Positions 1-64,000 of a stretch of 64,000 nucleotides of DNA are shown in pieces; position 1 is the stretch's first letter; every line of letters begins with the position of its first letter. The notes under the pieces are model-generated. The model had not been told where the DNA came from. It made no database searches and was given only the letters and a program-made list of their open reading frames with translations. This DNA is from Thermosynechococcus sp. HN-54. Its GTDB lineage: Bacteria; Cyanobacteriota; Cyanobacteriia; Thermosynechococcales; Thermosynechococcaceae. A program made the translations under genes and the position numbers. The stretch spans positions 2,170,001 to 2,234,000 of the forward strand of contig NZ_CP098039.1 of assembly GCF_023650955.1 (NCBI RefSeq). The letters are read 5' to 3'.

Positions 1-1
1 G

Positions 2-1111
2 ATTGCCGGTGATCTCTTTGAGGAGCGGCTGATTACCCCCGGCATTCTCAATCAAGCGGAGTATGTCCTCGACAAGGTGCGCTCAGCAGGAATTCCCGTG
101 CTGGCGATCGAGGGCAACCACGACAACCGCCCCTACGGTGTCAAGTCCAACTGGCTCCGCTATCTCTGTGAAAAAGACTATCTCTATCTTTTGGAACCCG
201 ATGAAACGGGTACTCTCCATCCTTGGGATTCAGAAACGGCTCAGGGGGGGTATATTGATCTTCCCTGCGGTGTGCGGGTGATTGGCTCCCAGTGGTATGG
301 TGCCAGTGCCCCCCGTGCAATTGAGCGCCTTGCTGAGCAAATTCAGGCCTTGCCGCCTACTGCTGGTGCCACCCTCCTCCTCTTTCACCACGGCCTTGAG
401 GGTCAAATTGCCCGCTATCAAGGAGCCTTGCGCTACACTGACCTATTGCCGCTGCGCCGAGCCGGTGTTGATTACTTGGCCTTGGGGCATATTCATCGCT
501 ACTACACGGCGGAAAATTGGATTTTTAATCCCGGTTCCGTTGAAGCCAACTCCATCGAAGAAAATCAACAGCAAAATCGGCGCGGTGTTCTCCTAGTTAC
601 CCTCAGCAATGGCCAGCCCCAAGCGGAACTAAAGCAGGACTATTGGCAACGCCCGATTTGTCGTTACACGCTCAAGCTCTCCCCCAGCGATACCGTGACC
701 CAAGTCGAGAGCCAACTGCGGCAGCTGGTGCAACAGCATCGAGCAGAGATGGCAGAGGCCATTGTTGAGATTCGCCTCCAAGGAGAAGTTGGATTTGAGC
801 GCCGTGAGTTATCTGTGCGATCGCTCCAAGGGGAACTGCAAGAGCTGTCTGGGGCTTTTATTTTTCGCTTGGGGTTTGCAGCAACCCCCGTTGCCTATCA
901 AACCTACCGGGATACCACCGCTGAGCCACCGCCTCGTGCCCAAATCGAAGAACAGGTGTTTACGGATCTGCTCGCCAGTGTTGCTGCGTATCGCGATCGC
1001 GCCGCACCCTTGGCAAAGGTTTTGATGCAAATGAAAGCGGATCTCCTCCAGCCCCATGCGAATATTCCTGCCCTCTATGAATGGCTGGCCAACTTATCCC
1101 TAGAGAGTTAA
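2..1111 (+). CDS. SbcD/Mre11-type DNA repair nuclease, 5' truncated by window
   Basis: The frame is open from base 2, so about 369 C-terminal residues are visible and the start lies outside the window. It is a calcineurin-like metallophosphoesterase of the SbcD/Mre11 family, which with an SbcC-type ATPase processes hairpins and broken DNA ends. Metal-binding motifs appear in order: AGDLF (GD motif) at the very beginning, IEGNHDN, FHHG and LGHIHRYY; the first D-x-H motif is off-window. Roughly the last 150 residues form a poorly conserved cap. No sbcC partner is visible. Its TAA overlaps the stop of the convergent DUF928 gene by 4 nt. A YhaO-like relative is an alternative. Confidence 0.8.
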   Translation: MAGDLFEERLITPGILNQAEYVLDKVRSAGIPVLAIEGNHDNRPYGVKSNWLRYLCEKDYLYLLEPDETGTLHPWDSETAQGGYIDLPCGVRVIGSQWYGASAPRAIERLAEQIQALPPTAGATLLLFHHGLEGQIARYQGALRYTDLLPLRRAGVDYLALGHIHRYYTAENWIFNPGSVEANSIEENQQQNRRGVLLVTLSNGQPQAELKQDYWQRPICRYTLKLSPSDTVTQVESQLRQLVQQHRAEMAEAIVEIRLQGEVGFERRELSVRSLQGELQELSGAFIFRLGFAATPVAYQTYRDTTAEPPPRAQIEEQVFTDLLASVAAYRDRAAPLAKVLMQMKADLLQPHANIPALYEWLANLSLES

Positions 1112-1851
1112 GGTTGAGGGGGTAAGGGGACGAGGGGTTGATTCGCTAAATTCGCCAATTGCACCGCGGGAGACTGTAACAGGGCTTGCCATTTTTGCTG
1201 CACTTGGGTATCTTCCGGCTGCGCCAGCCGTTGTTTGGCCAGTTGATTGAGCGCATCGTACCAGTAGCCCGCCATGGCAAAGGCAGCAGCCGCATCCCTT
1301 GCTTGGACAATTCGCTGCTGTTGGCTTGGCGATAAAGGCATCAGTCGAAACCAGCTGGCGGTTTTGATGGCTGTGGTGCCATTGGTGCAGGTGAGGGTCA
1401 GCTCCCACTGGTAGTCCACACCCTTTTTGAGCGAGACATTCTCCACAGGCCAGCCAACGATGCCCGCTTCGGTCGGGGCAGGACGCTCTTGGCGATAGAC
1501 TTCTGTGCCTTGGGAATCCCGCAGCGTCAAGGTTAAGGCTGCGCCCCTGTTGGCAGGAATAAAGCTATAGAGGGTGGGGGTGGGAGTGCTGCTGAGACCA
1601 TTGTTATCCTTGGGCACAAGGGCAACCACGGTTTGCTTTGGCTCAGTCAGACAGCTCTCGGTGCCACCGGTACTCTCGCGCAATAGCATGGGGCGAGCAA
1701 TCCGCGTTGCCGCTCCTTCACGGTTACCGGGGCGGCCAATGTTGGCAGGTGGACGATAACTCGCCCAAGAGGCATGGGCGATCGCCCCCATCATCACCAC
1801 TGCCAAACTCAGGGGAACAGCAATGGAACGAATCCCCAACGGAATAACCAT
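1108..1851 (-). CDS. DUF928 domain protein, exported
   Basis: A 247-residue protein with an N-terminal hydrophobic segment (about residues 8-30), suggesting export or membrane anchoring. The central part matches the cyanobacterial DUF928 pattern: a single Cys in ESCLTEPKQTVVALVP, then a predicted beta-sandwich with VDYQWELTLTC. The C-terminal 70 residues are helical and Gln-rich. DUF928 has no established biochemical role, so none is assigned. A second DUF928 protein lies at 36647-37567. The gene sits 70 nt downstream of a co-directional secreted protease and may be transcribed with it. Confidence 0.75.
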   Translation of the reverse strand: MVIPLGIRSIAVPLSLAVVMMGAIAHASWASYRPPANIGRPGNREGAATRIARPMLLRESTGGTESCLTEPKQTVVALVPKDNNGLSSTPTPTLYSFIPANRGAALTLTLRDSQGTEVYRQERPAPTEAGIVGWPVENVSLKKGVDYQWELTLTCTNGTTAIKTASWFRLMPLSPSQQQRIVQARDAAAAFAMAGYWYDALNQLAKQRLAQPEDTQVQQKWQALLQSPAVQLANLANQPLVPLPPQP

Positions 1852-1921
1852 ATCACTTCATCCTCAAAAGTTGTGCCATCAATGCATTAGGACGCCACTC
1901 AACAGGGGATGCGGGTGCTGT

Positions 1922-2827
1922 CTAAAAGCCAAAGAGGCCGCGGATGACACTGACACCTGTATTGACCGTATTCAGAATCGAATTGATGTTCTCAATGCGA
2001 TCGCGACTATCGGGTTGACTCGGTGCCGTCACAACCACAGGCGCAGTGCTACTGGCGATCGCCTGATTATCCACTTGCAGCGATAGGAAGATACCTGCCG
2101 CCGGCGCCCCTGCTAAGAAGGTGTTAATGGGAATGGCATAGTTGAACCCCGGCTTAATCAGACTGGCAATACTGGCTGCGGCCTCTGGACTCAAGCCTTG
2201 GCGCTCAAGGGAACGGGGGTCTTCGGTATCCCCTAGGCCATGCACCCCAACCACACGCCCGGCACTATCTAGAACAGGGCCTCCACTCATGCCGCGACGG
2301 GTCACGTTGGTGTAAATCATTTTGTAGCCATCAATGGGTTCAATCAAAAAGCCGGAGATACGACCATCGGTAAACTGCCGCACCAACTGACCACTGCCGC
2401 CCGGTTGCGGCCACCCGGAAATAAAGACCTGTGACCCCTCCTTGGCCAAGTCCGAGTTTGTCAGCGTAGCCACCTGATAGTCTTTCTTTTCGCTTGTGAA
2501 TTCCACAATAGCTAAATCCGTATTCGGCAAAAATTTAATCTTATTGAAATCAACGGCATAGGCCTGCTGATCAATGGGAATCACGCGGTAATTATCCTTG
2601 CGATTAACAACGTGCTTTGCCGTAAGCACATAGTAGGTCGAGCCGGAACGGGAAATAATCGCGCCAGAACCATGGGAATCTTTCCCCACAATCAAGACCG
2701 TAATGTTGCGGGCAATCTCGTTAATTTGTTCACCACTCAGGGGTTGGACTTGACCCACTGCGGGTAAAGCCATTGCCACTAACCCCGTCGCGCCTAGCGT
2801 CGCACTCCTCACCCATGCGTAGTTCAT
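1922..2827 (-). CDS. trypsin-like secreted serine protease
   Basis: A 301-residue S1-type protease without a PDZ domain. The signal peptide is followed by a probable cleavage near PAVGQ (about residue 26). The catalytic triad is visible as His72 (LTAKHVV), Asp104 (NTDLAIVEF) and Ser181 (RGMSGGPV). It probably cleaves proteins in the periplasm or outside the cell. The C-terminal 60 residues (Ala/Pro/Ser-rich, then INSILNTVNTG) are outside the protease fold and may be a linker or targeting tail. It differs from the HtrA-type enzyme at 9590-10741, which has a PDZ domain. Substrate unknown. Confidence 0.8.
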   Translation of the reverse strand: MNYAWVRSATLGATGLVAMALPAVGQVQPLSGEQINEIARNITVLIVGKDSHGSGAIISRSGSTYYVLTAKHVVNRKDNYRVIPIDQQAYAVDFNKIKFLPNTDLAIVEFTSEKKDYQVATLTNSDLAKEGSQVFISGWPQPGGSGQLVRQFTDGRISGFLIEPIDGYKMIYTNVTRRGMSGGPVLDSAGRVVGVHGLGDTEDPRSLERQGLSPEAAASIASLIKPGFNYAIPINTFLAGAPAAGIFLSLQVDNQAIASSTAPVVVTAPSQPDSRDRIENINSILNTVNTGVSVIRGLFGF

Positions 2828-3002
2828 AAGACTTCCCTAGCTAACGACACCGATAGGACGATTCTAAAGGGGAAATTGTTTCGCAGTCAGTGATATTGAT
2901 CAACTATCCCTTGTGCGTTCAGTCCAACTCGCGCTCTGGGGGCAGTTTCCGTGTGGTTAGTGATCGTATTTGATTAATTTAATTCCCCAATTGCCGTTGA
3001 AT

Positions 3003-3608
3003 TCACGCCTCTAAATGGGAGGTGAGAAAGGCAATCACTTGATCTAGACCAACGCCCGTTTTCAGGTTCGTCATCACATAGGGGCGATCGCCCCGCATTT
3101 TTAGAGTATCCCGTTTCATCACTTCCAAATCAGCACCCACATAGGGTGCAAGATCAATTTTATTAATCACTAGTAAATCGGACTTAGTAATCCCCGGCCC
3201 GCCCTTGCGGGGAATTTTATCGCCGGCAGCCACATCAATGACATAGATGGTTAAATCCACGAGTTCTGGGCTAAAGGTTGCTGCCAAATTATCGCCGCCG
3301 CTTTCAACAAAGATGAGATCTAAAGGCTGAAGCGCTGACTCTAATTGCTGAATCGCCGCTAAATTGAGGGAAGCATCTTCCCGAATAGCAGTGTGGGGGC
3401 ATCCCCCCGTTTCAACGCCGAGAATTCGCTCTGGGGGAAGGGCTTGGGAACGCACTAAAAACTGGGCATCCTCTTGCGTGTAAATATCATTGGTCACGAC
3501 CGCTAGGCGGTAGCGATCGCGCAAAGCTTTACAAAGGGCATCCACAAGGGCGGTTTTACCTGACCCCACAGGTCCTGCCACACCCACTCGCAATGCTGTT
3601 TCTGCCAT
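3003..3608 (-). CDS. ureG: urease accessory GTPase UreG
   Basis: UreG is the SIMIBI-class GTPase that, with UreD/F/E, inserts nickel and carbamylates the active-site lysine of urease. Visible motifs are the P-loop [31 protein letters not shown] and the base-recognition NKIDLAPY. The frame is open to a TTG at 3626, but the ATG at 3608 is preceded by an AAGGA about 10 nt upstream and gives the usual length (201 residues), so it is preferred. It lies 4 nt behind era in a compact minus-strand run exbD-era-ureG. The urease catalytic subunit gene ureC is 8 kb away, in line with the scattered ure genes of cyanobacteria. Confidence 0.95.
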
Positions 3609-3612
3609 TGGC

Positions 3613-4536
3613 TCAATCCTTCTCAATTCGATAGCCCAACTCCATCAAACGCAACCGATCCTGCCGCCAGCGGGGGCGCACCTTCACAAAGAGTTCTAGA
3701 TAGATTTTGCCGCCAATGAGCGTTTCAATTTCTTGGCGGGCAGCCGTGCCCATTTGTTTGAGCAACTGACCCCCTTGGCCAATAACGATTGCCCTTTGAC
3801 TGGGACGCTCCACATAAATGGCGGCGTTGACACGGGTAATGTGGCGCTCCTGCTGCACCTGTTCAATCGTCACTGCCACCGAATGCGGCACCTCTTCGCG
3901 AGTGTGGTGCAAAATTTGCTCACGGATCAATTCCGCCATGATAAATCGCTCTGGCTGATCGGTCACCATCTCTGGCGGGTAGTAATAGGGGCCGAGGGGC
4001 AACTGCTGCTCGATCGCCCCCTGAAGCGCAGCAACTCCTTCGCCCGTGAGAGCTGAGCAGGCATAGACTGGCCAAGGACCGAGGGTTTGATACGCCTGTT
4101 GTCGCTGTTCTCGCTCCCCTTCTAGCAGCAGGTCAATTTTGTTGATCGCCAAAAGCACAGGGGATTGTGTTTTAGCCAGTAATTCTGCTACGTAGCGATC
4201 GCCCCGACCAGGAGGACTGGCGGCATCCACCACAAAGACAATGGCATCCACCCGATTCAGCACCCCCTTGGCATTGTGCACTAGCACCTCTCCGAGGCGA
4301 TGGTGGGGCTTATGGATGCCCGGTGTATCCACAAAAATAAATTGCGCCGTTGCCGTTGTCAGGATGCCCCGCAAGCGATTGCGCGTGGTTTGCGCCACCG
4401 GTGAGGTAATGGCCACCTTTTGTCCCAAGAGATGATTAAAGAGCGTTGATTTGCCCACATTGGGGCGCCCCACGAGGGCAACAAAGCCAGAGCGAAAGTC
4501 TGGCGGCGCAACGGGAATAGGAGCGATCGCTTCCAC
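3613..4536 (-). CDS. era: ribosome assembly GTPase Era
   Basis: A 307-residue Era GTPase, which binds the 3' end of 16S rRNA during 30S maturation. The G domain shows GRPNVGKST (G1), [11 protein letters not shown] (G3) and NKIDLL (G4); the C-terminal KH domain carries [13 protein letters not shown] and ends with [11 protein letters not shown]. The start codon is GTG. The N-terminal 17 residues (Ala/Pro-rich) precede the G domain, so a slightly later start is possible. It sits 8 nt after exbD and 4 nt before ureG. Confidence 0.95.
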
Positions 4537-4544
4537 AGCAGCCT

Positions 4545-5024
4545 CTATTGATTGGGAACAGGGGGTGGCAATGGCAAGGGTTCAGGCGTTTTCTCCGTCC
4601 TCAGAACCGGTTCTTCTACTGGTTGAGTGGCCAAGCCCACACGATTGCCTCCCACTGAGCGCAGCAGATCCAAGACTTGAATCACTTCGTTGTAGCTGAC
4701 CACTTTTGAAGCCCGCAAAATCACCATTCCTTGGGGATTGGTTTTCAAATAGGTGGCCAAACGTTCATACAGCTCACTGCGGTTCACGGGGTCTTTATCC
4801 ACAAAGAGTTGCCCCGCCGGGTCAATGCTCACCACCAGCATCTTTTGCGACTGCGCTTGGCTAGTACTGGCTTGGGGCAGATTCAAGGTAATCGCCTGCT
4901 GCCGTGTGAGGCTCACTGCTGCCAAGATGAAGAACGTCAGAATGCAAAAGACCACATCAATCAGGGGCAGCATTTCAATACGCACATTTTCACTGTCAGT
5001 GGGCAAATGAATCTTCACGGCCAT
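4545..5024 (-). CDS. exbD: ExbD/TolR-type energy-transducing protein
   Basis: A 159-residue ExbD/TolR protein: a short cytoplasmic N-terminus, one transmembrane helix at about residues 19-41 containing the proton-pathway Asp ([15 protein letters not shown]), then a periplasmic domain ([13 protein letters not shown] ... [22 protein letters not shown]) and a Pro-rich tail. With an ExbB/TolQ partner it uses the proton gradient to energise outer-membrane transport. The partner gene normally precedes exbD, but here a divergent guanylate kinase gene lies upstream, so ExbB must be encoded elsewhere. It is first in the exbD-era-ureG run. Confidence 0.85.
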
Positions 5025-5100
5025 TCCTCAACCACGCTGCCTTAATGATAAAACTCTGAGCAAACAGAGTAGGATCAAAAGGTTTCCTGCCAATGCAGCT

Positions 5101-5676
5101 ATGACCAGTGCAACGCCCCAGCCCGGACAATTGATTGTGATTACTGGCCCCAGCGGTGTGGGTAAAGGAACCCTCCTGCGGCAACTGCGACAGCGACATC
5201 CAGAACTTGCCCTTTCGGTTTCAGCCACAACTCGCCCCCCGCGTCCCACAGAGGTTGAAGGGGTGGATTACTACTTTGTCTCCGTGGAAGAATTTCAAGC
5301 AATGATTGCTGCGGGGAAACTCTTGGAATGGGCGGAATTTGCAGGTCATTACTACGGTACACCGCGGGATCCACTGCTGCAACTCATTGAGCAGGGGCAA
5401 ACGGTCATCCTAGAGATTGAGCTACAAGGGGCACGCCAAGTTCGTCAGTCCTACCCCCAAGCCCGCCACATCTTCATTCTGCCGCCCTCCCTTGAGGAGC
5501 TGGAGTATCGGCTGCGCAGTCGTGGCCAAGATAGCGAGGAGGCGATCGCCCGCCGCTTAGCCCAAGCGAAAACTGAAATTGCTGCGGCCCCCGAATTTGA
5601 TGTCCAAATTGTCAATGATGATCTCGAAAAGAGCCTAATTGCTCTTGAAACGGCGATTTTGAGTCCTGCTCCCTAA
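5101..5676 (+). CDS. gmk: guanylate kinase
   Basis: A 191-residue guanylate kinase that phosphorylates GMP to GDP with ATP. Motifs are the P-loop [11 protein letters not shown], the GMP-binding segment [20 protein letters not shown], and [12 protein letters not shown]. Length is normal for the family. The start at 5101 lies 76 nt from the divergent exbD start, leaving a short shared promoter region. Its stop overlaps by 4 nt the stop of the convergent ABC ATPase gene. Confidence 0.95.
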
Positions 5677-6395
5677 GGTTCTGCCCGCACAATTCCGAGG
5701 TAGAGTTCACCCACCTTTGGATCATTCAGCAGATCGGTGCCGAGTCCCTCATAGCGATCTTTCCCCATTTCCAAGACATACCCGCGATCGCTCATTGCTA
5801 GGGCTTTGCGTGCATTTTGTTCCACCAAAATAATGGCGGTCCCTTGGGCATTAATCTCCTTAATTTTGGCAAAGACATCATTCACTAGAGCTGGTGAGAG
5901 GGCAGCAGAGGGTTCATCCAAGACCATAATTTGCGGATCCAGCATCATCGCCCGTCCCATAGCCAGCATTTGCCGTTCTCCCCCCGAAAGAGTGCTAGCC
6001 CGTTGCTGTCGGCGCTCCGCCAAGCGGGGGAAGGTATCGTAGACCCGCTCTTTGAGGGCCTTGAGGTTGCCGGTTTTGGTAAAGGCACCCATCTCCAGAT
6101 TTTCTTCAATGGTGAGTGTACGAAAGACATTGGCAATCTGGGGGACGTAGCCGATGCCCTTTTTCACAATTTGATTGGGACGCAAGTAGGTAATATCCTC
6201 TCCCGCTAAGGTAATCGTGCCAAGGCGGGGCGTGACCAAGCCAGCGATGGTTTTTGCCAAGGTTGATTTGCCAGCCCCATTCGGGCCAATCACGGCCACC
6301 AGTTCCCCGGCTTCGAGGCGAAAATTTACCCCCCGCAAAATATCCACATCGGGAATATAGCCGGCATAGACATTAGAAACTTGGAGCAAGCTCAT
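5673..6395 (-). CDS. LivF-type ABC transporter ATPase (branched-chain/neutral amino acid family)
   Basis: A 240-residue ABC ATPase of the LivF subgroup: Walker [10 protein letters not shown], a Q-loop near VPQIANVF, signature LSGGERQ, Walker [14 protein letters not shown], and the H-loop replaced by the family-typical VEQN. LivF/LivG ATPases power uptake of branched-chain or neutral amino acids, or urea in cyanobacteria. No permease or LivG gene is next to it, so this is a detached component. A LivK-type binding protein lies far away at 24012-25229 and might belong to the same transporter. Substrate cannot be settled from sequence. Confidence 0.8.
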
Positions 6396-6733
6396 GGTGC
6401 AAAAAATATCGCCAGAGGGTCAACATCCTAAGTATAGAGGCTTCACCCCCTTGTCCACGGCTGCAGGCAAGGCATTCCTATTGTTGCAAGGCGGATCAAA
6501 TTCATATTCCTAAGGGGGCGATCAAGCACCTCTGGACTAAAATATTCTCCCAGCTCAGCAATTTTCTCAAACCCAATCTCCACAAGGCTTTGAGCAGTTT
6601 CTAACAGATTTGGAGGTGCTTGAATTTTCTCAAAACTCAGTTCTAGAGCGACTTTCGCTTCCTATGACCCCGCGGATCTAAAAATTTTACAAAAACAAAA
6701 AATGATCTCCTCTAGGTGCTTGAAAATGACTTG

Positions 6734-6742
6734 TGCTATAGT
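6734..6742 (+). promoter_or_regulatory. extended -10 promoter element for the CRISPR transcript
   Basis: TGCTATAGT fits the extended -10 pattern TGnTATAAT closely, about 30 nt before the first repeat. TTGAAA at 6720-6725 is too close to serve as a normal -35, so recognition would rely on the extended -10. Confidence 0.4.
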
Positions 6743-6750
6743 ACTCACAG

Positions 6751-6771
6751 AGCACCTTCTAGAAGGGTGCT
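6751..6771. repeat. interrupted palindrome abutting the first CRISPR repeat
   Basis: Arms AGCACC (6751-6756) and GGTGCT (6766-6771) flank the centre TTCTAGAAG. The element is nearly perfectly self-complementary, with one extra G at 6765, and ends at the base before repeat 1. It could be a leader-anchoring site for the adaptation machinery or a hairpin at the 5' end of the precursor RNA. Confidence 0.6.
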
Positions 6772-8230
6772 GTGCTGGGATTCTTTCCCAGCCGAACTAA
6801 TGGAAACGAAAATTTCGAGGGGGGGTTTACCCCCCCCTCACGTGCTGGGATTCTTTCCCAGCCGAACTAATGGAAACCTCGAAACTAAAGTCGAGAGAAT
6901 CGGGGAAATTCTCGAAGTGCTGGGATTCTTTCCCAGCCGAACTAATGGAAACCTCTGGCGGGTGGGCGCAGGTTACGAACCGGCCAGTGTGCTGGGATTC
7001 TTTCCCAGCCGAACTAATGGAAACCCCCCAAGAAGCAGAGTCGTCCCTTTCTCCGGGTTGTGCTGGGATTCTTTCCCAGCCGAACTAATGGAAACGTTTC
7101 CCGCCAATTCAAAAAGGCGGAGGAAACCTAGTGCTGGGATTCTTTCCCAGCCGAACTAATGGAAACTCTCCTTCTTGAAATCGGATGAAAATCATTTTCG
7201 TGCTGGGATTCTTTCCCAGCCGAACTAATGGAAACTTCAAAAACTTTTCGCAAATAAAGGAAGTAACCTATGTGCTGGGATTCTTTCCCAGCCGAACTAA
7301 TGGAAACAAATCCAGCCAAGGGCGCTCAAAATAGAAGTTGGTGCTGGGATTCTTTCCCAGCCGAACTAATGGAAACTCAAGATCTTCGGCTCTAGTTTTG
7401 AAATTTGCGAGTGCTGGGATTCTTTCCCAGCCGAACTAATGGAAACGTAGAAAAACCCCGGTTCCGAGTCTCCCGGTTCTGGTGCTGGGATTCTTTCCCA
7501 GCCGAACTAATGGAAACACTAGTATAAGTGCCGGGCAACGCCGTTGTCGAGAGTGCTGGGATTCTTTCCCAGCCGAACTAATGGAAACTTTGAGCTTGCG
7601 CCGCGCCGAATCGCGCACGCGGCAGTGCTGGGATTCTTTCCCAGCCGAACTAATGGAAACGGGATTTGGCGAAAATCCGAGAAGTTCTCCCGAGGGTGCT
7701 GGGATTCTTTCCCAGCCGAACTAATGGAAACACTTCCGGAGGAAGAGCGTTACTTGGTATCGGAATACGTGCTGGGATTCTTTCCCAGCCGAACTAATGG
7801 AAACACAAGAACATTTGGATTAATTTCCGCGAGAGCGGAGTGCTGGGATTCTTTCCCAGCCGAACTAATGGAAACCATTTGACGATTTTCTGCAATCCCA
7901 AGCCACAATTTTGGTGCTGGGATTCTTTCCCAGCCGAACTAATGGAAACGTTCCCTTGAGAGGTTTAATAGGAATATAATGTGCTGGGATTCTTTCCCAG
8001 CCGAACTAATGGAAACTTTTCAAGATCGGGAATAACTAATCCCGTCAAAAACGTGCTGGGATTCTTTCCCAGCCGAACTAATGGAAACAGCGACAAAGGA
8101 TCGGGAATTTCTAGCAGGAACACGTGCTGGGATTCTTTCCCAGCCGAACTAATGGAAACAGCGACAAAGGATCGGGAATTTCTAGCAGGAACACGTGCTG
8201 GGATTCTTTCCCAGTCGAGCTAATGGAAAA
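6772..8230 (+). CRISPR. CRISPR array, 21 repeats of 36 nt, 20 spacers
   Basis: Repeats start at 6772, 6842, 6917, 6989, 7060, 7131, 7200, 7272, 7341, 7411, 7482, 7553, 7625, 7696, 7769, 7840, 7914, 7981, 8053, 8124 and 8195. Each begins GTGCTGGGATTC and ends CTAATGGAAAC; positions 3-9 and 15-21 form a 7-bp stem around TTCTT. The first 20 look identical; the last differs at 8215 (C to T), 8219 (A to G) and 8230 (C to A), marking the leader-distal end. Spacers are 31-39 nt (mean about 35). Spacers 19 (8089-8123) and 20 (8160-8194) are identical. Variable spacer length and the GGAAAC end fit a type III-like or I-D array, but this is inference; no cas gene is in the window. Confidence 0.97.
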
Positions 8231-8332
8231 ACGAAGTGGTTAGATCAGCGCCTAAACCTGAGAGGGTAAGTAAGGTCGCGGAACCAGTAACAAGCATCCC
8301 TGACCTTTAGGGCGGGGAGTATGCCAAAATTG
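8231..8332 (+). mobile_element. possible IS200/IS605-family right-end / omega-RNA-like remnant
   Basis: This non-coding stretch ends in a strong hairpin: TCCCTGACC (8297-8305), loop TTTA, GGGCGGGGA (8310-8318), with one wobble and one mismatch, followed by GTATGCCAA. This layout (GC-rich stem, short loop, then a G-rich strand leading to TCAA/CCAA-type sequence) is typical of the right ends of IS605-family elements downstream of tnpB, where the omega RNA is encoded. No transposase reading frame is left here. Identification rests on pattern memory alone. Confidence 0.4.
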
Positions 8333-8368
8333 GTGCTAAGTAGTCCACCGAGGGGAGTCAACGGAAAC
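8333..8368 (+). repeat. solitary divergent CRISPR-like 36-nt repeat
   Basis: Exactly 36 nt, beginning GTGCT and ending GGAAAC like the array's repeats, but with a different interior (AAGTAGTCCACCGAGGGG). It stands alone, 102 nt beyond the last array repeat and 9 nt before the start codon of the next gene. It could be a remnant of a second repeat family or a strongly diverged array end. Both conserved ends are the parts typically held by processing and integration. Confidence 0.45.
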
Positions 8369-8377
8369 GTAAAAACA

Positions 8378-9391
8378 ATGAAAGCTGTTGCTATTGCAGA
8401 ATTTGGTGAACCTGATGTTTTAGTACTACGGGAGGTGCCTGAGCCGCAGATTCAAGCTGCCAATGAGGTGAAAATTCAACTGCGGGCTGCTAGTGTTAAC
8501 CCCATTGATACGAAGCTGCGACAGCGAGGAACGTTTTTTCCCGATCGCCGGCCTGCCATTCTTGGTTGTGATGGAGCAGGGGTGGTGGTGGCTGTCGGTT
8601 CAGCAGTGCAGCGGTTTCAGGTAGGAGACGAGGTCTATTTCTGCTATGGGGGGTTGGGCGATCGCGGGGGGTGTTATGCCGAATACACTGTTGTTCCTGA
8701 AGCGGCTGTTGCCCACAAGCCGAAAACCCTCTCATTTATTCAGGCGGCTGCCTTGCCCTTGGCCGTGATTACCGCTTGGGAAGCCTTGGGCGATCGCGGG
8801 GCAGTCCCACCTCTCAATGTGCTTGCAACTGTAAAAACTGTGCTGATCCATGCCGGCGCTGGCGGCGTAGGGCATCTCGCCATTCAACTGGCTCGGCGAT
8901 CGGGGGCACAAGTGGCCACCACAATTAGTTCCGCGGCAAAAGCACGATTTACCCAAGACCTCGGTGCCACCCTTGCCATCAATTACAAAACCACTGACTG
9001 GATACAGGCAGTTTTAGATTGGACGGGGGGTCGAGGAGTGGACTTTGCCCTTGATACCGTTGGTGGTACGACCTTTAGCGACACCTTCAAAGCGGTGCGT
9101 CCCTATGGCACCCTCGCCACCCTCTTGGAACCCGCCGCCGATACCCCATGGAAAATTGCCCGCCAGCGGAACCTACTGATTCAGCTCACTCTGATGCTGA
9201 CACCGCAACTCATGGGCTTAAACGAGGCCTTGGCTCATCAGGGCAAAATTCTTGAGCAAGTCGTCACCCTCGTGGATCGCGGCGAGCTAAAAGTGGTTGT
9301 GGATAAAACCTTTCCCTTGGGGGCGGCGGCCGATGCCCATCGCTATCTCAGCCAACGCTTGGTGCAGGGTAAGGTGGTACTCATCCCATAG
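8378..9391 (+). CDS. MDR-family NADPH:quinone oxidoreductase / zinc-independent alcohol dehydrogenase
   Basis: A 337-residue medium-chain reductase. It has the GroES-like N-terminal half (MKAVAIAEFGEPDVL, SVNPIDTKLR, ILGCDGAGVVVAVG), then a Rossmann NADP-binding half with HAGAGGVGHLAIQLA and an acidic/Gly-rich VDFALDTVGG. The catalytic-zinc ligands of alcohol dehydrogenases are absent, fitting the quinone-reductase branch. The frame is open to 8321, but those codons cover the CRISPR-like repeat; homologous proteins begin at the MKAV methionine, so the ATG at 8378 is chosen. The ribosome-binding site is weak. Physiological substrate unknown. Confidence 0.85.
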   Translation: MKAVAIAEFGEPDVLVLREVPEPQIQAANEVKIQLRAASVNPIDTKLRQRGTFFPDRRPAILGCDGAGVVVAVGSAVQRFQVGDEVYFCYGGLGDRGGCYAEYTVVPEAAVAHKPKTLSFIQAAALPLAVITAWEALGDRGAVPPLNVLATVKTVLIHAGAGGVGHLAIQLARRSGAQVATTISSAAKARFTQDLGATLAINYKTTDWIQAVLDWTGGRGVDFALDTVGGTTFSDTFKAVRPYGTLATLLEPAADTPWKIARQRNLLIQLTLMLTPQLMGLNEALAHQGKILEQVVTLVDRGELKVVVDKTFPLGAAADAHRYLSQRLVQGKVVLIP

Positions 9392-9405
9392 GTGGGAATT
9401 TGTTG

Positions 9406-9588
9406 ATGGTGGCTCAGATCCTTGCCGCCCTTGTCATAGGGCTGGAACAGGCTCAAGGGGTGCCGGCACTGCTCAGCCAAACGCCCCCCAGCGATCTCTA
9501 TCGCACCTGCCGCGTCTTTAACGGACGCCTGAGTTATTGTGGGCGTTGGTTTACGGGGGAAGCGGTGCTGCCAGAACCTCGGCGCTAA
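9406..9588 (+). CDS. small hypothetical protein with hydrophobic N-terminus
   Basis: A 60-residue frame starting at ATG 9406, 9 nt after an AGGTGGG ribosome-binding site and 14 nt after the oxidoreductase stop. Residues 1-25 are hydrophobic and could be a signal peptide; the rest has two Cys (YRTCRVFN, LSYCGRWF). It ends 1 nt short of the convergent htrA-type gene. I do not recognise the family. The good ribosome-binding site and co-direction argue for a real gene; lack of known homology argues for caution. Confidence 0.45.
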   Translation: MVAQILAALVIGLEQAQGVPALLSQTPPSDLYRTCRVFNGRLSYCGRWFTGEAVLPEPRR

Positions 9589-9589
9589 C

Positions 9590-10741
9590 CTATTCTGGCG
9601 AAGAGGAGGGATACAATTCCGGTGGCATTGGCTCTGGTTGCAGGCTAACGGTTTGCCGGCGATCGCCGCGTTGAATCTCCAAAGTAAGGGTCTGCCCTGG
9701 TTTTGTTTGCTCGACCACGCTTTGCACCTGTTGGGGGGTAGGTTGGTTCAGATCGTTAATCTTGGCAATCCAGTCTCCCGGTCGGAGGCCCGCTCTGGCT
9801 GCAGGGGAATTGGGGGCAATGCCCACAATCAGGGTGCCTTGGCTTTGGTTGAAGCCCCAGTCGGGCTGATCCTGACGGATTTGAGCGGCCAGTTCGGGGG
9901 TCAGTTGCACCATGCGAATCCCCAAATAGAGATGCTGGGCGCGACCCGTAGTAATAATCTGCTCGGCAATGCGATAGGCCGTATTGATGGGAATGGCAAA
10001 GCCCAGACCCTGAGCTTGGGAGATCACGGCCGTATTCACCCCCACCACTTGCCCGGCGGCATTGAGGAGTGGCCCCCCCGAATTACCGGGATTAATGGCT
10101 GCATCCGTTTGAATGAAACTCACCCGCTTATCGGCAGCACCAATCTCATTACTGGCACGCCCCGTGGCACTAATAATGCCAGCCGTTACGGTGTTACTCA
10201 GCCCCAAGGGATTGCCGATGGCGATCGCCCACTCACCGGGGACGAGGGTATCCGAATTCCCTAGCCGCACCGTGGGTAAATTGTCGGCATCAATTTGCAC
10301 CACTGCCACATCCGTCAGCGCATCGGCACCCACCACTTTTCCGTCGTATTGGCGACCATCGGGCAGTGTGACTCGCACAGCACTGGCTCCCTCGACCACA
10401 TGGGCATTGGTCATAATCTTGCCATCGGGGGTAAATATAAACCCAGACCCTTGCCCTTGGCGTACCGGCACGTCTGGTATCGGAAAAGGATTGAGAAAAC
10501 CATCCTCTTGACTGCGGCGCAGTCGTAGGGTATCAATGCTCACCACCGCTGGCCCTGCCTCAGCCACGACTTTGGCAATGAAATTCTCAGCGGCATTGGT
10601 GCGCTCAGGCGTCGCAAGCGGCGGAAGAGATGCCCCTGTATTGGGGGTGGTGGGACTGCGATCGGGCAAACGCAAAGGGCACCCCGTCAGTACCCCAAGG
10701 GCGATCGCTATCCCTGCCAGACTCAACCGCATGCGAACCAT
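9590..10741 (-). CDS. HtrA/Deg-type serine protease with PDZ domain, probable lipoprotein
   Basis: About 383 residues. The N-terminus has a lipobox (LTGC, Cys about residue 21), then a Pro/Ser linker, a trypsin-like domain with the triad in IMTNAHVVEG, DALTDVAVVQI and NPGNSGGPL, and one C-terminal PDZ domain (GIAPNSPAARAGLRPGDWI). This is the HhoA/HhoB/HtrA architecture of cyanobacteria, used for protein quality control in the periplasm. Which of the three paralogues it represents cannot be decided, so no symbol is given. The ATG at 10741 (TTG at 10747 is the open limit) is chosen; 10732 is also possible. Confidence 0.9.
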   Translation of the reverse strand: MVRMRLSLAGIAIALGVLTGCPLRLPDRSPTTPNTGASLPPLATPERTNAAENFIAKVVAEAGPAVVSIDTLRLRRSQEDGFLNPFPIPDVPVRQGQGSGFIFTPDGKIMTNAHVVEGASAVRVTLPDGRQYDGKVVGADALTDVAVVQIDADNLPTVRLGNSDTLVPGEWAIAIGNPLGLSNTVTAGIISATGRASNEIGAADKRVSFIQTDAAINPGNSGGPLLNAAGQVVGVNTAVISQAQGLGFAIPINTAYRIAEQIITTGRAQHLYLGIRMVQLTPELAAQIRQDQPDWGFNQSQGTLIVGIAPNSPAARAGLRPGDWIAKINDLNQPTPQQVQSVVEQTKPGQTLTLEIQRGDRRQTVSLQPEPMPPELYPSSSPE

Positions 10742-10815
10742 ACTCAACCCAACTCGGCATCAGATCTACTCTAGCCTTATCTTGAAAATAGTGATTTTGT
10801 CGAACGTTTGCTGCC

Positions 10816-11001
10816 ATGCTGACTGTGATTAGCTACCTCGAACAGCCCATGACCTTTGAGAGTTTCTTTGGTCCAGTCACCCTTCAGCCCGGTCGCAATG
10901 AAAATGTGGATGAACGCCGCTGGCGCAACTGCAAAACCCACAATGCTGACCTGCAAGCCTTGATCAAGAAGGGACTGATTGTTGTCGAAGAAGTGGAATA
11001 A
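10816..11001 (+). CDS. small conserved-looking hypothetical protein upstream of ureC
   Basis: A 61-residue soluble protein with charged helices (RNENVDERRWRNCK ... ALIKKGLIVVEEVE). It lies 59 nt before ureC on the same strand. It is not the urease beta or gamma subunit: neither family's motifs are present. An internal ATG at 10849 would give a 50-residue product beginning MTFESFFGPV, and neither start has a clear ribosome-binding site. Function unknown; a link to urease is suggested only by position. Confidence 0.6.
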   Translation: MLTVISYLEQPMTFESFFGPVTLQPGRNENVDERRWRNCKTHNADLQALIKKGLIVVEEVE

Positions 11002-11060
11002 GCTAAACTGAGAAGGCAAAACTCCCCTCCCACCCCACGTTTTCAGACCCACGTGCCTGC

Positions 11061-12779
11061 ATGAGCTACCGCATTGATCGTCAAACCTATGCCGAAACCT
11101 ATGGCCCCACCGTGGGCGATCGCCTGCGGCTAGCGGATACAGACTTAATCATCGAAATTGAGCACGACTATACCCACTACGGCGATGAAGTCAAGTTTGG
11201 CGGTGGCAAAGTTATCCGTGACGGCATGGGTCAGTCTCCCATTAGCAACGGCGAAGGCGCCGTGGATGTCGTCATCACCAATGCCGTCATTCTCGATTGG
11301 TGGGGCGTGATCAAAGCCGATGTCGGCATCAAAGACGGCAAAATTTACAAGATTGGCAAAGCCGGCAACCCCTATACCCAAGACGGCGTAGATATCATTA
11401 TCGGTCCCGGCACAGAGGCGATCGCCGGTGAAGGGAGGATCCTCACCGCTGGCGGGATTGATGCCCACATTCACTTTATCTGTCCACAGCAGATTGCCAC
11501 CGCCATTGCCTCTGGCATTACGACCATGATTGGCGGCGGAACCGGCCCTGCCACCGGCACCAATGCCACCACCTGCACCCCAGGACCTTGGAACATTTAC
11601 CGTATGCTGCAGGCGGCCGATGCCTTTCCAGTGAATCTCGGCTTTTTGGGCAAGGGGAATAGCAGTCAACCCCAAGGGCTGATTGAGCAAATAGAGGCAG
11701 GCGTTGTCGGTCTCAAGCTGCACGAAGACTGGGGAAGTACCCCTGCTGCCATTGACACCTGTTTGAGTGTTGCCGAAGACTACGACATTCAGGTGGCCAT
11801 CCACACCGACACCCTCAACGAATCGGGCTTTGTCGAAGATACAATCGCGGCCTTCAAGAACCGCACTATTCACGCCTACCATACCGAGGGCGCAGGCGGC
11901 GGACACGCGCCGGACATCATCAAGCTCTGTGGTCAAGCCAATGTCTTACCCTCTTCCACCAATCCCACCCGCCCCTACACCATCAATACCCTCGATGAGC
12001 ACCTTGACATGTTGATGGTGTGCCACCACCTCGACCCCAGCATTCCCGAAGATGTCGCCTTTGCTGAGTCCCGAATTCGCCGCGAAACCATTGCTGCTGA
12101 GGATATTCTCCACGACTTAGGCGCTTTTAGCATTATCTCCTCTGACTCCCAAGCAATGGGACGGGTGGGAGAGAGTATTATTCGCACGTGGCAAACCGCC
12201 CACAAAATGAAGGTGCAGCGAGGGCACCTCAGCGATCCCAATCAGCCGGGGGTGGATCATGACAACTTTCGCGCCCGCCGCTATGTCGCCAAGTACACGA
12301 TTAATCCTGCCATCACCCACGGCATTGCGGAGTATGTGGGATCCGTAGAGGTGGGCAAAATCGCTGATCTTTGCCTTTGGAAGCCCGCCTTCTTTGGCGT
12401 TAAGCCGGAACTGGTGATCAAAGGAGGAATGATTGCCTACGCTCAAATGGGGGATGCCAATGCCAGTATTCCCACACCGCAACCCGTGCACATGCAACCC
12501 ATGTTTGCTAGCTATGGGGGCTGCCGAACCGCCACATCGGTCACCTTTATGTCCCAAGCCGGTATTGCCAACAACCTCCCAGAACAGCTAGGCTTGCAAA
12601 AAACGGTGTTACCCGTACGCCACATCCGTCAACTGCGCAAAGCCGATCTCAAGCTCAATGACTACTTACCCCACATTGAAGTGGATCCCGAAACCTATGA
12701 GGTGCGTGCCGATGGTGAATTGCTCACCTGTGAACCCGCCACTGTCTTGCCCCTTGCCCAACGTTACTTTCTCTTTTAG
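11061..12779 (+). CDS. ureC: urease alpha (catalytic) subunit UreC
   Basis: A 572-residue urease catalytic subunit that hydrolyses urea to ammonia and carbamate using two nickel ions. Active-site segments are all present: HIHFICPQQ (nickel His pair), GLKLHEDWG (the carbamylated Lys), [24 protein letters not shown], the flap VCHHLD with its Cys-His, and SSDSQAMGR with the nickel-binding Asp. Length is normal. The beta and gamma subunit genes and most accessory genes are not nearby; ureG is at 3003-3608. A small membrane protein gene starts 3 nt after the stop and is probably translationally coupled. Confidence 0.97.
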
Positions 12780-12782
12780 ACC

Positions 12783-13277
12783 ATGACGGATGCGGTAGCT
12801 GCCCTCTTTCAACATGGGCAACAGGCCTTCGAGCGGGGCAACTATCAACAATCCATTGCCCTTTTAGGACAGGCGGCGGCGCTGGCGGAGGGAAATACGG
12901 TGCGATCGGGGGAAATTAGCCTCTGGTTAGTCACGGCCTATAGTGCTGCTGGCGATCAAGGGGCAGCCATCAGTCTCTGCCGTCAACTCCAACGACACCC
13001 AGATCATCACACGCGGCAGGAAAGTCGTCGCTTGCTGGCAATTTTGGAGGCGCCCCAACTAAAACGGCGGCGCGAATGGTACAGCGAAATTCCCGACCTA
13101 TCCCATGTGGGCGATCGTGCCTACACGTCCCCCTACAGCCGCTCCCCCAAAAAGTACTCGGCTCCCACCCCAAAACCCCAAGAACAACCGCCCTCCGCTA
13201 CTCCTTTACCGAATGCCTTCATCTGGCTTTCCCTCACGGGCTTGGGCGTGGTCACGCTCTTGGCCGCTTGGTTATAG
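12783..13277 (+). CDS. TPR-like protein with C-terminal membrane anchor
   Basis: A 164-residue protein starting 3 nt after ureC. Residues 1-90 look like two to three tetratricopeptide-type helix pairs (FERGNYQQSIALLGQAAALAEG, AYSAAGDQGAAISLCRQLQRHP); 110-140 is a Pro/Ser linker; the last 20 residues form one transmembrane helix. This suggests a cytoplasmic protein-protein adaptor tethered to a membrane. It is followed by another small membrane protein gene, and such pairs occur widely in cyanobacteria without a known role. Confidence 0.7.
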   Translation: MTDAVAALFQHGQQAFERGNYQQSIALLGQAAALAEGNTVRSGEISLWLVTAYSAAGDQGAAISLCRQLQRHPDHHTRQESRRLLAILEAPQLKRRREWYSEIPDLSHVGDRAYTSPYSRSPKKYSAPTPKPQEQPPSATPLPNAFIWLSLTGLGVVTLLAAWL

Positions 13278-13340
13278 TGACCTTCTCAAACTAACATTGG
13301 ATGATGAAAAAGCTGCAAAAAGATACGATAGAGAAGAGAG

Positions 13341-13745
13341 ATGTCCGCTAACGAGCGATCGCGAATGCCCCAAGGCCTTGAGTCAGAATTTCGGCAGCAG
13401 GTGGATCGCCTGCATTGCTTCACCGTTGTCATGCGCTGGAGTGTCGTCCTCTTTCTTTGGCTCACCGTGGGCACCTTGAGTCTCTGGGGCTTCCGTTATG
13501 AAATTGGTTTGATGCGGGAGCATTTTACTTGGGCAGCATTGCGCTACGGCATTCTCTTCAACCGGCTGCCAGCAATCGGTTTAGCCCTATGTATTGGCAT
13601 GACCTTGAGCGTTCTCTACTGGCAGACCCGCAACATTTTCTGGGGCAGATCCCCCAAGTGGCAACAGCGACTAGAAAAACAAGTCCTGCGTATTCGCCAA
13701 CAGGGAGAACGTCATCCCCTATGGTATTGGGTGTGCCGGCAGTAG
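13341..13745 (+). CDS. small two-helix membrane protein, hypothetical
   Basis: A 134-residue protein with two predicted transmembrane helices (about residues 33-52 and 75-95) and a basic C-terminal tail (KWQQRLEKQVLRIRQQGERH). It follows the TPR-like protein by 63 nt. The family is not recognised. Its last 27 nt overlap the 3' end of the convergent site-2 protease gene, so transcription of one runs into the other. Confidence 0.65.
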   Translation: MSANERSRMPQGLESEFRQQVDRLHCFTVVMRWSVVLFLWLTVGTLSLWGFRYEIGLMREHFTWAALRYGILFNRLPAIGLALCIGMTLSVLYWQTRNIFWGRSPKWQQRLEKQVLRIRQQGERHPLWYWVCRQ

Positions 13746-15182
13746 CAGATCCGCAAGCAGCGCTGGCACAGGAAAAATAATCAGCAGCAGCAAGACCAAG
13801 GCCATCAACCCCAAGGCATCGCGCCAGTTATCCAATTCGCTGACATCATTGAGAGCTGGTTCATCAAAAGCAGGCATGAAGAAAAGGATCAGCGCCCAGA
13901 CAAAAAGCCATGGTTGAATAAACGAGAGAATTAGCACAAGCAAACGGCTGACTTGGCCAATGATGGCACCGGCGCGATGGCCGTACATGGCATGAACAAT
14001 GTGACCCCCATCCAATTGACCCACCGGCATGAGGTTTAAGGCGGTGACGACTAATCCCAGCACCCCCGCCACTGCCATGGGATGTAAGTGCAGCGCACTG
14101 TCACTTTTAAGGGCCGCCCCAAAAACCGCTTTGGCAATCAGGGCAAAGAGAATCGAAATGCGCGGACTAAACACCTGAGGATTGAGGGTTTGCTCAGAAG
14201 CATTGCTGGGCAGTTGCACGACCTCAGACTGCTGTAATCCCCAAACTAGAACTGGCAAAGTCACCACTAACCCGGCGATCGGGCCTGCCATACTGATGTC
14301 AAAGAGGGCACGGCGGTGGGGAACGGGCGATCGCATCTGGATAAAGGCACCCAATGTTCCTATTGCAAAGGGCAGGGGAATAAAGTAGGGCAGTGTCGCC
14401 TTCACACCGTAGTACCACGCGGTGGCAAAGTGTCCCAGTTCATGGATGCCCAAAATCAGCAGCAGACTCACACTGTAGGGCAACCCCTGCCAGAGCAAAC
14501 TCGGATTGAGGCGCAGTTCCGCTGCCGTCAGATCAGGCGCCACGAGTGCCAAGCCAGCAACCGTTGTGGTGAGAAACGTCAAAGCCAACAGTCCAAGGCT
14601 GAGGCCAGGACGAAAAAGCTGTTGGGGCTGGGGCAGGCGATCGCGGGGAATCAAGGCAAAAAAGGGCTTATTACTCAAACCCACTTGAAACATGACCAGA
14701 AAGCGATCGCCAAAGCGTTGGGCGATATTGCGCTCCACGGTTTCATAGACTTGGTTGGCATCCCCGCGCATTTGCCCCCGGCAGATCACCGCCTGCGGAC
14801 GATACTCAATTTGTTGCAGATAGTACATACCCCAAGGGAAACAGCTCTGCAATTGCGTTTCTTCATCCTGATTGAGGAGCTTGCCATTTTCCGTCGGCGT
14901 TGTTGTCAACGTCGGAGGGTTGGGTGGCGGAGCCGGCAAGGGAGGTTGCCCTCGCCGCAGGAGCACAAGGTAGAGCACCGAACTGGTGACAAAGATGAAG
15001 ATCAGCCATCCCGAAGGCACAGGCCTATTCCCTAGGAGCAGCATCCAACCCGCAATAAAAAACGCCGGCAGCATTAGCACTAGCCACAGGAGCCACCAAG
15101 GGGTTTGACTGACACGCGCAGCACTCTGGCGGACAATCAACACCAAGATCAAACCCAATACAATAAGGGAAATCCATGTCAT
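13719..15182 (-). CDS. site-2 protease family M50 membrane metalloprotease
   Basis: A 487-residue intramembrane metalloprotease of the S2P/EGY1-like group. Two N-terminal helices are followed by a soluble linker region (about residues 90-190) and the catalytic core, with the zinc site HELGH in LGIHELGHFATAWYYG and the third ligand in NLMPVGQLDGGHIVHA. EGY1-like enzymes act in chloroplast and cyanobacterial membranes, possibly releasing membrane-tethered regulators; the substrate here is unknown. The start ATG overlaps by 2 nt the start ATG of the divergent gene (shared CATG). Confidence 0.88.
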   Translation of the reverse strand: MTWISLIVLGLILVLIVRQSAARVSQTPWWLLWLVLMLPAFFIAGWMLLLGNRPVPSGWLIFIFVTSSVLYLVLLRRGQPPLPAPPPNPPTLTTTPTENGKLLNQDEETQLQSCFPWGMYYLQQIEYRPQAVICRGQMRGDANQVYETVERNIAQRFGDRFLVMFQVGLSNKPFFALIPRDRLPQPQQLFRPGLSLGLLALTFLTTTVAGLALVAPDLTAAELRLNPSLLWQGLPYSVSLLLILGIHELGHFATAWYYGVKATLPYFIPLPFAIGTLGAFIQMRSPVPHRRALFDISMAGPIAGLVVTLPVLVWGLQQSEVVQLPSNASEQTLNPQVFSPRISILFALIAKAVFGAALKSDSALHLHPMAVAGVLGLVVTALNLMPVGQLDGGHIVHAMYGHRAGAIIGQVSRLLVLILSFIQPWLFVWALILFFMPAFDEPALNDVSELDNWRDALGLMALVLLLLIIFPVPALLADLLLPAHPIP

Positions 15183-15855
15183 GATTTCGATACCTGTGGC
15201 TCAACAACAGAAACCGCCCCGCCTTGTATTGCCCATGGTCTATGGGTTTCCGCCCAACCGCGAGACGCTGGGAGGCACTGCTTATCTCATTGTAGAAAAT
15301 GATGGCAATACCCTTATTGATTCCCCCCCTTGGACAGATAGCAGCCAAAATTGGCTCAGGGAGCAGGGTGGCGTTCAGCGCCTCATCCTTACCCATCGGG
15401 GGGCGATCGCCCACGTTCGTGAGATGCAGCGCACCTTTAACTGTGAAGTGATCATCCATGCCCAAGAAGCCTATCTCCTGCCCCAAGTGACGGTAACCCC
15501 GTTTAACCACCATCTAGCCATCAGTGAAACCCTCGAAATCCTCTGGACACCCGGTCACTCCCCCGGTAGCGCCTGTGTCTATTGGTCTGGCCAAGGGGGC
15601 GTTCTCTTTAGCGGTCGTCACCTACTGCCTACGCCTACGGGAGAACTGGCACCGATGAAAACGGCGACCACCTTCCACTGGCCGCGACAACTGCGCAGCG
15701 TTGAGGCATTAAAAGCCTTCTGTCGGCAGAAGTCCCTGAGTTATCTGTGTCCGGGGGCGAATATTGGTTTTCTGCGGGGGACACTGGCGATCGCCAACGC
15801 CCAAGCTGTCTTGCAAGAACTCCCCGTTGATAGCCTTTTGACTAACAAAGTTTAA
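15181..15855 (+). CDS. metallo-beta-lactamase-fold protein with degenerate metal site
   Basis: A 224-residue MBL-fold protein: AYLIVENDGNTLIDSPPW at the N-terminal strand pair, then LTHRGAIAHV where the metal-binding T-H-x-H-x-D-H should be, followed by TPGHSPGSACVYW and LFSGRHLLP. The canonical second His and the Asp are missing (RGAIAH), so classical hydrolase activity is doubtful. AAGGGA lies about 10 nt before the ATG at 15181. A second ATG at 15235 is possible. It is divergent from the M50 protease, with start codons overlapping in CATG. Confidence 0.8.
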   Translation: MISIPVAQQQKPPRLVLPMVYGFPPNRETLGGTAYLIVENDGNTLIDSPPWTDSSQNWLREQGGVQRLILTHRGAIAHVREMQRTFNCEVIIHAQEAYLLPQVTVTPFNHHLAISETLEILWTPGHSPGSACVYWSGQGGVLFSGRHLLPTPTGELAPMKTATTFHWPRQLRSVEALKAFCRQKSLSYLCPGANIGFLRGTLAIANAQAVLQELPVDSLLTNKV

Positions 15856-15949
15856 TGTTTCCTTAATTTCCCCATGAGGATAATACAGGTTCGGAAAAAG
15901 GAACTTGGAGAGATCGTTAAACCCCACTTATATCAAGACTTGTATCCTC

Positions 15950-15955
15950 TATAGT
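15950..15955 (+). promoter_or_regulatory. possible hspA promoter -10 (TATAGT)
   Basis: TATAGT sits about 130 nt before hspA; a weak TTATAT-like -35 lies 17 nt upstream. No CIRCE inverted repeat (HrcA site) is visible in 15856-16086. This would leave a 5' leader long enough for RNA-level control. Confidence 0.3.
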
Positions 15956-16086
15956 GAAGGTAGGTAGAGGGAATAAGCCCAAGTAATACCAAGGAAAACA
16001 AAAACAAAGTTAATTGTTGGTGCTGTTCTCTCTGTAAATCATCCCGTGGGCAATCTCAAACCTTAGTGAAACAGGAGGATAAGCGT

Positions 16087-16524
16087 ATGGCACTCGTTCG
16101 TTGGGAACCATTCCGCGAAATCGATGCGCTACAACGCCAAATGAACCGTCTATTCGATGAATTGATTCCCTTGACCGAACGTCGCAGTGATTTTAGCTTC
16201 TTGCCGGCAGCTGAACTAGAAGAAACCCCTGATGCTTTGCTTCTAAAAATTGAACTGCCCGGCATGGATGCCAAAGACTTAGATATTCAAGTCACGGCGG
16301 ATGCGGTCTCTGTCAGTGGTGAACGCAAATCTGAAAGCCAAAGCGAAAGCAACGGTATCAAACGCACCGAATTCCGCTACGGTAAATTCCAACGGGTCAT
16401 TCCTCTGCCAGTGCGGATTCAAAATACCGATGTCAAAGCTGAATACAAAGATGGCATCCTGCACCTGACCCTGCCGAAAGCGGAAGAAGAGAAAAACCGC
16501 GTCGTCAAAGTGAACCTTGGCTAA
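16087..16524 (+). CDS. hspA: small heat-shock protein HspA (Hsp20 family)
   Basis: A 145-residue alpha-crystallin-type chaperone that holds unfolding proteins and thylakoid membranes during heat stress. The N-terminus (MALVRWEPFREIDALQRQM) and the alpha-crystallin domain (LLLKIELPGMDAKDLDIQV ... YGKFQRVIPLPV ... YKDGILHLTLPKAEE) match cyanobacterial HspA. An ideal AGGAGG lies 9 nt before the ATG at 16087, so this start is preferred over the upstream in-frame one. A Rho-independent terminator follows at 16572. Confidence 0.95.
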   Translation: MALVRWEPFREIDALQRQMNRLFDELIPLTERRSDFSFLPAAELEETPDALLLKIELPGMDAKDLDIQVTADAVSVSGERKSESQSESNGIKRTEFRYGKFQRVIPLPVRIQNTDVKAEYKDGILHLTLPKAEEEKNRVVKVNLG

Positions 16525-16571
16525 TCCGCCACGCTTTAGGCCCAACGGTCAAGGTTGTTGAACAGATGAAG

Positions 16572-16598
16572 ATCCCCCAGTAATGGGGGATTTATTTT
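16572..16598 (+). terminator. Rho-independent terminator after hspA
   Basis: A perfect 8-bp stem, ATCCCCCA (16572-16579) with TGGGGGAT (16584-16591), loop GTAA, followed by TTATTTT. It lies 48 nt after the hspA stop. Confidence 0.8.
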
Positions 16599-16625
16599 GG
16601 GGCGTCAGTAAATGTGAGAAAACAG

Positions 16626-16949
16626 CTAGGAGGCCAAGGCCACCTCAACCAGTTGTTGCAATTCACCACTTTGATATAGCTCAATGAGAATATCCGAACC
16701 ACCAATGAACTCGCCATTGATAAACACTTGGGGAATCGTGGGCCAGTTGGAATACTCCTTAATCCCTTGGCGAATCTCAAAATCCTCAAGGACATCCACC
16801 GTTTCATAGGGGACACCGAGGGCATTCAGGATTTGCACCGCATTGTTAGAAAACCCGCATTGGGGCATGAGCTTGCTGCCCTTCATAAAGACAATGATTT
16901 TGTTGCTTTTGACGAGATGATCGATTTTGGCGTGGAGTTCGGGTGTCAT
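16626..16949 (-). CDS. grxD: monothiol glutaredoxin (CGFS type)
   Basis: A 107-residue monothiol glutaredoxin. The active site is CGFS in [15 protein letters not shown]; the glutathione-binding [17 protein letters not shown] is intact. CGFS glutaredoxins bind a glutathione-ligated [2Fe-2S] cluster and pass it on or sense iron. It lies 61 nt downstream of a bolA gene on the same strand, and BolA-type proteins are the known partners of this glutaredoxin class, so they probably act as a heterocomplex. Confidence 0.95.
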
Positions 16950-17010
16950 TGTTGGCTTTCCCTCTTGAGTTCACAAGTTACAAAAGAAGAGCAATAGATT
17001 GCATTCTAAA

Positions 17011-17262
17011 TCACTGGCGTTGTGCCCATTGCTGGGGGGTATAGGTCTTGAGGGCAAGGGCGTGGAGTTCATTGCTGGCCATGAGATCCTTGAGGCTGCT
17101 ATAGACCAATTGGTGCTGCTGCACCAGTCGCTTGCCCTCAAAGGCGGCAGAGACCACTACAGCTTCGTAATGATCGCCCCCCCCAGTCAAATCCTGCACC
17201 TGCACAAAGGCATCGGGCAAGCTGGATTGAATTAAGGTGGTCAGTTGTTCAGGGGTAACCAT
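17011..17262 (-). CDS. BolA family protein
   Basis: An 83-residue BolA-fold protein: an N-terminal helix ([36 protein letters not shown]) and the conserved H-Q-x-V-Y segment [13 protein letters not shown], which supplies a cluster-binding His. BolA proteins form [2Fe-2S]-bridged complexes with CGFS glutaredoxins. The adjacent downstream grxD supports that role here. Confidence 0.92.
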
Positions 17263-17331
17263 AGATGATCGTCTATTCCTGACTGGAATTAAGAACCAGT
17301 TAATCTATCTCCTTTAGTCTATCGCTAAATG

Positions 17332-20300
17332 TTAAGTTGTTGAGGTCTGGAGGGGCTGACACTGACGGAGGGCACGCACCAAGTCTTCAAGGTTAATGGG
17401 CTTGCTCACATAATCATCCATACCGGCATCGAGACAAAGCTGGCGATCGCTCTCCATGGCATTGGCCGTCATCGCAATAATCCGCGGGCGAGGTTGGTTC
17501 AGCCGTTGAAATAGATTAATCACCTCACGGGTAGCCGTGACCCCATCCATCTCCGGCATTTGCATATCCATCAAAATCACATCATAGGGTTGTCGCTGCA
17601 CGGCATCCAGCACTTCCAAGCCATTAGCCGCAATATCACCGCGATAGCCCAATTTTTCCAAAATCCGTAATGCCACCATCTGATTCACCTTATTATCCTC
17701 GGCAACAAGAATGCGCAGGGGCGGCAAATCCTGCTTCAGACTGTCAATGGACACGGTTTTGCTCTTGTTTGTCTTGGCTTCAACGGGTTTCGGCGTATGG
17801 CTAAAGAGATCATTGAGGACATTGTAGAGGGTGGACTGCTTTACTGGCTTACTAATGAGCGCATGAAACAATGGCGATTGATCTGCCCCAAGGGAATTGC
17901 CGAGGGAGGTGAGTAAAATCAGCGGAATTTCTGGATACGTCTTGTGAATTTCCTTGGCTAGGGTCAAGCCATCCATTTCTGGCATTTGCAGATCTAAAAT
18001 GGCCACATCCAGAGGCGATTGCGTTTTCAGCAGTGTCAGTGCCTGCTGGCCATTCTCAGCAATCAGGGGTTTCATCTGCCATCCCTTGGTTTGCAACGCC
18101 AGAATTTGGCGATTGGTGGCATTGTCATCCACAATCAGCACCGAGCGATCTTTCACGAAGGATTCTTGATCCGTGCCGTGCGCCTCAGCATTAGGATTCA
18201 GGAGCAGCCGCACCGTGAAATAAAACACTGACCCCGTCTCCTTGATGGGAATGGATTCGTAGTGGGGTGGTGGGTTGCCGCCAACAATCAAGGGCGTGTT
18301 CTGAGTTTTGCTCTCTAACCAAATGCGGCCATTCATGCGCTCCACAAGGCGCTGGCAAATCGCTAATCCCAAACCGGTTCCCCCATAGTGGCGGGTAATC
18401 GAAGCATCCACTTGGCTAAAGGGTTTGAAGAGTCGCTGCATCCCCTCTGGGGTGATACCCACCCCCGTATCCTGAATGGCAAAGAGAAATTCATAGTAGT
18501 TGGGCAAAAACTCGTACTGATGGCTGGGCTGCCCCTTGAGATGGAGAATCACTTCGCCACTTTGGGTAAATTTGATGCTATTGCCAATGAGATTCACCAA
18601 TACTTGCCGCAGCCGTCCCATATCGCCGATGACATGAGCCGGAATATCAGGATCAACATGAGCAAGTAGCTCAATGTGTCGCTCAACGGCACGACTGGCC
18701 ATGAGGTCAAGAACATCTTCGACGCAATTGCGCAAATTAAAGGGATAGGCCTCTAGCTCCAGCTTGCCGGACTCAATTTTAGAGAAGTCAAGAATGTCGT
18801 TGATGATTGTCAACAGTGCATCGCCACTGAGGCGAATCGTGTTGAGAAACTCCTGCTGCTGCGGATTCAGAGGGGTATCTAGCAGTAATCCTGTCAAGCC
18901 AATGATCGCGTTCATGGGGGTGCGGATTTCGTGGCTCATCGTTGCTAAAAACTCACTCTTGGCACGGCTGGCATCTTCGGCCGCTTTGCGGGCTTCCTCT
19001 AGGAGTTCCTGCTGCTGTATCATTTGCGAGATGTCTTCCCATGTACCGACGAAATTCATTACCTTGCCGTCTTCGATGATGGGAATGACACGGGCATTCA
19101 CCCAACGCACCCTACCGTCAGCGTAGGAGAGGCGAAATTGCTCATTGAGGAGCTGGTGTTCTTTTTGGCAGCGCTCCCAAGCAGCAAGCAGGCGATCGCG
19201 ATCCTCGGGGTGCAGTCGTTCAACCCATTGTTCTTGGGCTTCGGCCGGGGTTTTAACCTCTAGGAGATCCAACAGTGCCTGATTCATGAAGGTACTCTTG
19301 CCATCGAGGTCAGCCGTAAAAATGCCGACGGGTGCCATTTCACTGACACTGCGAAACCGCACTTCACTGGCCTCAAGGAGTTGATGCAACTTAAGCTTGC
19401 GGCGATGATCCACTGTGATAATGGCTAGGCCTGCACCACTGGCTGCCCAGAGAATGAGGAATAAAAAAAGAAACTGTAAACTCAAGGGGCGCAACTGCCG
19501 CTCAATCACATTGGGCGCGATGTGGGAAATCACCCACAACCGATATTCGTTTTGATAGAGGGGCGTACGGCTCACGGGATCAGCAGAAATATGATGCGCC
19601 TTCAGAGGCAGTACCGAGCGATAGGCAAAGAGGCCATATTGACCAATAATGCTGCCCGTGGGTTGAGATTGCATCTCCTGCCACAATTCAGGGTAGAGAT
19701 GCTGCACGGTGAGATGCTGCCGCTCGGGGTAGCGGAATCCCCATTCATGGCTGGTGCGCTCTGCTAAAATCCAGTAGCCTTGACTATTGGCCAAAAGGCA
19801 ACTGCCATAGACGCCACGACACCCATTAATCAATGTGTTGAGTAGGTTGGCTGCACGATAACGGACAACTAAAAAACCCACCAGTTGTTGCTGGCGGGTA
19901 TAAACCGGTGTGCCGACATAGAGAATCGGGTTTGCCGCTACGGAAGGTGCCTCATTTTGCTGAACTTCAATGTCAAAGGGCGAGATAAACACTTCGTTGC
20001 GCACCAATTGACGAATCACAGGCCAATAGTTCTGCAACAATTCTGGTTCTTGAGATGGGTGATTTACCCTAATGCCCAAGTTATGACCCAAAGCAAAGCT
20101 CAGTCTGATGTCACCGTTGGGGCTCAAAAAATACAGGCGATCGTAGGTGCGCTTTGAGAGCAGCCAATCTTGGACATCCTGCTCCATTTCCCGCAATTGT
20201 GCTGTACTTGATGAGTTGACCCCAAGATCATCGAAGCCATGGATTGTGGCGATGGTGAGAACATCGGTAATTAACGTGTCTAAGTAAGTGGTGAGGATGA

Positions 20301-20454
20301 GGCTGCCCCGCTCGACTTTGCTTTCTTCTCGCAGTTGCAGATCGCTGAGAATATCTTGGCGCTGGGCGAGGTAAATGGGAGCAAGAATTGCAACTAAAAC
20401 TGCCGTTGCTGGAACAAAAAGTTTCAAGAAGTACTGCAACGGTGATTTGGCCAT
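17332..20454 (-). CDS. membrane hybrid histidine kinase with two receiver domains
   Basis: A 1040-residue sensor. Order: TM1 (about 10-30), a large periplasmic sensor of Cache type (about 31-320), TM2 (about 325-347), PAS/PAC (about 365-480), HisKA (ATMSHEIRTPMNAIIG), HATPase (GNSIKFT, DTGVGI, GGTGLGL), and two receivers. REC1 has its Asp in AILDLQMPEMDG and REC2 in ILMDMQMPEMDG, both followed by the conserved Lys (SKP). It senses an extracytoplasmic signal and phosphorylates its own receivers. No response regulator or Hpt gene is adjacent, so the output target is unknown. Confidence 0.9.
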   Translation of the reverse strand: MAKSPLQYFLKLFVPATAVLVAILAPIYLAQRQDILSDLQLREESKVERGSLILTTYLDTLITDVLTIATIHGFDDLGVNSSSTAQLREMEQDVQDWLLSKRTYDRLYFLSPNGDIRLSFALGHNLGIRVNHPSQEPELLQNYWPVIRQLVRNEVFISPFDIEVQQNEAPSVAANPILYVGTPVYTRQQQLVGFLVVRYRAANLLNTLINGCRGVYGSCLLANSQGYWILAERTSHEWGFRYPERQHLTVQHLYPELWQEMQSQPTGSIIGQYGLFAYRSVLPLKAHHISADPVSRTPLYQNEYRLWVISHIAPNVIERQLRPLSLQFLFLFLILWAASGAGLAIITVDHRRKLKLHQLLEASEVRFRSVSEMAPVGIFTADLDGKSTFMNQALLDLLEVKTPAEAQEQWVERLHPEDRDRLLAAWERCQKEHQLLNEQFRLSYADGRVRWVNARVIPIIEDGKVMNFVGTWEDISQMIQQQELLEEARKAAEDASRAKSEFLATMSHEIRTPMNAIIGLTGLLLDTPLNPQQQEFLNTIRLSGDALLTIINDILDFSKIESGKLELEAYPFNLRNCVEDVLDLMASRAVERHIELLAHVDPDIPAHVIGDMGRLRQVLVNLIGNSIKFTQSGEVILHLKGQPSHQYEFLPNYYEFLFAIQDTGVGITPEGMQRLFKPFSQVDASITRHYGGTGLGLAICQRLVERMNGRIWLESKTQNTPLIVGGNPPPHYESIPIKETGSVFYFTVRLLLNPNAEAHGTDQESFVKDRSVLIVDDNATNRQILALQTKGWQMKPLIAENGQQALTLLKTQSPLDVAILDLQMPEMDGLTLAKEIHKTYPEIPLILLTSLGNSLGADQSPLFHALISKPVKQSTLYNVLNDLFSHTPKPVEAKTNKSKTVSIDSLKQDLPPLRILVAEDNKVNQMVALRILEKLGYRGDIAANGLEVLDAVQRQPYDVILMDMQMPEMDGVTATREVINLFQRLNQPRPRIIAMTANAMESDRQLCLDAGMDDYVSKPINLEDLVRALRQCQPLQTSTT

Positions 20455-20571
20455 AGCGTAGTGGGCTATCTGCGGGGGAGAGAGGGGGGAAATTCAACAG
20501 GGGTAGAAGCCAATACAGGCTTTAACAAATAGTGTATCGTGAGGAATGGAGTTCATGTGTAGAGTCAGACC

Positions 20572-20685
20572 ATGATTGAACCTTTGTTGTGTGGCATTGT
20601 TCTTGGCTTGATTCCGGTCACCTTGGCGGGTCTTTTCTTTGCGGCTTACCAGCAGTACAAGCGGGGCAGCCAATTTGAACTCTAG
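20572..20685 (+). CDS. petG: cytochrome b6f complex subunit V, PetG
   Basis: A 37-residue single-helix protein beginning [18 protein letters not shown] and ending [11 protein letters not shown], the PetG signature. PetG stabilises the cytochrome b6f complex in the thylakoid membrane, which links photosystem II to photosystem I and cyclic flow. It lies in the 270-nt space between the hybrid kinase gene (opposite strand) and der, 39 nt before the der start, and may be transcribed with der. Confidence 0.95.
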
Positions 20686-20724
20686 TGATTGACTAGAACC
20701 TTATTTTTGCGAACGTCACTCCAT

Positions 20725-22074
20725 ATGGCATTACCGATTGTTGCTGTTGTGGGTCGCCCCAATGTGGGCAAGTCAACACTTGTGAATCGCCTTGCCGGGG
20801 AACGGGATGCCATTGTCCACGATGAACCCGGTGTCACTCGCGATCGCACCTACCGACCGGCCTTTTGGCAAGATCGGGAATTTTTGGTCGTGGATACCGG
20901 GGGCTTAGTCTTTGATGACGACAGTGACTTCTTGCCCTTGATTCGCCAGCAAGCAGAACTCGCCCTTCAGGAAGCAACGGCAGCGATTTTTGTGGTGGAT
21001 GGTCAAGCAGGGCCTACAGCACTCGACTATGACATTGCTGCGTGGTTGCGACAGCTTCCCGTACCTGTTTTAGTGGCAGTGAATAAATGCGAGTCGCGCC
21101 AAATGGGTCAGGTACAGGCGGCAGAGTTTTGGTCACTGGGTTTGGGCGAACCCTATCCGATCTCTAGTATCCACGGCAGCGGCACAGGGGAGTTGCTGGA
21201 TCAGTTGATTACCTACTTGCCGGCAGTGGAAACGCTCCCCGAAGCGCCAGAAATTCAGGTGGCGATTGCGGGGCGTCCCAATGTGGGTAAATCTAGTTTG
21301 CTCAATGCTTTGATTGGGAGCGATCGCGCCATTGTCAGTCCCATTTCAGGCACCACCCGTGACGCCATTGATACGGTGATTGAGCACAACGGTACCCAGT
21401 ATCGTTTCATTGATACCGCCGGCATTCGTAAGCGGAGTCATGTGGCCTATGGGCCTGAGATGTTTAGTGTGCATCGCGCCTTTAAGGCCATTCACCGCTC
21501 CGACGTGGTGCTCTTGGTTTTAGATGCCCTTGAAGAAATTACTGAACAAGATCAACGCCTTGCGGGTCACATTGCCGATCAGGGACGTGCCTGTGTGCTG
21601 ATCATGAACAAGTGGGATGCTGTTCCCGAAAAAGATACCTATACAATCAATACCTATCGCGATCGCCTGTATCAGCGGCTGAATTTCCTTGACTGGGCAG
21701 ATGCCCTCTTTGTCAGTGCCCATACCGGTCAACGCCTTGACAAAATTTTTGCAGCGGTAGATGCAGCGGTTGAACAGCATCGTCGCCGTGTCAGTACAGC
21801 GGTAGTCAATGAAGTCATTCAAGAAGCTCTCCGCTGGCATACGCCCCCCGCGACTCGCCAAGGTCGCCAAGGAAAAATCTACTACGCGACACAAGTGGCC
21901 ACCCAACCGCCAACGTTTGCAATTTTTGTCAACGATGCCAAGCTCTTCAAGGACAACTACCGCCGCTACATTGAGGGGCAAATTCGCCAACAACTGGGAT
22001 TTCGCGGTACTCCCATTCGCCTCCTCTGGCGCAGTAAAAAGCCCCGTGAAGCTGCCGAATTAGCAGTCCGCTAA
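20725..22074 (+). CDS. der: ribosome biogenesis GTPase Der (EngA)
   Basis: A 449-residue double GTPase needed for 50S subunit assembly. Two G domains are visible: GD1 with [14 protein letters not shown] and DTGGLVF, GD2 with [22 protein letters not shown] and NKWD; a C-terminal KH-like domain follows ([32 protein letters not shown]). The frame is open to a TTG at 20689, but the family starts at the ATG at 20725 ([10 protein letters not shown]). Confidence 0.95.
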
Positions 22075-22095
22075 GCCTGTCAGATTGACTGTTGA

Positions 22096-24015
22096 TTATG
22101 AGAGTCGCTTCAGAACAGCCGATAGTTGATCACTGTAAACAATTCTGTAATTTTTTGGCGCTTGTAGGAATGCAGCAAGTGCCTGAGAGATCTTGCCTGT
22201 AAAGGGATCGACTGAAACTGCTAAGTAGTCATAATTTTGTAAATTACTCTCTTGGGGCTTCCATGTTGCAGGTGAGCCTGCGTCAATTACCTCGTTGCCA
22301 AAAGGAAAATTGAAGAGTCCATAGCTGCGAAGGCCTGCATTGAGAATCTTTTGATTCTTTATATTATCCTGTACCCATTCATAAATACGACTCTCATAAT
22401 TCGATGGATAAAATAATATGCCTGAAAATCCAGGCAAGCCCCTAGGGGGGGTGTAATTAAGTACCTGTATTAGCAATAAAGCTATGCAGGTAGCTGTAAT
22501 AGAGCCAATAGACAGATGACTAATTTTATTCGTATATTCATAGTTTACATGAAGGTGATTAAATAAATCATCAATTATAACCAATAAACTTCTAAACCTT
22601 TTATTAAAGAAAAACTCCATGAAAGTAACAATAAAGTAAACGATTAAGATAATCATTGTAATAATATAAACAAGGCCATGACGTAATTGTGGATGAAAGT
22701 AGATGGCCTCTCCAGCATAGTAACCAGCACTGTAAGGTGTAAGTATCCAAGCAATAAAGCAAATAATGTTTATTTGAACTAAATACTTGAAGCGTGTATT
22801 TCTAAATCGATTGTTAAAAATTAGGAAAATAAGAGATAAAGTAACGAGAACTGAGAATAATAGGAGCTTTCCATTCGGTGCTCTGTAAATTTCCAAATTA
22901 AGTAAATTTTTAGATATTGATAAATTTATGCCACTCTTAACAACATTATCTTCAAATAAGCTACCTAAAAGATATAAATTTCTGAGATACCAAAAACCGC
23001 TAATAAAAGCTATAGGTAGTATCCAATCTAGCATTAATTTATAAAAGAGTTTTAGATAAATTTTTATTTTCAGCCTTGCTGAGTAATTATTTATTAAGTT
23101 ATGAATAGTGATTATAAAGACACCAGTAATGTAATAGACAGCGTTAGGTTTAATACCCAAAGCGCACCCAAAACTAATCCCTGACCAAAATAAATATGGG
23201 TATCTGAAAGAAACTTTTCTATTTTTAAGAGACTTTATCGATGCCCATGAACCCATCAAAACCCAAAAAGCTAAAGTAATGTCGTTTCGACCAACGTCAA
23301 ATAAAATAGCTTGAGTATCATTTATAGAAAGATAAATGAACAAGAAAAACAAGAAAGCGAAATATATTGATAGGCTATATTTCCATTGTTTCAGATCATA
23401 TAATATCAGCAGTGCTACGAGCAAAGTACCAAGATTTAATGCTAGAGATGTTAAGCCTAGAGCAGCATCCTGTTTTAGAGGAATTAGACTCCACAAATTA
23501 ATTAATTCATTGCCACCGGGGTATTGACTAAAAGTATTTCCGAGTTTCCACAAACCCATGCTTTGTAAATAAGTTACAGCACTAGGCAGGTGATAAGTAA
23601 CAACATCCCAACTCAGGGGATGAACAAATATAACCTGTAGATATAAATCATAAACTAATTGCCTAAAGTAAAATAAAAATAGAAAAGTTAGAATGATAAT
23701 TATTATCCAACCTTTGTGATTTGGCACAGCATACTTTTGCAAAGGCGTAGTACGTATGCTCAATAACCTATTTTTATTGAAATTCAAAAACAGAGTGATT
23801 AAAATGAACAATCCTAAAGCGAGACTTCCTATAAATAAAAAGCTAGGATATAACAGGTTAATAGCTCCTAAAATTAGGGTAATAATAGTAATTTGAAAAA
23901 GAGCTAAGCTAATAAAAGCAGCCAAGCAGTTAAGCAGTTGCTGAGGGAAAAGAATGGTGCTTGCGATCGCGCTCGATAAGATGACTACCAATGAGGAGCC
24001 TAAATAGGTAATCAT
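22096..24015 (-). CDS. AT-rich multi-pass membrane protein, GT-C (GT39-like) glycosyltransferase candidate
   Basis: A 639-residue protein with about a dozen hydrophobic helices and a soluble C-terminal part (GFSGILFYPSNYESRIYEWVQ onwards). The first luminal loop has an acidic-aromatic motif, SWDVVTYHLPSA, followed by QYPGGNELINLW, reminiscent of the catalytic Asp loop of polyprenyl-phosphate sugar transferases; ALGIKPNA follows a later helix. Base composition is visibly AT-rich except at both ends, unlike its neighbours, suggesting acquisition. Its ATG overlaps the upstream gene's stop (ATGA, 24012-24015), so it is translationally coupled to a binding-protein gene. O-antigen ligase-like or other envelope polysaccharide proteins are alternatives. 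Confidence 0.55.
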   Translation of the reverse strand: MITYLGSSLVVILSSAIASTILFPQQLLNCLAAFISLALFQITIITLILGAINLLYPSFLFIGSLALGLFILITLFLNFNKNRLLSIRTTPLQKYAVPNHKGWIIIIILTFLFLFYFRQLVYDLYLQVIFVHPLSWDVVTYHLPSAVTYLQSMGLWKLGNTFSQYPGGNELINLWSLIPLKQDAALGLTSLALNLGTLLVALLILYDLKQWKYSLSIYFAFLFFLFIYLSINDTQAILFDVGRNDITLAFWVLMGSWASIKSLKNRKVSFRYPYLFWSGISFGCALGIKPNAVYYITGVFIITIHNLINNYSARLKIKIYLKLFYKLMLDWILPIAFISGFWYLRNLYLLGSLFEDNVVKSGINLSISKNLLNLEIYRAPNGKLLLFSVLVTLSLIFLIFNNRFRNTRFKYLVQINIICFIAWILTPYSAGYYAGEAIYFHPQLRHGLVYIITMIILIVYFIVTFMEFFFNKRFRSLLVIIDDLFNHLHVNYEYTNKISHLSIGSITATCIALLLIQVLNYTPPRGLPGFSGILFYPSNYESRIYEWVQDNIKNQKILNAGLRSYGLFNFPFGNEVIDAGSPATWKPQESNLQNYDYLAVSVDPFTGKISQALAAFLQAPKNYRIVYSDQLSAVLKRLS

Positions 24016-25229
24016 TGTGCCTGTTGTGGTTGTCGCTCAACTTTTTTCACCAAATTAAACTTCCCACTTTGGCCATCCTCACTCATCTCAATCTGGCCAA
24101 CATAGAAGAAGCGTTGCAGCACTTCGCCTTCAGGGGTAAAGCGAATTTCGCCAAGGGGGGTTTCATAAACTCCCTTGAGAATCTCTTGATTCAAGGCCTG
24201 ACGCAAATTTGCAAGGGGCAATTCTGACAGGTTCTTTTCTTGGGACAGTCGTGCCAAGGAGTCCGCAAAGACTTGAACCGCCGTAAAGGCTTGGGCACTA
24301 AACTGAGAGGGAGGTTGGCGGTATTTGGCTTCAAAAGCATTGCGGAACTTGACATTCATTGGGTCAGGATTTTCTGGATTATAGGCCTGCGCCACAAGAA
24401 CCCCATTACAAAGGCGACGGCAGACAGGGAAGAGGTTAACGGTATTGACGCCATTGCCCCCCAAAATTAACCCTTGGTAGCCCAATTCCCGCAGTTGGCG
24501 AATGAGATTGCCGCCGTCGGCTGCTAAGCCCGAGATAACAATTAAATCAGGTTTGAGATTGAGGGTGGCATTGATTTGGGCTTGGAAGTTGGTATCGGTG
24601 GTTTGGGTCTGCTGGACGGTGACCAATTCAAGCTTGGGGTTCTCGCGAATGGCTTTTTGAAAAATCTCGGTTTCGGAGCGACTAAAGGCATCGTCTTGGG
24701 CAAAGAAGACAGCGACACGGCGGATATTGGGATTAATCTCAAGAGCTGCCTGAATGGCAGTGGGAGCGACCACATCAACGCCTGCGGAGACGCGACTAAT
24801 AAAGGCACCAATTTCGGGAATGCCACGGGCTGTGTTGGAGGGAGCGACTACGGGGACACCGGCCTGCTCGGCGATGGGATCGGCACTAAAGGCTTGCTGC
24901 GAGAGGGTGGGTCCAACAATACCAATCACACGATCGCGATTGATCAAGGTTTGAAAAACATTCACTGCCCCCGCTTCATCACTGCCCGTATCCTGAATCA
25001 CGAGCCGCAGCGTATGTCCCTTAATCTGTCCCGCTTGGTTGAATAATTCGCCGGCAACTTGTACGCCTTGGAGTGCCTCCTGACCATAAAGGGCAGCATT
25101 CCCAGTTTGAGCGAGCGCAATCCCAAGGGATAAGGCATTCTCATTTCCTGAGGGGGACTCGGTTGCGGTGCAGCTACTGAGGGCGATCGCCCCCCATGCG
25201 AGAAATAGCCACCAATGTCTGGCTGCCAA
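24012..25229 (-). CDS. LivK/NatB-type ABC transporter substrate-binding lipoprotein
   Basis: A 405-residue periplasmic binding protein of the Leu/Ile/Val family. It has a lipoprotein signal (LSSC lipobox, Cys about residue 20), then two alpha/beta lobes (LGIALAQTGNAALYGQEALQG, IVGPTLSQQAFSADPIAEQ, PVVAPSNTARG). It would capture amino acids or small amides for an ABC importer. The start is TTG, directly after the ilvH TAA with no gap. No permease or ATPase gene is adjacent; the LivF-type ATPase at 5673 is a possible partner. It overlaps the following gene by 4 nt. Confidence 0.85.
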   Translation of the reverse strand: MAARHWWLFLAWGAIALSSCTATESPSGNENALSLGIALAQTGNAALYGQEALQGVQVAGELFNQAGQIKGHTLRLVIQDTGSDEAGAVNVFQTLINRDRVIGIVGPTLSQQAFSADPIAEQAGVPVVAPSNTARGIPEIGAFISRVSAGVDVVAPTAIQAALEINPNIRRVAVFFAQDDAFSRSETEIFQKAIRENPKLELVTVQQTQTTDTNFQAQINATLNLKPDLIVISGLAADGGNLIRQLRELGYQGLILGGNGVNTVNLFPVCRRLCNGVLVAQAYNPENPDPMNVKFRNAFEAKYRQPPSQFSAQAFTAVQVFADSLARLSQEKNLSELPLANLRQALNQEILKGVYETPLGEIRFTPEGEVLQRFFYVGQIEMSEDGQSGKFNLVKKVERQPQQAQ

Positions 25230-25748
25230 TTAGACCCGTGCCTCCAAGGATTTCAGGTACTCCGTATTCACCCCCGACTCGCGCACAAGGGCAATTTTTC
25301 CCGTGCGGGCAATCTCCCGAATCCCGAATTTATTCAGCATTTGCACAATGGCCACCATCTTGCCGGGGTCACCGGAGACTTCAATGATCAGGGAATCATC
25401 CGATACATCTACCACCTTGGCACGGAAGATTTGTACCAGCTCAAGAATTTCAGAGCGAGTGCTGGCGGTGGCATTCACCTTCAGGAGCATCAGCTCCCGT
25501 TCCACACAGGGAATCGTGGTAATATCCTGTACCTTGAGGACATTGATCAGCTTGTAGAGTTGCTTGGTCAATTGCTCAATGATGGCATCATCGCCGGGCA
25601 CGACCATCGTAATGCGGGAGACACCAAGTTGCTCGGCAGGCCCTACCGCCAAGCTCTCGATATTGAAACCACGCCGCGCAAATAAACCGGCAATGCGAGT
25701 GAGCACACCCGCCTCATCTTCCACTAAAACCGATAGGGTATGTTTCAT
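25230..25748 (-). CDS. ilvH: acetolactate synthase small (regulatory) subunit
   Basis: A 172-residue IlvH/IlvN protein that activates the catalytic subunit of acetolactate synthase and confers valine feedback inhibition in branched-chain amino acid synthesis. The N-terminal ACT domain is clear ([33 protein letters not shown]), followed by the C-terminal domain ending [10 protein letters not shown]. The ATG at 25748 is chosen over the longer open frame because families begin with this ACT strand. The next gene starts immediately at the stop. Confidence 0.95.
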
Positions 25749-25797
25749 AACTGGGATTGAATCTTGCTGCCATGCTGGGATGCTGATTCTTTCCAGT

Positions 25798-26442
25798 TTA
25801 ACGGACAATCCGACACTCTGCGAAGAGGCGATGGGCAATGCGAAAAAGTTCCTGCCCCGTGTGCAAATAGCGATCGTCGTAACTGTGGCTAAATTGCTCT
25901 AGCTCATCGAGACCATCCACCAGTTGATTCAAACAGTAATAGAGGTGGGCTGCCACCTTAGCCACGGCAGCGGGGTTGGGTTGGGCTTGGAACGTATAGC
26001 GGGCGCGAGTGAGGGCGCGGCGACAGTCCTGCAAGTAAGCAAGGAAATGATCCATGAGGTCATCATCAAAGGGATCGGCAGCAAGAGCATCAATCTGGCA
26101 GGGGAGCGATCGCAAGACCGCTTCAATAATCCGACTCACGGGGGTGTAGGTCAGTAATAGCCATTGCTCTAGCTCGCGATCGGCAGCTTGGGAACGTTGA
26201 ATATCCGGTTGCGATGTTTTTTGGTGAATACGGTGCTGGGCATCATAGGCCTGCCGACACTGCTCATCCCCAAGAATTTCATAGGCCGCATTAATAGCCG
26301 CCATCCGCTCATGGGTCGAGCGATCGCTGGGGTGGTAGTCGGGGTGATACTGCTTGACCAACCGCCGATAGGCGGCCTTGATCTCAGCTTGGGTAGCTGT
26401 TACTGCCACCTGTAGCGTTGCATAGGGATTGAGCTGGGACAT
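25798..26442 (-). CDS. J-domain (DnaJ-like) protein
   Basis: A 214-residue protein with an N-terminal J domain (about residues 5-68): [20 protein letters not shown], the Hsp70-activating HPD in QYHPDYHP, and [18 protein letters not shown]. The Gly/Phe region and zinc fingers of true DnaJ are absent, so it is a type III J protein that recruits DnaK to a specific client through its helical C-terminus ([30 protein letters not shown]). It is first in the run J-protein, ilvH, binding protein, membrane protein. Confidence 0.88.
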
Positions 26443-26511
26443 GGAAATTGTGAGAAGACCTCCATCTTTAGGGTAAAGTGCTGATTTGGCGGTGTCGAGA
26501 AATGGTTATCT

Positions 26512-27063
26512 ATGGAACTGCAAGAACGCCTTGGGGGAGCCAATATTTATCTTGTGGGCATGATGGGTGCCGGTAAAACCACCACGGGTCGGATACTGGC
26601 ACAACGCTTGGGCTATCGGTTTGTGGATACGGATGCTGTGATAACAGAGTTTCGTCAACGCCCCATTCGTGAAATTTTTGCCCAAGAGGGGGAGGCTGCT
26701 TTTCGGGAGTTGGAACAACAGGTCTTGGCACAAGTCTCTAGTTACCATCATTTGGTTGTGGCCACAGGCGGTGGGATTGTTCTGAACCCGATGAACTGGA
26801 GTTATCTGCGCCATGGTATTGTTGTGTGGCTCCATGTTCCCCTTGCTGTGCTCTGTCAACGCCTGCGCCAAGATCAGGAACGTCCTCTTTTGCAGGCACA
26901 ACCCCTTGAGGAACGGTTGAGTGAACTCCTACAAGCGCGTCAATACCTCTACGCGCAGGCGGATCTAGAACTGGCGATTACGGCTGAGGATACCCCGGAA
27001 ACAGTTTGCGATCGCTTGCTGGAAACGCTACCGCGTATCTTGAAACCAATCGAACCATGCTAG
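26512..27063 (+). CDS. aroK: shikimate kinase
   Basis: A 183-residue shikimate kinase (shikimate to shikimate-3-phosphate in aromatic amino acid synthesis). Motifs are the P-loop GMMGAGKTTTG, shikimate-binding FVDTDAVI and ATGGGIV, and the lid R in QERPLLQ. It starts 70 nt from the divergent J-domain gene, and its stop overlaps the start of the next membrane protein gene by 7 nt. Confidence 0.95.
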   Translation: MELQERLGGANIYLVGMMGAGKTTTGRILAQRLGYRFVDTDAVITEFRQRPIREIFAQEGEAAFRELEQQVLAQVSSYHHLVVATGGGIVLNPMNWSYLRHGIVVWLHVPLAVLCQRLRQDQERPLLQAQPLEERLSELLQARQYLYAQADLELAITAEDTPETVCDRLLETLPRILKPIEPC

Positions 27064-27614
27064 AGGTTTTGGCTATTCTTTCAGCAGCAGCGGCCGGTGG
27101 GCTACGGCTGGCACTTCCCCTCCTGTTGATCGGTCTATTGCAGGGGGAACAACTGTGGTCACAGGTGCCTTTGTTGCGCCATTTTTCCCCCTATTGGGTG
27201 GTGGCTGTGTTAGCTGCTTGGTCGTTTCTGGAGATCTTCCTTTCCCGCAATGTCTGGGGCTACCGCTTGATTGTTCTTGTACAACTGTGCTTCAGCCCCC
27301 TTGTCGGTGCTCTCCTTGGCATGACCGTAGCAACAGCAACAGATACGCCCCAATGGCTCATCGGCACCTTCAGCGGTCTCTTTGCCTTGGTTCTGCAACT
27401 CGTGCAGGTGGGTTGGTTTTATCGGCTGGGGAAGTTGCCCCGTTGGGTAATTGTTGCCCAGGATATCCTCTGCATGCTGTTGATTTTCTTTGCCCTCAAG
27501 GCACCAAAGCAGGGCGGGTTGATTGCCCTACTCCTATTGTGGTTGGCCGTTCGCAGTGCCAAGGATTGGCAGCAACGACATCAGCGCTCTCGTCAGCAGC
27601 GGCGAAGTCTCTAA
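27057..27614 (+). CDS. DUF4126 family membrane protein
   Basis: A 185-residue protein with about five hydrophobic helices; the N-terminal motif LAILSAAAAGGLRLALPLLLIG and the Gly-rich second half match DUF4126, a family of unknown function common in cyanobacteria. The last 25 residues are strongly basic (DWQQRHQRSRQQRR), suggesting a cytoplasmic tail. ATG 27057 lies inside the aroK stop region, implying translational coupling; the frame upstream of it is open but overlaps aroK further. Confidence 0.75.
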   Translation: MLEVLAILSAAAAGGLRLALPLLLIGLLQGEQLWSQVPLLRHFSPYWVVAVLAAWSFLEIFLSRNVWGYRLIVLVQLCFSPLVGALLGMTVATATDTPQWLIGTFSGLFALVLQLVQVGWFYRLGKLPRWVIVAQDILCMLLIFFALKAPKQGGLIALLLLWLAVRSAKDWQQRHQRSRQQRRSL

Positions 27615-27657
27615 AACTTGTGCTAAAGTCGCTCTAGCGTGGCAGGAGGATGTGGAT

Positions 27658-28206
27658 TTGAAACGACAGGTCTTCATGGCAACCGCAATGATTGGTGCAG
27701 CGCTCACGAGTCCTACCACCTTTGCCATGCCTTCCCCCATGCAGCAACTTGTGCAAACGAATGCTTGTCCTGGCTGTGATCTACGGAATGCGGATTTGCG
27801 GGGCTATAATTTGGCAGGTGCAAATTTACGCGGTGCCAATCTTGAGGGAGCCAACCTACAGGACACGAACTTGATGTTAGCCAATTTGGCAGCGGCAAAT
27901 CTGAGTGGGGCGAACTTAACGGCAGCTTATCTCGAACGCACCAACCTAGAACAAGCGAATCTCAGCGGCGCTAACCTTAGCCGTGCCATCTTACGCCATA
28001 GCCGTGCCCGCCGTGCCAATTTCAGCAATAGCAATTTAACGGGATCAGATGTCCGCTATGGGGATTTTCGCCGCGCCAATCTCAACGGTGCCACTTTTGA
28101 GCAAGCCAATATGCAGTGGGCACGTTTAAACAATGCCACGGTCAGTCAAACCAACTTTAGCGATGCTTACCGTCCTCGCATGCCCTATCGCCTCAATCTC
28201 TACTAA
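27658..28206 (+). CDS. exported pentapeptide-repeat protein
   Basis: A 182-residue protein with a signal peptide ([17 protein letters not shown], cleavage after TTFA) and about 20 pentapeptide A(N/D)LxG-type repeats from about residue 45 ([18 protein letters not shown] and so on), which fold as a right-handed quadrilateral beta-helix. A CPGC motif precedes the repeats. AGGAGG lies 8 nt before a TTG at 27658, which fits better than the upstream frame. Role unknown; such proteins occur in the thylakoid lumen and periplasm. Its stop overlaps that of msrA by 4 nt. Confidence 0.8.
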
Positions 28207-28862
28207 GCGCTGGGGGTAGTGCTCATCAGTTCATAGGGAACCTTTGTGCCCCCAAGGCCACAGTAGCCGTTTACATTGCGGTGGAGATACTGCTGGTGGT
28301 AGGGTTCGGCAAAGTAAAATTCAGGGGCAGGGAGAATTTCCGTGGTAATCGTGCCATAACCTGCGGCTTTGAGGGCGGCTTGGTAGCGATCGCGACTGGC
28401 CTCGGCAAGGGCTTTTTGCTCAGGGGAATAGTAGTAAATACCGGAGCGATACTGCGTCCCCACGTCATTGCCTTGGCGCATCCCTTGGGTGGGATCATGG
28501 TTTTCCCAAAAGACCTTGAGTAATTCCTCATAGGTCACCTTCTGGGGATCAAAGACGACGCGCACGACCTCGTTGTGACCTGTCATGCCGGTGCACACCT
28601 CTTGATAGGTGGGATTGGGGGTATAGCCGCCAGCATAGCCGACAGCGGTAACATAGACCCCCGGCACCTGCCAAAACTTGCGCTCAGCCCCCCAGAAGCA
28701 GCCCATGCCAAACATGGCTAATTCCATCCCTTCAGGATAGGGAGGGGTCAGGGGGCGGCCGTTGACCAAATGCGCCTCTGGAACTGGCATTGGTTCTGCC
28801 CGTCCGGGCAAAGCAGCACTGGGGCTAGGCATTGTCAGCTTTTTGAATCCAAAGAATCCCAT
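28203..28862 (-). CDS. msrA: peptide methionine sulfoxide reductase A
   Basis: A 219-residue MsrA that reduces the S-epimer of methionine sulfoxide in oxidised proteins. The catalytic Cys is in [31 protein letters not shown] and [12 protein letters not shown] are family motifs. The N-terminal 40 residues are a Pro-rich extension. A resolving-Cys region is near NGYCGLGG at the C-terminus. Confidence 0.95.
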
Positions 28863-28950
28863 GACTGATGTCCACTCAATAGTTCACTACGCTTTTATAT
28901 TCTGACGAGCTTTTGGTGACTCGTGCCAGAATTCACAGTCATCTCAAGTT

Positions 28951-29520
28951 CTAGTTTGCTGCTTGCTGACGCTCCCATTCCTGCAAAGGGCGCTGGAGGG
29001 CATTTTTAAGATCAAGGGGAACGAGGGTCACCGTCATTTTTTCGCGCGGTTCCGCTGGTGGGTCAATTTCCGCATAGAGCTTGAGGCCATCAAAGGTGGT
29101 GTCGCCTAGGAGTAAACGGTGCTGTTGACCATCTTTGAGGGTAATGTCCACTGTGGCCATGGGGGGCGCTAGGCCATAATCCGCAGCACGCTCAGCAGAG
29201 ACTTGCAGCGAGCGATCGCGCTGACCAGTGGTTAACAGGTTTAATAGGAACACGACTGTCCCCTCTTCTGCGGGGGTTTGCTTCTCCCGATCAATCACCC
29301 AGTTGCCTGTCTCGAGCTTTTTCAGGTTCAGGCTGTAGTCAGGGGCGATAATTTTCAGTGCCACAACATCCCCTTCTTGAAAGCCAAAAAGCGGTTTTTT
29401 CGTCTCTGTATCAGTGCTATTCGGAGGAGGTAGTTGTTGCTCAAAGAGGTATAGACCGCCACCCAAAATGGCCGCCGTTGCTAAAAGAACTAGCGTTTTT
29501 GTGCGGATGCCCGTTGCCAT
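28951..29520 (-). CDS. DUF4340 domain protein, membrane-anchored
   Basis: A 189-residue protein with one N-terminal transmembrane helix (about residues 8-26) and a DUF4340-type domain: DVVALKIIAPDYSLNLKKLETGNWVI, SAERAADYGLAPP, HRLLLGDTTFDG. DUF4340 proteins elsewhere accompany gliding or ABC-type export genes, but no such neighbours exist here. Function unknown. Confidence 0.75.
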   Translation of the reverse strand: MATGIRTKTLVLLATAAILGGGLYLFEQQLPPPNSTDTETKKPLFGFQEGDVVALKIIAPDYSLNLKKLETGNWVIDREKQTPAEEGTVVFLLNLLTTGQRDRSLQVSAERAADYGLAPPMATVDITLKDGQQHRLLLGDTTFDGLKLYAEIDPPAEPREKMTVTLVPLDLKNALQRPLQEWERQQAAN

Positions 29521-29557
29521 TACCTATCAATTATAGGCTCATTGATAGGAGAGACCT

Positions 29558-31528
29558 TCAAGCCCCTTCGCGCAACTTATCCAGGACTGACCGATCTTCC
29601 AGTGTTGACGTATCCCCAACGACCTCTTGACCAGCAGCAAGGGAACGCAGGAGCCGCCGCATGATTTTGCCTGACCGCGTCTTGGGCAGCGCATCCGTAA
29701 AACGAATTTCCGCCGGCCGGGCCAAGGCACCAATTTCATTGACAACGTGCTGCTTCAATTCCTGTTGGAGCGCCTCGCTAGGGGTTGCCGACCCTTCAAG
29801 GATAACAAAGGCAACAATTTCTTCTCCCTTGATCTCATCGGGTTTGCCGACAACGGCTGCCTCAGCAACGGCAGGATGGGACACCAATGCCGATTCAATT
29901 TCCATCGTGCCCAAGCGGTGACCGGAGACATTGATCACGTCGTCCACCCGTCCCATCACCCAAAAGTAGCCATCTTCGTCCTTGCGGGCACCATCACCAG
30001 CAAAGTAAACGTACTGGCCATCGCGAGGCGGAATGTGTTCCCAATAGGTGCGGCGGAAGCGATCAGGATCTCCGTACACGGTTCGCATCATCCCCGGCCA
30101 CGGGTGACGAATGACAAGATACCCGCCCTCATTGACCCCCACGGGGTTACCCTCCAGATCCACCACATCGGCAAGAATCCCCGGAAAGGGCTTTGTGGCA
30201 GAGCCAGGCTTCATGGGAATCGCTCCCGGTAGTGGTGTAATCATGTGGCCACCCGTTTCTGTCTGCCACCATGTATCGACAATCGGGCAACGCTCACCGC
30301 CAATGACCCGGTAGTACCACATCCATGCTTCTGGATTAATGGGTTCACCCACTGTTCCCAACAGGCGCAAAGAGGAGAGGTTGCGTGCTCGAGGCAAGTG
30401 TTCACCCATTTTGATAAAGGCACGAATGGCGGTGGGAGCCGTGTAGAAAATGGTGACCCCGTACTTCTCAATCACATCCCAGAAGCAACCGGGGTTGGAG
30501 GCGCGGGGTGCCCCTTCATACATGAGGGTGGTGGCACCATTGGACAGCGGCCCATAGACAATGTAGCTGTGACCCGTAATCCAGCCCACGTCCGCTGTAC
30601 ACCAATAGACATCGGTATCTTGGAGGTCAAAGACCCATTGGGTGGTGATGTGGGTGTAGAGGTTGTAACCCGCTGTAGTGTGGACAACGCCCTTGGGTTT
30701 ACCGGTGGAGCCAGAGGTGTACAGAATGAAAAGTAAATCTTCGCTGTCCATGGGTTCGGCAGGACAGTCAGCGCTGACTCCCTTTTGCAGATCGTGCCAC
30801 CAGTGATCGCGACCGGGCACCATGGTCACGGGCTGTTGAGTGCGCTGCACCACCAAGACATTTTCAACAGTGGGAACCGCTTGATGGGCTAAGGCTTTAT
30901 CCACTTGATCTTTCAGGGGAACAATGGCATCTTTACGCCAGCCACCATCAGCCGTGACAACGAGTTTGGCTTGGGCATCAATCAGGCGATCGCGCAAAGC
31001 TTCGGCACTAAAGCCACCAAAGACCACTGAGTGGGGCGCGCCAATCCGCGCACAGGCCAACATGGCAATCGCTGCTTCCGGAATCATGGGCATATAGATA
31101 CCCACGCGATCGCCCTTTTTCACCCCCAGTTGTTTCAGGACATTGGCAAATTGGCACACTTCGCGGTGCAATTGGGCATAGGTGAGGGTACGGCTATCGC
31201 CGGGTTCTCCTTCCCAGATCAAGGCCGCTTTATTCTTGCGCCAAGTTTTCAGGTGGCGATCCAAGCAGTTGTAGGTGATGTTGATTTTGCCATTGACAAA
31301 CCATTTGGCATGGGGAGGCTGCCAATCCAAGACCTGATCCCAAGATTGAAACCACTCCAACTCCTGCTGCGCCAATTCGCCCCAAAAGGCAGCGGGATCG
31401 GCTTTAGCCTTTTCGTAGAGGGCATTGTAGGCCTCAAGGGAATTGATCCGCGCCTTGGCCACAAAATCAGCGGGGGGATAAAAAAGGCGGTTTTCCTGAA
31501 GAATGGATTCAATCGTGGGATGACTCAT
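29558..31528 (-). CDS. acsA: acetyl-CoA synthetase
   Basis: A 656-residue AMP-forming acetyl-CoA synthetase that activates acetate through acetyl-AMP. Motifs are [15 protein letters not shown] (phosphate loop), [27 protein letters not shown] and [14 protein letters not shown] near the C-terminus, whose Lys is the usual acetylation switch. The ATG at 31528 ([10 protein letters not shown]) is preferred to the open frame up to 31549. Transcribed alone on the minus strand. Confidence 0.95.
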
Positions 31529-31588
31529 CCGTTTTATCCGTGGCAGCAAGATCTATCATAGGGGCGATCGCCCCCCTGCTGAAGAGTG

Positions 31589-32065
31589 TTACCGTTGAAT
31601 CCAATCCAGACCGATTCCCCGCGCCATCATCGCTGCTAAAAAGGGAATGGCACTGAGAAAGGCCAGTTCAGCGCGGATCACCCACGTCAAACGCTGCACA
31701 GTTGGCAATTCAAGGGTGGGGGCTTTCTCTTCCCGCAGCGGTTTAATCCAAAGTAAAAATGAGATCGTCGGATACAGTGACAATAGCCCCACCAAAATAA
31801 ACAAGCCCACTTTGAGGTGAAAGACGGGGTTGCCCAAGTAATACTCAGTACCTTTGCCAAAATAGAGCACCCGCAAAATGCCGGTGACCAGAACCGTAAC
31901 GGCAGCCAGCCCATAGAGGGCATCGGTAATCACCAATCGCCAAGCCTGTTTAAGGTCTAAATCCTTGCGCAGGGTCAGGTGCTCGACCACAAGAGCAGCA
32001 AAAGCTACCATGAAGCTGAGATAGTGGAGATAGGCGATCGCGGCACTGCTCCAAAGGGCGTTCAT
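31589..32065 (-). CDS. DUF2214 family membrane protein
   Basis: A 158-residue four-helix membrane protein (about residues 10-30, 48-68, 82-102, 134-152). MNALWSSAAIAYLHYLSFM at the start and LVVEHLTLRKDLDL match DUF2214, a family of unknown function with conserved His residues that could bind heme or metal. AAGGA lies about 9 nt before ATG 32065; the longer open frame to 32143 is less likely. Confidence 0.7.
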   Translation of the reverse strand: MNALWSSAAIAYLHYLSFMVAFAALVVEHLTLRKDLDLKQAWRLVITDALYGLAAVTVLVTGILRVLYFGKGTEYYLGNPVFHLKVGLFILVGLLSLYPTISFLLWIKPLREEKAPTLELPTVQRLTWVIRAELAFLSAIPFLAAMMARGIGLDWIQR

Positions 32066-32170
32066 CCGAAGTGTTCCTTGGCGAGTGATAGACTTTGCAA
32101 AAAGGGCTGTATTCATCCTAGGGGGCGGCTTCGGGATGCGCAAGCGCCAACCCCCACAGGTTTTTAGGCT

Positions 32171-32524
32171 TTAGCCACGGCGTAGATCTTTGGCCATAGA
32201 GCGAAAGAGGTCTAAGCTGGGATCACTGCGACGGCGTTCCTGTTCTTCTACGGGGGGCGTCACCACATCACTGACACTAGGTTCCGGTTTACCTTTGTTT
32301 TCTGCCTCTGGATTCACCTTTTCAATGGAGGAGACCAACTCCACTACTTCTACTTCTTCTTTGGCACCGCCGGTCGCAGGGAACGTTTTTTTTACAACCT
32401 TGGCGGTACGCATGTACTCAATGTTGCCGTAGGTCTTGGCTTCATCGGGATCGAGAAAAAAGTCTTTGCTGGGTTGCGCGTCAGCTTGCTTGCCCCGACG
32501 GAAAAGGCCATCAAAGAGTCCCAT
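32171..32524 (-). CDS. conserved-looking cyanobacterial hypothetical protein
   Basis: A 117-residue soluble acidic protein: the N-terminus MGLFDGLFRRGK looks like an amphipathic membrane-contact helix, the middle has DPDEAKTYGNIEYMRTAKVVKKTFP, and residues 60-100 are low-complexity (Glu/Pro/Val). I do not recognise a domain. The start is clear (ATG 32524). Neighbours give no functional hint. Confidence 0.65.
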   Translation of the reverse strand: MGLFDGLFRRGKQADAQPSKDFFLDPDEAKTYGNIEYMRTAKVVKKTFPATGGAKEEVEVVELVSSIEKVNPEAENKGKPEPSVSDVVTPPVEEQERRRSDPSLDLFRSMAKDLRRG

Positions 32525-32712
32525 AGCGGAATTGCTACCTTTTGTGAAGAAACCGCTGATCAGTTTACAATAAAATCCCTAGGGGGAGCTATCTCAAATT
32601 CCGCAAATGAGTGGCGATCGCCAACCCTAGTGGCAATTTTTGTCCCCTAGGTTTTCCAAGACTTGAATCCTCATGGTACGTTAACGGTGGAAATGCCACA
32701 GGATGCAGGATC

Positions 32713-34065
32713 ATGCACGCCAAAACCAAAGGGGAATCGCTTGTCCGCTTACTGGATGTGGGTAAGGCCTACCGTCAGCCCAACGGTCAGGTCATTAGCA
32801 TTATGGAAAATATTAACCTTGAGTTGCGCACCGGCGAAATTGTTGCGCTTCTAGGGCCATCGGGATCCGGTAAGTCAACCCTGATGCGCATTATTACGGG
32901 TTTGGTTGCGCCTACGTCTGGGCAGGTCTTGTACCGCGAGCAACCAATGCAGGGCTTGAATCCGGGAGCCGCCATTGTCTTTCAAAGTTCGGCGCTCTAT
33001 CCGTGGCTAACGGTTTTGGAAAATGTGGAATTGGGGCTAAAGGCTTTGGGAGAAGGCCCGCGATCGCGCCGCCGCAAGGCACTGCGGATGATTGACATCA
33101 TTGGCTTGGACGGTTTTGAAAATGCCTATCCCAAGGAACTGTCGGGGGGAATGCGGCAGCGAGTGGGATTTGCCCGTGCCTTGGCGGTGGAACCGGAACT
33201 CCTGTGTATGGATGAGCCATTTTCCGCTTTGGATGTGTTGACAGCAGAGAACCTGCGCTTTGAACTTCTCGATCTGTGGCTCGAGCACAAAATTCCCACC
33301 CAGAGCATTTTGATTGTCACCCACCACATTGAAGAGGCGGTCATTCTCGCTGATCGCATTATTGTTTTGGGGAGCAACCCCGGCCGGGTGCGGGCTGATT
33401 TTCCAGTGACGTTACCCCACTATCGCGATCGCAAGAATCCCGAGTTTCAAGCTACCGTGGATCGCATCTATAAAATCCTCACCAATCCCCATGTGGATGA
33501 ATTGGAGCAATTGGAACCTAAGCCAGCTACCCTGCCCACGAGTCAAGAACCGCGTTATCCGCTGCTACCCCATGTGCGCATTGGCTCGATCGCCGGTCTA
33601 TTGGAACTCCTAGAACACCGCAAAGAAGACCTCTACCGCATTGCCCAAGAGCTGCAACTGGAGTTAGATGATATTCTGCCCATTGTGGAAGCTGCCCAGA
33701 TGATGGAACTGGTGGAACTCAAGGAGGGAGATATCAGCGTGACCCCCATTGGCAACGCCTTTATTCAGGGGGACATTGACCAGCGCAAGCTGATTATTCG
33801 CCAACAACTCCTCAAGCATATCCGCCTTGTGCAGCAAATCCACACTTTCCTGATGGCCAAGCAAAACCACCGCATTCCCGAAAGTTTGGTGCTGGATATT
33901 TTAGAGCGGCACTTTACGCCGCAGGAGGCCGATCGCCAGCTCAATACAGCCATTGATTGGGGACGCTATGCCGAACTCTTTAGCTATGACGAACCAGCCA
34001 AGGAAATTTTCCTTGAAGTTAATGAACCGGAAGAGCCACTGCCCCTTGAGACAACTGCCGTTTGA
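32713..34065 (+). CDS. nitrate/sulfonate-type ABC ATPase with C-terminal AAA-associated domain
   Basis: A 450-residue protein. Residues 1-260 are an ABC ATPase of the NrtD/SsuB/TauB group: Walker A GPSGSGKST, Q-loop VFQSSAL, signature LSGGMRQR, Walker B LLCMDEPFSALD, H-loop VTHHIEEAV. Residues about 300-440 form a helical domain resembling the AAA-associated C-terminal domain, often fused to such ATPases (LEHRKEDLYRIAQELQLELDDILPI). No permease or binding protein is adjacent. ATG 32713 is chosen; the frame is open from 32611. Substrate unknown. Confidence 0.8.
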   Translation: MHAKTKGESLVRLLDVGKAYRQPNGQVISIMENINLELRTGEIVALLGPSGSGKSTLMRIITGLVAPTSGQVLYREQPMQGLNPGAAIVFQSSALYPWLTVLENVELGLKALGEGPRSRRRKALRMIDIIGLDGFENAYPKELSGGMRQRVGFARALAVEPELLCMDEPFSALDVLTAENLRFELLDLWLEHKIPTQSILIVTHHIEEAVILADRIIVLGSNPGRVRADFPVTLPHYRDRKNPEFQATVDRIYKILTNPHVDELEQLEPKPATLPTSQEPRYPLLPHVRIGSIAGLLELLEHRKEDLYRIAQELQLELDDILPIVEAAQMMELVELKEGDISVTPIGNAFIQGDIDQRKLIIRQQLLKHIRLVQQIHTFLMAKQNHRIPESLVLDILERHFTPQEADRQLNTAIDWGRYAELFSYDEPAKEIFLEVNEPEEPLPLETTAV

Positions 34066-34072
34066 GGATCTC

Positions 34073-34417
34073 CTACTGAGCTTGCTCTTGACTAAATTCC
34101 TCTAGGGCTTCCATCACGTGGGTGGCATACATCAAGGCAGGGCCGCCATCCATGGCCACAGTTACCATGAGGGTTTCCATGATTTCCTCAGGGGTTGCGC
34201 CCGCATGCAAAGCGGCACGGGTATGGAAGGCAATGCACCCGTTACAGTGCTTGGCGACCCCAATGGCTAGGGCAATCAACTCTTTGGTTTTGGTATCAAG
34301 GGCACCGGGGGTTGACGAGGCTCGACTTAAGCTATAAAAGGCCTTCATGGCATCGGGCATCGCTGCCGTTAGCTTTGCCGTGTAGGATTTGATGTGGTTA
34401 ATTTGCTCGGTGTACAT
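34073..34417 (-). CDS. carboxymuconolactone decarboxylase / AhpD-like protein
   Basis: A 114-residue all-helical protein with the AhpD-type redox motif CNGCIAFHTRAALHAGATPEEIMETL. AhpD-like proteins use the CxxC pair and a nearby His in thiol-based peroxide reduction. The start ATG at 34417 (MYTEQINHIKSY) is preferred to a TTG at 34429. It ends 8 nt from the convergent ABC ATPase gene. Confidence 0.85.
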   Translation of the reverse strand: MYTEQINHIKSYTAKLTAAMPDAMKAFYSLSRASSTPGALDTKTKELIALAIGVAKHCNGCIAFHTRAALHAGATPEEIMETLMVTVAMDGGPALMYATHVMEALEEFSQEQAQ

Positions 34418-34568
34418 CGCTGTTCTCAAACACTTCGTGTTACGCCTATGATCGCCGCTGAACGAGGCTACCCGCCTGAAACTTCAACGTTTTTTCTCCT
34501 TTCTGTTTCCTGTGACGGCAAGAACCAGTTAGGGAATAAAATAACTAGGGCAATTTCAATGTGTGCCT

Positions 34569-35762
34569 ATGCGGTTCTATTGGCTAAGTGCGGCAGGTCA
34601 TCTGAGTATGATGTGCTTGGCAGTGGGGTGTCAAGCGGCAACGGTGCCGTCAGCGCCATCAGCACCAGTAGAAGTAGCTGCAACGGTTACACCCTCCCCT
34701 GTGGCTGTATCCCCCCTGTACACCACGCTCGATGAGTTTGGCCAGCCTCAGTTTCAAGTGGATGGGCGGAAACTGTTTCGCGATCGCCCCCTGCCCTCGC
34801 ACCGCATTAGCACCGCCCCCATGAAGCTGCTGCAAGTGTTGCGGAGCACTCGCCAGTATTTTCAAGACTTTAGTGACACAGACCCCATTACCCAACGGGA
34901 GGGCATTCTGGCGATTAAGGGGGTGACGCTGCCCCAAGTTCTCGATACCCTAGACTTTATGATTGCGACGCTCACAGAGGATATTAGCCGCAAGCGTCCG
35001 ATTCGTTTGCAAGACCCCGCGTTTATTAATCGGTACTTTCGCGTCATCCAATGGCTGCCCCACAACCCCCGCAATCCAAAGCAAACTGAGGAATTGCGCC
35101 TGACCAAGTACGCCGTATTTACCCATCGCGGATCACGCACCCGCACGGAGACGTACACTACGGCGCTTTATGCGCTGCCACCTCGTGTTCCCGATCAACC
35201 AGAGGAGTTATTCTATAAGCAACTGACAAAACAACAAGTCCTCGGAGGCATTTTTGAACCGGGTGGCTCCCTCTATGGCCGGGTGAAGCCTTTGGCCTAC
35301 TTGACAAGGCAAGGGCTTGAGGATGCCCTGATGCAGGGGACGATTCTGGTGCAATTTACCGATGGCACTGAAGCCTTTTTCAATGTGGATCGCAATAATG
35401 GGATTCCCTTCCTCAAGGGGGTTGATCCCTACGAGCAGCAGCGCTACTGGTATTTTCGTCAAGTCTCTTCTCTCAAGGGGTATGGCAGCACCATTGAAAA
35501 TAAAATCAATACCCAACCTGAAGTGACCTTTGCGGGGGATATCTGGAACATTGGTCTGGGGCGAGTCATCGTGGTTGAAGATACCCAAGGCGGGCAACCT
35601 CAACTGCGCCTCGGCGTGATTGCCGATACCGGGGGCGCCTTTATGCCCAATCTCTATCAGTTGGACTTTCTGGCGGGAATTTTTCCGAACCGTGCTACCT
35701 ACCAAGCCGCTGCCCGTCGCATACCGAATTACGTCCGTGCCTATATCTTGATTAAGAAATAA
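34569..35762 (+). CDS. MltA/3D-domain-like lipoprotein, possible lytic transglycosylase
   Basis: About 397 residues with a lipoprotein signal (LAVGC lipobox near residue 22). The middle has FTDGTEAFFNVDRNNGIPF, and the C-terminal part has the 3D-type signature LGVIADTGGAFMPNLYQLDFLAG with its conserved Asp residues, as in MltA murein transglycosylases (which cut glycan strands to anhydromuropeptides). Similarity is by motif pattern only and overall divergence is high. ATG 34569 is preferred to GTG 34563. Confidence 0.6.
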   Translation: MRFYWLSAAGHLSMMCLAVGCQAATVPSAPSAPVEVAATVTPSPVAVSPLYTTLDEFGQPQFQVDGRKLFRDRPLPSHRISTAPMKLLQVLRSTRQYFQDFSDTDPITQREGILAIKGVTLPQVLDTLDFMIATLTEDISRKRPIRLQDPAFINRYFRVIQWLPHNPRNPKQTEELRLTKYAVFTHRGSRTRTETYTTALYALPPRVPDQPEELFYKQLTKQQVLGGIFEPGGSLYGRVKPLAYLTRQGLEDALMQGTILVQFTDGTEAFFNVDRNNGIPFLKGVDPYEQQRYWYFRQVSSLKGYGSTIENKINTQPEVTFAGDIWNIGLGRVIVVEDTQGGQPQLRLGVIADTGGAFMPNLYQLDFLAGIFPNRATYQAAARRIPNYVRAYILIKK

Positions 35763-35764
35763 GC

Positions 35765-36529
35765 CTAGCGCTGGCCAAGAAATTTATGGGTTTGGGGAAT
35801 GACGCGCACCTGGGTCAGCTGTGTCTTCAACTGCGCTTGCCATTTGAGGACTTGGTCGGCAGTGGGTGGGGAGGTGTAGCGGCCAGTGCCCACAGGGGTG
35901 ACAGGTTGCAGAAAGACAGGAATGTGGGGATTAACGCTGGCTACTAGGGTACCTAGGCGCTCTAAATCAGCAGGATCAGTGGTTTGGGCAATAATTACCT
36001 TGCAAAACACCTCAACAGGGGCGCGATCGCACAGGCGCAAAAAGGCGTCATGGGCTGACCAATGGCATTCACCGCTGACACTGGGGAGCTTGATGTCCAT
36101 GCCGACACTATCGAGATAGGGAAGAATCAATTGGAGCGCCTCTGGATGATGTCCGCCAGTTTCGAGGTAGAGGGGCAGCGAGGTATTGGCTTTAAGCAGG
36201 GGCAACCATTGTGCCAAGGTGGCGGCATGGAGGAGGGGTTCACCCCCAGTCAAGCTAATGCTGTCATGGATCGGGGGGGTGTTGAGCTGCTCCACTGCTT
36301 TGAGGATCTGAGCGGCACTGACTGGATTGGGAATCCTTTGAAAGGAGCGATCGCCTGCTCGGGTCTCAATCAGGGCATGGGCGGGAACAAACCATGTGTG
36401 GGCACTGTCACAATAAGTACAGCGCAAATCACAACCCGCCAAGCGGATGAAAATCTGCCGACACCCTACGTTGGCGCCTTCTCCTTGAATGGCTGAGAAG
36501 ATCTCCACTAAGGGAAGCGTGATCTGCAC
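35765..36529 (-). CDS. queE: 7-carboxy-7-deazaguanine synthase QueE
   Basis: A radical SAM enzyme of queuosine/7-deazaguanine synthesis that converts carboxytetrahydropterin to 7-carboxy-7-deazaguanine. The iron-sulfur motif is C-x3-C-x2-C (GCDLRCTYCDSAHTW); the N-terminal substrate region is EIFSAIQGEGANVGCRQ; SLTGGEPLLH follows. The frame is open to 36658, overlapping the divergent gene. A GTG at 36529 gives a family-like N-terminus (VQITLPLVEIF), so I use it, but the exact start is uncertain. Other que genes are not nearby. Confidence 0.9.
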   Translation of the reverse strand: MQITLPLVEIFSAIQGEGANVGCRQIFIRLAGCDLRCTYCDSAHTWFVPAHALIETRAGDRSFQRIPNPVSAAQILKAVEQLNTPPIHDSISLTGGEPLLHAATLAQWLPLLKANTSLPLYLETGGHHPEALQLILPYLDSVGMDIKLPSVSGECHWSAHDAFLRLCDRAPVEVFCKVIIAQTTDPADLERLGTLVASVNPHIPVFLQPVTPVGTGRYTSPPTADQVLKWQAQLKTQLTQVRVIPQTHKFLGQR

Positions 36530-36646
36530 AAAGGAGAAATGATCGTCTTTTACAGAAATCACAGGGGATGTGCAAGCCTGATCACAATCGGGCCTTCTTT
36601 CCGATAGTACCTTAAAGATAGTTAGCGTGTTCAGTAGGTAAGTGCT

Positions 36647-37567
36647 ATGTCTGCCCACCGTTTTGGCCTTTCGTGGCTGCTTGTCGGTACCTTGGCCATA
36701 GGGATGAGTGCCCTGCCAGTGATTTTGCCATCGTTACCTGCTGTTGGCCAAAATTCCCCTAGCGAAGCCAGTGAGTTCGATCGCTACATGCAGCGGGGGT
36801 ATCAACTCACCGCCAAACGCGACTATCAATCCGCCTTGGTGAATTTCCGCCGTGCCCTCAGTCTGCGCCCCGGTAACCGCTATGCCCTCACGGCGATTAG
36901 TAATGTAGAGGCCTATATTGCTCGCGATCGCTATGCTGCTCAAAGGAACCGTCTCACATTTGTGCCTACGAATCGTGGGATGCCAGGGCAACGGATTGCA
37001 GGTGCCACCCGCTTTGGGGAATGTACGCAAGGTTCGCTAACTAAAATTGTCGCCCTTGTGCCCGATAATAACTTGGGTATGACGGCTGCGGCGAATCCCA
37101 GTCTCTTTTTCTTTGTCCCCCAAAGCACGGCCAAATCGGCGGAACTGATGCTGCTCTCAGAAGCTGGCGAGCTGCTCCTCACCCAACAAGTGCCCCTGAA
37201 TGGTAAAGCCGGCATTTTACCCGTAACGGTGAATGCCAGTAAGGCGAAGCTACAACCGGGACAAAAATACCAGTGGATCTTTTCCCTTACCTGTAAGCCC
37301 AATGAACCCGATGCCAATCCCTTTGTGACGGGGTGGATTGAGCGCACGGAGCTAGATAGCAACCTTGCCCAAGTGATCACCACAATGCCGCCGGCTGAGC
37401 GACTGCCCCTTTTGGCCACCAATCAACTCTGGAATGATACGCTGGCAACGCTGGTGGAATTGCAGCAACGCAACCCAAACGACCCCACGATCAAACAGCA
37501 GTGGCAGGATGTGCTCAAGAGTGCAGGGATTGATCCGCAAATTGTCAATATGCCGCTGTTGCAGTAG
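36647..37567 (+). CDS. exported DUF928 protein with TPR-like region
   Basis: A 306-residue protein with a signal peptide (about residues 1-34, cleavage near AVGQ), then one to two TPR-type helix pairs (MQRGYQLTAKRDYQSALVNF) and a DUF928 domain (GECTQGSLTKIVALVPDNN, LQPGQKYQWIFSLTC). The C-terminal helical part (MPPAERLPLLATNQLWNDTL) matches the tail of the DUF928 protein at 1108-1851, so the two are paralogues. Function unknown; the domain recurs in cyanobacterial envelopes. Confidence 0.75.
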   Translation: MSAHRFGLSWLLVGTLAIGMSALPVILPSLPAVGQNSPSEASEFDRYMQRGYQLTAKRDYQSALVNFRRALSLRPGNRYALTAISNVEAYIARDRYAAQRNRLTFVPTNRGMPGQRIAGATRFGECTQGSLTKIVALVPDNNLGMTAAANPSLFFFVPQSTAKSAELMLLSEAGELLLTQQVPLNGKAGILPVTVNASKAKLQPGQKYQWIFSLTCKPNEPDANPFVTGWIERTELDSNLAQVITTMPPAERLPLLATNQLWNDTLATLVELQQRNPNDPTIKQQWQDVLKSAGIDPQIVNMPLLQ

Positions 37568-37666
37568 ATTCCCCTGTGCCGGTATATCGGGCGGTTGGCT
37601 GACGACAAACCCTGCATAAAGTTGCACTAGGATAGAAAGTAGCCTGCATTCACAGGAGCGTGCGCC

Positions 37667-38245
37667 ATGCTAAGGATGCCTCGATCGCCCTTCTCTATTT
37701 GCACAACTAGTCTTGTACTCCTTGGCGCGATCGCCCCCCTTCCTTTGACGATGTCTGCTGCCATGGCACAACGGGCAGCGGGTGATATTCTGATTGTTGG
37801 CAATTCCCCCTATGACTGGGGGCGCAACCAGCGCTACTGGAATCATTTGCTCAATCTCGCCGGCGCAACGGCAGCCGCCTCCACGCCCACGACGCCAGAC
37901 AACAATCAAGAAGTCGATCCAAAAGTTCTAGAACAACAGCTCCTGCGCAATATTCGAGCTGGTCAGCCCCAACTCCAGCCTGTGCTCAAGTTACCAGGCT
38001 CCTCGGTTGTCACAGGCACGGTGACCAACAATAACCGCCAACCCGTAACCATCCAATCCGTTAATTATGAAGTTGTGGGTCCCAATGGCGAAATTCTGCA
38101 AACGGGTGCCGCGACTCCTGAACCAGCAACAGTGGCTCCCGGTCAGACAGTGACGTATCAGCAAATGCTCCCTACGGTGCCGCCAGATATTGGGGCACGG
38201 GTGCGGTTGAGCCGGCCAGCGGTGCTGCTCCAAGGGGGTGTCTAG
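37667..38245 (+). CDS. exported hypothetical protein
   Basis: A 192-residue protein with a signal peptide (hydrophobic residues 12-33, cleavage near AMA-QRA). The mature part has a linker of Thr/Pro/Asp (65-80) and a C-terminal beta-rich domain (VVTGTVTNNNRQPVTIQSVNYEV, PGQTVTYQQML) of the kind seen in FxLYD/immunoglobulin-like folds. The family is not recognised. It overlaps the coaE start by 8 nt. Confidence 0.6.
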   Translation: MLRMPRSPFSICTTSLVLLGAIAPLPLTMSAAMAQRAAGDILIVGNSPYDWGRNQRYWNHLLNLAGATAAASTPTTPDNNQEVDPKVLEQQLLRNIRAGQPQLQPVLKLPGSSVVTGTVTNNNRQPVTIQSVNYEVVGPNGEILQTGAATPEPATVAPGQTVTYQQMLPTVPPDIGARVRLSRPAVLLQGGV

Positions 38246-38849
38246 TCCCTTTCGTCTCGGTATCACGGGGGGGATTGCCTGCGGTAAATCTGTGGTGGCC
38301 GCCTATTTGCAGCAGCAGTATGGCGTGCCCATTGTTGATGCCGACCAGTTAGCCCGTCAAGCGGTTGCTGTAGGCACACCCATTTATCAAGCCATTGTTG
38401 ATCGCTATGGCGCTGAGATTTGTCGTAGCGATGGTACCCTCGATCGCCCCCGTTTAGGGGAAATTGTCTTTGCCCAACCCGAAGAACGCCGCTGGCTAGA
38501 GGCGCAAATTCATCCTTGGGTCATTGCCCAGATGCAGCAAGCCATTCAAAAGTGTGATCAGTCCCTGATTACCCTCGTAATTCCCCTCTTGTTTGAAGCC
38601 CACCTCGAAGGGTTAGTGGATCACATTTGGGTCGTTGCCACCACACTTGGACAGCAGTTGGCTCGCCTTCAGCAACGGGATGGTCTCTCTGAAAAGGCAG
38701 CCGCCCAACGCCTAGCCAGTCAACTGCCCCTAGAGGAAAAAACTCGGCGGGCAGACACGGTGCTCTGGAATACCGGTTCTCTTGAGGAACTTTACCGTCA
38801 GGTGGATCAGGCCTTTTCCCTACTGGGCAGAAATGGCAAGGGAAGTTAG
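38238..38849 (+). CDS. coaE: dephospho-CoA kinase
   Basis: A 203-residue CoaE, catalysing the last step of coenzyme A synthesis. Motifs are P-loop GITGGIACGKSVVA, VDADQLARQAV, IVFAQPEERRWLE and IPLLFE. The start is GTG inside the end of the previous gene. The last 30 nt overlap the convergent CikA-like kinase gene. Confidence 0.95.
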   Translation: MSSPFRLGITGGIACGKSVVAAYLQQQYGVPIVDADQLARQAVAVGTPIYQAIVDRYGAEICRSDGTLDRPRLGEIVFAQPEERRWLEAQIHPWVIAQMQQAIQKCDQSLITLVIPLLFEAHLEGLVDHIWVVATTLGQQLARLQQRDGLSEKAAAQRLASQLPLEEKTRRADTVLWNTGSLEELYRQVDQAFSLLGRNGKGS

Positions 38850-41102
38850 CCCCATGGTCACCTGTTGCAGAAAACTTTCTGGATTGATCGGCAAAGGAAT
38901 GTAGCGATCGACCCCTTGGTAATTGCCCTTTGACCCCAAAATGAAAATCTTCAGTTGCTCAGGGGTACAGCGTTGCCGCAACTGATCCACCAGCTCCTGC
39001 AAATCCCCAGAGCTAAAGGGTTCGGCCAAAAGCACAGCAATCGGAGTCAGTGCCAGTAACCGTTCCACTTCACCATCCACCAGCCAAATCACTTGATAGC
39101 CTGCGGTGGTCAAAATAGAACAGATCAGGGTGGCAGTGGCCTCATCCTCACTCACGAGCACAATTCGCCCCTCAGGTTCGACCAGTACATCCGTTGTTGC
39201 CAGAGGCGGCACATCCAGCTTGAGTTTCGGGGGTTCTGGCAGAGGGTCTGAAGCGATTGCCGGCAGCCCCACTGTGAACGTACTGCCTTTGCCTTCGGTG
39301 GAGTCCACATCAATCCAGCCATGGTGCAGATCCACCCACTGCTTGGTGAGGGCTAACCCCAAACCCGCCCCAGTATAGGCACGGCCAAAGGAGCTATCCA
39401 ACTGCTGAAACTTCTGAAAGAGTAAGGGTTGCAGGTGTGCAGGGATACCGATGCCATTGTCCTTCACTTGGAAAATCAGTTCATCCTCTTTCCACCATGC
39501 CCGCAGGATCACTTCCCCCATGGCAGGCGTGAACTTAATGGCATTGCTGAGCAGGTTAATGAGAATTTGCTGGATGCGGCGATAGTCTCCCCAAAAGCGA
39601 TCGCGACTAGGGGGAATCATCAGTTGGTGGTGCAGGTTGACCTGATGGCGATGGGCTTGGGGTTTGACGACTTCAATGCAATCCGTACACAGTTGCCGAA
39701 TCGAAAAGGCGCTACGATGCAGGTGCGATCGCCCCAGTTCCGCTTCCGACAAGTCGAGAATGCTGTTAATCAACTCCAGCAGGTGCGTGCCGCTTTCATG
39801 GATAATTTCTAGGTACTCTCGCTGCTTTTCCGTCAACGGGCCAAGAGGCCAGCGCAAGAGAGTGGCCGAAACCCCAATGACGCAGGTAAGAGGCGTCCGC
39901 AATTCATGGCTCATGGTTGCTAGGAAGTCATTTTTAATGCGGTGGGCGGCCTCCATGGCACTCAGGGCTTCCCGCAGGGCTTGGGTGCGTTCGTTGACCC
40001 GCTGTTCGAGGGTGGCCTTCTGCTGTTGCAGCTCGCTGTAGAGTTGCGCTTGGTAAATGGCAATGCTGAGGTGTTGACTCAGATGGGTGAGAAACTCAAT
40101 TTCTTGGGGGTGCCACTGGCGGGGGCGATCGCACTGGTGGGCAATGAGCACTCCCCAGAGCTTGTCTTGGACGATGATGGGCACAATTAACCAAGCCTTG
40201 ATTTGCCAGCGCTCAGCAAAGGATTGAAGACAGGGCACCCCAGTGTAGAACTGCTCAATGTCGCTAACCACAATGGCCTCGCCATGACTCAAGCGCTGAT
40301 AGCTACTGCTGGGTAAAGCGGACCACTGCCAACATTCATCCCATAGCCCTAGGACGGATGGAATGCTCCCATCGCGGCAGGACTCATAGGTAATTTGCCC
40401 GTGCAATTCCCCTTGGGTCTGACCAAATTGCCCCACCAGCAACCGATCCACGTCCAAAAACTCGCGAATGCGATCCACGGCTGTTTTCAAGAGTTCAGGT
40501 AGCTCAAGACTCTGGCGAATTTGGGTTGTCACCTGATGCAGCAGCCGTTCTTGGGCTTGGCGTTCATTGAGAGCAGCGGTCACCAAGGGTTGACAACTTT
40601 GACACTGATTAGCTGTTTCTTCGCTGAGAACATTCATCAGGGAGAGAGCCAAATCTGCTGGCAACAGCGGTTCCTTGGCGGTCAAGGGGGTCAGTTGCTG
40701 CAACACTGCCCGAATCAGGGGACGGTGGCTCAGGAGAGTCTGACTGCGGATTTTGCGGAGAAAGCGAGCGATCGCGGGGGGATGGGTGATAAGTTCAATG
40801 CGGTAGGCACCGAGTTGAGGCGTGGTTTCTGCTTGCAGCAGTAGGGCAAAGGTTTCTGTCACCAGTACTAAAAAAGGAGGCTCATCGCTAGGGGAGGCAA
40901 CAATATCCTCACGGCTAAGGATAGTGGCTCCTCGGCGACTTGCTTCCGCTAGCAGTACCGTCGCCATTCGTTCATAGAACCAAGCTGGTAAAATCCGATC
41001 AAAAATGGGCTGAGGCATAGTAAGTTGAATTCGAGCCTTGATCGTTTCATCGCACCCAATGGCTTTACCCTGTTGAAAGCAATCGCAGTCGGTTGTTTCC
41101 AT
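38820..41102 (-). CDS. CikA-like histidine kinase with GAF and degenerate receiver
   Basis: A 760-residue soluble sensor. Order: an N-terminal region (about 1-200) of uncertain fold, GAF (about 205-360; LLVGQFGQTQGELHG, IKAWLIVPIIVQDKLWG), coiled coil, HisKA (ATMSHELRTPLTCVIG), HATPase (NLLSNAIKFTP, DNGIGIP, GAGLGLAL), then a receiver-like domain (about 640-755). That last domain keeps the acidic start (VSEDEAT) but lacks the phospho-acceptor Asp (AVLLAEPF) and the conserved Lys (IPLPI), so it is a pseudo-receiver as in the circadian input kinase CikA. Ortholog or paralogue cannot be decided. An alternative start is ATG 41018. Confidence 0.75.
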   Translation of the reverse strand: METTDCDCFQQGKAIGCDETIKARIQLTMPQPIFDRILPAWFYERMATVLLAEASRRGATILSREDIVASPSDEPPFLVLVTETFALLLQAETTPQLGAYRIELITHPPAIARFLRKIRSQTLLSHRPLIRAVLQQLTPLTAKEPLLPADLALSLMNVLSEETANQCQSCQPLVTAALNERQAQERLLHQVTTQIRQSLELPELLKTAVDRIREFLDVDRLLVGQFGQTQGELHGQITYESCRDGSIPSVLGLWDECWQWSALPSSSYQRLSHGEAIVVSDIEQFYTGVPCLQSFAERWQIKAWLIVPIIVQDKLWGVLIAHQCDRPRQWHPQEIEFLTHLSQHLSIAIYQAQLYSELQQQKATLEQRVNERTQALREALSAMEAAHRIKNDFLATMSHELRTPLTCVIGVSATLLRWPLGPLTEKQREYLEIIHESGTHLLELINSILDLSEAELGRSHLHRSAFSIRQLCTDCIEVVKPQAHRHQVNLHHQLMIPPSRDRFWGDYRRIQQILINLLSNAIKFTPAMGEVILRAWWKEDELIFQVKDNGIGIPAHLQPLLFQKFQQLDSSFGRAYTGAGLGLALTKQWVDLHHGWIDVDSTEGKGSTFTVGLPAIASDPLPEPPKLKLDVPPLATTDVLVEPEGRIVLVSEDEATATLICSILTTAGYQVIWLVDGEVERLLALTPIAVLLAEPFSSGDLQELVDQLRQRCTPEQLKIFILGSKGNYQGVDRYIPLPINPESFLQQVTMGLTSLAISAQ

Positions 41103-41176
41103 TATTGTCAGTTGTATCGGTTCACAGCGAAGGATAGGAAAAGCCCACGGGTTTCTTTAATAATCTCGACCAGAAG

Positions 41177-44100
41177 ATGCATCGAATCCTTACATTAAGT
41201 AATCCGACTGTTGCCACAGATAACGAAAATGTTGCATTTCTACAGCAAAGCAGTGCCCCTATTGTTATCTTAACGGCAGCCGATACAGACATTGCCCTTC
41301 TAGCTCAAGCGTACAGTCAACTGCCCAAGGACTTTCCAGATCTACGACTAGCAAACCTGCTTCATTTACAAGCGGCAGCAGCCATTGATGACTATGGCGA
41401 TCGCGTCCTAGCCAAGGCCGATGTTGTTGTGATTCGCCTCTTGGGGGGACGGGGCTATTGGAGCTATGGCCTCGAGGTGGCGCAGCAAATGGTCAACGAT
41501 CGCAGGGGGCAGTTGATCTTGCTGCCGGGGGACGATCGCCCCGATCTAGAACTCATGAGTTTGTCTAGTTGGCCGCTGCCACAGGTGAATCGCCTCTGGC
41601 AATACTTCTGCGAGGGAGGACAGGAAAATATTCAGCGTGCCCTAGAGTTCATTGGCCACTACGGTTGCAGTTGGGGTCAAGCCCCGCCACCCCCCCAAAG
41701 GATTCCCCGCTGGGGCACCTATCCCATTCAAGGGAACGTAGCCACCGATTGGCCGCAGGTGGGAATTCTCTTTTACCGTGCCCATTACTTGGCGGGCAAT
41801 ACTGCGGTCATTGATGCCCTCGCTCAGGCCTTGATGCAGCGGCAGCTGGCACCTGTCCCCGTGTTTGTCTCCTCGCTGCAAGACCCGGAAATTCAACGGG
41901 AACTGCTGGCGGCATGGCAGGGTAGGGTGGAACTGATTCTCAATACCACGGGGTTCGCGATCGCCAAGCCCAACGAGGTCAATTTTTGGCAGCAGTTGGA
42001 TGTCCCAGTTTTACAAGTGATTCTCAGCAGTAGCACCTACGGAACTTGGCAAGAACATCCCCAAGGGCTGACGCCCCGCGACCTTGCCATGCACGTGGTT
42101 TTGCCGGAGGTAGATGGGCGCATCATTACCCGTGCGGTGTCCTTTAAGGCGGTGGCGCAAATTCAACCCGACGTGGAAACAACGGTGACCACCTACGCCG
42201 CGGCGGGCGATCGCCTGCACTGGGTCAGCGATCTAGCAGCCAACTGGCTGAAACTCCGCCGCAAAGCCCCCCATGAGCGCCGCATCGCCCTGATTTTGGC
42301 CAATTACCCCTGCCGCGATGGTCGCCTTGCCAATGGCGTCGGTCTCGATACCCCCACCAGTACCGTGGAACTGCTCAAGGCACTTCAGGCGGCTGGCTAT
42401 AATCTGGGTACTGAGCCTCTGCCCAAGGATGGCGATGCCCTGATTCAGCACCTCAGCCGCTACCGCACCAATGATCCCGAAGGCAATCAGTGGCGGCTGC
42501 CCCGCTACACCCTCCCCCTTGAGGCCTACCAGCGCTATGTTCAGGAATTGCCAAAGGCAGTACAGGAGGCGATTAACCAACGCTGGCGATCGCCCACCAC
42601 CGATCTACCCATTGCCGGTGACTGTTGGGGCAATATTTTTGTTGGCGTTCAACCCAGTCGGGGCTACGATCGCGACCCCAGTTTGAACTATCATGCTCCC
42701 GATTTGGAACCCACCCCAGAGTATCTCGCCTTTTACTTTTGGCTACGCCATATCTTTGGGGCGGATGCCATTGTCCATGTGGGCAAGCACGGCAATCTAG
42801 AATGGCTCCCCGGCAAAGGGATTGCCCTCAGTGCCACCTGTTTCCCCGAAGTTGCCCTTGGCTCTGTGCCCCACTTTTACCCTTTTATTGTCAATGACCC
42901 TGGCGAAGGTGCCCAAGCGAAACGCCGTGCCCAAGCCGTGATTTTGGATCACCTGACACCGCCCCTCACCCGTGCTGAGCTGTACGGCGGCCTAGAGACC
43001 CTTAGCCACTACATTGAGGAATACTACGCTGCTGAGCAGTTCGATCGCCCTCGCTTGAGTGTGCTGCGGCAGCAGATTGAAACCCTCGTCAAAGAACTGG
43101 ATCTGGATCAAGAAATTGGTGCGCCGAATCCTGAGGAAACCTGGACGGCGTGGCTGGCGCGCACCGATGGCTACCTCTGCGATCTGCGGGATGCCCAGAT
43201 TCGTGATGGCCTGCACATTCTTGGCCAATGCCCCCAAGGACAGCAACTGCGAGATCTGATGGTGGCGATCGCCCGCACTCCCAGTTGCCAACACATAGGT
43301 CTCACTCGTGCCTTAGCAAAGGATCAAGGGGTTGATTTAGACCCCCTGACCGCTAACCCAACCGATCCGAGTCCTGTACGCGGATATCGTTCCGTTGGCG
43401 AGTGGCAAAACGCTCTTGAGGAAGCCGCAGCAAAACTGGTGGAGGGTTTACTGAAGGGCACCCCCGATCTCCCCTGTGGGTCTGCCACGCGGCAGGTACT
43501 GCATTGGATGCGTACGGTGCTCTACCCTGCCCTGCAACAGACGCGCCAAGAAATTGACCACTTTCTCCATGGCTTAAATGGCGGCTATGTCCCCAGTGGG
43601 GCTGCCGGTGCTCCCAGTCGCGGTCGTCCTGATGTCTTACCCACCGGTCGGAATTTCTATGGGGTGGATTTGCGTGCGGTGCCTACGGAGGCTGCTTGGG
43701 CATTGGCAGAGCGATCGGCGGCAGCACTCATTGAACGCTATTGTCAAGAGCAGGGAGAATTTCCCCGTACCCTGGGTCTCTCGGTATGGGGCACCGCGAC
43801 GATGCGCACGGGGGGCGATGATATTGCCCAAGCCCTTGCCCTCTTAGGCGTGCGACCTGTCTGGGAGGGCGCTTCACGACGGGTCGTGGATCTGGAGGTA
43901 ATTCCCCTGTCACTGTTGGGACGACCACGTGTGGATGTGATGCTGCGGATTTCTGGCTTTTTCCGCGATGCCTTTCCCAACCTGATTGCTCTTTTTGATG
44001 AAGCGGTACAGCGGGTGAGCCAGTTGGATGAACCCGCCGATCAAAATCCGTTGGCTGCCCAAGTGGCTAAAGAAACGGCCTATTGGCAACAGCAGGGTCT

Positions 44101-44854
44101 CTCCTTGAAACAAGCTCAACAACGGGCACGCTTTCGCATCTTTGGTTCCAAACCCGGTGCCTACGGCGCTGGGCTGCAAGGACTCATCGAAGCGCAAAAC
44201 TGGCATGGGGATGCGGATCTCGCCCGTGCCTACATCCACTGGAGTAGCTATGCCTACACCGGGGAAGCCCACAGTCACAATGCTGCCGAAGCCCTAGAGC
44301 AGCGGCTGAGTCAACTGCAAGTGGTGCTGCAAAATCAAGACAACCGTGAGCATGACCTGTTGGACTCCGATGATTATTACCAGTTTCAGGGGGGCTTGAC
44401 CGTTGCCGTGCGATCGCGATCGGGGCAGCAGCCCACGGTTTACTTTGGTGATCACTCCCGACCAGAGCAGCCGAAAATTCGCACGCTCCAAGAGGAACTG
44501 CTGCGAGTCTATCGCTCCCGCGTGATTAATCCCAAATGGCTAGCAGGGATACAGCGCCATGGCTACAAAGGTGCTTTTGAAATGGCCGCCACAGTGGATT
44601 ATCTCTTTGGCTATGCCGCCACGGCTCGCTGTGTACCCGACTATGTGTTTACGGGCATCGCTCAGACCTATTTGCTCGATGCGCAAATGCAAGCTTTTGT
44701 TGCCCAGCATAACCCTTGGGCCCTGCGGGACATGGCCGAGCGGCTCCTCGAAGCAGCCCAACGTCAATTGTGGCAAGCAGCTGATCCGCAGATCTTAGAC
44801 CGCCTGCAGGCGATCGCCCTTGAGGCCGAAGGTTTAATTGAAGGCAAGTTTTAA
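41177..44854 (+). CDS. cobN: cobaltochelatase subunit CobN
   Basis: A 1225-residue CobN/ChlH-superfamily protein. Length and motifs (HYGCSWGQAPPPPQRIPRWG, LPGKGIALSATCFPEVALG, KHGNLEWLPGKG, GNRRRVDLEVIP-like segment near 900) point to CobN, which inserts cobalt into hydrogenobyrinate-type intermediates during cobamide synthesis, rather than ChlH (longer). In many cyanobacteria cobN is solitary, and the CobS/T or ChlI/D partners are not nearby here. The final 300 residues include AYTGEAHSHNAAEAL. The start is ATG 41177. Confidence 0.9.
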   Translation: MHRILTLSNPTVATDNENVAFLQQSSAPIVILTAADTDIALLAQAYSQLPKDFPDLRLANLLHLQAAAAIDDYGDRVLAKADVVVIRLLGGRGYWSYGLEVAQQMVNDRRGQLILLPGDDRPDLELMSLSSWPLPQVNRLWQYFCEGGQENIQRALEFIGHYGCSWGQAPPPPQRIPRWGTYPIQGNVATDWPQVGILFYRAHYLAGNTAVIDALAQALMQRQLAPVPVFVSSLQDPEIQRELLAAWQGRVELILNTTGFAIAKPNEVNFWQQLDVPVLQVILSSSTYGTWQEHPQGLTPRDLAMHVVLPEVDGRIITRAVSFKAVAQIQPDVETTVTTYAAAGDRLHWVSDLAANWLKLRRKAPHERRIALILANYPCRDGRLANGVGLDTPTSTVELLKALQAAGYNLGTEPLPKDGDALIQHLSRYRTNDPEGNQWRLPRYTLPLEAYQRYVQELPKAVQEAINQRWRSPTTDLPIAGDCWGNIFVGVQPSRGYDRDPSLNYHAPDLEPTPEYLAFYFWLRHIFGADAIVHVGKHGNLEWLPGKGIALSATCFPEVALGSVPHFYPFIVNDPGEGAQAKRRAQAVILDHLTPPLTRAELYGGLETLSHYIEEYYAAEQFDRPRLSVLRQQIETLVKELDLDQEIGAPNPEETWTAWLARTDGYLCDLRDAQIRDGLHILGQCPQGQQLRDLMVAIARTPSCQHIGLTRALAKDQGVDLDPLTANPTDPSPVRGYRSVGEWQNALEEAAAKLVEGLLKGTPDLPCGSATRQVLHWMRTVLYPALQQTRQEIDHFLHGLNGGYVPSGAAGAPSRGRPDVLPTGRNFYGVDLRAVPTEAAWALAERSAAALIERYCQEQGEFPRTLGLSVWGTATMRTGGDDIAQALALLGVRPVWEGASRRVVDLEVIPLSLLGRPRVDVMLRISGFFRDAFPNLIALFDEAVQRVSQLDEPADQNPLAAQVAKETAYWQQQGLSLKQAQQRARFRIFGSKPGAYGAGLQGLIEAQNWHGDADLARAYIHWSSYAYTGEAHSHNAAEALEQRLSQLQVVLQNQDNREHDLLDSDDYYQFQGGLTVAVRSRSGQQPTVYFGDHSRPEQPKIRTLQEELLRVYRSRVINPKWLAGIQRHGYKGAFEMAATVDYLFGYAATARCVPDYVFTGIAQTYLLDAQMQAFVAQHNPWALRDMAERLLEAAQRQLWQAADPQILDRLQAIALEAEGLIEGKF

Positions 44855-44864
44855 GGGTTTAGAT

Positions 44865-45485
44865 TTAATACAGCAAAATCAGGCGCAGCACCCGCGCCAC
44901 CGCTGCCACCAAGCAGACAATCACCAACTGCCCCGGCAAGGCAAAAAGCGAATACTGCTCTAGTAGCTCCACCAAAGGTTGACTCAACTGCCCTGCAAGA
45001 GCCAGACCACCGAGGTAGAAAGCACCGCAGACATGAATGAGCACCAGTCCCGCTAGGCCACTCAAGGCCAGCCATTCTAAACTCACTTGCTTGTGGGGGC
45101 GAAAGGCCAGCCAACCACAGACCCAAGCCCCCGGCACAAAACCCAACAGGTAACCAAATGTCGGTTCACGCCAATAGTCCAGACCCCCGCCTTGGGAAAA
45201 AACCTGAAACCCGCTGAGACCCAGAATCAAATAGGCCACCTGTGAGAGAACTGCGGCTTGCCGTCCCCCCATACAGCCGACCAAGAGAACCGCTGCTACT
45301 TGGTAGGACACGGGTAAGGAGTACACTGGAACCGCTGCCCATGAACTCGGTAAAACAAATTGCCCCTCCTCATTGAGGAGGTTGGGGATGGCGATCGCCG
45401 CCTCCATAAAGGTTCCGGCCACGGTTAGGAGGAGTCCTAAAATCGCCCACAGAAATTCATCGAGGGGTGACACGTTGGTTCTCAA
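44865..45485 (-). CDS. bioY: biotin transporter BioY
   Basis: A 206-residue six-helix S-component of the ECF biotin transporter. The BioY signature GGLDYWREPTFGYLLGF and a preceding Gly-rich loop (GLSGFQVFSQGG) are visible. BioY can act alone or with an EcfAT module, neither of which is adjacent. The start is a TTG whose codon overlaps the stop of the upstream FHA gene (TTGA), so coupling is likely. Confidence 0.9.
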   Translation of the reverse strand: MRTNVSPLDEFLWAILGLLLTVAGTFMEAAIAIPNLLNEEGQFVLPSSWAAVPVYSLPVSYQVAAVLLVGCMGGRQAAVLSQVAYLILGLSGFQVFSQGGGLDYWREPTFGYLLGFVPGAWVCGWLAFRPHKQVSLEWLALSGLAGLVLIHVCGAFYLGGLALAGQLSQPLVELLEQYSLFALPGQLVIVCLVAAVARVLRLILLY

Positions 45486-45856
45486 GAGCGCTGCAACACA
45501 TTCGGCGTGACTGATGGGGTCGGACTGGTATAGCGAAACGTGAGATCCGTATCCCCCATCATAATAATGTCCCCATGGTGTAGCACTCGCTCCTCCGACA
45601 GGGGTGTACCGTTAATTAATGTGCCATTGCGACTATTGTTGTCACGGATCAGGTACACTAGGGCGTTGCCCCGCGGGCGTAGTTCAATGGTTGCCTGGTG
45701 CCGTGAAATAAACGGGTCATGGATAATAATGTCACAGTCACTAGCACGACCAATTTTCCAGAAAGCTTTGCCTGCGAGGTGATATTTACCGATCACCGTG
45801 CCTTGGGAGCGGACAATCAGCCATGCTTGCTTGTCAGTGTCTGAGAACTGAGTCAT
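45482..45856 (-). CDS. FHA domain protein
   Basis: A 124-residue protein that is essentially one forkhead-associated domain (about residues 30-105), with the phosphothreonine-binding core KIGRASDCDIIIHD, PFISRHQATI and DNNSRNGTLING intact. It would bind phosphothreonine targets of Ser/Thr kinases. No kinase gene is adjacent. It overlaps the bioY start by 4 nt. Confidence 0.9.
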   Translation of the reverse strand: MTQFSDTDKQAWLIVRSQGTVIGKYHLAGKAFWKIGRASDCDIIIHDPFISRHQATIELRPRGNALVYLIRDNNSRNGTLINGTPLSEERVLHHGDIIMMGDTDLTFRYTSPTPSVTPNVLQRS

Positions 45857-46216
45857 TAGAGAGATATGGGCAATGGTTTAGATAACTAATGCATCGGGGC
45901 AGGAAATTACAATCTGTCCATCTCTATCTTAGTAAAGTTAAAAAATTTTTCATGGTGATGAGCGAACACAAAGCAAAATTTCAGGGTATCTACGGATAAC
46001 TTCCCTCACTACTTATGGTTTGATTAGACTATAGATAGTTTTCAATCAATTGTTATCTGTACTGATCAGGAATTGCTCAGGATAAGCAACGAGTAAAGCC
46101 CTGTTTTCAGGTAGTAAAACTTTAGTGTTTTGGTTGAGTTCCCTGTTTTCAAAAATTAATTTACCGCTGATTACTAATGTCTGATACTGTTAGTTACTTA
46201 CATTCTAGGACTGGCC
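45857..46216 (+). promoter_or_regulatory. 360-nt non-coding AT-rich region upstream of the HlyD-like gene
   Basis: No coding frame of useful length is seen. Features: CCCTGTTTTCA at 46099-46109 and again at 46141-46151 (same orientation, 42-nt offset), the first extended to a palindrome CCTGTTTTCAGG; CTGATCAG at 46060s; and TATAGAT around 46030 as a possible -10. It serves as the shared regulatory region of the divergent FHA and HlyD-like genes. Confidence 0.5.
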
Positions 46217-47548
46217 GTGAAAAACAACTTTCAGCATCCCCAAAATATCACAGTCATTCATGAGCACACCAGTAACCCAATCTCCCCTTTTACCCAGCAA
46301 CTGAAGCTGCGGCGATCGCTCCTTGCCAATCTGTTAGTACTCGCAGCTGGGTGTGGCATCCTTGCCTTTGCGGGAATCTTTCTCTATCGGCATTTAACAA
46401 CCGTTCGCAGTCGTGACGCAGTCATTAATGGCGTCATTGTGAACGTACGTACCCCTGAAGAAGGAACCCTAGAGGAACTCAAGGCACGGGTGGGCGAGTT
46501 TATCGAACCCACAGACGCTCCCTTAGCCCTCCTAAAAAATGACTACCTTAGTCAGGGCAATCTCAAGGAAGTTGAAAAATGGCTGGAACGGCGGCGCGGC
46601 GAACTAGAAGCGGCTCAGGCAAAACTGGCTCAGTTGCAGGGACTCCTTGCTTCTGCCCAAGGGGATAACCGCAATCAACAACTCCTTGAGGTGGAACAAA
46701 CCCATCGCCAAGTGGCGGCTGCCCAAGCGGAATTGGGGGCTGCTAGAGCAAATCTGGCTGATGCCAAGGCACGCTATCAATTAGCAAAAATTAACTACGG
46801 CCGCTTTAGTCAGTTGGCGCAGCAGGGAGCCGTTCCCCAAGCCCAAGCAGATGCTGCCCTGACGGAATTACAGCAGAGCCAAGCCCAAGTGGCTGCTCGC
46901 CAACGGGAAATGGAGGCTGCGGCTCGCAAGGTAGAGGCTCTTCAGGCCGATGCTCGCGCTGCTGAATTGGGACTGACCCTGCGCAACACCCGCAGCAACT
47001 ATGACCCCCGCCTACGACTTCAAGAGTTACAAATTCAGATTGGGGAACAGCAAGCAATTGTCCAAGGGCTGAAACGAGAAATCGCAGCTCAACAACAACA
47101 GGTTGCCCAAGCCCAGCGCGAGGTTGCTCAGCGAAAAGTGGTGAAGGTGAAAGCTCCCCTTGCCGGCTATGTTTGGCGAGTGGATGCGCGGCCGGGGATG
47201 TTTCTCGGTAAAGGAGATCAGATTTTGCAGTTGCTAGATTGTCAGCGGCGTTGGATCGATGTGTTTGTGGATGAACAATCGCTGCGGCTAATCCATCCGG
47301 GCACTCGGGCAAAAATTGAACTCTATGGGGGCAAAGGAAAAGTGCTTCAGGGCACAGTCACCAACATTCGCTCTGGCTTGGGTCGCCTCAATCCAGGGGA
47401 TGATCAGGTGATCCCAATTCCTGAAAACTATCCGCGTCAAAGTCAAGTGCGTGTCGAGCTAGATCTAGATTCTGAACACGATTGGGGTGAAGGTAACTTT
47501 TGCTATGTGGGCTACACGGCACGGGTGACCTTTCAGATTAGCCCCTAG
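46217..47548 (+). CDS. HlyD-like membrane fusion protein, candidate XcsB (cellulose export)
   Basis: A 443-residue adaptor: a cytoplasmic N-terminus (1-32), one transmembrane helix (about 33-57), a split lipoyl/barrel domain (VNVRTPEEGTLEELKARVGE ... VKVKAPLAGYVWRVDARPGMF), a long coiled coil (about 120-300) rich in Gln/Ala, and a beta-barrel (VELDLDSEH). Such proteins bridge inner-membrane transporters and the outer membrane. I recall that in T. vulcanus an HlyD-like protein encoded directly before ndhF3 (reported as XcsB) acts with a cellulose synthase; the gene order here fits, but I could not check it. The start is GTG, with AGGA 7 nt upstream. Confidence 0.75.
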   Translation: MKNNFQHPQNITVIHEHTSNPISPFTQQLKLRRSLLANLLVLAAGCGILAFAGIFLYRHLTTVRSRDAVINGVIVNVRTPEEGTLEELKARVGEFIEPTDAPLALLKNDYLSQGNLKEVEKWLERRRGELEAAQAKLAQLQGLLASAQGDNRNQQLLEVEQTHRQVAAAQAELGAARANLADAKARYQLAKINYGRFSQLAQQGAVPQAQADAALTELQQSQAQVAARQREMEAAARKVEALQADARAAELGLTLRNTRSNYDPRLRLQELQIQIGEQQAIVQGLKREIAAQQQQVAQAQREVAQRKVVKVKAPLAGYVWRVDARPGMFLGKGDQILQLLDCQRRWIDVFVDEQSLRLIHPGTRAKIELYGGKGKVLQGTVTNIRSGLGRLNPGDDQVIPIPENYPRQSQVRVELDLDSEHDWGEGNFCYVGYTARVTFQISP

Positions 47549-47661
47549 GCTTTTATACCTATCCTAAAGGATGCTCAATCCTTCATAGTTGCCTTTTATC
47601 TAGGCAATAAGGGATATTGATGCAACTTTATTCTTGACCCTGTGAAGTGCAGTACCGTTCA

Positions 47662-47679
47662 TAGATAAGATTAAATCTA
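47662..47679. promoter_or_regulatory. dyad upstream of ndhF3, possible LysR-type (NdhR) site
   Basis: TAGAT (47662-47666) and ATCTA (47675-47679) form an inverted repeat with 8-nt spacing, 33 nt before ndhF3. The known low-CO2 regulator NdhR/CcmR binds T-N11-A type sites; this one only loosely fits. Confidence 0.25.
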
Positions 47680-47711
47680 ATTAGTCTTGTCCATAGGCAT
47701 AAGCGGGGTTT

Positions 47712-49547
47712 ATGTTGCAATCATTTGCGGACACAGTATGGCTCGTTCCCCTCTACTCGCTGGCGGGAATGGTGCTGTCCTTGATTTGGTCACCGGGGAT
47801 TACTCGGAAAACCGGACCTCGTCCAGCGGGCTATTTGAATATCTTGCTCACGTTTTTCTCCTTTGTTCATGCACTGTTGGCCACGGTAGCGATCGCCAAC
47901 CAACCGCCGCAGTATTTACATTGGACGTGGCTGGATGTGGCGGGTCTGCACTTTGACATTCCCGTCGAGATTTCGATTTTGACCACCACCGCCCTCATGC
48001 TGATCACGGGCTTGAACCTCATGGCTCAGGTTTTTGCCATCGGCTACATGGAGATGGATTGGGGCTGGGCGCGGTTCTATGCCCTGTTGGCGCTCTTTGA
48101 AGGGGGGATGGCAGCGCTTGTGCTCCTTGACTCCCTCTTCTTTAACTACGTTGTCCTAGAAATTCTCACCCTTGCCACCTATTTGCTCATTGGCCTTTGG
48201 TTTAACCAGCCTTTGGTGGTGACTGGTGCCCGCGATGCCTTCCTCACCAAGCGGGTGGGAGACTTGGTGCTCCTGATGGGGGTGTTGGGGATTTATCCCC
48301 TTGCTGGCTCTTGGAACTACGACGATTTAGCGGCTTGGGCAGCTACGGCTCAGGTGAATCCCACGCTGATTACGCTGATTTGTCTGGCTTTGATTGCAGG
48401 ACCAATGGGGAAATGTGCCCAGTTTCCGCTGCACCTGTGGTTGGATGAAGCGATGGAAGGCCCGATTCCCGCTTCGATTCTCCGGAATGCCATTGTTGTG
48501 GCTACGGGGGCGTGGGTACTGGTGAAGCTAACGCCCGTCCTGACTCTTTCGCCTGTGGCTCTGACGGCTCTGCTGGTGATTGGCAGTGTCACCGCCTTGG
48601 GGGGAACTCTGATTGCCATTGCCCAAGTGGATATTAAGCGTGCTCTGTCCTATTTGGTTAGCGCCTATATGGGCTGGGTATTTATTGCTGTCGGTCTTAA
48701 GGAGCCGGGCTTAGCCTTTGTCTTTATCCTTACCTATGGAGTGGCAATGGCACTGTTAATGATGAGTATTGGTGCCATTATCTGGAATAGCATTACTCAA
48801 GATTTGCGCCTGCTAGGTGGGCTGTGGTCACGGCGCCCCATTTCTGGCATCTCGTTCCTCGTTGGTTCAGCAGGACTACTGGCCTTGCCTCCCTTGGCGG
48901 GCTTTTTGCCCCAGGCGGAATTGCTGGATACCGCCTTTGCCCGACTGCCTTGGGTCGGGGTTGTGCTGCTGCTGGTAAATACGTTTGCTGCCTTTAGTCT
49001 AGGTCGCACGTTCTGTCTGATTTGGGGCGGTGAAGTCAAACCGATGACGGCGCGATCGCCCGAGGTCTTTTGGCCGATGATTTTGCCGATGACCGTTGAT
49101 CTGGGGCTGGTGCTGCACTTGCCTATTCTCATGTGGCGCTTTGATTGGGTGATTTGGACCCATCCTTCGTTGACCACCGCCGTTGCCCTGACCGTAACTG
49201 CTCTTTTAGGCTGGGGTGCAGCCGCATGGGTCTATCTCGGCAAAGCAATTCCCAAACCGGTGCAGTTTCCCCTACCGTCGGTACAGGATCTGCTGGCCTA
49301 CGATTTCTATACGCCGAAGCTCTACAGGGCCACAGTGGTGGGAGCAGTGGATATGATTTCCCGCATTACCGCTTGGTTTGATCGCACGTTTGTGGATGGC
49401 ACTGGTAATGCCTTTGGCGTGGTGACGCTCCTAGGGGGCGATCGCCTGAAGTACAGTACAACAGGTCAATCCCAAGCTTATATCCTCACCATCTTGATGG
49501 GGGTCGCCATTCTGGTGATTGCCATTTGTTGGCCACTGCTGGCTTAG
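47712..49547 (+). CDS. ndhF3: NDH-1 subunit F3 (NdhF3, inducible CO2 uptake)
   Basis: A 611-residue membrane subunit of the low-CO2-inducible NDH-1 complex, with about 16 helices and the antiporter-like core (LTLATYLLIGLWFNQP, FPLHLWLDEAMEGPIPASILRNA, KRALSYLVSAYMGW). It starts the ndhF3-ndhD3-cupA cluster; together with cupA it defines the CO2-hydrating NDH-1MS complex in thylakoids. In other cyanobacteria the cluster is controlled by a LysR-type repressor, and a TAGAT-N8-ATCTA dyad at 47662-47679 could be an operator, although it was not verified. Confidence 0.93.
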   Translation: MLQSFADTVWLVPLYSLAGMVLSLIWSPGITRKTGPRPAGYLNILLTFFSFVHALLATVAIANQPPQYLHWTWLDVAGLHFDIPVEISILTTTALMLITGLNLMAQVFAIGYMEMDWGWARFYALLALFEGGMAALVLLDSLFFNYVVLEILTLATYLLIGLWFNQPLVVTGARDAFLTKRVGDLVLLMGVLGIYPLAGSWNYDDLAAWAATAQVNPTLITLICLALIAGPMGKCAQFPLHLWLDEAMEGPIPASILRNAIVVATGAWVLVKLTPVLTLSPVALTALLVIGSVTALGGTLIAIAQVDIKRALSYLVSAYMGWVFIAVGLKEPGLAFVFILTYGVAMALLMMSIGAIIWNSITQDLRLLGGLWSRRPISGISFLVGSAGLLALPPLAGFLPQAELLDTAFARLPWVGVVLLLVNTFAAFSLGRTFCLIWGGEVKPMTARSPEVFWPMILPMTVDLGLVLHLPILMWRFDWVIWTHPSLTTAVALTVTALLGWGAAAWVYLGKAIPKPVQFPLPSVQDLLAYDFYTPKLYRATVVGAVDMISRITAWFDRTFVDGTGNAFGVVTLLGGDRLKYSTTGQSQAYILTILMGVAILVIAICWPLLA

Positions 49548-49574
49548 TGCTCCATTCCTTGAGGTTCTTGCCCT

Positions 49575-51050
49575 ATGCTGACGCTGTTAATTGTTTTGCC
49601 CGTTATCGGTGCGCTGCTGATGCCGCTGCTCCCGGAGCGATCGCTGCGTTCGGTTGCTTTGGTTAGCGCCGGTGTCACCTTTGCCCTGTCCCTCTGGATG
49701 CTGACGCAGTTTGATGTCCAGCAGACCGCACTCCAATTTAGGGAATTTGTGCCGTGGCTGTCGCCCTTGGGATTGAACTATTCCCTTGGTGTGGATGGGT
49801 TGTCCCTACCGCTGATTGTCTTGGGGACGTTCTTGACCCTTGTGGTCGTGTTCACAGGTGAAAAAAGTGCCCATCGCCTCTTTTATGCCCTTGTCCTCCT
49901 CGCCAATGCAGGGGTTACCGGTGCTCTGGCCGCCCAAAATCTGCTCCTGTTCGTTCTTTTCTACGAACTTGAGTTGGTTCCCTTTTACCTGTTGATTTTG
50001 ATCTGGGGTGGGCAACGCCGCGAACAGGCCGCCATTAAGTTCCTCATCTATACCGCAGTTTCGGGCATTCTTGTCCTTGCTGCCTTTTTGGGGATGGGCT
50101 GGCTCACCCATGCTCCTAGCTTTGATTATCAAGATATTCAGATTGGCGGATTGGCACCCACGACCCAAGGCATTCTGCTGTTGCTGTTGATCTTGGGCTT
50201 TGGCATCAAAATGCCCTTGGTGCCCCTCCACAGTTGGTTGCCCGATGCCTATGTGGAAGCTTCAACCCCGACAGCGATTCTCCTTGGGGGGGTACTGGCG
50301 AAGCTGGGGACCTATGGCTTGGTGCGTTTTGCCCTAGGCTATTTTCCAGAGGCTTGGGGGCAGTTTTCTAGCCTCTTTGCGATCATGGCGGCGGTGGGGA
50401 TTACCTATGGTGCCCTTGCAGCCATTGCCCAAAAGGATATTAAACGGATGGTGGCCTACAGTTCGATTGGCCACATGAGCTATGTCCTGCTAGCGGCAGC
50501 AGCCCATACCCACCTCAGCATGGTGGGGGCGATCGCCCAAATGATTAGCCACGGCTTGATTCTGGCGCTGCTGTTCTATTTAGTGGGTGTCATTGAAGCC
50601 AAAGTGGGCACCCGTGAACTGAATGTGCTCAATGGTTTGCTCAATCCGCTGCGCGGTCTACCCACGACCAGTGCCCTCTTGATCTTGGGCGGCATGGCCA
50701 GTGCCGGTATCCCCGGACTGGTGGGCTTTGTGGCTGAATTTCTCATCTTCCAAGGCAGCTACGGCACGTTCCCAATTCCCACCCTGATTGCGGTTGTTGG
50801 GACTGGTTTGACAGCCGTTTACTTTGTGATTTTGATTAATCGCACCTGTTTTGGCCGCCTTGACAATGCGACGGCCTACTACCCCCGAGTGGTTTGGTCA
50901 GAAAAAATGCCCGCGATTGTCCTGACCCTGTTGATTCTATTCTTGGGCGTGCAGCCCACGTGGCTGGTGCGTTGGAGTGAAACCACTAGTGCCCAGATTG
51001 TTGCGGCAATACCGAGTGCAACTGAAATTGTGGCCAGTTTACCCCAATAG
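49575..51050 (+). CDS. ndhD3: NDH-1 subunit D3 (NdhD3)
   Basis: A 491-residue antiporter-like NDH-1 subunit. Motifs are YELELVPFYLLILIWGG, IKMPLVPLHSWLPDAYVEAST and KRMVAYSSIGHMSYVLLAAAA. It starts 27 nt after ndhF3, with GAGG about 10 nt upstream, and is followed by cupA after 16 nt, so all three form an operon for inducible CO2 uptake. Confidence 0.95.
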   Translation: MLTLLIVLPVIGALLMPLLPERSLRSVALVSAGVTFALSLWMLTQFDVQQTALQFREFVPWLSPLGLNYSLGVDGLSLPLIVLGTFLTLVVVFTGEKSAHRLFYALVLLANAGVTGALAAQNLLLFVLFYELELVPFYLLILIWGGQRREQAAIKFLIYTAVSGILVLAAFLGMGWLTHAPSFDYQDIQIGGLAPTTQGILLLLLILGFGIKMPLVPLHSWLPDAYVEASTPTAILLGGVLAKLGTYGLVRFALGYFPEAWGQFSSLFAIMAAVGITYGALAAIAQKDIKRMVAYSSIGHMSYVLLAAAAHTHLSMVGAIAQMISHGLILALLFYLVGVIEAKVGTRELNVLNGLLNPLRGLPTTSALLILGGMASAGIPGLVGFVAEFLIFQGSYGTFPIPTLIAVVGTGLTAVYFVILINRTCFGRLDNATAYYPRVVWSEKMPAIVLTLLILFLGVQPTWLVRWSETTSAQIVAAIPSATEIVASLPQ

Positions 51051-51066
51051 TTAGGAGAGTATCCCA

Positions 51067-52380
51067 ATGGTTCAAGCGATCGAGCGCCCCAGTTCGGCAA
51101 AACTGCCCCCGCTGGATCACCCCCTAGCCGATATTATTTACCGCCTCGAGGCGGGGGGGGCCCTCATTCCCGACACGCCAGTGAACCTGATGAAGATCAT
51201 CGGCATGTACAAAGCCTATTCGATTCCGATGGACTTCTACTGGCGGGATTTGCTCTACCTCGGCGAGCGGGTCTTTATTAATCCCTTCCCCTTTTTCAAA
51301 TATTTCCCGACCAAGGAATACTTTGATCTGCCCAACCACTACGCCGGCGATACAGCGGATCTGCGGATTTGGCGCGGTCCCGCCCATGCCCACCCCGAAC
51401 TGATGGCCTTCATCGAGAAAGGGGAAATCGGGAAGATGCCTCGCCTGCTGCACCACCTTTGGCACGATCGCATCAATATGGAGTTTTCCGAAGATTTGGC
51501 GCGAGCCATGATGTGGCACCGCATGGGGGGTGAGCTAGACATTTACCTTGACTCTGAGGAGTACAAAGCCGCCGCCGATAAGGCCATTCGCGCCTACTTC
51601 AAACGCAACCCGCTGATGCTCGGGCTATACAAGCTCTTTCCCGACCTCTTCTTGGAGCAGGCTCGCCAAGCCACGTACATGAACGTGCTGGGGCTATTTT
51701 GGGAAGTGATGGCACCCGTCTTCTTTGAGATTAGCGATCGCTACGACGAGGGCAGCATTACCAGCGTCAAGGATGCCATGAACTTCTTGGTCAATGGGAT
51801 TTTTGCGATCGCCGGTCGCCCCATTTACCACCATGTCTATATTGATGACGAGGTGCATGTCCTTGTGCCCAAGGAAAAGGGCTTTATGTGGCTCTATGAA
51901 GCGGCCTTCCCCTATGTGGAAGCGGTCTTTTACCGCACGGCGCCCTTCCGCGGCACCAAGTCCTACAATGCCCAAGCCAATCAGGTGCCTACTGATCAGG
52001 TGGACTTCCACTATGGCATCCTCTTTGCGGATAAATTCCCTGTGGGGACGGCGGGGATTCCACCCACGTTGCTCCACCAAGACATGTATCACTTCCTTCC
52101 CCAATACCTGAAGGATTACTTCCACCAGCACTGTCGCGGTGAGGATGATATTTTGGTGCAGTTGGGGATTGCCTTCCAGCACTCTATGTACACGGTGACC
52201 TCTGCCGTTTTGCAAGCAACCCGTGCCGCCTTCTACTATCCTTTGGATGATCCGAATCCCGAGCACCTAATGGCAAACCGCCGCTTCTTTGTGGCGCAGA
52301 TGGATCGCTTTATTCGACCCCAGTACGGGATTGCTGAAGCCTGCAAGATCCGCAATGTTCAAGATCCCAATTACTTATAG
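51067..52380 (+). CDS. cupA: CO2 hydration protein CupA (ChpY)
   Basis: A 437-residue soluble protein specific to the NDH-1MS complex, which converts CO2 to bicarbonate coupled to electron flow. Sequence markers are MDFYWRDLLYLGERVF, FPFFKYFPTKEYFDLPNHYAGD and HPELMAFIEKGEIGKMPRLL. A strong ribosome-binding site (AGGAG) lies 8 nt upstream. The partner gene cupS, which follows cupA in several cyanobacteria, is not present here; a terminator and grxC come next. Confidence 0.93.
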   Translation: MVQAIERPSSAKLPPLDHPLADIIYRLEAGGALIPDTPVNLMKIIGMYKAYSIPMDFYWRDLLYLGERVFINPFPFFKYFPTKEYFDLPNHYAGDTADLRIWRGPAHAHPELMAFIEKGEIGKMPRLLHHLWHDRINMEFSEDLARAMMWHRMGGELDIYLDSEEYKAAADKAIRAYFKRNPLMLGLYKLFPDLFLEQARQATYMNVLGLFWEVMAPVFFEISDRYDEGSITSVKDAMNFLVNGIFAIAGRPIYHHVYIDDEVHVLVPKEKGFMWLYEAAFPYVEAVFYRTAPFRGTKSYNAQANQVPTDQVDFHYGILFADKFPVGTAGIPPTLLHQDMYHFLPQYLKDYFHQHCRGEDDILVQLGIAFQHSMYTVTSAVLQATRAAFYYPLDDPNPEHLMANRRFFVAQMDRFIRPQYGIAEACKIRNVQDPNYL

Positions 52381-52395
52381 GGAGTTGTAGGACGC

Positions 52396-52428
52396 AAGGG
52401 GAAGGGAGTGCGTCTCTTCCCCCTTTTT
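52396..52428 (+). terminator. Rho-independent terminator after cupA
   Basis: GGGGAAG (52398-52404) pairs with CTTCCCC (52416-52422), 11-nt loop, followed by CTTTTT. It ends the ndhF3-ndhD3-cupA transcript. Confidence 0.75.
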
Positions 52429-52474
52429 GCTAGGCTGGAACCAAAGTGAATTTTTGTAACGAGGTGTCATCGCT

Positions 52475-52738
52475 GTGGCCAACGTCGAAATCTATACGTG
52501 GTCTCGTTGTCCTTTTTGTATTCGGGCAAAGCAATTGCTGACGCGCAAAGGGGTGAAATTTACCGAGTACGTCATTGATGGCGACGAAGCTGCCCGTGCA
52601 GCAATGGCTCAACGTGCCCATGGCCGGCGATCGCTCCCGCAAATCTTTATTAACAACGAACACATTGGTGGCTGCGATGATCTCTATGCCCTAGAGGCAC
52701 AAGGAAAACTGGACGCCCTGTTGCAAGCGGCAGCTTAA
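52475..52738 (+). CDS. grxC: dithiol glutaredoxin 3 (GrxC)
   Basis: An 87-residue classical glutaredoxin with CPFC in WSRCPFCIRAKQLL and the glutathione-binding RSLPQIFINNEHIGGCDDL. It reduces disulfides and glutathionylated proteins using glutathione. The start is GTG, with GAGG about 9 nt upstream. The stop overlaps by 1 nt the ATG of gshB, the enzyme making its cosubstrate. Confidence 0.95.
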   Translation: MANVEIYTWSRCPFCIRAKQLLTRKGVKFTEYVIDGDEAARAAMAQRAHGRRSLPQIFINNEHIGGCDDLYALEAQGKLDALLQAAA

Positions 52739-53700
52739 TGACGGTGGATATTGCCTTTATTATTGACCCGATCGCCAGCCTTGACCCTGGCCACGATACC
52801 AGTGTGGCCTTGATGGAAGCAGCGCAAGCGGCAGGCGCACAGGTGTGGGTAACGGAAATTTCCCAACTGCTGATCCGCGAAGGTCAAGTATGGGCGGCAG
52901 TTACCCCGATTCAGTTATCGCCCGTGCAACTAGTGGCTGGCCAGTGGCAGATTCCCCAACCTTGGTTTCAGACGGGCGCAGTCGAATGGCGACCCCTCAA
53001 TACTTTTCGAGCGGTGTGGATGCGCAAAGATCCCCCCGTGAATACTGCTTACCTCTACGCCACGTACTGTCTCGATTTAGTTGATCCACAAACCACCCTT
53101 GTCCTCAACTCCCCAGCGGGGTTACGCCATGCCAATGAAAAGATGTATGCCCTGCAATTTCCGAGTGTCATTCCCCAAACCATTGTGACAGGGGATAAGC
53201 AGCGCATTCGTGAATTTGTGCAGCAGCAGGGCATGGCGGTGCTCAAGCCCTTAGGGGGCAAAGCGGGGGAAGGGATTCTCTTTTTGCAGGCGGGCGATCG
53301 CAACCTCAATTCAATGATTGAAATTAGTACCCAACGCGGACAACTCCCCGTGATGGTGCAGGAGTATCTACCCGCGGCCAAGGAGGGGGACAAACGGATC
53401 ATTCTCCTCAATGGGGAACCCATTGGTGCTGTGAATCGGATTCCCACAGGGGATGAATTTCGCGGCAATATGGCCACGGGGGGACGGGTGGCCGCCGTCG
53501 AAATTACAGAGCGCGATCGCCAGATTTGTCAAACCTTAGCCCCTGCCCTGCAGCGTGATGGTCTCTACTTTGTGGGGATTGATGTCATTGGTGGCTATTT
53601 AACGGAGGTGAATGTGACCAGCCCCACCGGTGTTCGCGAGATCGATCGCCTCAATGGTACTTGCCTTGGTCAACAGGTGATGGCTTGGCTATTAGGTTAA
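52738..53700 (+). CDS. gshB: glutathione synthetase
   Basis: A 320-residue ATP-grasp glutathione synthetase joining gamma-glutamylcysteine and glycine. Motifs are VLKPLGGKAGEGILFLQAGD (ATP-binding), MVQEYLPAAKEGDKRIILLNGEP and EVNVTSPTGVREIDRL. It is translationally coupled to grxC (TAATG), making a logical glutathione unit. Confidence 0.95.
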   Translation: MTVDIAFIIDPIASLDPGHDTSVALMEAAQAAGAQVWVTEISQLLIREGQVWAAVTPIQLSPVQLVAGQWQIPQPWFQTGAVEWRPLNTFRAVWMRKDPPVNTAYLYATYCLDLVDPQTTLVLNSPAGLRHANEKMYALQFPSVIPQTIVTGDKQRIREFVQQQGMAVLKPLGGKAGEGILFLQAGDRNLNSMIEISTQRGQLPVMVQEYLPAAKEGDKRIILLNGEPIGAVNRIPTGDEFRGNMATGGRVAAVEITERDRQICQTLAPALQRDGLYFVGIDVIGGYLTEVNVTSPTGVREIDRLNGTCLGQQVMAWLLG

Positions 53701-53773
53701 CATTGAGTCATGCTTAACCACTCAAGGGATGTGATCCAAGCCAGTAATCAAATTTTTATTTTTATAAAGCAAT

Positions 53774-54793
53774 ATGGTTCACAGCAAAGAACGTGCCCCT
53801 AGAAATAGAACAATTACGTTGACCGAACAAGAACAAGCAAAGTATCGACAGCGACTCCTACGATTGAGTCATCCTGTAAGTTTACCAGAAATCATTAACC
53901 GCACAATTAACCAAGATATATTTGAAGCAGTTAAATTTTTGCCAAGCCAATTTGTTGACCTTCTCTTTATTGATCCGCCCTATAATTTGAATAAAGTTTT
54001 TAACTCGATTAGCTTTAAGAAAAAGACTTTAGACAATTACACCAACTGGCTAGATGCTTGCTTATCTGCTCTTGAAAAGATACTAAAGCCAACTGCTTCC
54101 ATTTACATTTGCTCTGATTGGGAATCCTCAATTGCTGTATTTGCGGTTATTAAAGATCGTTTTCAAATCCGCAACCGAATTACATGGGAGCGCGAGAAAG
54201 GACGTGGGGCAAGCAAGAATTGGAAAAATGCCTCTGAAGATATATGGTTCTGTACGGTTTCTAACGACTACACATTTAATGTTGATGCTGTTAAGTTAAA
54301 GCGCAAAGTCATTGCTCCTTACAGGGTGAATGGAAGTCCAAAGGACTGGCAAGTTACCGAAGAAGGCAACTATCGCCTGACGCATCCTTCTAACCTGTGG
54401 ACAGACCTAACTGTACCCTTTTGGTCAATGCCAGAGAATACAGACCATCCTACCCAGAAACCGGAAAAGCTACTTGCCAAGGTGATTTTAGCGAGCTCTA
54501 ATCCCGGAGATGTGATCTTTGATCCCTTCCTTGGTTCAGGAACAACCTCTGTTGTTGCCAAGAAGTTGTGTCGGCGTTTTTTGGGCGTTGAGCTAGATGA
54601 AATCTACGCTTGCATTGCTGAGAAGCGTCTTGAAATGGCTGACTTAGACTCTTCCATCCAAGGCTATGCAGATGGTGTGTTTTGGGAAAGAAACACATTG
54701 AATGAACAAGAACGTTCAACTCAGAAAAAACAGCACTGTGAAAATGGTCAGCCACCTCATCAGCAGGAGCTTTTTTCACTAGGAGAGATATAA
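53774..54793 (+). CDS. type II DNA methyltransferase (N4/N6, beta class)
   Basis: A 339-residue amino-methyltransferase with motif order IV then I: DLLFIDPPYNLNKVF, then DPFLGSGTTSVVAKKL, which defines the beta class. It would methylate adenine or cytosine in a specific site to protect host DNA. The gene is visibly more AT-rich than its surroundings and no HIP1 octamer was noticed, suggesting transfer. The next gene, 6 nt downstream, is its probable restriction partner. Recognition sequence cannot be read from the protein. Confidence 0.85.
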   Translation: MVHSKERAPRNRTITLTEQEQAKYRQRLLRLSHPVSLPEIINRTINQDIFEAVKFLPSQFVDLLFIDPPYNLNKVFNSISFKKKTLDNYTNWLDACLSALEKILKPTASIYICSDWESSIAVFAVIKDRFQIRNRITWEREKGRGASKNWKNASEDIWFCTVSNDYTFNVDAVKLKRKVIAPYRVNGSPKDWQVTEEGNYRLTHPSNLWTDLTVPFWSMPENTDHPTQKPEKLLAKVILASSNPGDVIFDPFLGSGTTSVVAKKLCRRFLGVELDEIYACIAEKRLEMADLDSSIQGYADGVFWERNTLNEQERSTQKKQHCENGQPPHQQELFSLGEI

Positions 54794-54799
54794 GTATCG

Positions 54800-55465
54800 A
54801 TGAAAAGAAGACATATTTTCTATAGCGATCAGATCAGCCAGATTGAAGACAACATTAAACAACTCTTGAACTCACAGGAAAACTTTTTATCTGATGTAAC
54901 AGTGAATAGTCCAAGAGCGGTTGGCGATGCTATTCAGGAAATTCTGGCAAATCATCTACAAGATGTTCTTGGGGAAGATGTGTGCAAAAACTATTCAGCA
55001 CAGTTTGCCCGCAGAGCAATGGCTGACTTAGCCTTTGAGGATGATCAGGAATTTTACTATGTTATTGATGTAAAAACTCATAGACTAAGCACAAAGTTTA
55101 ATATGCCCAACTTAACTTCTGTAGAACGGCTGGCTCGTTTCTATGAATCAGATGAAAATGTTTTTGCAATTTTGATGATTGCATATGAAGCTCAAGGAAC
55201 TCGCGTAGAGGTTGAGAGTGTCAACTTTTTGCCAATAGAGTTCTTAGGTTGGGACTGTTTAACAATTGGTGCTTTGGGTTGGGGGCAAATTCAGATTGCG
55301 AACTCTAATGCCATAACAATTAACCGTGGCTACTCGCGTAAGCAGTGGATGCTTGAGTTGTGTGATGCATTGGCTGAATTCTATCCCCGTGAAATGAGCA
55401 AGATTGAGGAGCGGTTGAAATACTTTACAAAGGTTCGGCAGCTTTGGCTTGATCATAGCGATTAA
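54800..55465 (+). CDS. type II restriction endonuclease, PD-(D/E)xK type
   Basis: A 221-residue protein. The catalytic core fits the PD-(D/E)xK pattern: AMADLAFEDDQEFYYVIDVKTHR, with Asp, then D-V-K. Beyond this, DVKT followed by S-x4-P-N-x2-S recalls the HincII/EcoRV branch, but I give that low weight. Position 6 nt after the methyltransferase and similar base composition support the restriction-modification assignment. GGAGA precedes the start by about 10 nt. Confidence 0.75.
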   Translation: MKRRHIFYSDQISQIEDNIKQLLNSQENFLSDVTVNSPRAVGDAIQEILANHLQDVLGEDVCKNYSAQFARRAMADLAFEDDQEFYYVIDVKTHRLSTKFNMPNLTSVERLARFYESDENVFAILMIAYEAQGTRVEVESVNFLPIEFLGWDCLTIGALGWGQIQIANSNAITINRGYSRKQWMLELCDALAEFYPREMSKIEERLKYFTKVRQLWLDHSD

Positions 55466-55553
55466 AGCTCTTGCCATCATAAACTCCGCAAGGGTACTGC
55501 AACTATAGAGATTAAGCATCATAAACCAAGCTGCAACACAGGGCGATCGCATG

Positions 55554-56267
55554 CTAGAAAAATAAGCCAATCCTTCGCCGATAAAACTTCGGAGGAGAGA
55601 CTTCTTCTCCTTGAGCGCTCACCAAGAAACTGTTCAACCCCAAGTCAATGCCAGTGGCGCTTTTGATCTCGGATTTATCCTTGGGAACAGGCGTAGGTAC
55701 AGTCTTGTCTTCTAGCGTGACACACACATAGCAGCCATCCGCTTTCTGGACGACAGTACAGGTTTTGGGCGTAAATCCCTCTGGCAAAGTGATGGTCATC
55801 TCGCCTATCTTGCTCAGCTTGATGGTCTGTCCCGTGATGTGCACACCCGTTTTTGGACAGTTGACTCTTGGGAACGTGAATGAGCGGAGTTCCCCTGCTT
55901 TCTTAAACTTGAGTGTGCCACCCCGTTTGCCAGTGGCATCAGGAAATAGCCAACGCTGTCATGCCTTCTCTAACCTGAGTCAGTTCTGTTGTTGTACCTC
56001 ATGATAAATCTCCTTGTATTCAGGAAATAATTCTTTCGTCTGTTTCAGTTGTGCCAATTGAGAATAGTAGTTTGGACATTCAGGAATCTCACCAATGGGT
56101 TGAGAGACCAAAGAGCATCGGTCAATGAAGCAGCGAGTGCGATGTAACCAATCGAGTCTTTGTCGCCAGCAGGAGTTCCAGTGTCGCCGCCGCGGCTCTA
56201 GCCACTTTAAGAGTAGGGCTTCTTGGTGGTTGTTCGGTTGGATGCGGTACTCGTAGGTGAGAACCAT
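55554..56267 (-). pseudogene. broken IS605-type TnpB (OrfB)
   Basis: On the minus strand, from 56267 to 55554, one reading frame carries a TnpB N-terminus (LTYEYRIQPNNHQEALLLKWL) and middle (LKFKKAGELRSFTFPR, ATGIDLGLNSFLVSA with the first RuvC Asp). It is interrupted by two in-frame TGA codons, after EVQQQN and after LRLEKA, between about 55945 and 55980. It also stops just after PKFYRRRIGLFF, losing the zinc ribbon and later RuvC motifs. Both halves share a frame, so decay is by nonsense mutation plus truncation, not frameshift. No omega-RNA hairpin was recognised next to the left end. Confidence 0.85.
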
Positions 56268-56420
56268 GCTGTCGATTATCGTCTGCGTCTCAAGGACAGA
56301 ACTGCAATTCCCCGTACCCCTAAGCTACGCTATCGTGGCAGTACCCTTGAGAAGTTTATGATGGAACCATGACTCCCTCGCTCGCCCCCTTGCCAGTGCC
56401 TGAGTATCCGTTTAACCTGC

Positions 56421-57674
56421 CTAGGGCACAAAGCGCAGGAATTTTTTCTTGCCCACTTGCAGTACTTGGTTGACATAGGGTTCGGGTGCGGTGAGGGTAA
56501 AGTCCACATCGGTAATTTTTTCACTGTTGAGGCGAACGCCACCCCCTTGGATTTGCCGCCGTGCTTCGCTGCTACTAGGGCAGAGCTTGGTGTGACTGAG
56601 TACATAGGTCAGCTTCACAGGAAACTGAAACTCCCCCAGAGAATACTCTGGAATCGATCCCGCCTGTGCTGTTTGCCCTTGGGTGACGATCGCGGCTAGT
56701 TCTGCTTGGGTTTGTAGGGCGAGATCGCGCCCATGGTATTGACTCACGACTTCTAGGGCCAAGGCCTTCTGGCGATCGCGGGGATGGGTGGGCAAACTAT
56801 CGAGGGGCAAATCCGTGAGCAACTCAATGTATTGGTTCACCAAGGCATCGGGAATTTTTTCGAGCTTGGAGTACATACTGGCTGCCGACTCCGTAAGCGC
56901 CACATAGTTGCCAAGGGACTTGGACATTTTCTGTACTCCATCGGTGCCCACTAGAATCGGCATCAGCAGGCCAAACTGCACCGTTGGCAAGCGAAAGTGA
57001 CGCTGTAAATCGCGACCGACAGCAATATTAAACTTTTGATCCGTCCCTCCCAACTCGACATCTGCCGCTACCGCCACTGAATCATAGCCCTGCATCAGTG
57101 GATAGAGAAACTCATGGAGAAAAATGGGTGTTTCCTTAGCGTAGCGTTCGGCAAACCCCTCCTTGGCTAGCATTTGGCCGACAGTCATCGTTCCGAGTAG
57201 CTCAAGGATTTTCCGCAAGTCCAGTTTGGCGAGCCACTCCGAGTTGTAGCGAATTTCTAAGCGGCCGGGGGTCTCAAAATCCAAAATGGGCTTCACCTGC
57301 TCAAGGTAGGTTTGCACATTGGCTGCCACCTCCTCAGGGGTAAGTTGTTTGCGCACTTCCGACTTCCCTGTGGGATCGCCAATTTGAGCCGTAAAGTCAC
57401 CAATAATCAGCACGGCACAGTGCCCCGCATCCTGAAACTGCCGCAGTTTGCGCAGGACAATGCTATGACCGAGGTGAATTTCACTGCCCGTAGGGTCAAT
57501 GCCAAACTTAATTCGCAGCGGGCGCTCCGTTTGCCGCAAATAGACCCAGAGATTTTCTTCGGGTTTGGTGGAATCAGGGACATGGGGAAACGTTTCGACA
57601 ACGCCGCGCTGCAGCCGTGCAATTGTGGCTTCAAGGTCTGAAGACATCACTTGATTGGGGATTGGATTAGGCAT
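56421..57674 (-). CDS. tyrS: tyrosyl-tRNA synthetase
   Basis: A 417-residue class I synthetase charging tRNA-Tyr. The HIGH-type motif is EIHLGHSIV, the KMSKS loop is [10 protein letters not shown], and the C-terminal S4-like RNA-binding domain is present ([13 protein letters not shown] ... VGKKKFLRF). A start at ATG 57674 is used; ATG 57647 (MSSDLEATI) is an alternative. The type lacks the extra C-terminal domain of TyrZ forms. Confidence 0.95.
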
Positions 57675-57822
57675 TGGATTTGGGCAAGGACATTTTCTGG
57701 TCTAGGATGGCTATGATAGCAATCAATTGCGATCGCGCGGCAATTTTGCCATCCCCTACTTTTATCCCAATAAAAAAATCATATACGAAGCAAAAAATAA
57801 CTGGCGTGAGGCAGCGACTGTC

Positions 57823-59754
57823 GTGTCCACCACTACCCTTGGCAAACACCCCTCCCAAACCCGCCCCCAAGATGAAAACTTCTGGCGTGGGGTACTGCGA
57901 ATTGCTAACCGCACCTTCCTTGTGGGGATGACCTTTGGCTGTGCGGCTATCGGGGGGGGACTGCTGGGCTTGGCGATTAGCTTTCGGAATCTGCCCGATG
58001 TGCGATCGCTGCGGGGCTACATTCCCAGTGAAACAACGCACATTTATGATGCCAAGGGCACCCTCCTCGTGAGCCTTCACGATGAAGAAAACCGTGAAGT
58101 CGTTCCCCTCAACGAAATTTCGCCCAATCTGAAGCTGGCTGTGATGGCGATCGAAGACAGTAGTTTTTACCAGCATCGAGGGATTAACCCCATTGGCATT
58201 TCCCGCGCTTTGATGGTGAACCTTGCCTCAGGGCGAACGGTTCAAGGGGGTTCCACGCTGACAATGCAATTGGTGAAGAATTTATTTCTCTCCCAAGATC
58301 GCTCCCTTAGCCGCAAAATTGCTGAAGCCGTGTTGGCCATGCGCCTAGAGCAGATCTTCAGCAAAGATGAAATTTTGGAGATGTACCTCAATCAGGTCTA
58401 TTGGGGACACAACACCTACGGCGTACAGACAGCGGCTCAGAGCTACTTCAAGAAAAATGCCGCAGATCTCAGCCTTGCCGAAGCGGCAATGATGGCCGGC
58501 ATTATCCAAGCCCCAGAGGCCTACAGCCCCTTTGTGGATTTTCGCTTGGCCAAGGAACGACAGCAATTGGTCTTGGATCGGCTGGTGGAGTTGGGTTGGA
58601 TTACCCCCCAAGAGGCTGCTGCCGCTGCTCAAGAACCCATCAAACTGGGGGAAATTACCTCGTTTCAGCGCAGCCGTAGTCCCTGGATTACGGATGCTGT
58701 GTTGCAGGAGTTGACCCGCCAATTTGGTCGTGAAGCGGTCATCCGTGGGGGAATGCGGGTACAAAGTAGTCTTGATGTCAAGGTGCAAGCAATGGCCGAA
58801 GAGGCAATCCAGCGCGGCTATCAAACCCTACGGGGCAGTGGTGTGCGTGCCGATCAGTTGGCCTTGGCGGCGGTGGATCCACGAACGCACTATGTCAAAG
58901 CCCTTGTCGGCGGTGTGGACTACAACCGCAGTCAGTTTAATCGCGCCACCCAAGCGATGCGGCAGCCGGGGTCTGCCTTTAAGCCCTTTATCTTTTATGC
59001 TGCCTATGCCAGTGGCAAATACACGCCCGATTCTGGAATTAGCGACTCACCCGTCAGGTATCGTGATGGCGATGGTTGGTATGTGCCACGGAATTACGAT
59101 GGCTCCTTTATGGGTGGGATGTCGATGCGCATGGCGTTGGCCATGTCCCGCAATATTCCCGCGATTGTTCTTGGCCAAGAGGTGGGCATTGAGCGGGTCA
59201 TTGAAGTTTGCCGTACCCTTGGCATTACCAGTCCAATGTTGCCGGTGGTTTCTCTGCCCTTAGGCGCTGTGGATCTGACGCCCTTGGAAATGGCAGCTGC
59301 CTACGCCACATTTGCCAACAATGGCTGGCAATCCCCAACCACGACGATTATTCAAGTCACCGATAACAACGGCCATTTGCTCTTGGATCACACACCGCGT
59401 CCTAAACTCGTGCTTGACCCTTGGGCCGCTGCCGCTATAAACAATACGATGCAGAGTGTGATCACCAGTGGGACAGGGACAGGAGCTAACATTGGCCGAC
59501 CCGCTGCCGGGAAAACAGGCACCACCTCTTCTGAGCGGGACATTTGGTTTGTCGGTTATGTCCCTCAACTCTCAGCCGCCGTTTGGGCAGGGAATGACAA
59601 CTATGCGCCCTTAGGACAGGGGGCAACGGGGGGTGGCTTCATGGCACCCATTTGGCGGGATTTCATGAGTCAGGCGCTCAAGGATGTGCCCGTCGAAGAC
59701 TTTACTCCAATGTCGAAGTTCCAGCGACCCAAGCCGCAACGGCAAACAAATTAA
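57823..59754 (+). CDS. class A penicillin-binding protein
   Basis: About 643 residues: a cytoplasmic tail, one transmembrane helix (near GMTFGCAAIGGGLLGLAIS), a GT51 glycosyltransferase domain (AIEDSSFYQHRGINPIG, GGSTLTMQLVKNLFLS) and a transpeptidase domain with SxxK (QPGSAFKPF), SxN (SRNIPA) and KTGTT. It polymerises and crosslinks peptidoglycan. The frame is open to TTG 57727; I choose the GTG at 57823, which has GAGG about 11 nt upstream. The tail beyond KTG is short. Confidence 0.92.
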   Translation: MSTTTLGKHPSQTRPQDENFWRGVLRIANRTFLVGMTFGCAAIGGGLLGLAISFRNLPDVRSLRGYIPSETTHIYDAKGTLLVSLHDEENREVVPLNEISPNLKLAVMAIEDSSFYQHRGINPIGISRALMVNLASGRTVQGGSTLTMQLVKNLFLSQDRSLSRKIAEAVLAMRLEQIFSKDEILEMYLNQVYWGHNTYGVQTAAQSYFKKNAADLSLAEAAMMAGIIQAPEAYSPFVDFRLAKERQQLVLDRLVELGWITPQEAAAAAQEPIKLGEITSFQRSRSPWITDAVLQELTRQFGREAVIRGGMRVQSSLDVKVQAMAEEAIQRGYQTLRGSGVRADQLALAAVDPRTHYVKALVGGVDYNRSQFNRATQAMRQPGSAFKPFIFYAAYASGKYTPDSGISDSPVRYRDGDGWYVPRNYDGSFMGGMSMRMALAMSRNIPAIVLGQEVGIERVIEVCRTLGITSPMLPVVSLPLGAVDLTPLEMAAAYATFANNGWQSPTTTIIQVTDNNGHLLLDHTPRPKLVLDPWAAAAINNTMQSVITSGTGTGANIGRPAAGKTGTTSSERDIWFVGYVPQLSAAVWAGNDNYAPLGQGATGGGFMAPIWRDFMSQALKDVPVEDFTPMSKFQRPKPQRQTN

Positions 59755-59856
59755 AAATTGGTTTTTGAACTTGGTTCTGCGCCATTGAACCCATTGATGA
59801 TTGCTTGGATTGTGCTTGGGCGTTGCAACTAATTTGCAGAAAGTTCAGTAAAACTA

Positions 59857-59872
59857 TTGTAATTATTCTCAA
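59857..59872. promoter_or_regulatory. possible Fur box upstream of fur
   Basis: TTGTAATTATTCTCAA has inverted TTG...CAA ends around an AT-rich core and resembles cyanobacterial Fur boxes. It lies 78 nt before the fur start, consistent with autoregulation. Confidence 0.4.
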
Positions 59873-59949
59873 TAAGTTGCGGTTGTTGCAAATGACACTT
59901 GTTGTCGGCTATCATGCAAACCAATATCGGCAGATCAAGCGAATCTCCT

Positions 59950-60471
59950 ATGCCACTTTATACAGCAGCAGCCTTGAAGGCAGAACTGAATGAGAAGGGT
60001 TGGCGGTTGACGCCACAGCGAGAAACCATTCTCAATATTTTCCAGAATCTGCCTAAAGGCAATCACCTGAGCGCTGAAGACCTGCACCATGAGTTGCGCA
60101 AACAGGGGCACTCCATTAGTTTATCCACTGTGTATCGCACTGTGAAGTTGATGTCGCGGATGGGTATTCTGCGGGAGTTGGAACTTGCCGAGGGACACAA
60201 GCACTACGAACTCAATACGATGTCTCCGCATCACCATCACCACATGGTGTGTGTGCAATGCAACCGCACGACCGAGTTTGATAATGACTCTATTCTCAAG
60301 CAGGCCTTGAAGCAAACGGAGAAGTATGGTCTGCAACTGATTGATTGCCAACTGACGATCTATACCATTTGTCCAGAGGCGTTGCGGCGTGGCTACCCCG
60401 GCTTGCCGGAAAACTGGGTCTGTAGTAGCGCGATCGCCCACGGCACAGAACCCCCCTCGCGGGGTAAATAA
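59950..60471 (+). CDS. fur: ferric uptake regulator Fur (FurA)
   Basis: About 173 residues. The winged helix (ELNEKGWRLTPQRETILNIFQNLPKGNHLSAEDLHHEL) and dimerisation domain (SLSTVYRTVKLMSRMGILRELEL, HHHHHMVCVQCNRTTEF) match cyanobacterial FurA. The first structural-zinc CxxC (CVQC) is intact, while the second pair is reduced to a single Cys near ICPEAL, as in cyanobacterial FurA. It represses iron-uptake genes and also responds to redox state. ATG 59950 (MPLYTAAALK) is chosen over 59914. Confidence 0.92.
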   Translation: MPLYTAAALKAELNEKGWRLTPQRETILNIFQNLPKGNHLSAEDLHHELRKQGHSISLSTVYRTVKLMSRMGILRELELAEGHKHYELNTMSPHHHHHMVCVQCNRTTEFDNDSILKQALKQTEKYGLQLIDCQLTIYTICPEALRRGYPGLPENWVCSSAIAHGTEPPSRGK

Positions 60472-60474
60472 GGA

Positions 60475-61011
60475 ATGCGACAAATGCTAGCGATCGCCCT
60501 TGTTGGCATAGCCGCTTTCACCCCTCAGAGCCTAGGGGTTGAGTTTCCTGATGGTCGGGTGGCCTTTGATCAGCCGCCCATTTTTGTTGAGGCCAATACC
60601 CGCTATCCTCAAGTGTGGCTGACGAATACCACCTACAACTTCATTGTGCAGCTGCCGACCACCGCCGGCGAACCCCTTGCCCGTCTTGACATTCAGCAAC
60701 TGCCCGGCATTGAGACGATTTACTTTTTGCCCCAACGTACCCGTGCTTTTATCGGCGAGCGCTCCCGCCAGCCGATTTCCTTGGGCGAGGTGACCTTTGA
60801 TGGCAATTCAGCCCGCCTCAACGTAACGTTTGATCCCCCTGTGCCACCGGGGTCGTACCTGCGGGTGGAGGTAGCTCCTGTGCGCAATCCCCAATGGGAT
60901 GGAACCTATCTTTTTGCGGTGACGGCCTTTCCCCGCGGGGGCGATCGCGCCATGGGTCAACCTATCGGTACAGGGCGCTTACAGTTTTACCGCAATTCAA
61001 ATTTTTTCTGA
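60475..61011 (+). CDS. DUF2808 domain protein, exported
   Basis: A 178-residue protein with a short signal peptide and a DUF2808 domain (EFPDGRVAFDQPPIFVE, FVPP-like VPPGSYLRVEVAPVRNPQWDGTYLFAV). DUF2808 occurs mainly in cyanobacteria, with unknown role. ATG 60475 sits only 1 nt after AAGGA, whereas ATG 60484 has a better spacing, so the true start may be there (MLAIALVG). Confidence 0.8.
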   Translation: MRQMLAIALVGIAAFTPQSLGVEFPDGRVAFDQPPIFVEANTRYPQVWLTNTTYNFIVQLPTTAGEPLARLDIQQLPGIETIYFLPQRTRAFIGERSRQPISLGEVTFDGNSARLNVTFDPPVPPGSYLRVEVAPVRNPQWDGTYLFAVTAFPRGGDRAMGQPIGTGRLQFYRNSNFF

Positions 61012-61012
61012 G

Positions 61013-61909
61013 GTGACAGCTTTTGCTACACTACCGCCTCCCCTTCAGCCGGGCGATCGCCTTGCCGTCGCCTTTCCCAGTGGTGTCCTCCGCCAAAGGG
61101 AACCTTTTTGGCAGGGAGTGGCCTGTTGGCAAGCTCAGGGCTATGAGGTGATTGTGGATGAGGCGGCCTTTGCAGGCTGGGGCTACCTTGCGGGTTCCGA
61201 TCAACAGCGGCGCGATCGCCTGCGGCACTTATTGCAAGACGATTCTATTAAGGGCATTCTCTGCGGGCGGGGTGGATTTGGGGCGACTCGTCTGTTGGAG
61301 CAGTGGCAGTGGCCAGCGGTATCGCCGAAATGGCTGATTGGTTTTTCGGATATTACAGCTCTGCTGTGGAGCTATGCTGCCCAAGGGGTGGCCGGTGTCC
61401 ATGGCCCAGTACTCACTACGCTAGCGGCAGAACCCCTTTGGAGTCAGCAGCGGCTTTTTGATCTGGTGCGGGGCAAACCCCTAGAGCCGCTGTTGGGAAC
61501 GGGTTGGGGAGGCGGTGTGGTGCAAGGTCGCCTCTTAGTGGGGAATTTAACAGTCGCGACTCATCTACTGGCCACCCCTGATTGCCCACCTTTTGAGAAT
61601 GTGATCTTGGCCCTAGAGGATGTGGGTGAAGCCCCCTATTGCATTGACCGCAGATTGACGCAGTGGCGCCGCAGTGGTGTGTTGCATCAGATTAAGGGGA
61701 TTGCCCTCGGTCGTTTTAGTCGCTGTGAGGATCCGACCACCCAACCCAATTTTCGGGTGGTTGAGGTTTTGGGCGATCGCTTAGGGGATTTGGGAATTCC
61801 GATTGTCAGTGACTTGCCCTTTGGGCATGAGGGAGTTAATGCCGCCTTACCTGTGGGGGTCGCAGCAGAGTTGGATGGCGATCGCGGCTCTTTGCGGGTA
61901 TCACTATAA
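61013..61909 (+). CDS. LD-carboxypeptidase (S66 family)
   Basis: A 298-residue murein LD-carboxypeptidase that trims the terminal D-Ala of tetrapeptide stems during peptidoglycan recycling. The catalytic Ser is in GFSDITALLW, the Glu in ALEDVGEAPY, and the His in PFGHEGVNAALPVG. The start is GTG, directly after the DUF2808 stop. A cytoplasmic location is expected because no signal peptide is visible. Confidence 0.9.
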   Translation: MTAFATLPPPLQPGDRLAVAFPSGVLRQREPFWQGVACWQAQGYEVIVDEAAFAGWGYLAGSDQQRRDRLRHLLQDDSIKGILCGRGGFGATRLLEQWQWPAVSPKWLIGFSDITALLWSYAAQGVAGVHGPVLTTLAAEPLWSQQRLFDLVRGKPLEPLLGTGWGGGVVQGRLLVGNLTVATHLLATPDCPPFENVILALEDVGEAPYCIDRRLTQWRRSGVLHQIKGIALGRFSRCEDPTTQPNFRVVEVLGDRLGDLGIPIVSDLPFGHEGVNAALPVGVAAELDGDRGSLRVSL

Positions 61910-62060
61910 CAAAGAATAAAAAACAGAACCCTGATCCACAAGTCACCGAGATTGGCAAAAACTAATCCCACCCATAAGCAGAAGCCGATCGCTGGCAAAC
62001 AATGAAATGAAAGTCTGAGTGATAAGATATGGGGGATTCCATCAAGGCGCGTAAAGAGTT

Positions 62061-63608
62061 ATGGATTTGGTGACACTGGCCGGACAGCTCAATGCAGGCA
62101 CCATTTTGCCGGAAACCATCGTGGTCGTAACGCTACTGGTCGTCCTCTTAGCAGATTTGATTCAGGGACGCCAAGCCGATCGCTGGACACCCTACTTGGC
62201 GATCATTGGGTTAGGGGGGGCAATCGCCACAATGATTCCCCTGTGGACGCAGCCCGACACCGTCAGTTTCTTTGGCAGCTTTATCTCCGATCACCTCAGC
62301 CTGTTTTTCCGCGGACTGATTGCCCTTTCAGCCTTGGGCACCATTCTCATGTCCATTCGCTATGTTGAGCAAACGGGCAGTTCCCTCGGCGAATTTATGA
62401 CGATTCTGTTGACGGCCACGGTGGGTGGCATGTTCATTGCCGGCGCCCAAGAGCTGGTCTTTATCTTTGTGGCGCTAGAGACCCTAAGTATTGCCTCTTA
62501 TCTGCTCACCGGCTACACAAAACGCGATAGCCGCTCCAACGAAGCCGCCTTGAAATATCTCCTGATTGGTGCGGCCAGTTCTGCCATTTTCCTCTATGGT
62601 TCGTCACTGTTGTATGGCCTCTCTGGTGGGCACACCCAATTGCCAGAAATTGCCCAAGCCCTCTCTGCGGAATCCTTGGGTCTGGTGGTGGCCTTAGTGT
62701 TTGTTATTGCCGGCATTAGTTTCAAAATCTCGGCGGTGCCCTTTCACCAATGGACACCCGATGTTTATGAGGGTGCCCCTACGCCTGTGGTTGCCTTTCT
62801 CTCCGTTGGCTCCAAAGCAGCTGGGTTTGCCCTTGCCATTCGCTTTTTGACCTTGGCCTTCCCCAGTGTGACTGATCAGTGGCAACTCATCTTTACGGTG
62901 CTGGCCATCCTCAGCATGATTCTCGGCAATGTGGTTGCCCTTGCCCAAACCAGCATGAAGCGGATGCTCGCCTACTCTTCCATCGGTCAGGCGGGATTTG
63001 TGATGATTGGGTTTGTTGTTGGCACGGAGGCAGGTTATGCCAGTATGCTCTTTTACCTGCTGGTGTACCTCTTCATGAACCTTGGTGCCTTTACCTGTGT
63101 CATTCTCTTCTCGCTGCGCACCGGCACCGATCAAATTAGTGAGTATGCGGGTCTCTATCAAAAAGATCCGCTGCTGACCCTAGGACTAAGCCTATGCCTG
63201 CTTTCTCTGGGAGGCATTCCCCCCTTGGCCGGCTTCTTTGGCAAAATCTACCTCTTCTGGGCAGGTTGGCAGGCGGGTGCCTATGGTCTCGTCTTGCTGG
63301 GTCTATTGACGAGTGTGATCTCGATTTACTACTACATTCGTGTCGTCAAGATGATGGTGGTCAAGGAACCCCAAGAAATGTCCCTCGCTGTGCAAAATTA
63401 TCCACAGATTTCTTGGTCAACCTTTGGCATGCGTCCTTTGCAGGTGGGTCTGGTCATGACCGTTATTGCTACCTCCTTGGCAGGAATCCTCGCCAATCCC
63501 CTCTTCAACTTGGTGAATACGGCAGTGTTGGATGTGCCCCAAGTAGCTAATCAACCAATGGCCACAGAGATTGCCTACCAAGGGATGCTACCAGCAGAAA
63601 AATCTTAA
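62061..63608 (+). CDS. ndhB: NDH-1 subunit B (NdhB)
   Basis: A 515-residue proton-pumping subunit of the photosynthetic NDH-1 complex. Motifs are [50 protein letters not shown] and [18 protein letters not shown]. It serves all NDH-1 forms, including the NdhF3/D3 one encoded in this window. GATAAGATATGG lies about 35 nt upstream and may be a -10 region. Confidence 0.96.
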
Positions 63609-63661
63609 GGATGATTTCACCGTGATCCCGAAGCTCTCTTCCTAGAATTTAAGGGGAAGCA

Positions 63662-63997
63662 ATGCTAGGACAAATGACAGTGAAGGAACTGGCCGCACGC
63701 CTTGCTACAGAGGTAGAGACACTCCAACTGATTGACGTGCGCGAACCCGCAGAGTGGGACATTGTTCACTTACCACCCTTCACGCTGTTGCCCCTAAGTG
63801 AATTTCCCCAGTGGTCTCCCCAAATTCGTCAACTATTTGATCCAGATCGGGAAACCTTGGTCCTCTGTCATCATGGTGTGCGCTCTGCCCAAATGGGGTA
63901 CTGGCTCATTCAGCAGGGCTTTCGCAATGTCAAGAACATTGTGGGTGGTATTGATGCCTATGCTGCGGCAGTGGATCCAAGTCTTCCCCGTTATTAG
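63662..63997 (+). CDS. rhodanese domain protein
   Basis: A 111-residue single rhodanese domain with the active Cys in LVLCHHGVRSAQMG and the entry helix LIDVREPAEWDIVHLP. It transfers sulfane sulfur or acts as a thiol-carrier; the actual acceptor is unknown. AAGGGG lies 5-6 nt before the ATG. Complete within the window. Confidence 0.92.
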   Translation: MLGQMTVKELAARLATEVETLQLIDVREPAEWDIVHLPPFTLLPLSEFPQWSPQIRQLFDPDRETLVLCHHGVRSAQMGYWLIQQGFRNVKNIVGGIDAYAAAVDPSLPRY

Positions 63998-64000
63998 TTG

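Follow-up and report, generated by a model that had tools for sequence, protein, structure and literature searches.

A predicted CikA orthologue, probably the only one in its genome, in Thermosynechococcus sp. HN-54

CikA is a protein through which the day-night clock of cyanobacteria is connected with its inputs and outputs. The window analysed here, a stretch of 64,000 nucleotides from Thermosynechococcus sp. HN-54, contains a histidine kinase gene that the initial annotation described as a CikA of a second type, that is, a paralogue with an input of its own. Does this gene encode such a paralogue, or is it the cikA of the organism? Our analysis points to the latter with a probability of about 96%: judged by its sequence, the gene is cikA, an ordinary orthologue encoding the sole circadian input/output histidine kinase of this genome. 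A CikA orthologue in a genus with a structurally known CikA pseudo-receiver is an ordinary finding, and one that is already known. The features referred to below are as follows, with residue numbers that follow the 760-residue open reading frame.

38820..41018, minus strand: cikA coding sequence, most likely starting at Met29 of the 760-aa frame; 732 aa plus stop (open reading frame, upstream stops, orthologues)
41019..41102, minus strand: 28 codons, probably non-coding upstream DNA (stops in genus mates)
40056..40502, minus strand: GAF domain, residues 201-349 (PF01590, 5.8e-23), matching solved GAF domains of cyanobacteriochrome type
40332..40334, minus strand: Cys257, a candidate second cysteine; its D-x-C-W motif is shared by all 11 genus copies and by L031 and L032
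40230..40232, minus strand: Cys291, followed by Leu, where bilin-binding GAF domains have their canonical cysteine; conserved in all 11 genus copies
39735..39935, minus strand: HisKA domain, residues 390-456 (PF00512, 4.2e-20)
39906-39908, minus strand: phospho-acceptor His399, within HisKA
39258..39590, minus strand: HATPase_c domain, residues 505-615 (PF02518, 5.2e-28)
38823..39173, minus strand: pseudo-receiver, residues 644-760, 112 of 117 residues identical to PDB 5jyu
39072..39092, minus strand: β2 strand VIWLVDG, residues 671-677, the putative KaiB-docking strand by homology to PDB 5jyv
41177..44854, plus strand: cobN (cobaltochelatase subunit), divergent neighbour (TIGR02257, 1834 bits)
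38238..38849, plus strand: coaE (dephospho-CoA kinase), convergent neighbour, its 3' end overlapping that of cikA by 30 bases (38820-38849)

Gene limits and domain architecture

The open reading frame from which the annotation started (38820..41102, minus strand, 760 aa) exists, but its 5' end appears to be 84 bases too long, and the coding sequence is most likely 38820..41018, encoding 732 residues. In seven of the ten genus mates, the codon equivalent to Met29 is immediately preceded by one or two in-frame stops, and similarity begins at residue 28; the first 28 codons are therefore probably non-coding. The record of an eighth genus mate, L066, likewise shows stops before this codon. L030 has a stop three codons ahead of its MM start; the L029 frame stays open beyond this point, with an upstream sequence unlike that of the window. 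A separate observation concerns the genus mate G009 (locus L028) and L066, where the open CikA frame begins at about residue 155 although the start region can be read in a different frame. Either the gene itself or the assembly contains a frameshift.

The GAF, HisKA and HATPase_c domains all score well above the Pfam cut-offs. No Pfam receiver family matches the C-terminus of the protein, where residues 644-760 match PDB 5jyu at 8.4e-67 and residues 645-723 match PDB 2j48 at 1.1e-9. We take the pseudo-receiver in 5jyu and 5jyv to be that of CikA from T. elongatus (T. vestitus BP-1). The order of N-terminal region, GAF, HisKA, HATPase and C-terminal receiver-like domain is that of CikA, and in this respect the Pfam domains and the 5jyu match bear out the initial annotation. 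The annotation was also right that the receiver lacks the phosphorylation residues: in an alignment with PhoB and orthologues, Ala693 occupies the position of the phospho-accepting aspartate and Leu737 that of the lysine. The acidic pair, Glu652 and Asp653, is retained.

The annotation noted a VIWLVDG strand in common with T. elongatus CikA, which the 5jyu match corroborates; the same strand occurs in 2j48, the pseudo-receiver of CikA from S. elongatus PCC 7942, a protein with the same domain order. It added that the domain differs elsewhere from that of T. elongatus, which does not hold, as only five residues of the 117 are substituted. Genus mate G005 carries the exact 5jyu domain (117 of 117 residues, locus L025), and this T. 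elongatus-type CikA is identical to the window protein at 650 of 729 positions over its full length, most of the differences lying in the N-terminal region (108 of 150 identical).

Orthology and copy number

We searched the genome of the organism itself, a single contig of 2,705,963 bases that is 99.99% complete. With the full-length protein as the query, cikA itself scored 1717 bits and the next kinase 234 bits; with the pseudo-receiver alone, the values were 260.4 bits for the self match and 19.3 bits for the next. In a search of 58 genomes, each of the ten genus mates yielded one strong orthologue of at least 1237.9 bits. The match is nearly full-length in nine of them and covers residues 155-760 in G009. 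Across the 11 genus genomes, no other kinase scored above 239.1 bits. There is thus one CikA copy per genome in 11 of 11 genus genomes, our own included, which is the outcome, a sole CikA orthologue in the genus, that the annotation had set beforehand as refuting a paralogue.

Phylogeny agrees with this picture. We built a maximum-likelihood tree from nine kinases of the genome (out of the 26 places mentioned below) and the best matches in 29 other genomes. In this tree the window protein groups with the matches from other genomes, with a branch support of 96/96, and the nine kinases fall outside its CikA group; several inner branches of this tree are weak and the paralogue branches are long. 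Orthology, tree and domain match together turn the annotation's wording, 'CikA-like with pseudo-receiver', into CikA proper. A paralogue that differs in its pseudo-receiver and has an input of its own, the true CikA being encoded elsewhere in the genome, would fit the 26 places in this genome that share the GAF-HisKA-HATPase part in the full-length protein search, but is refuted by the search of the near-complete single contig, where no other place exceeds 19.3 bits with the pseudo-receiver and the next whole-protein match falls to 234 bits, and it is further disfavoured by the placement of L025, with its exact 5jyu domain, in the same clade and between the same cobN and coaE neighbours as in the window; we give it next to no weight.

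A second CikA, in the window or elsewhere in the genome, was considered and rejected. The window encodes one further hybrid kinase (17332..20454, minus strand), but this carries PAS domains along with two matches to Response_reg, the canonical receiver, and elsewhere in the genome nothing exceeds the 19.3 bits already mentioned with the pseudo-receiver. Scanning contigs with CikA returned 19 loci, three of them from Thermosynechococcus (L064-L066) and the other 16 partial kinase matches in Planctomycetota or Proteobacteria-type bins. Among the best 5000 records from a plasmid collection we found no CikA, the GAF and kinase matches there being below 60% identity and none covering more than 80% of the query. 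No NCBIfam model reached its cut-off for the protein, the best sub-threshold one being HrmK (238.6 against 725 bits). Since Pfam has no match to the pseudo-receiver and all NCBIfam models stay below cut-off, no curated family confirms the name CikA.

The pseudo-receiver and predicted KaiB docking

According to a passage of PMC6378743, the β2 strand of the CikA pseudo-receiver and the β2 strand of fold-switched KaiB form a parallel β-sheet, with contacts to KaiB at CikA C630, I641 and L654 (T. elongatus numbering), and the C630R variant loses the complex. These positions hold C, I and L in the 729-residue orthologue L025 and correspond to C661, I672 and L685 in the window protein. A passage of PMC12632262 places quinone binding near α1/β2 of the domain. 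The pseudo-receiver of 5jyu and 5jyv, to which the window domain is identical at 112 of 117 positions, has been solved both by itself and in complex with KaiB. PDB 5jyv contains the pseudo-receiver together with a KaiB chain, and the KaiB of our genome matches that chain at 7.9e-55. The genome also has kaiA, kaiC (TIGR02655, 920 bits) and a gene for a sasA-like kinase that carries a KaiB-like domain. RpaA was not among the matches listed, and the response regulator at L052 reaches 221 bits, short of the 330 required for RpaB. In addition to kaiB and the sasA-like gene, the genome has a 276-residue open reading frame near position 2,013,600 (L060:1492-2322, minus strand) that ends in a KaiB-family domain (PF07689, 106 bits).

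We examined the conservation of these residues in 44 loci, comprising the 30 best-scoring loci of the 58-genome search and 14 picked by eye; the sample was picked and is not random. G020 was left out despite a score of 286.6 bits, above that of the lowest locus taken (G038 at 267.3), as were G032, G057, G051, G037 and G042, in which the best matches resembled multi-domain kinases of other kinds. The open frames of L090 and L094 do not include a pseudo-receiver, and removing these two leaves 42 copies for this domain.

Over these 42 picked copies, Cys661 is present in 41, Ile or Val at position 672 in 41 and Leu685 in 39, with all three together in 37; Trp673 is invariant. The phospho-accepting aspartate occurs in 12 copies, each of which has the lysine too; the lysine occurs in 22, and 20 copies lack both, including all 11 from the genus. 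Outside the genus, 12 of the 31 picked copies keep both (L036, L038-L047 and L092), so loss of the phospho-acceptor does not define the wider CikA family. Counted over the picked copies, the KaiB-contact residues are far better kept than the phosphorylation residues, in keeping with docking being what the pseudo-receiver is conserved for. One result speaks against too simple a picture: when columns are ranked by conservation outside the genus, position 672 comes 58th of 111, a low rank that is due to the alternation of I and V, and the lysine position, 737, stands higher at 36th.

As a side observation, 11 of the 12 copies with aspartate and lysine have lost one or both residues of the acidic pair, and the Thermosynechococcus copies are the reverse, having kept the pair and lost the other two. 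Only L038, among the 42 picked copies, combines the acidic pair with both aspartate and lysine. On a tree of the kinase part, the aspartate and lysine states need at least seven changes each and the GAF cysteine state nine, on a topology with many weak branches; such repeated changes indicate that all three traits come and go. L096 has a long branch in this tree and may not be an orthologue.

By homology, the window CikA would act as the KaiB-docked kinase/phosphatase of the clock. Its pseudo-receiver would have lost its phosphorylation chemistry and become a docking domain, whose β2 strand would pair at night with that of fold-switched KaiB on the CI ring of KaiC. Docked CikA may then compete with KaiA on KaiB, and docking would switch CikA towards removing phosphate from RpaA, with quinones bound by the pseudo-receiver carrying the redox state of the cell. 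KaiB binding, RpaA phosphatase activity and quinone sensing are roles that we infer from studies of S. elongatus and T. elongatus.

GAF cysteines and gene neighbourhood

The best PDB matches of the window GAF domain are cyanobacteriochrome-type proteins, and its Cys291 aligns with the bilin cysteines of RcaE (Cys-Leu) and 6oap (Cys-His). A histidine next to the canonical cysteine is common in cyanobacteriochromes and is not universal; the residue in the window protein is Leu292, and RcaE too has a leucine there. A second cysteine in a DXCF motif is given in a passage of PMC6628166 as a mark of the DXCF cyanobacteriochrome lineage. Compared with this motif at the level of sequence, the D-x-C-W around Cys257 has tryptophan in place of phenylalanine.

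L089, L092, L093, L095 and L096 have no GAF domain in the open frame, and without them the picked set comprises 39 GAF copies. The canonical cysteine is present in 27 of these and a cysteine in the second region in 29. Both occur together in 25 copies, neither occurs in eight, and no copy has a histidine after the canonical cysteine. Around Cys257 the alignment is gapped outside the genus.

How do these residues compare with those of known CikA proteins? The Synechocystis PCC 6803 homologue (Slr1969), to which the window protein can be likened by description only, is presented in a passage of PMC11372060 as a CikA with a chromophore-binding GAF domain and as a true photoreceptor. For T. vulcanus, a passage of PMC9090330 names one putative cikA, counts its product among the proteins predicted to sense blue-to-green light and reports that the cikA mutant is normal for positive phototaxis. 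The GAF domain of S. elongatus CikA, in contrast, is described in a passage of PMC6378743 as lacking the bilin cysteine and histidine, whereas the window GAF has Cys291. L049, which we infer from its likeness to 2j48 to be a close relative of S. elongatus, also differs from the window copy: it has neither GAF cysteine, keeps the receiver lysine and has no cobN alongside. In the papers searched, we found no published spectrum of CikA from Thermosynechococcus.

Bilin-based light input through the CikA GAF domain is therefore possible; the GAF cysteines make it plausible, and as far as the passages of PMC11372060 and PMC9090330 go, it has already been anticipated in print. A stronger proposal is that the protein is a CikA orthologue concerned mainly with direct light sensing, its GAF domain carrying a bilin through Cys291 and Cys257, so that light, and not quinone alone, would set the kinase/phosphatase balance of KaiB-docked CikA. 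The presence of both cysteines throughout the genus and in most picked GAF copies, the cyanobacteriochrome-type structural matches, the Cys-Leu precedent of RcaE and the published descriptions of the Synechocystis and T. vulcanus proteins would all suit such a role. Against it stand the leucine in place of the usual histidine, the gapped alignment around Cys257 outside the genus, the eight copies without either cysteine, which imply that the family does not need them, the normal phototaxis of the T. vulcanus mutant and the missing spectrum. On balance we consider mainly direct light sensing a tentative proposal, worth keeping in view though somewhat improbable.

In the window, 158 bases (41019-41176) separate Met29 from the start of cobN. 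The head-to-head arrangement of the two genes occurs in 33 of the 44 picked loci, spread over many families of cyanobacteria; this count includes L090, where the match begins only at cobN residue 251. The other 11 loci gave no cobN match at 1e-5 in the 524 (L094) to 2055 bases upstream. The coaE gene adjoins cikA in nine loci, all in the genus, and the cobN pairing is thus much the older of the two. We found no paper naming both cikA and cobN in the literature searched, no cobalamin riboswitch or other Rfam RNA at gathering threshold in the gap between the two genes, and no sigma-70-type promoter in 40950..41250. The sole Rfam match in the window is a 5_ureB_sRNA at 11216-11502 on the minus strand (103.7 bits).

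Returning to the window gene as the ordinary cikA, one could extend the docking model so that Thermosynechococcus CikA is a dual-cysteine bilin photoreceptor held on KaiB-KaiC by its pseudo-receiver, in which light could set the RpaA phosphatase directly, unlike in the blind CikA of S. elongatus, and in which the synthesis of tetrapyrroles or cobalamin may be linked to cikA expression through the ancient pairing with cobN. We regard this combination as unlikely.

The outcome of this work is a sorted record, in which the start codon of cikA is corrected and its copy number settled. Thermosynechococcus is the source of the standard heat-stable clock proteins used for structures. Its CikA GAF domain keeps cysteines that are absent from the S. 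elongatus-like copy, and the two model CikA proteins might differ in direct light input.
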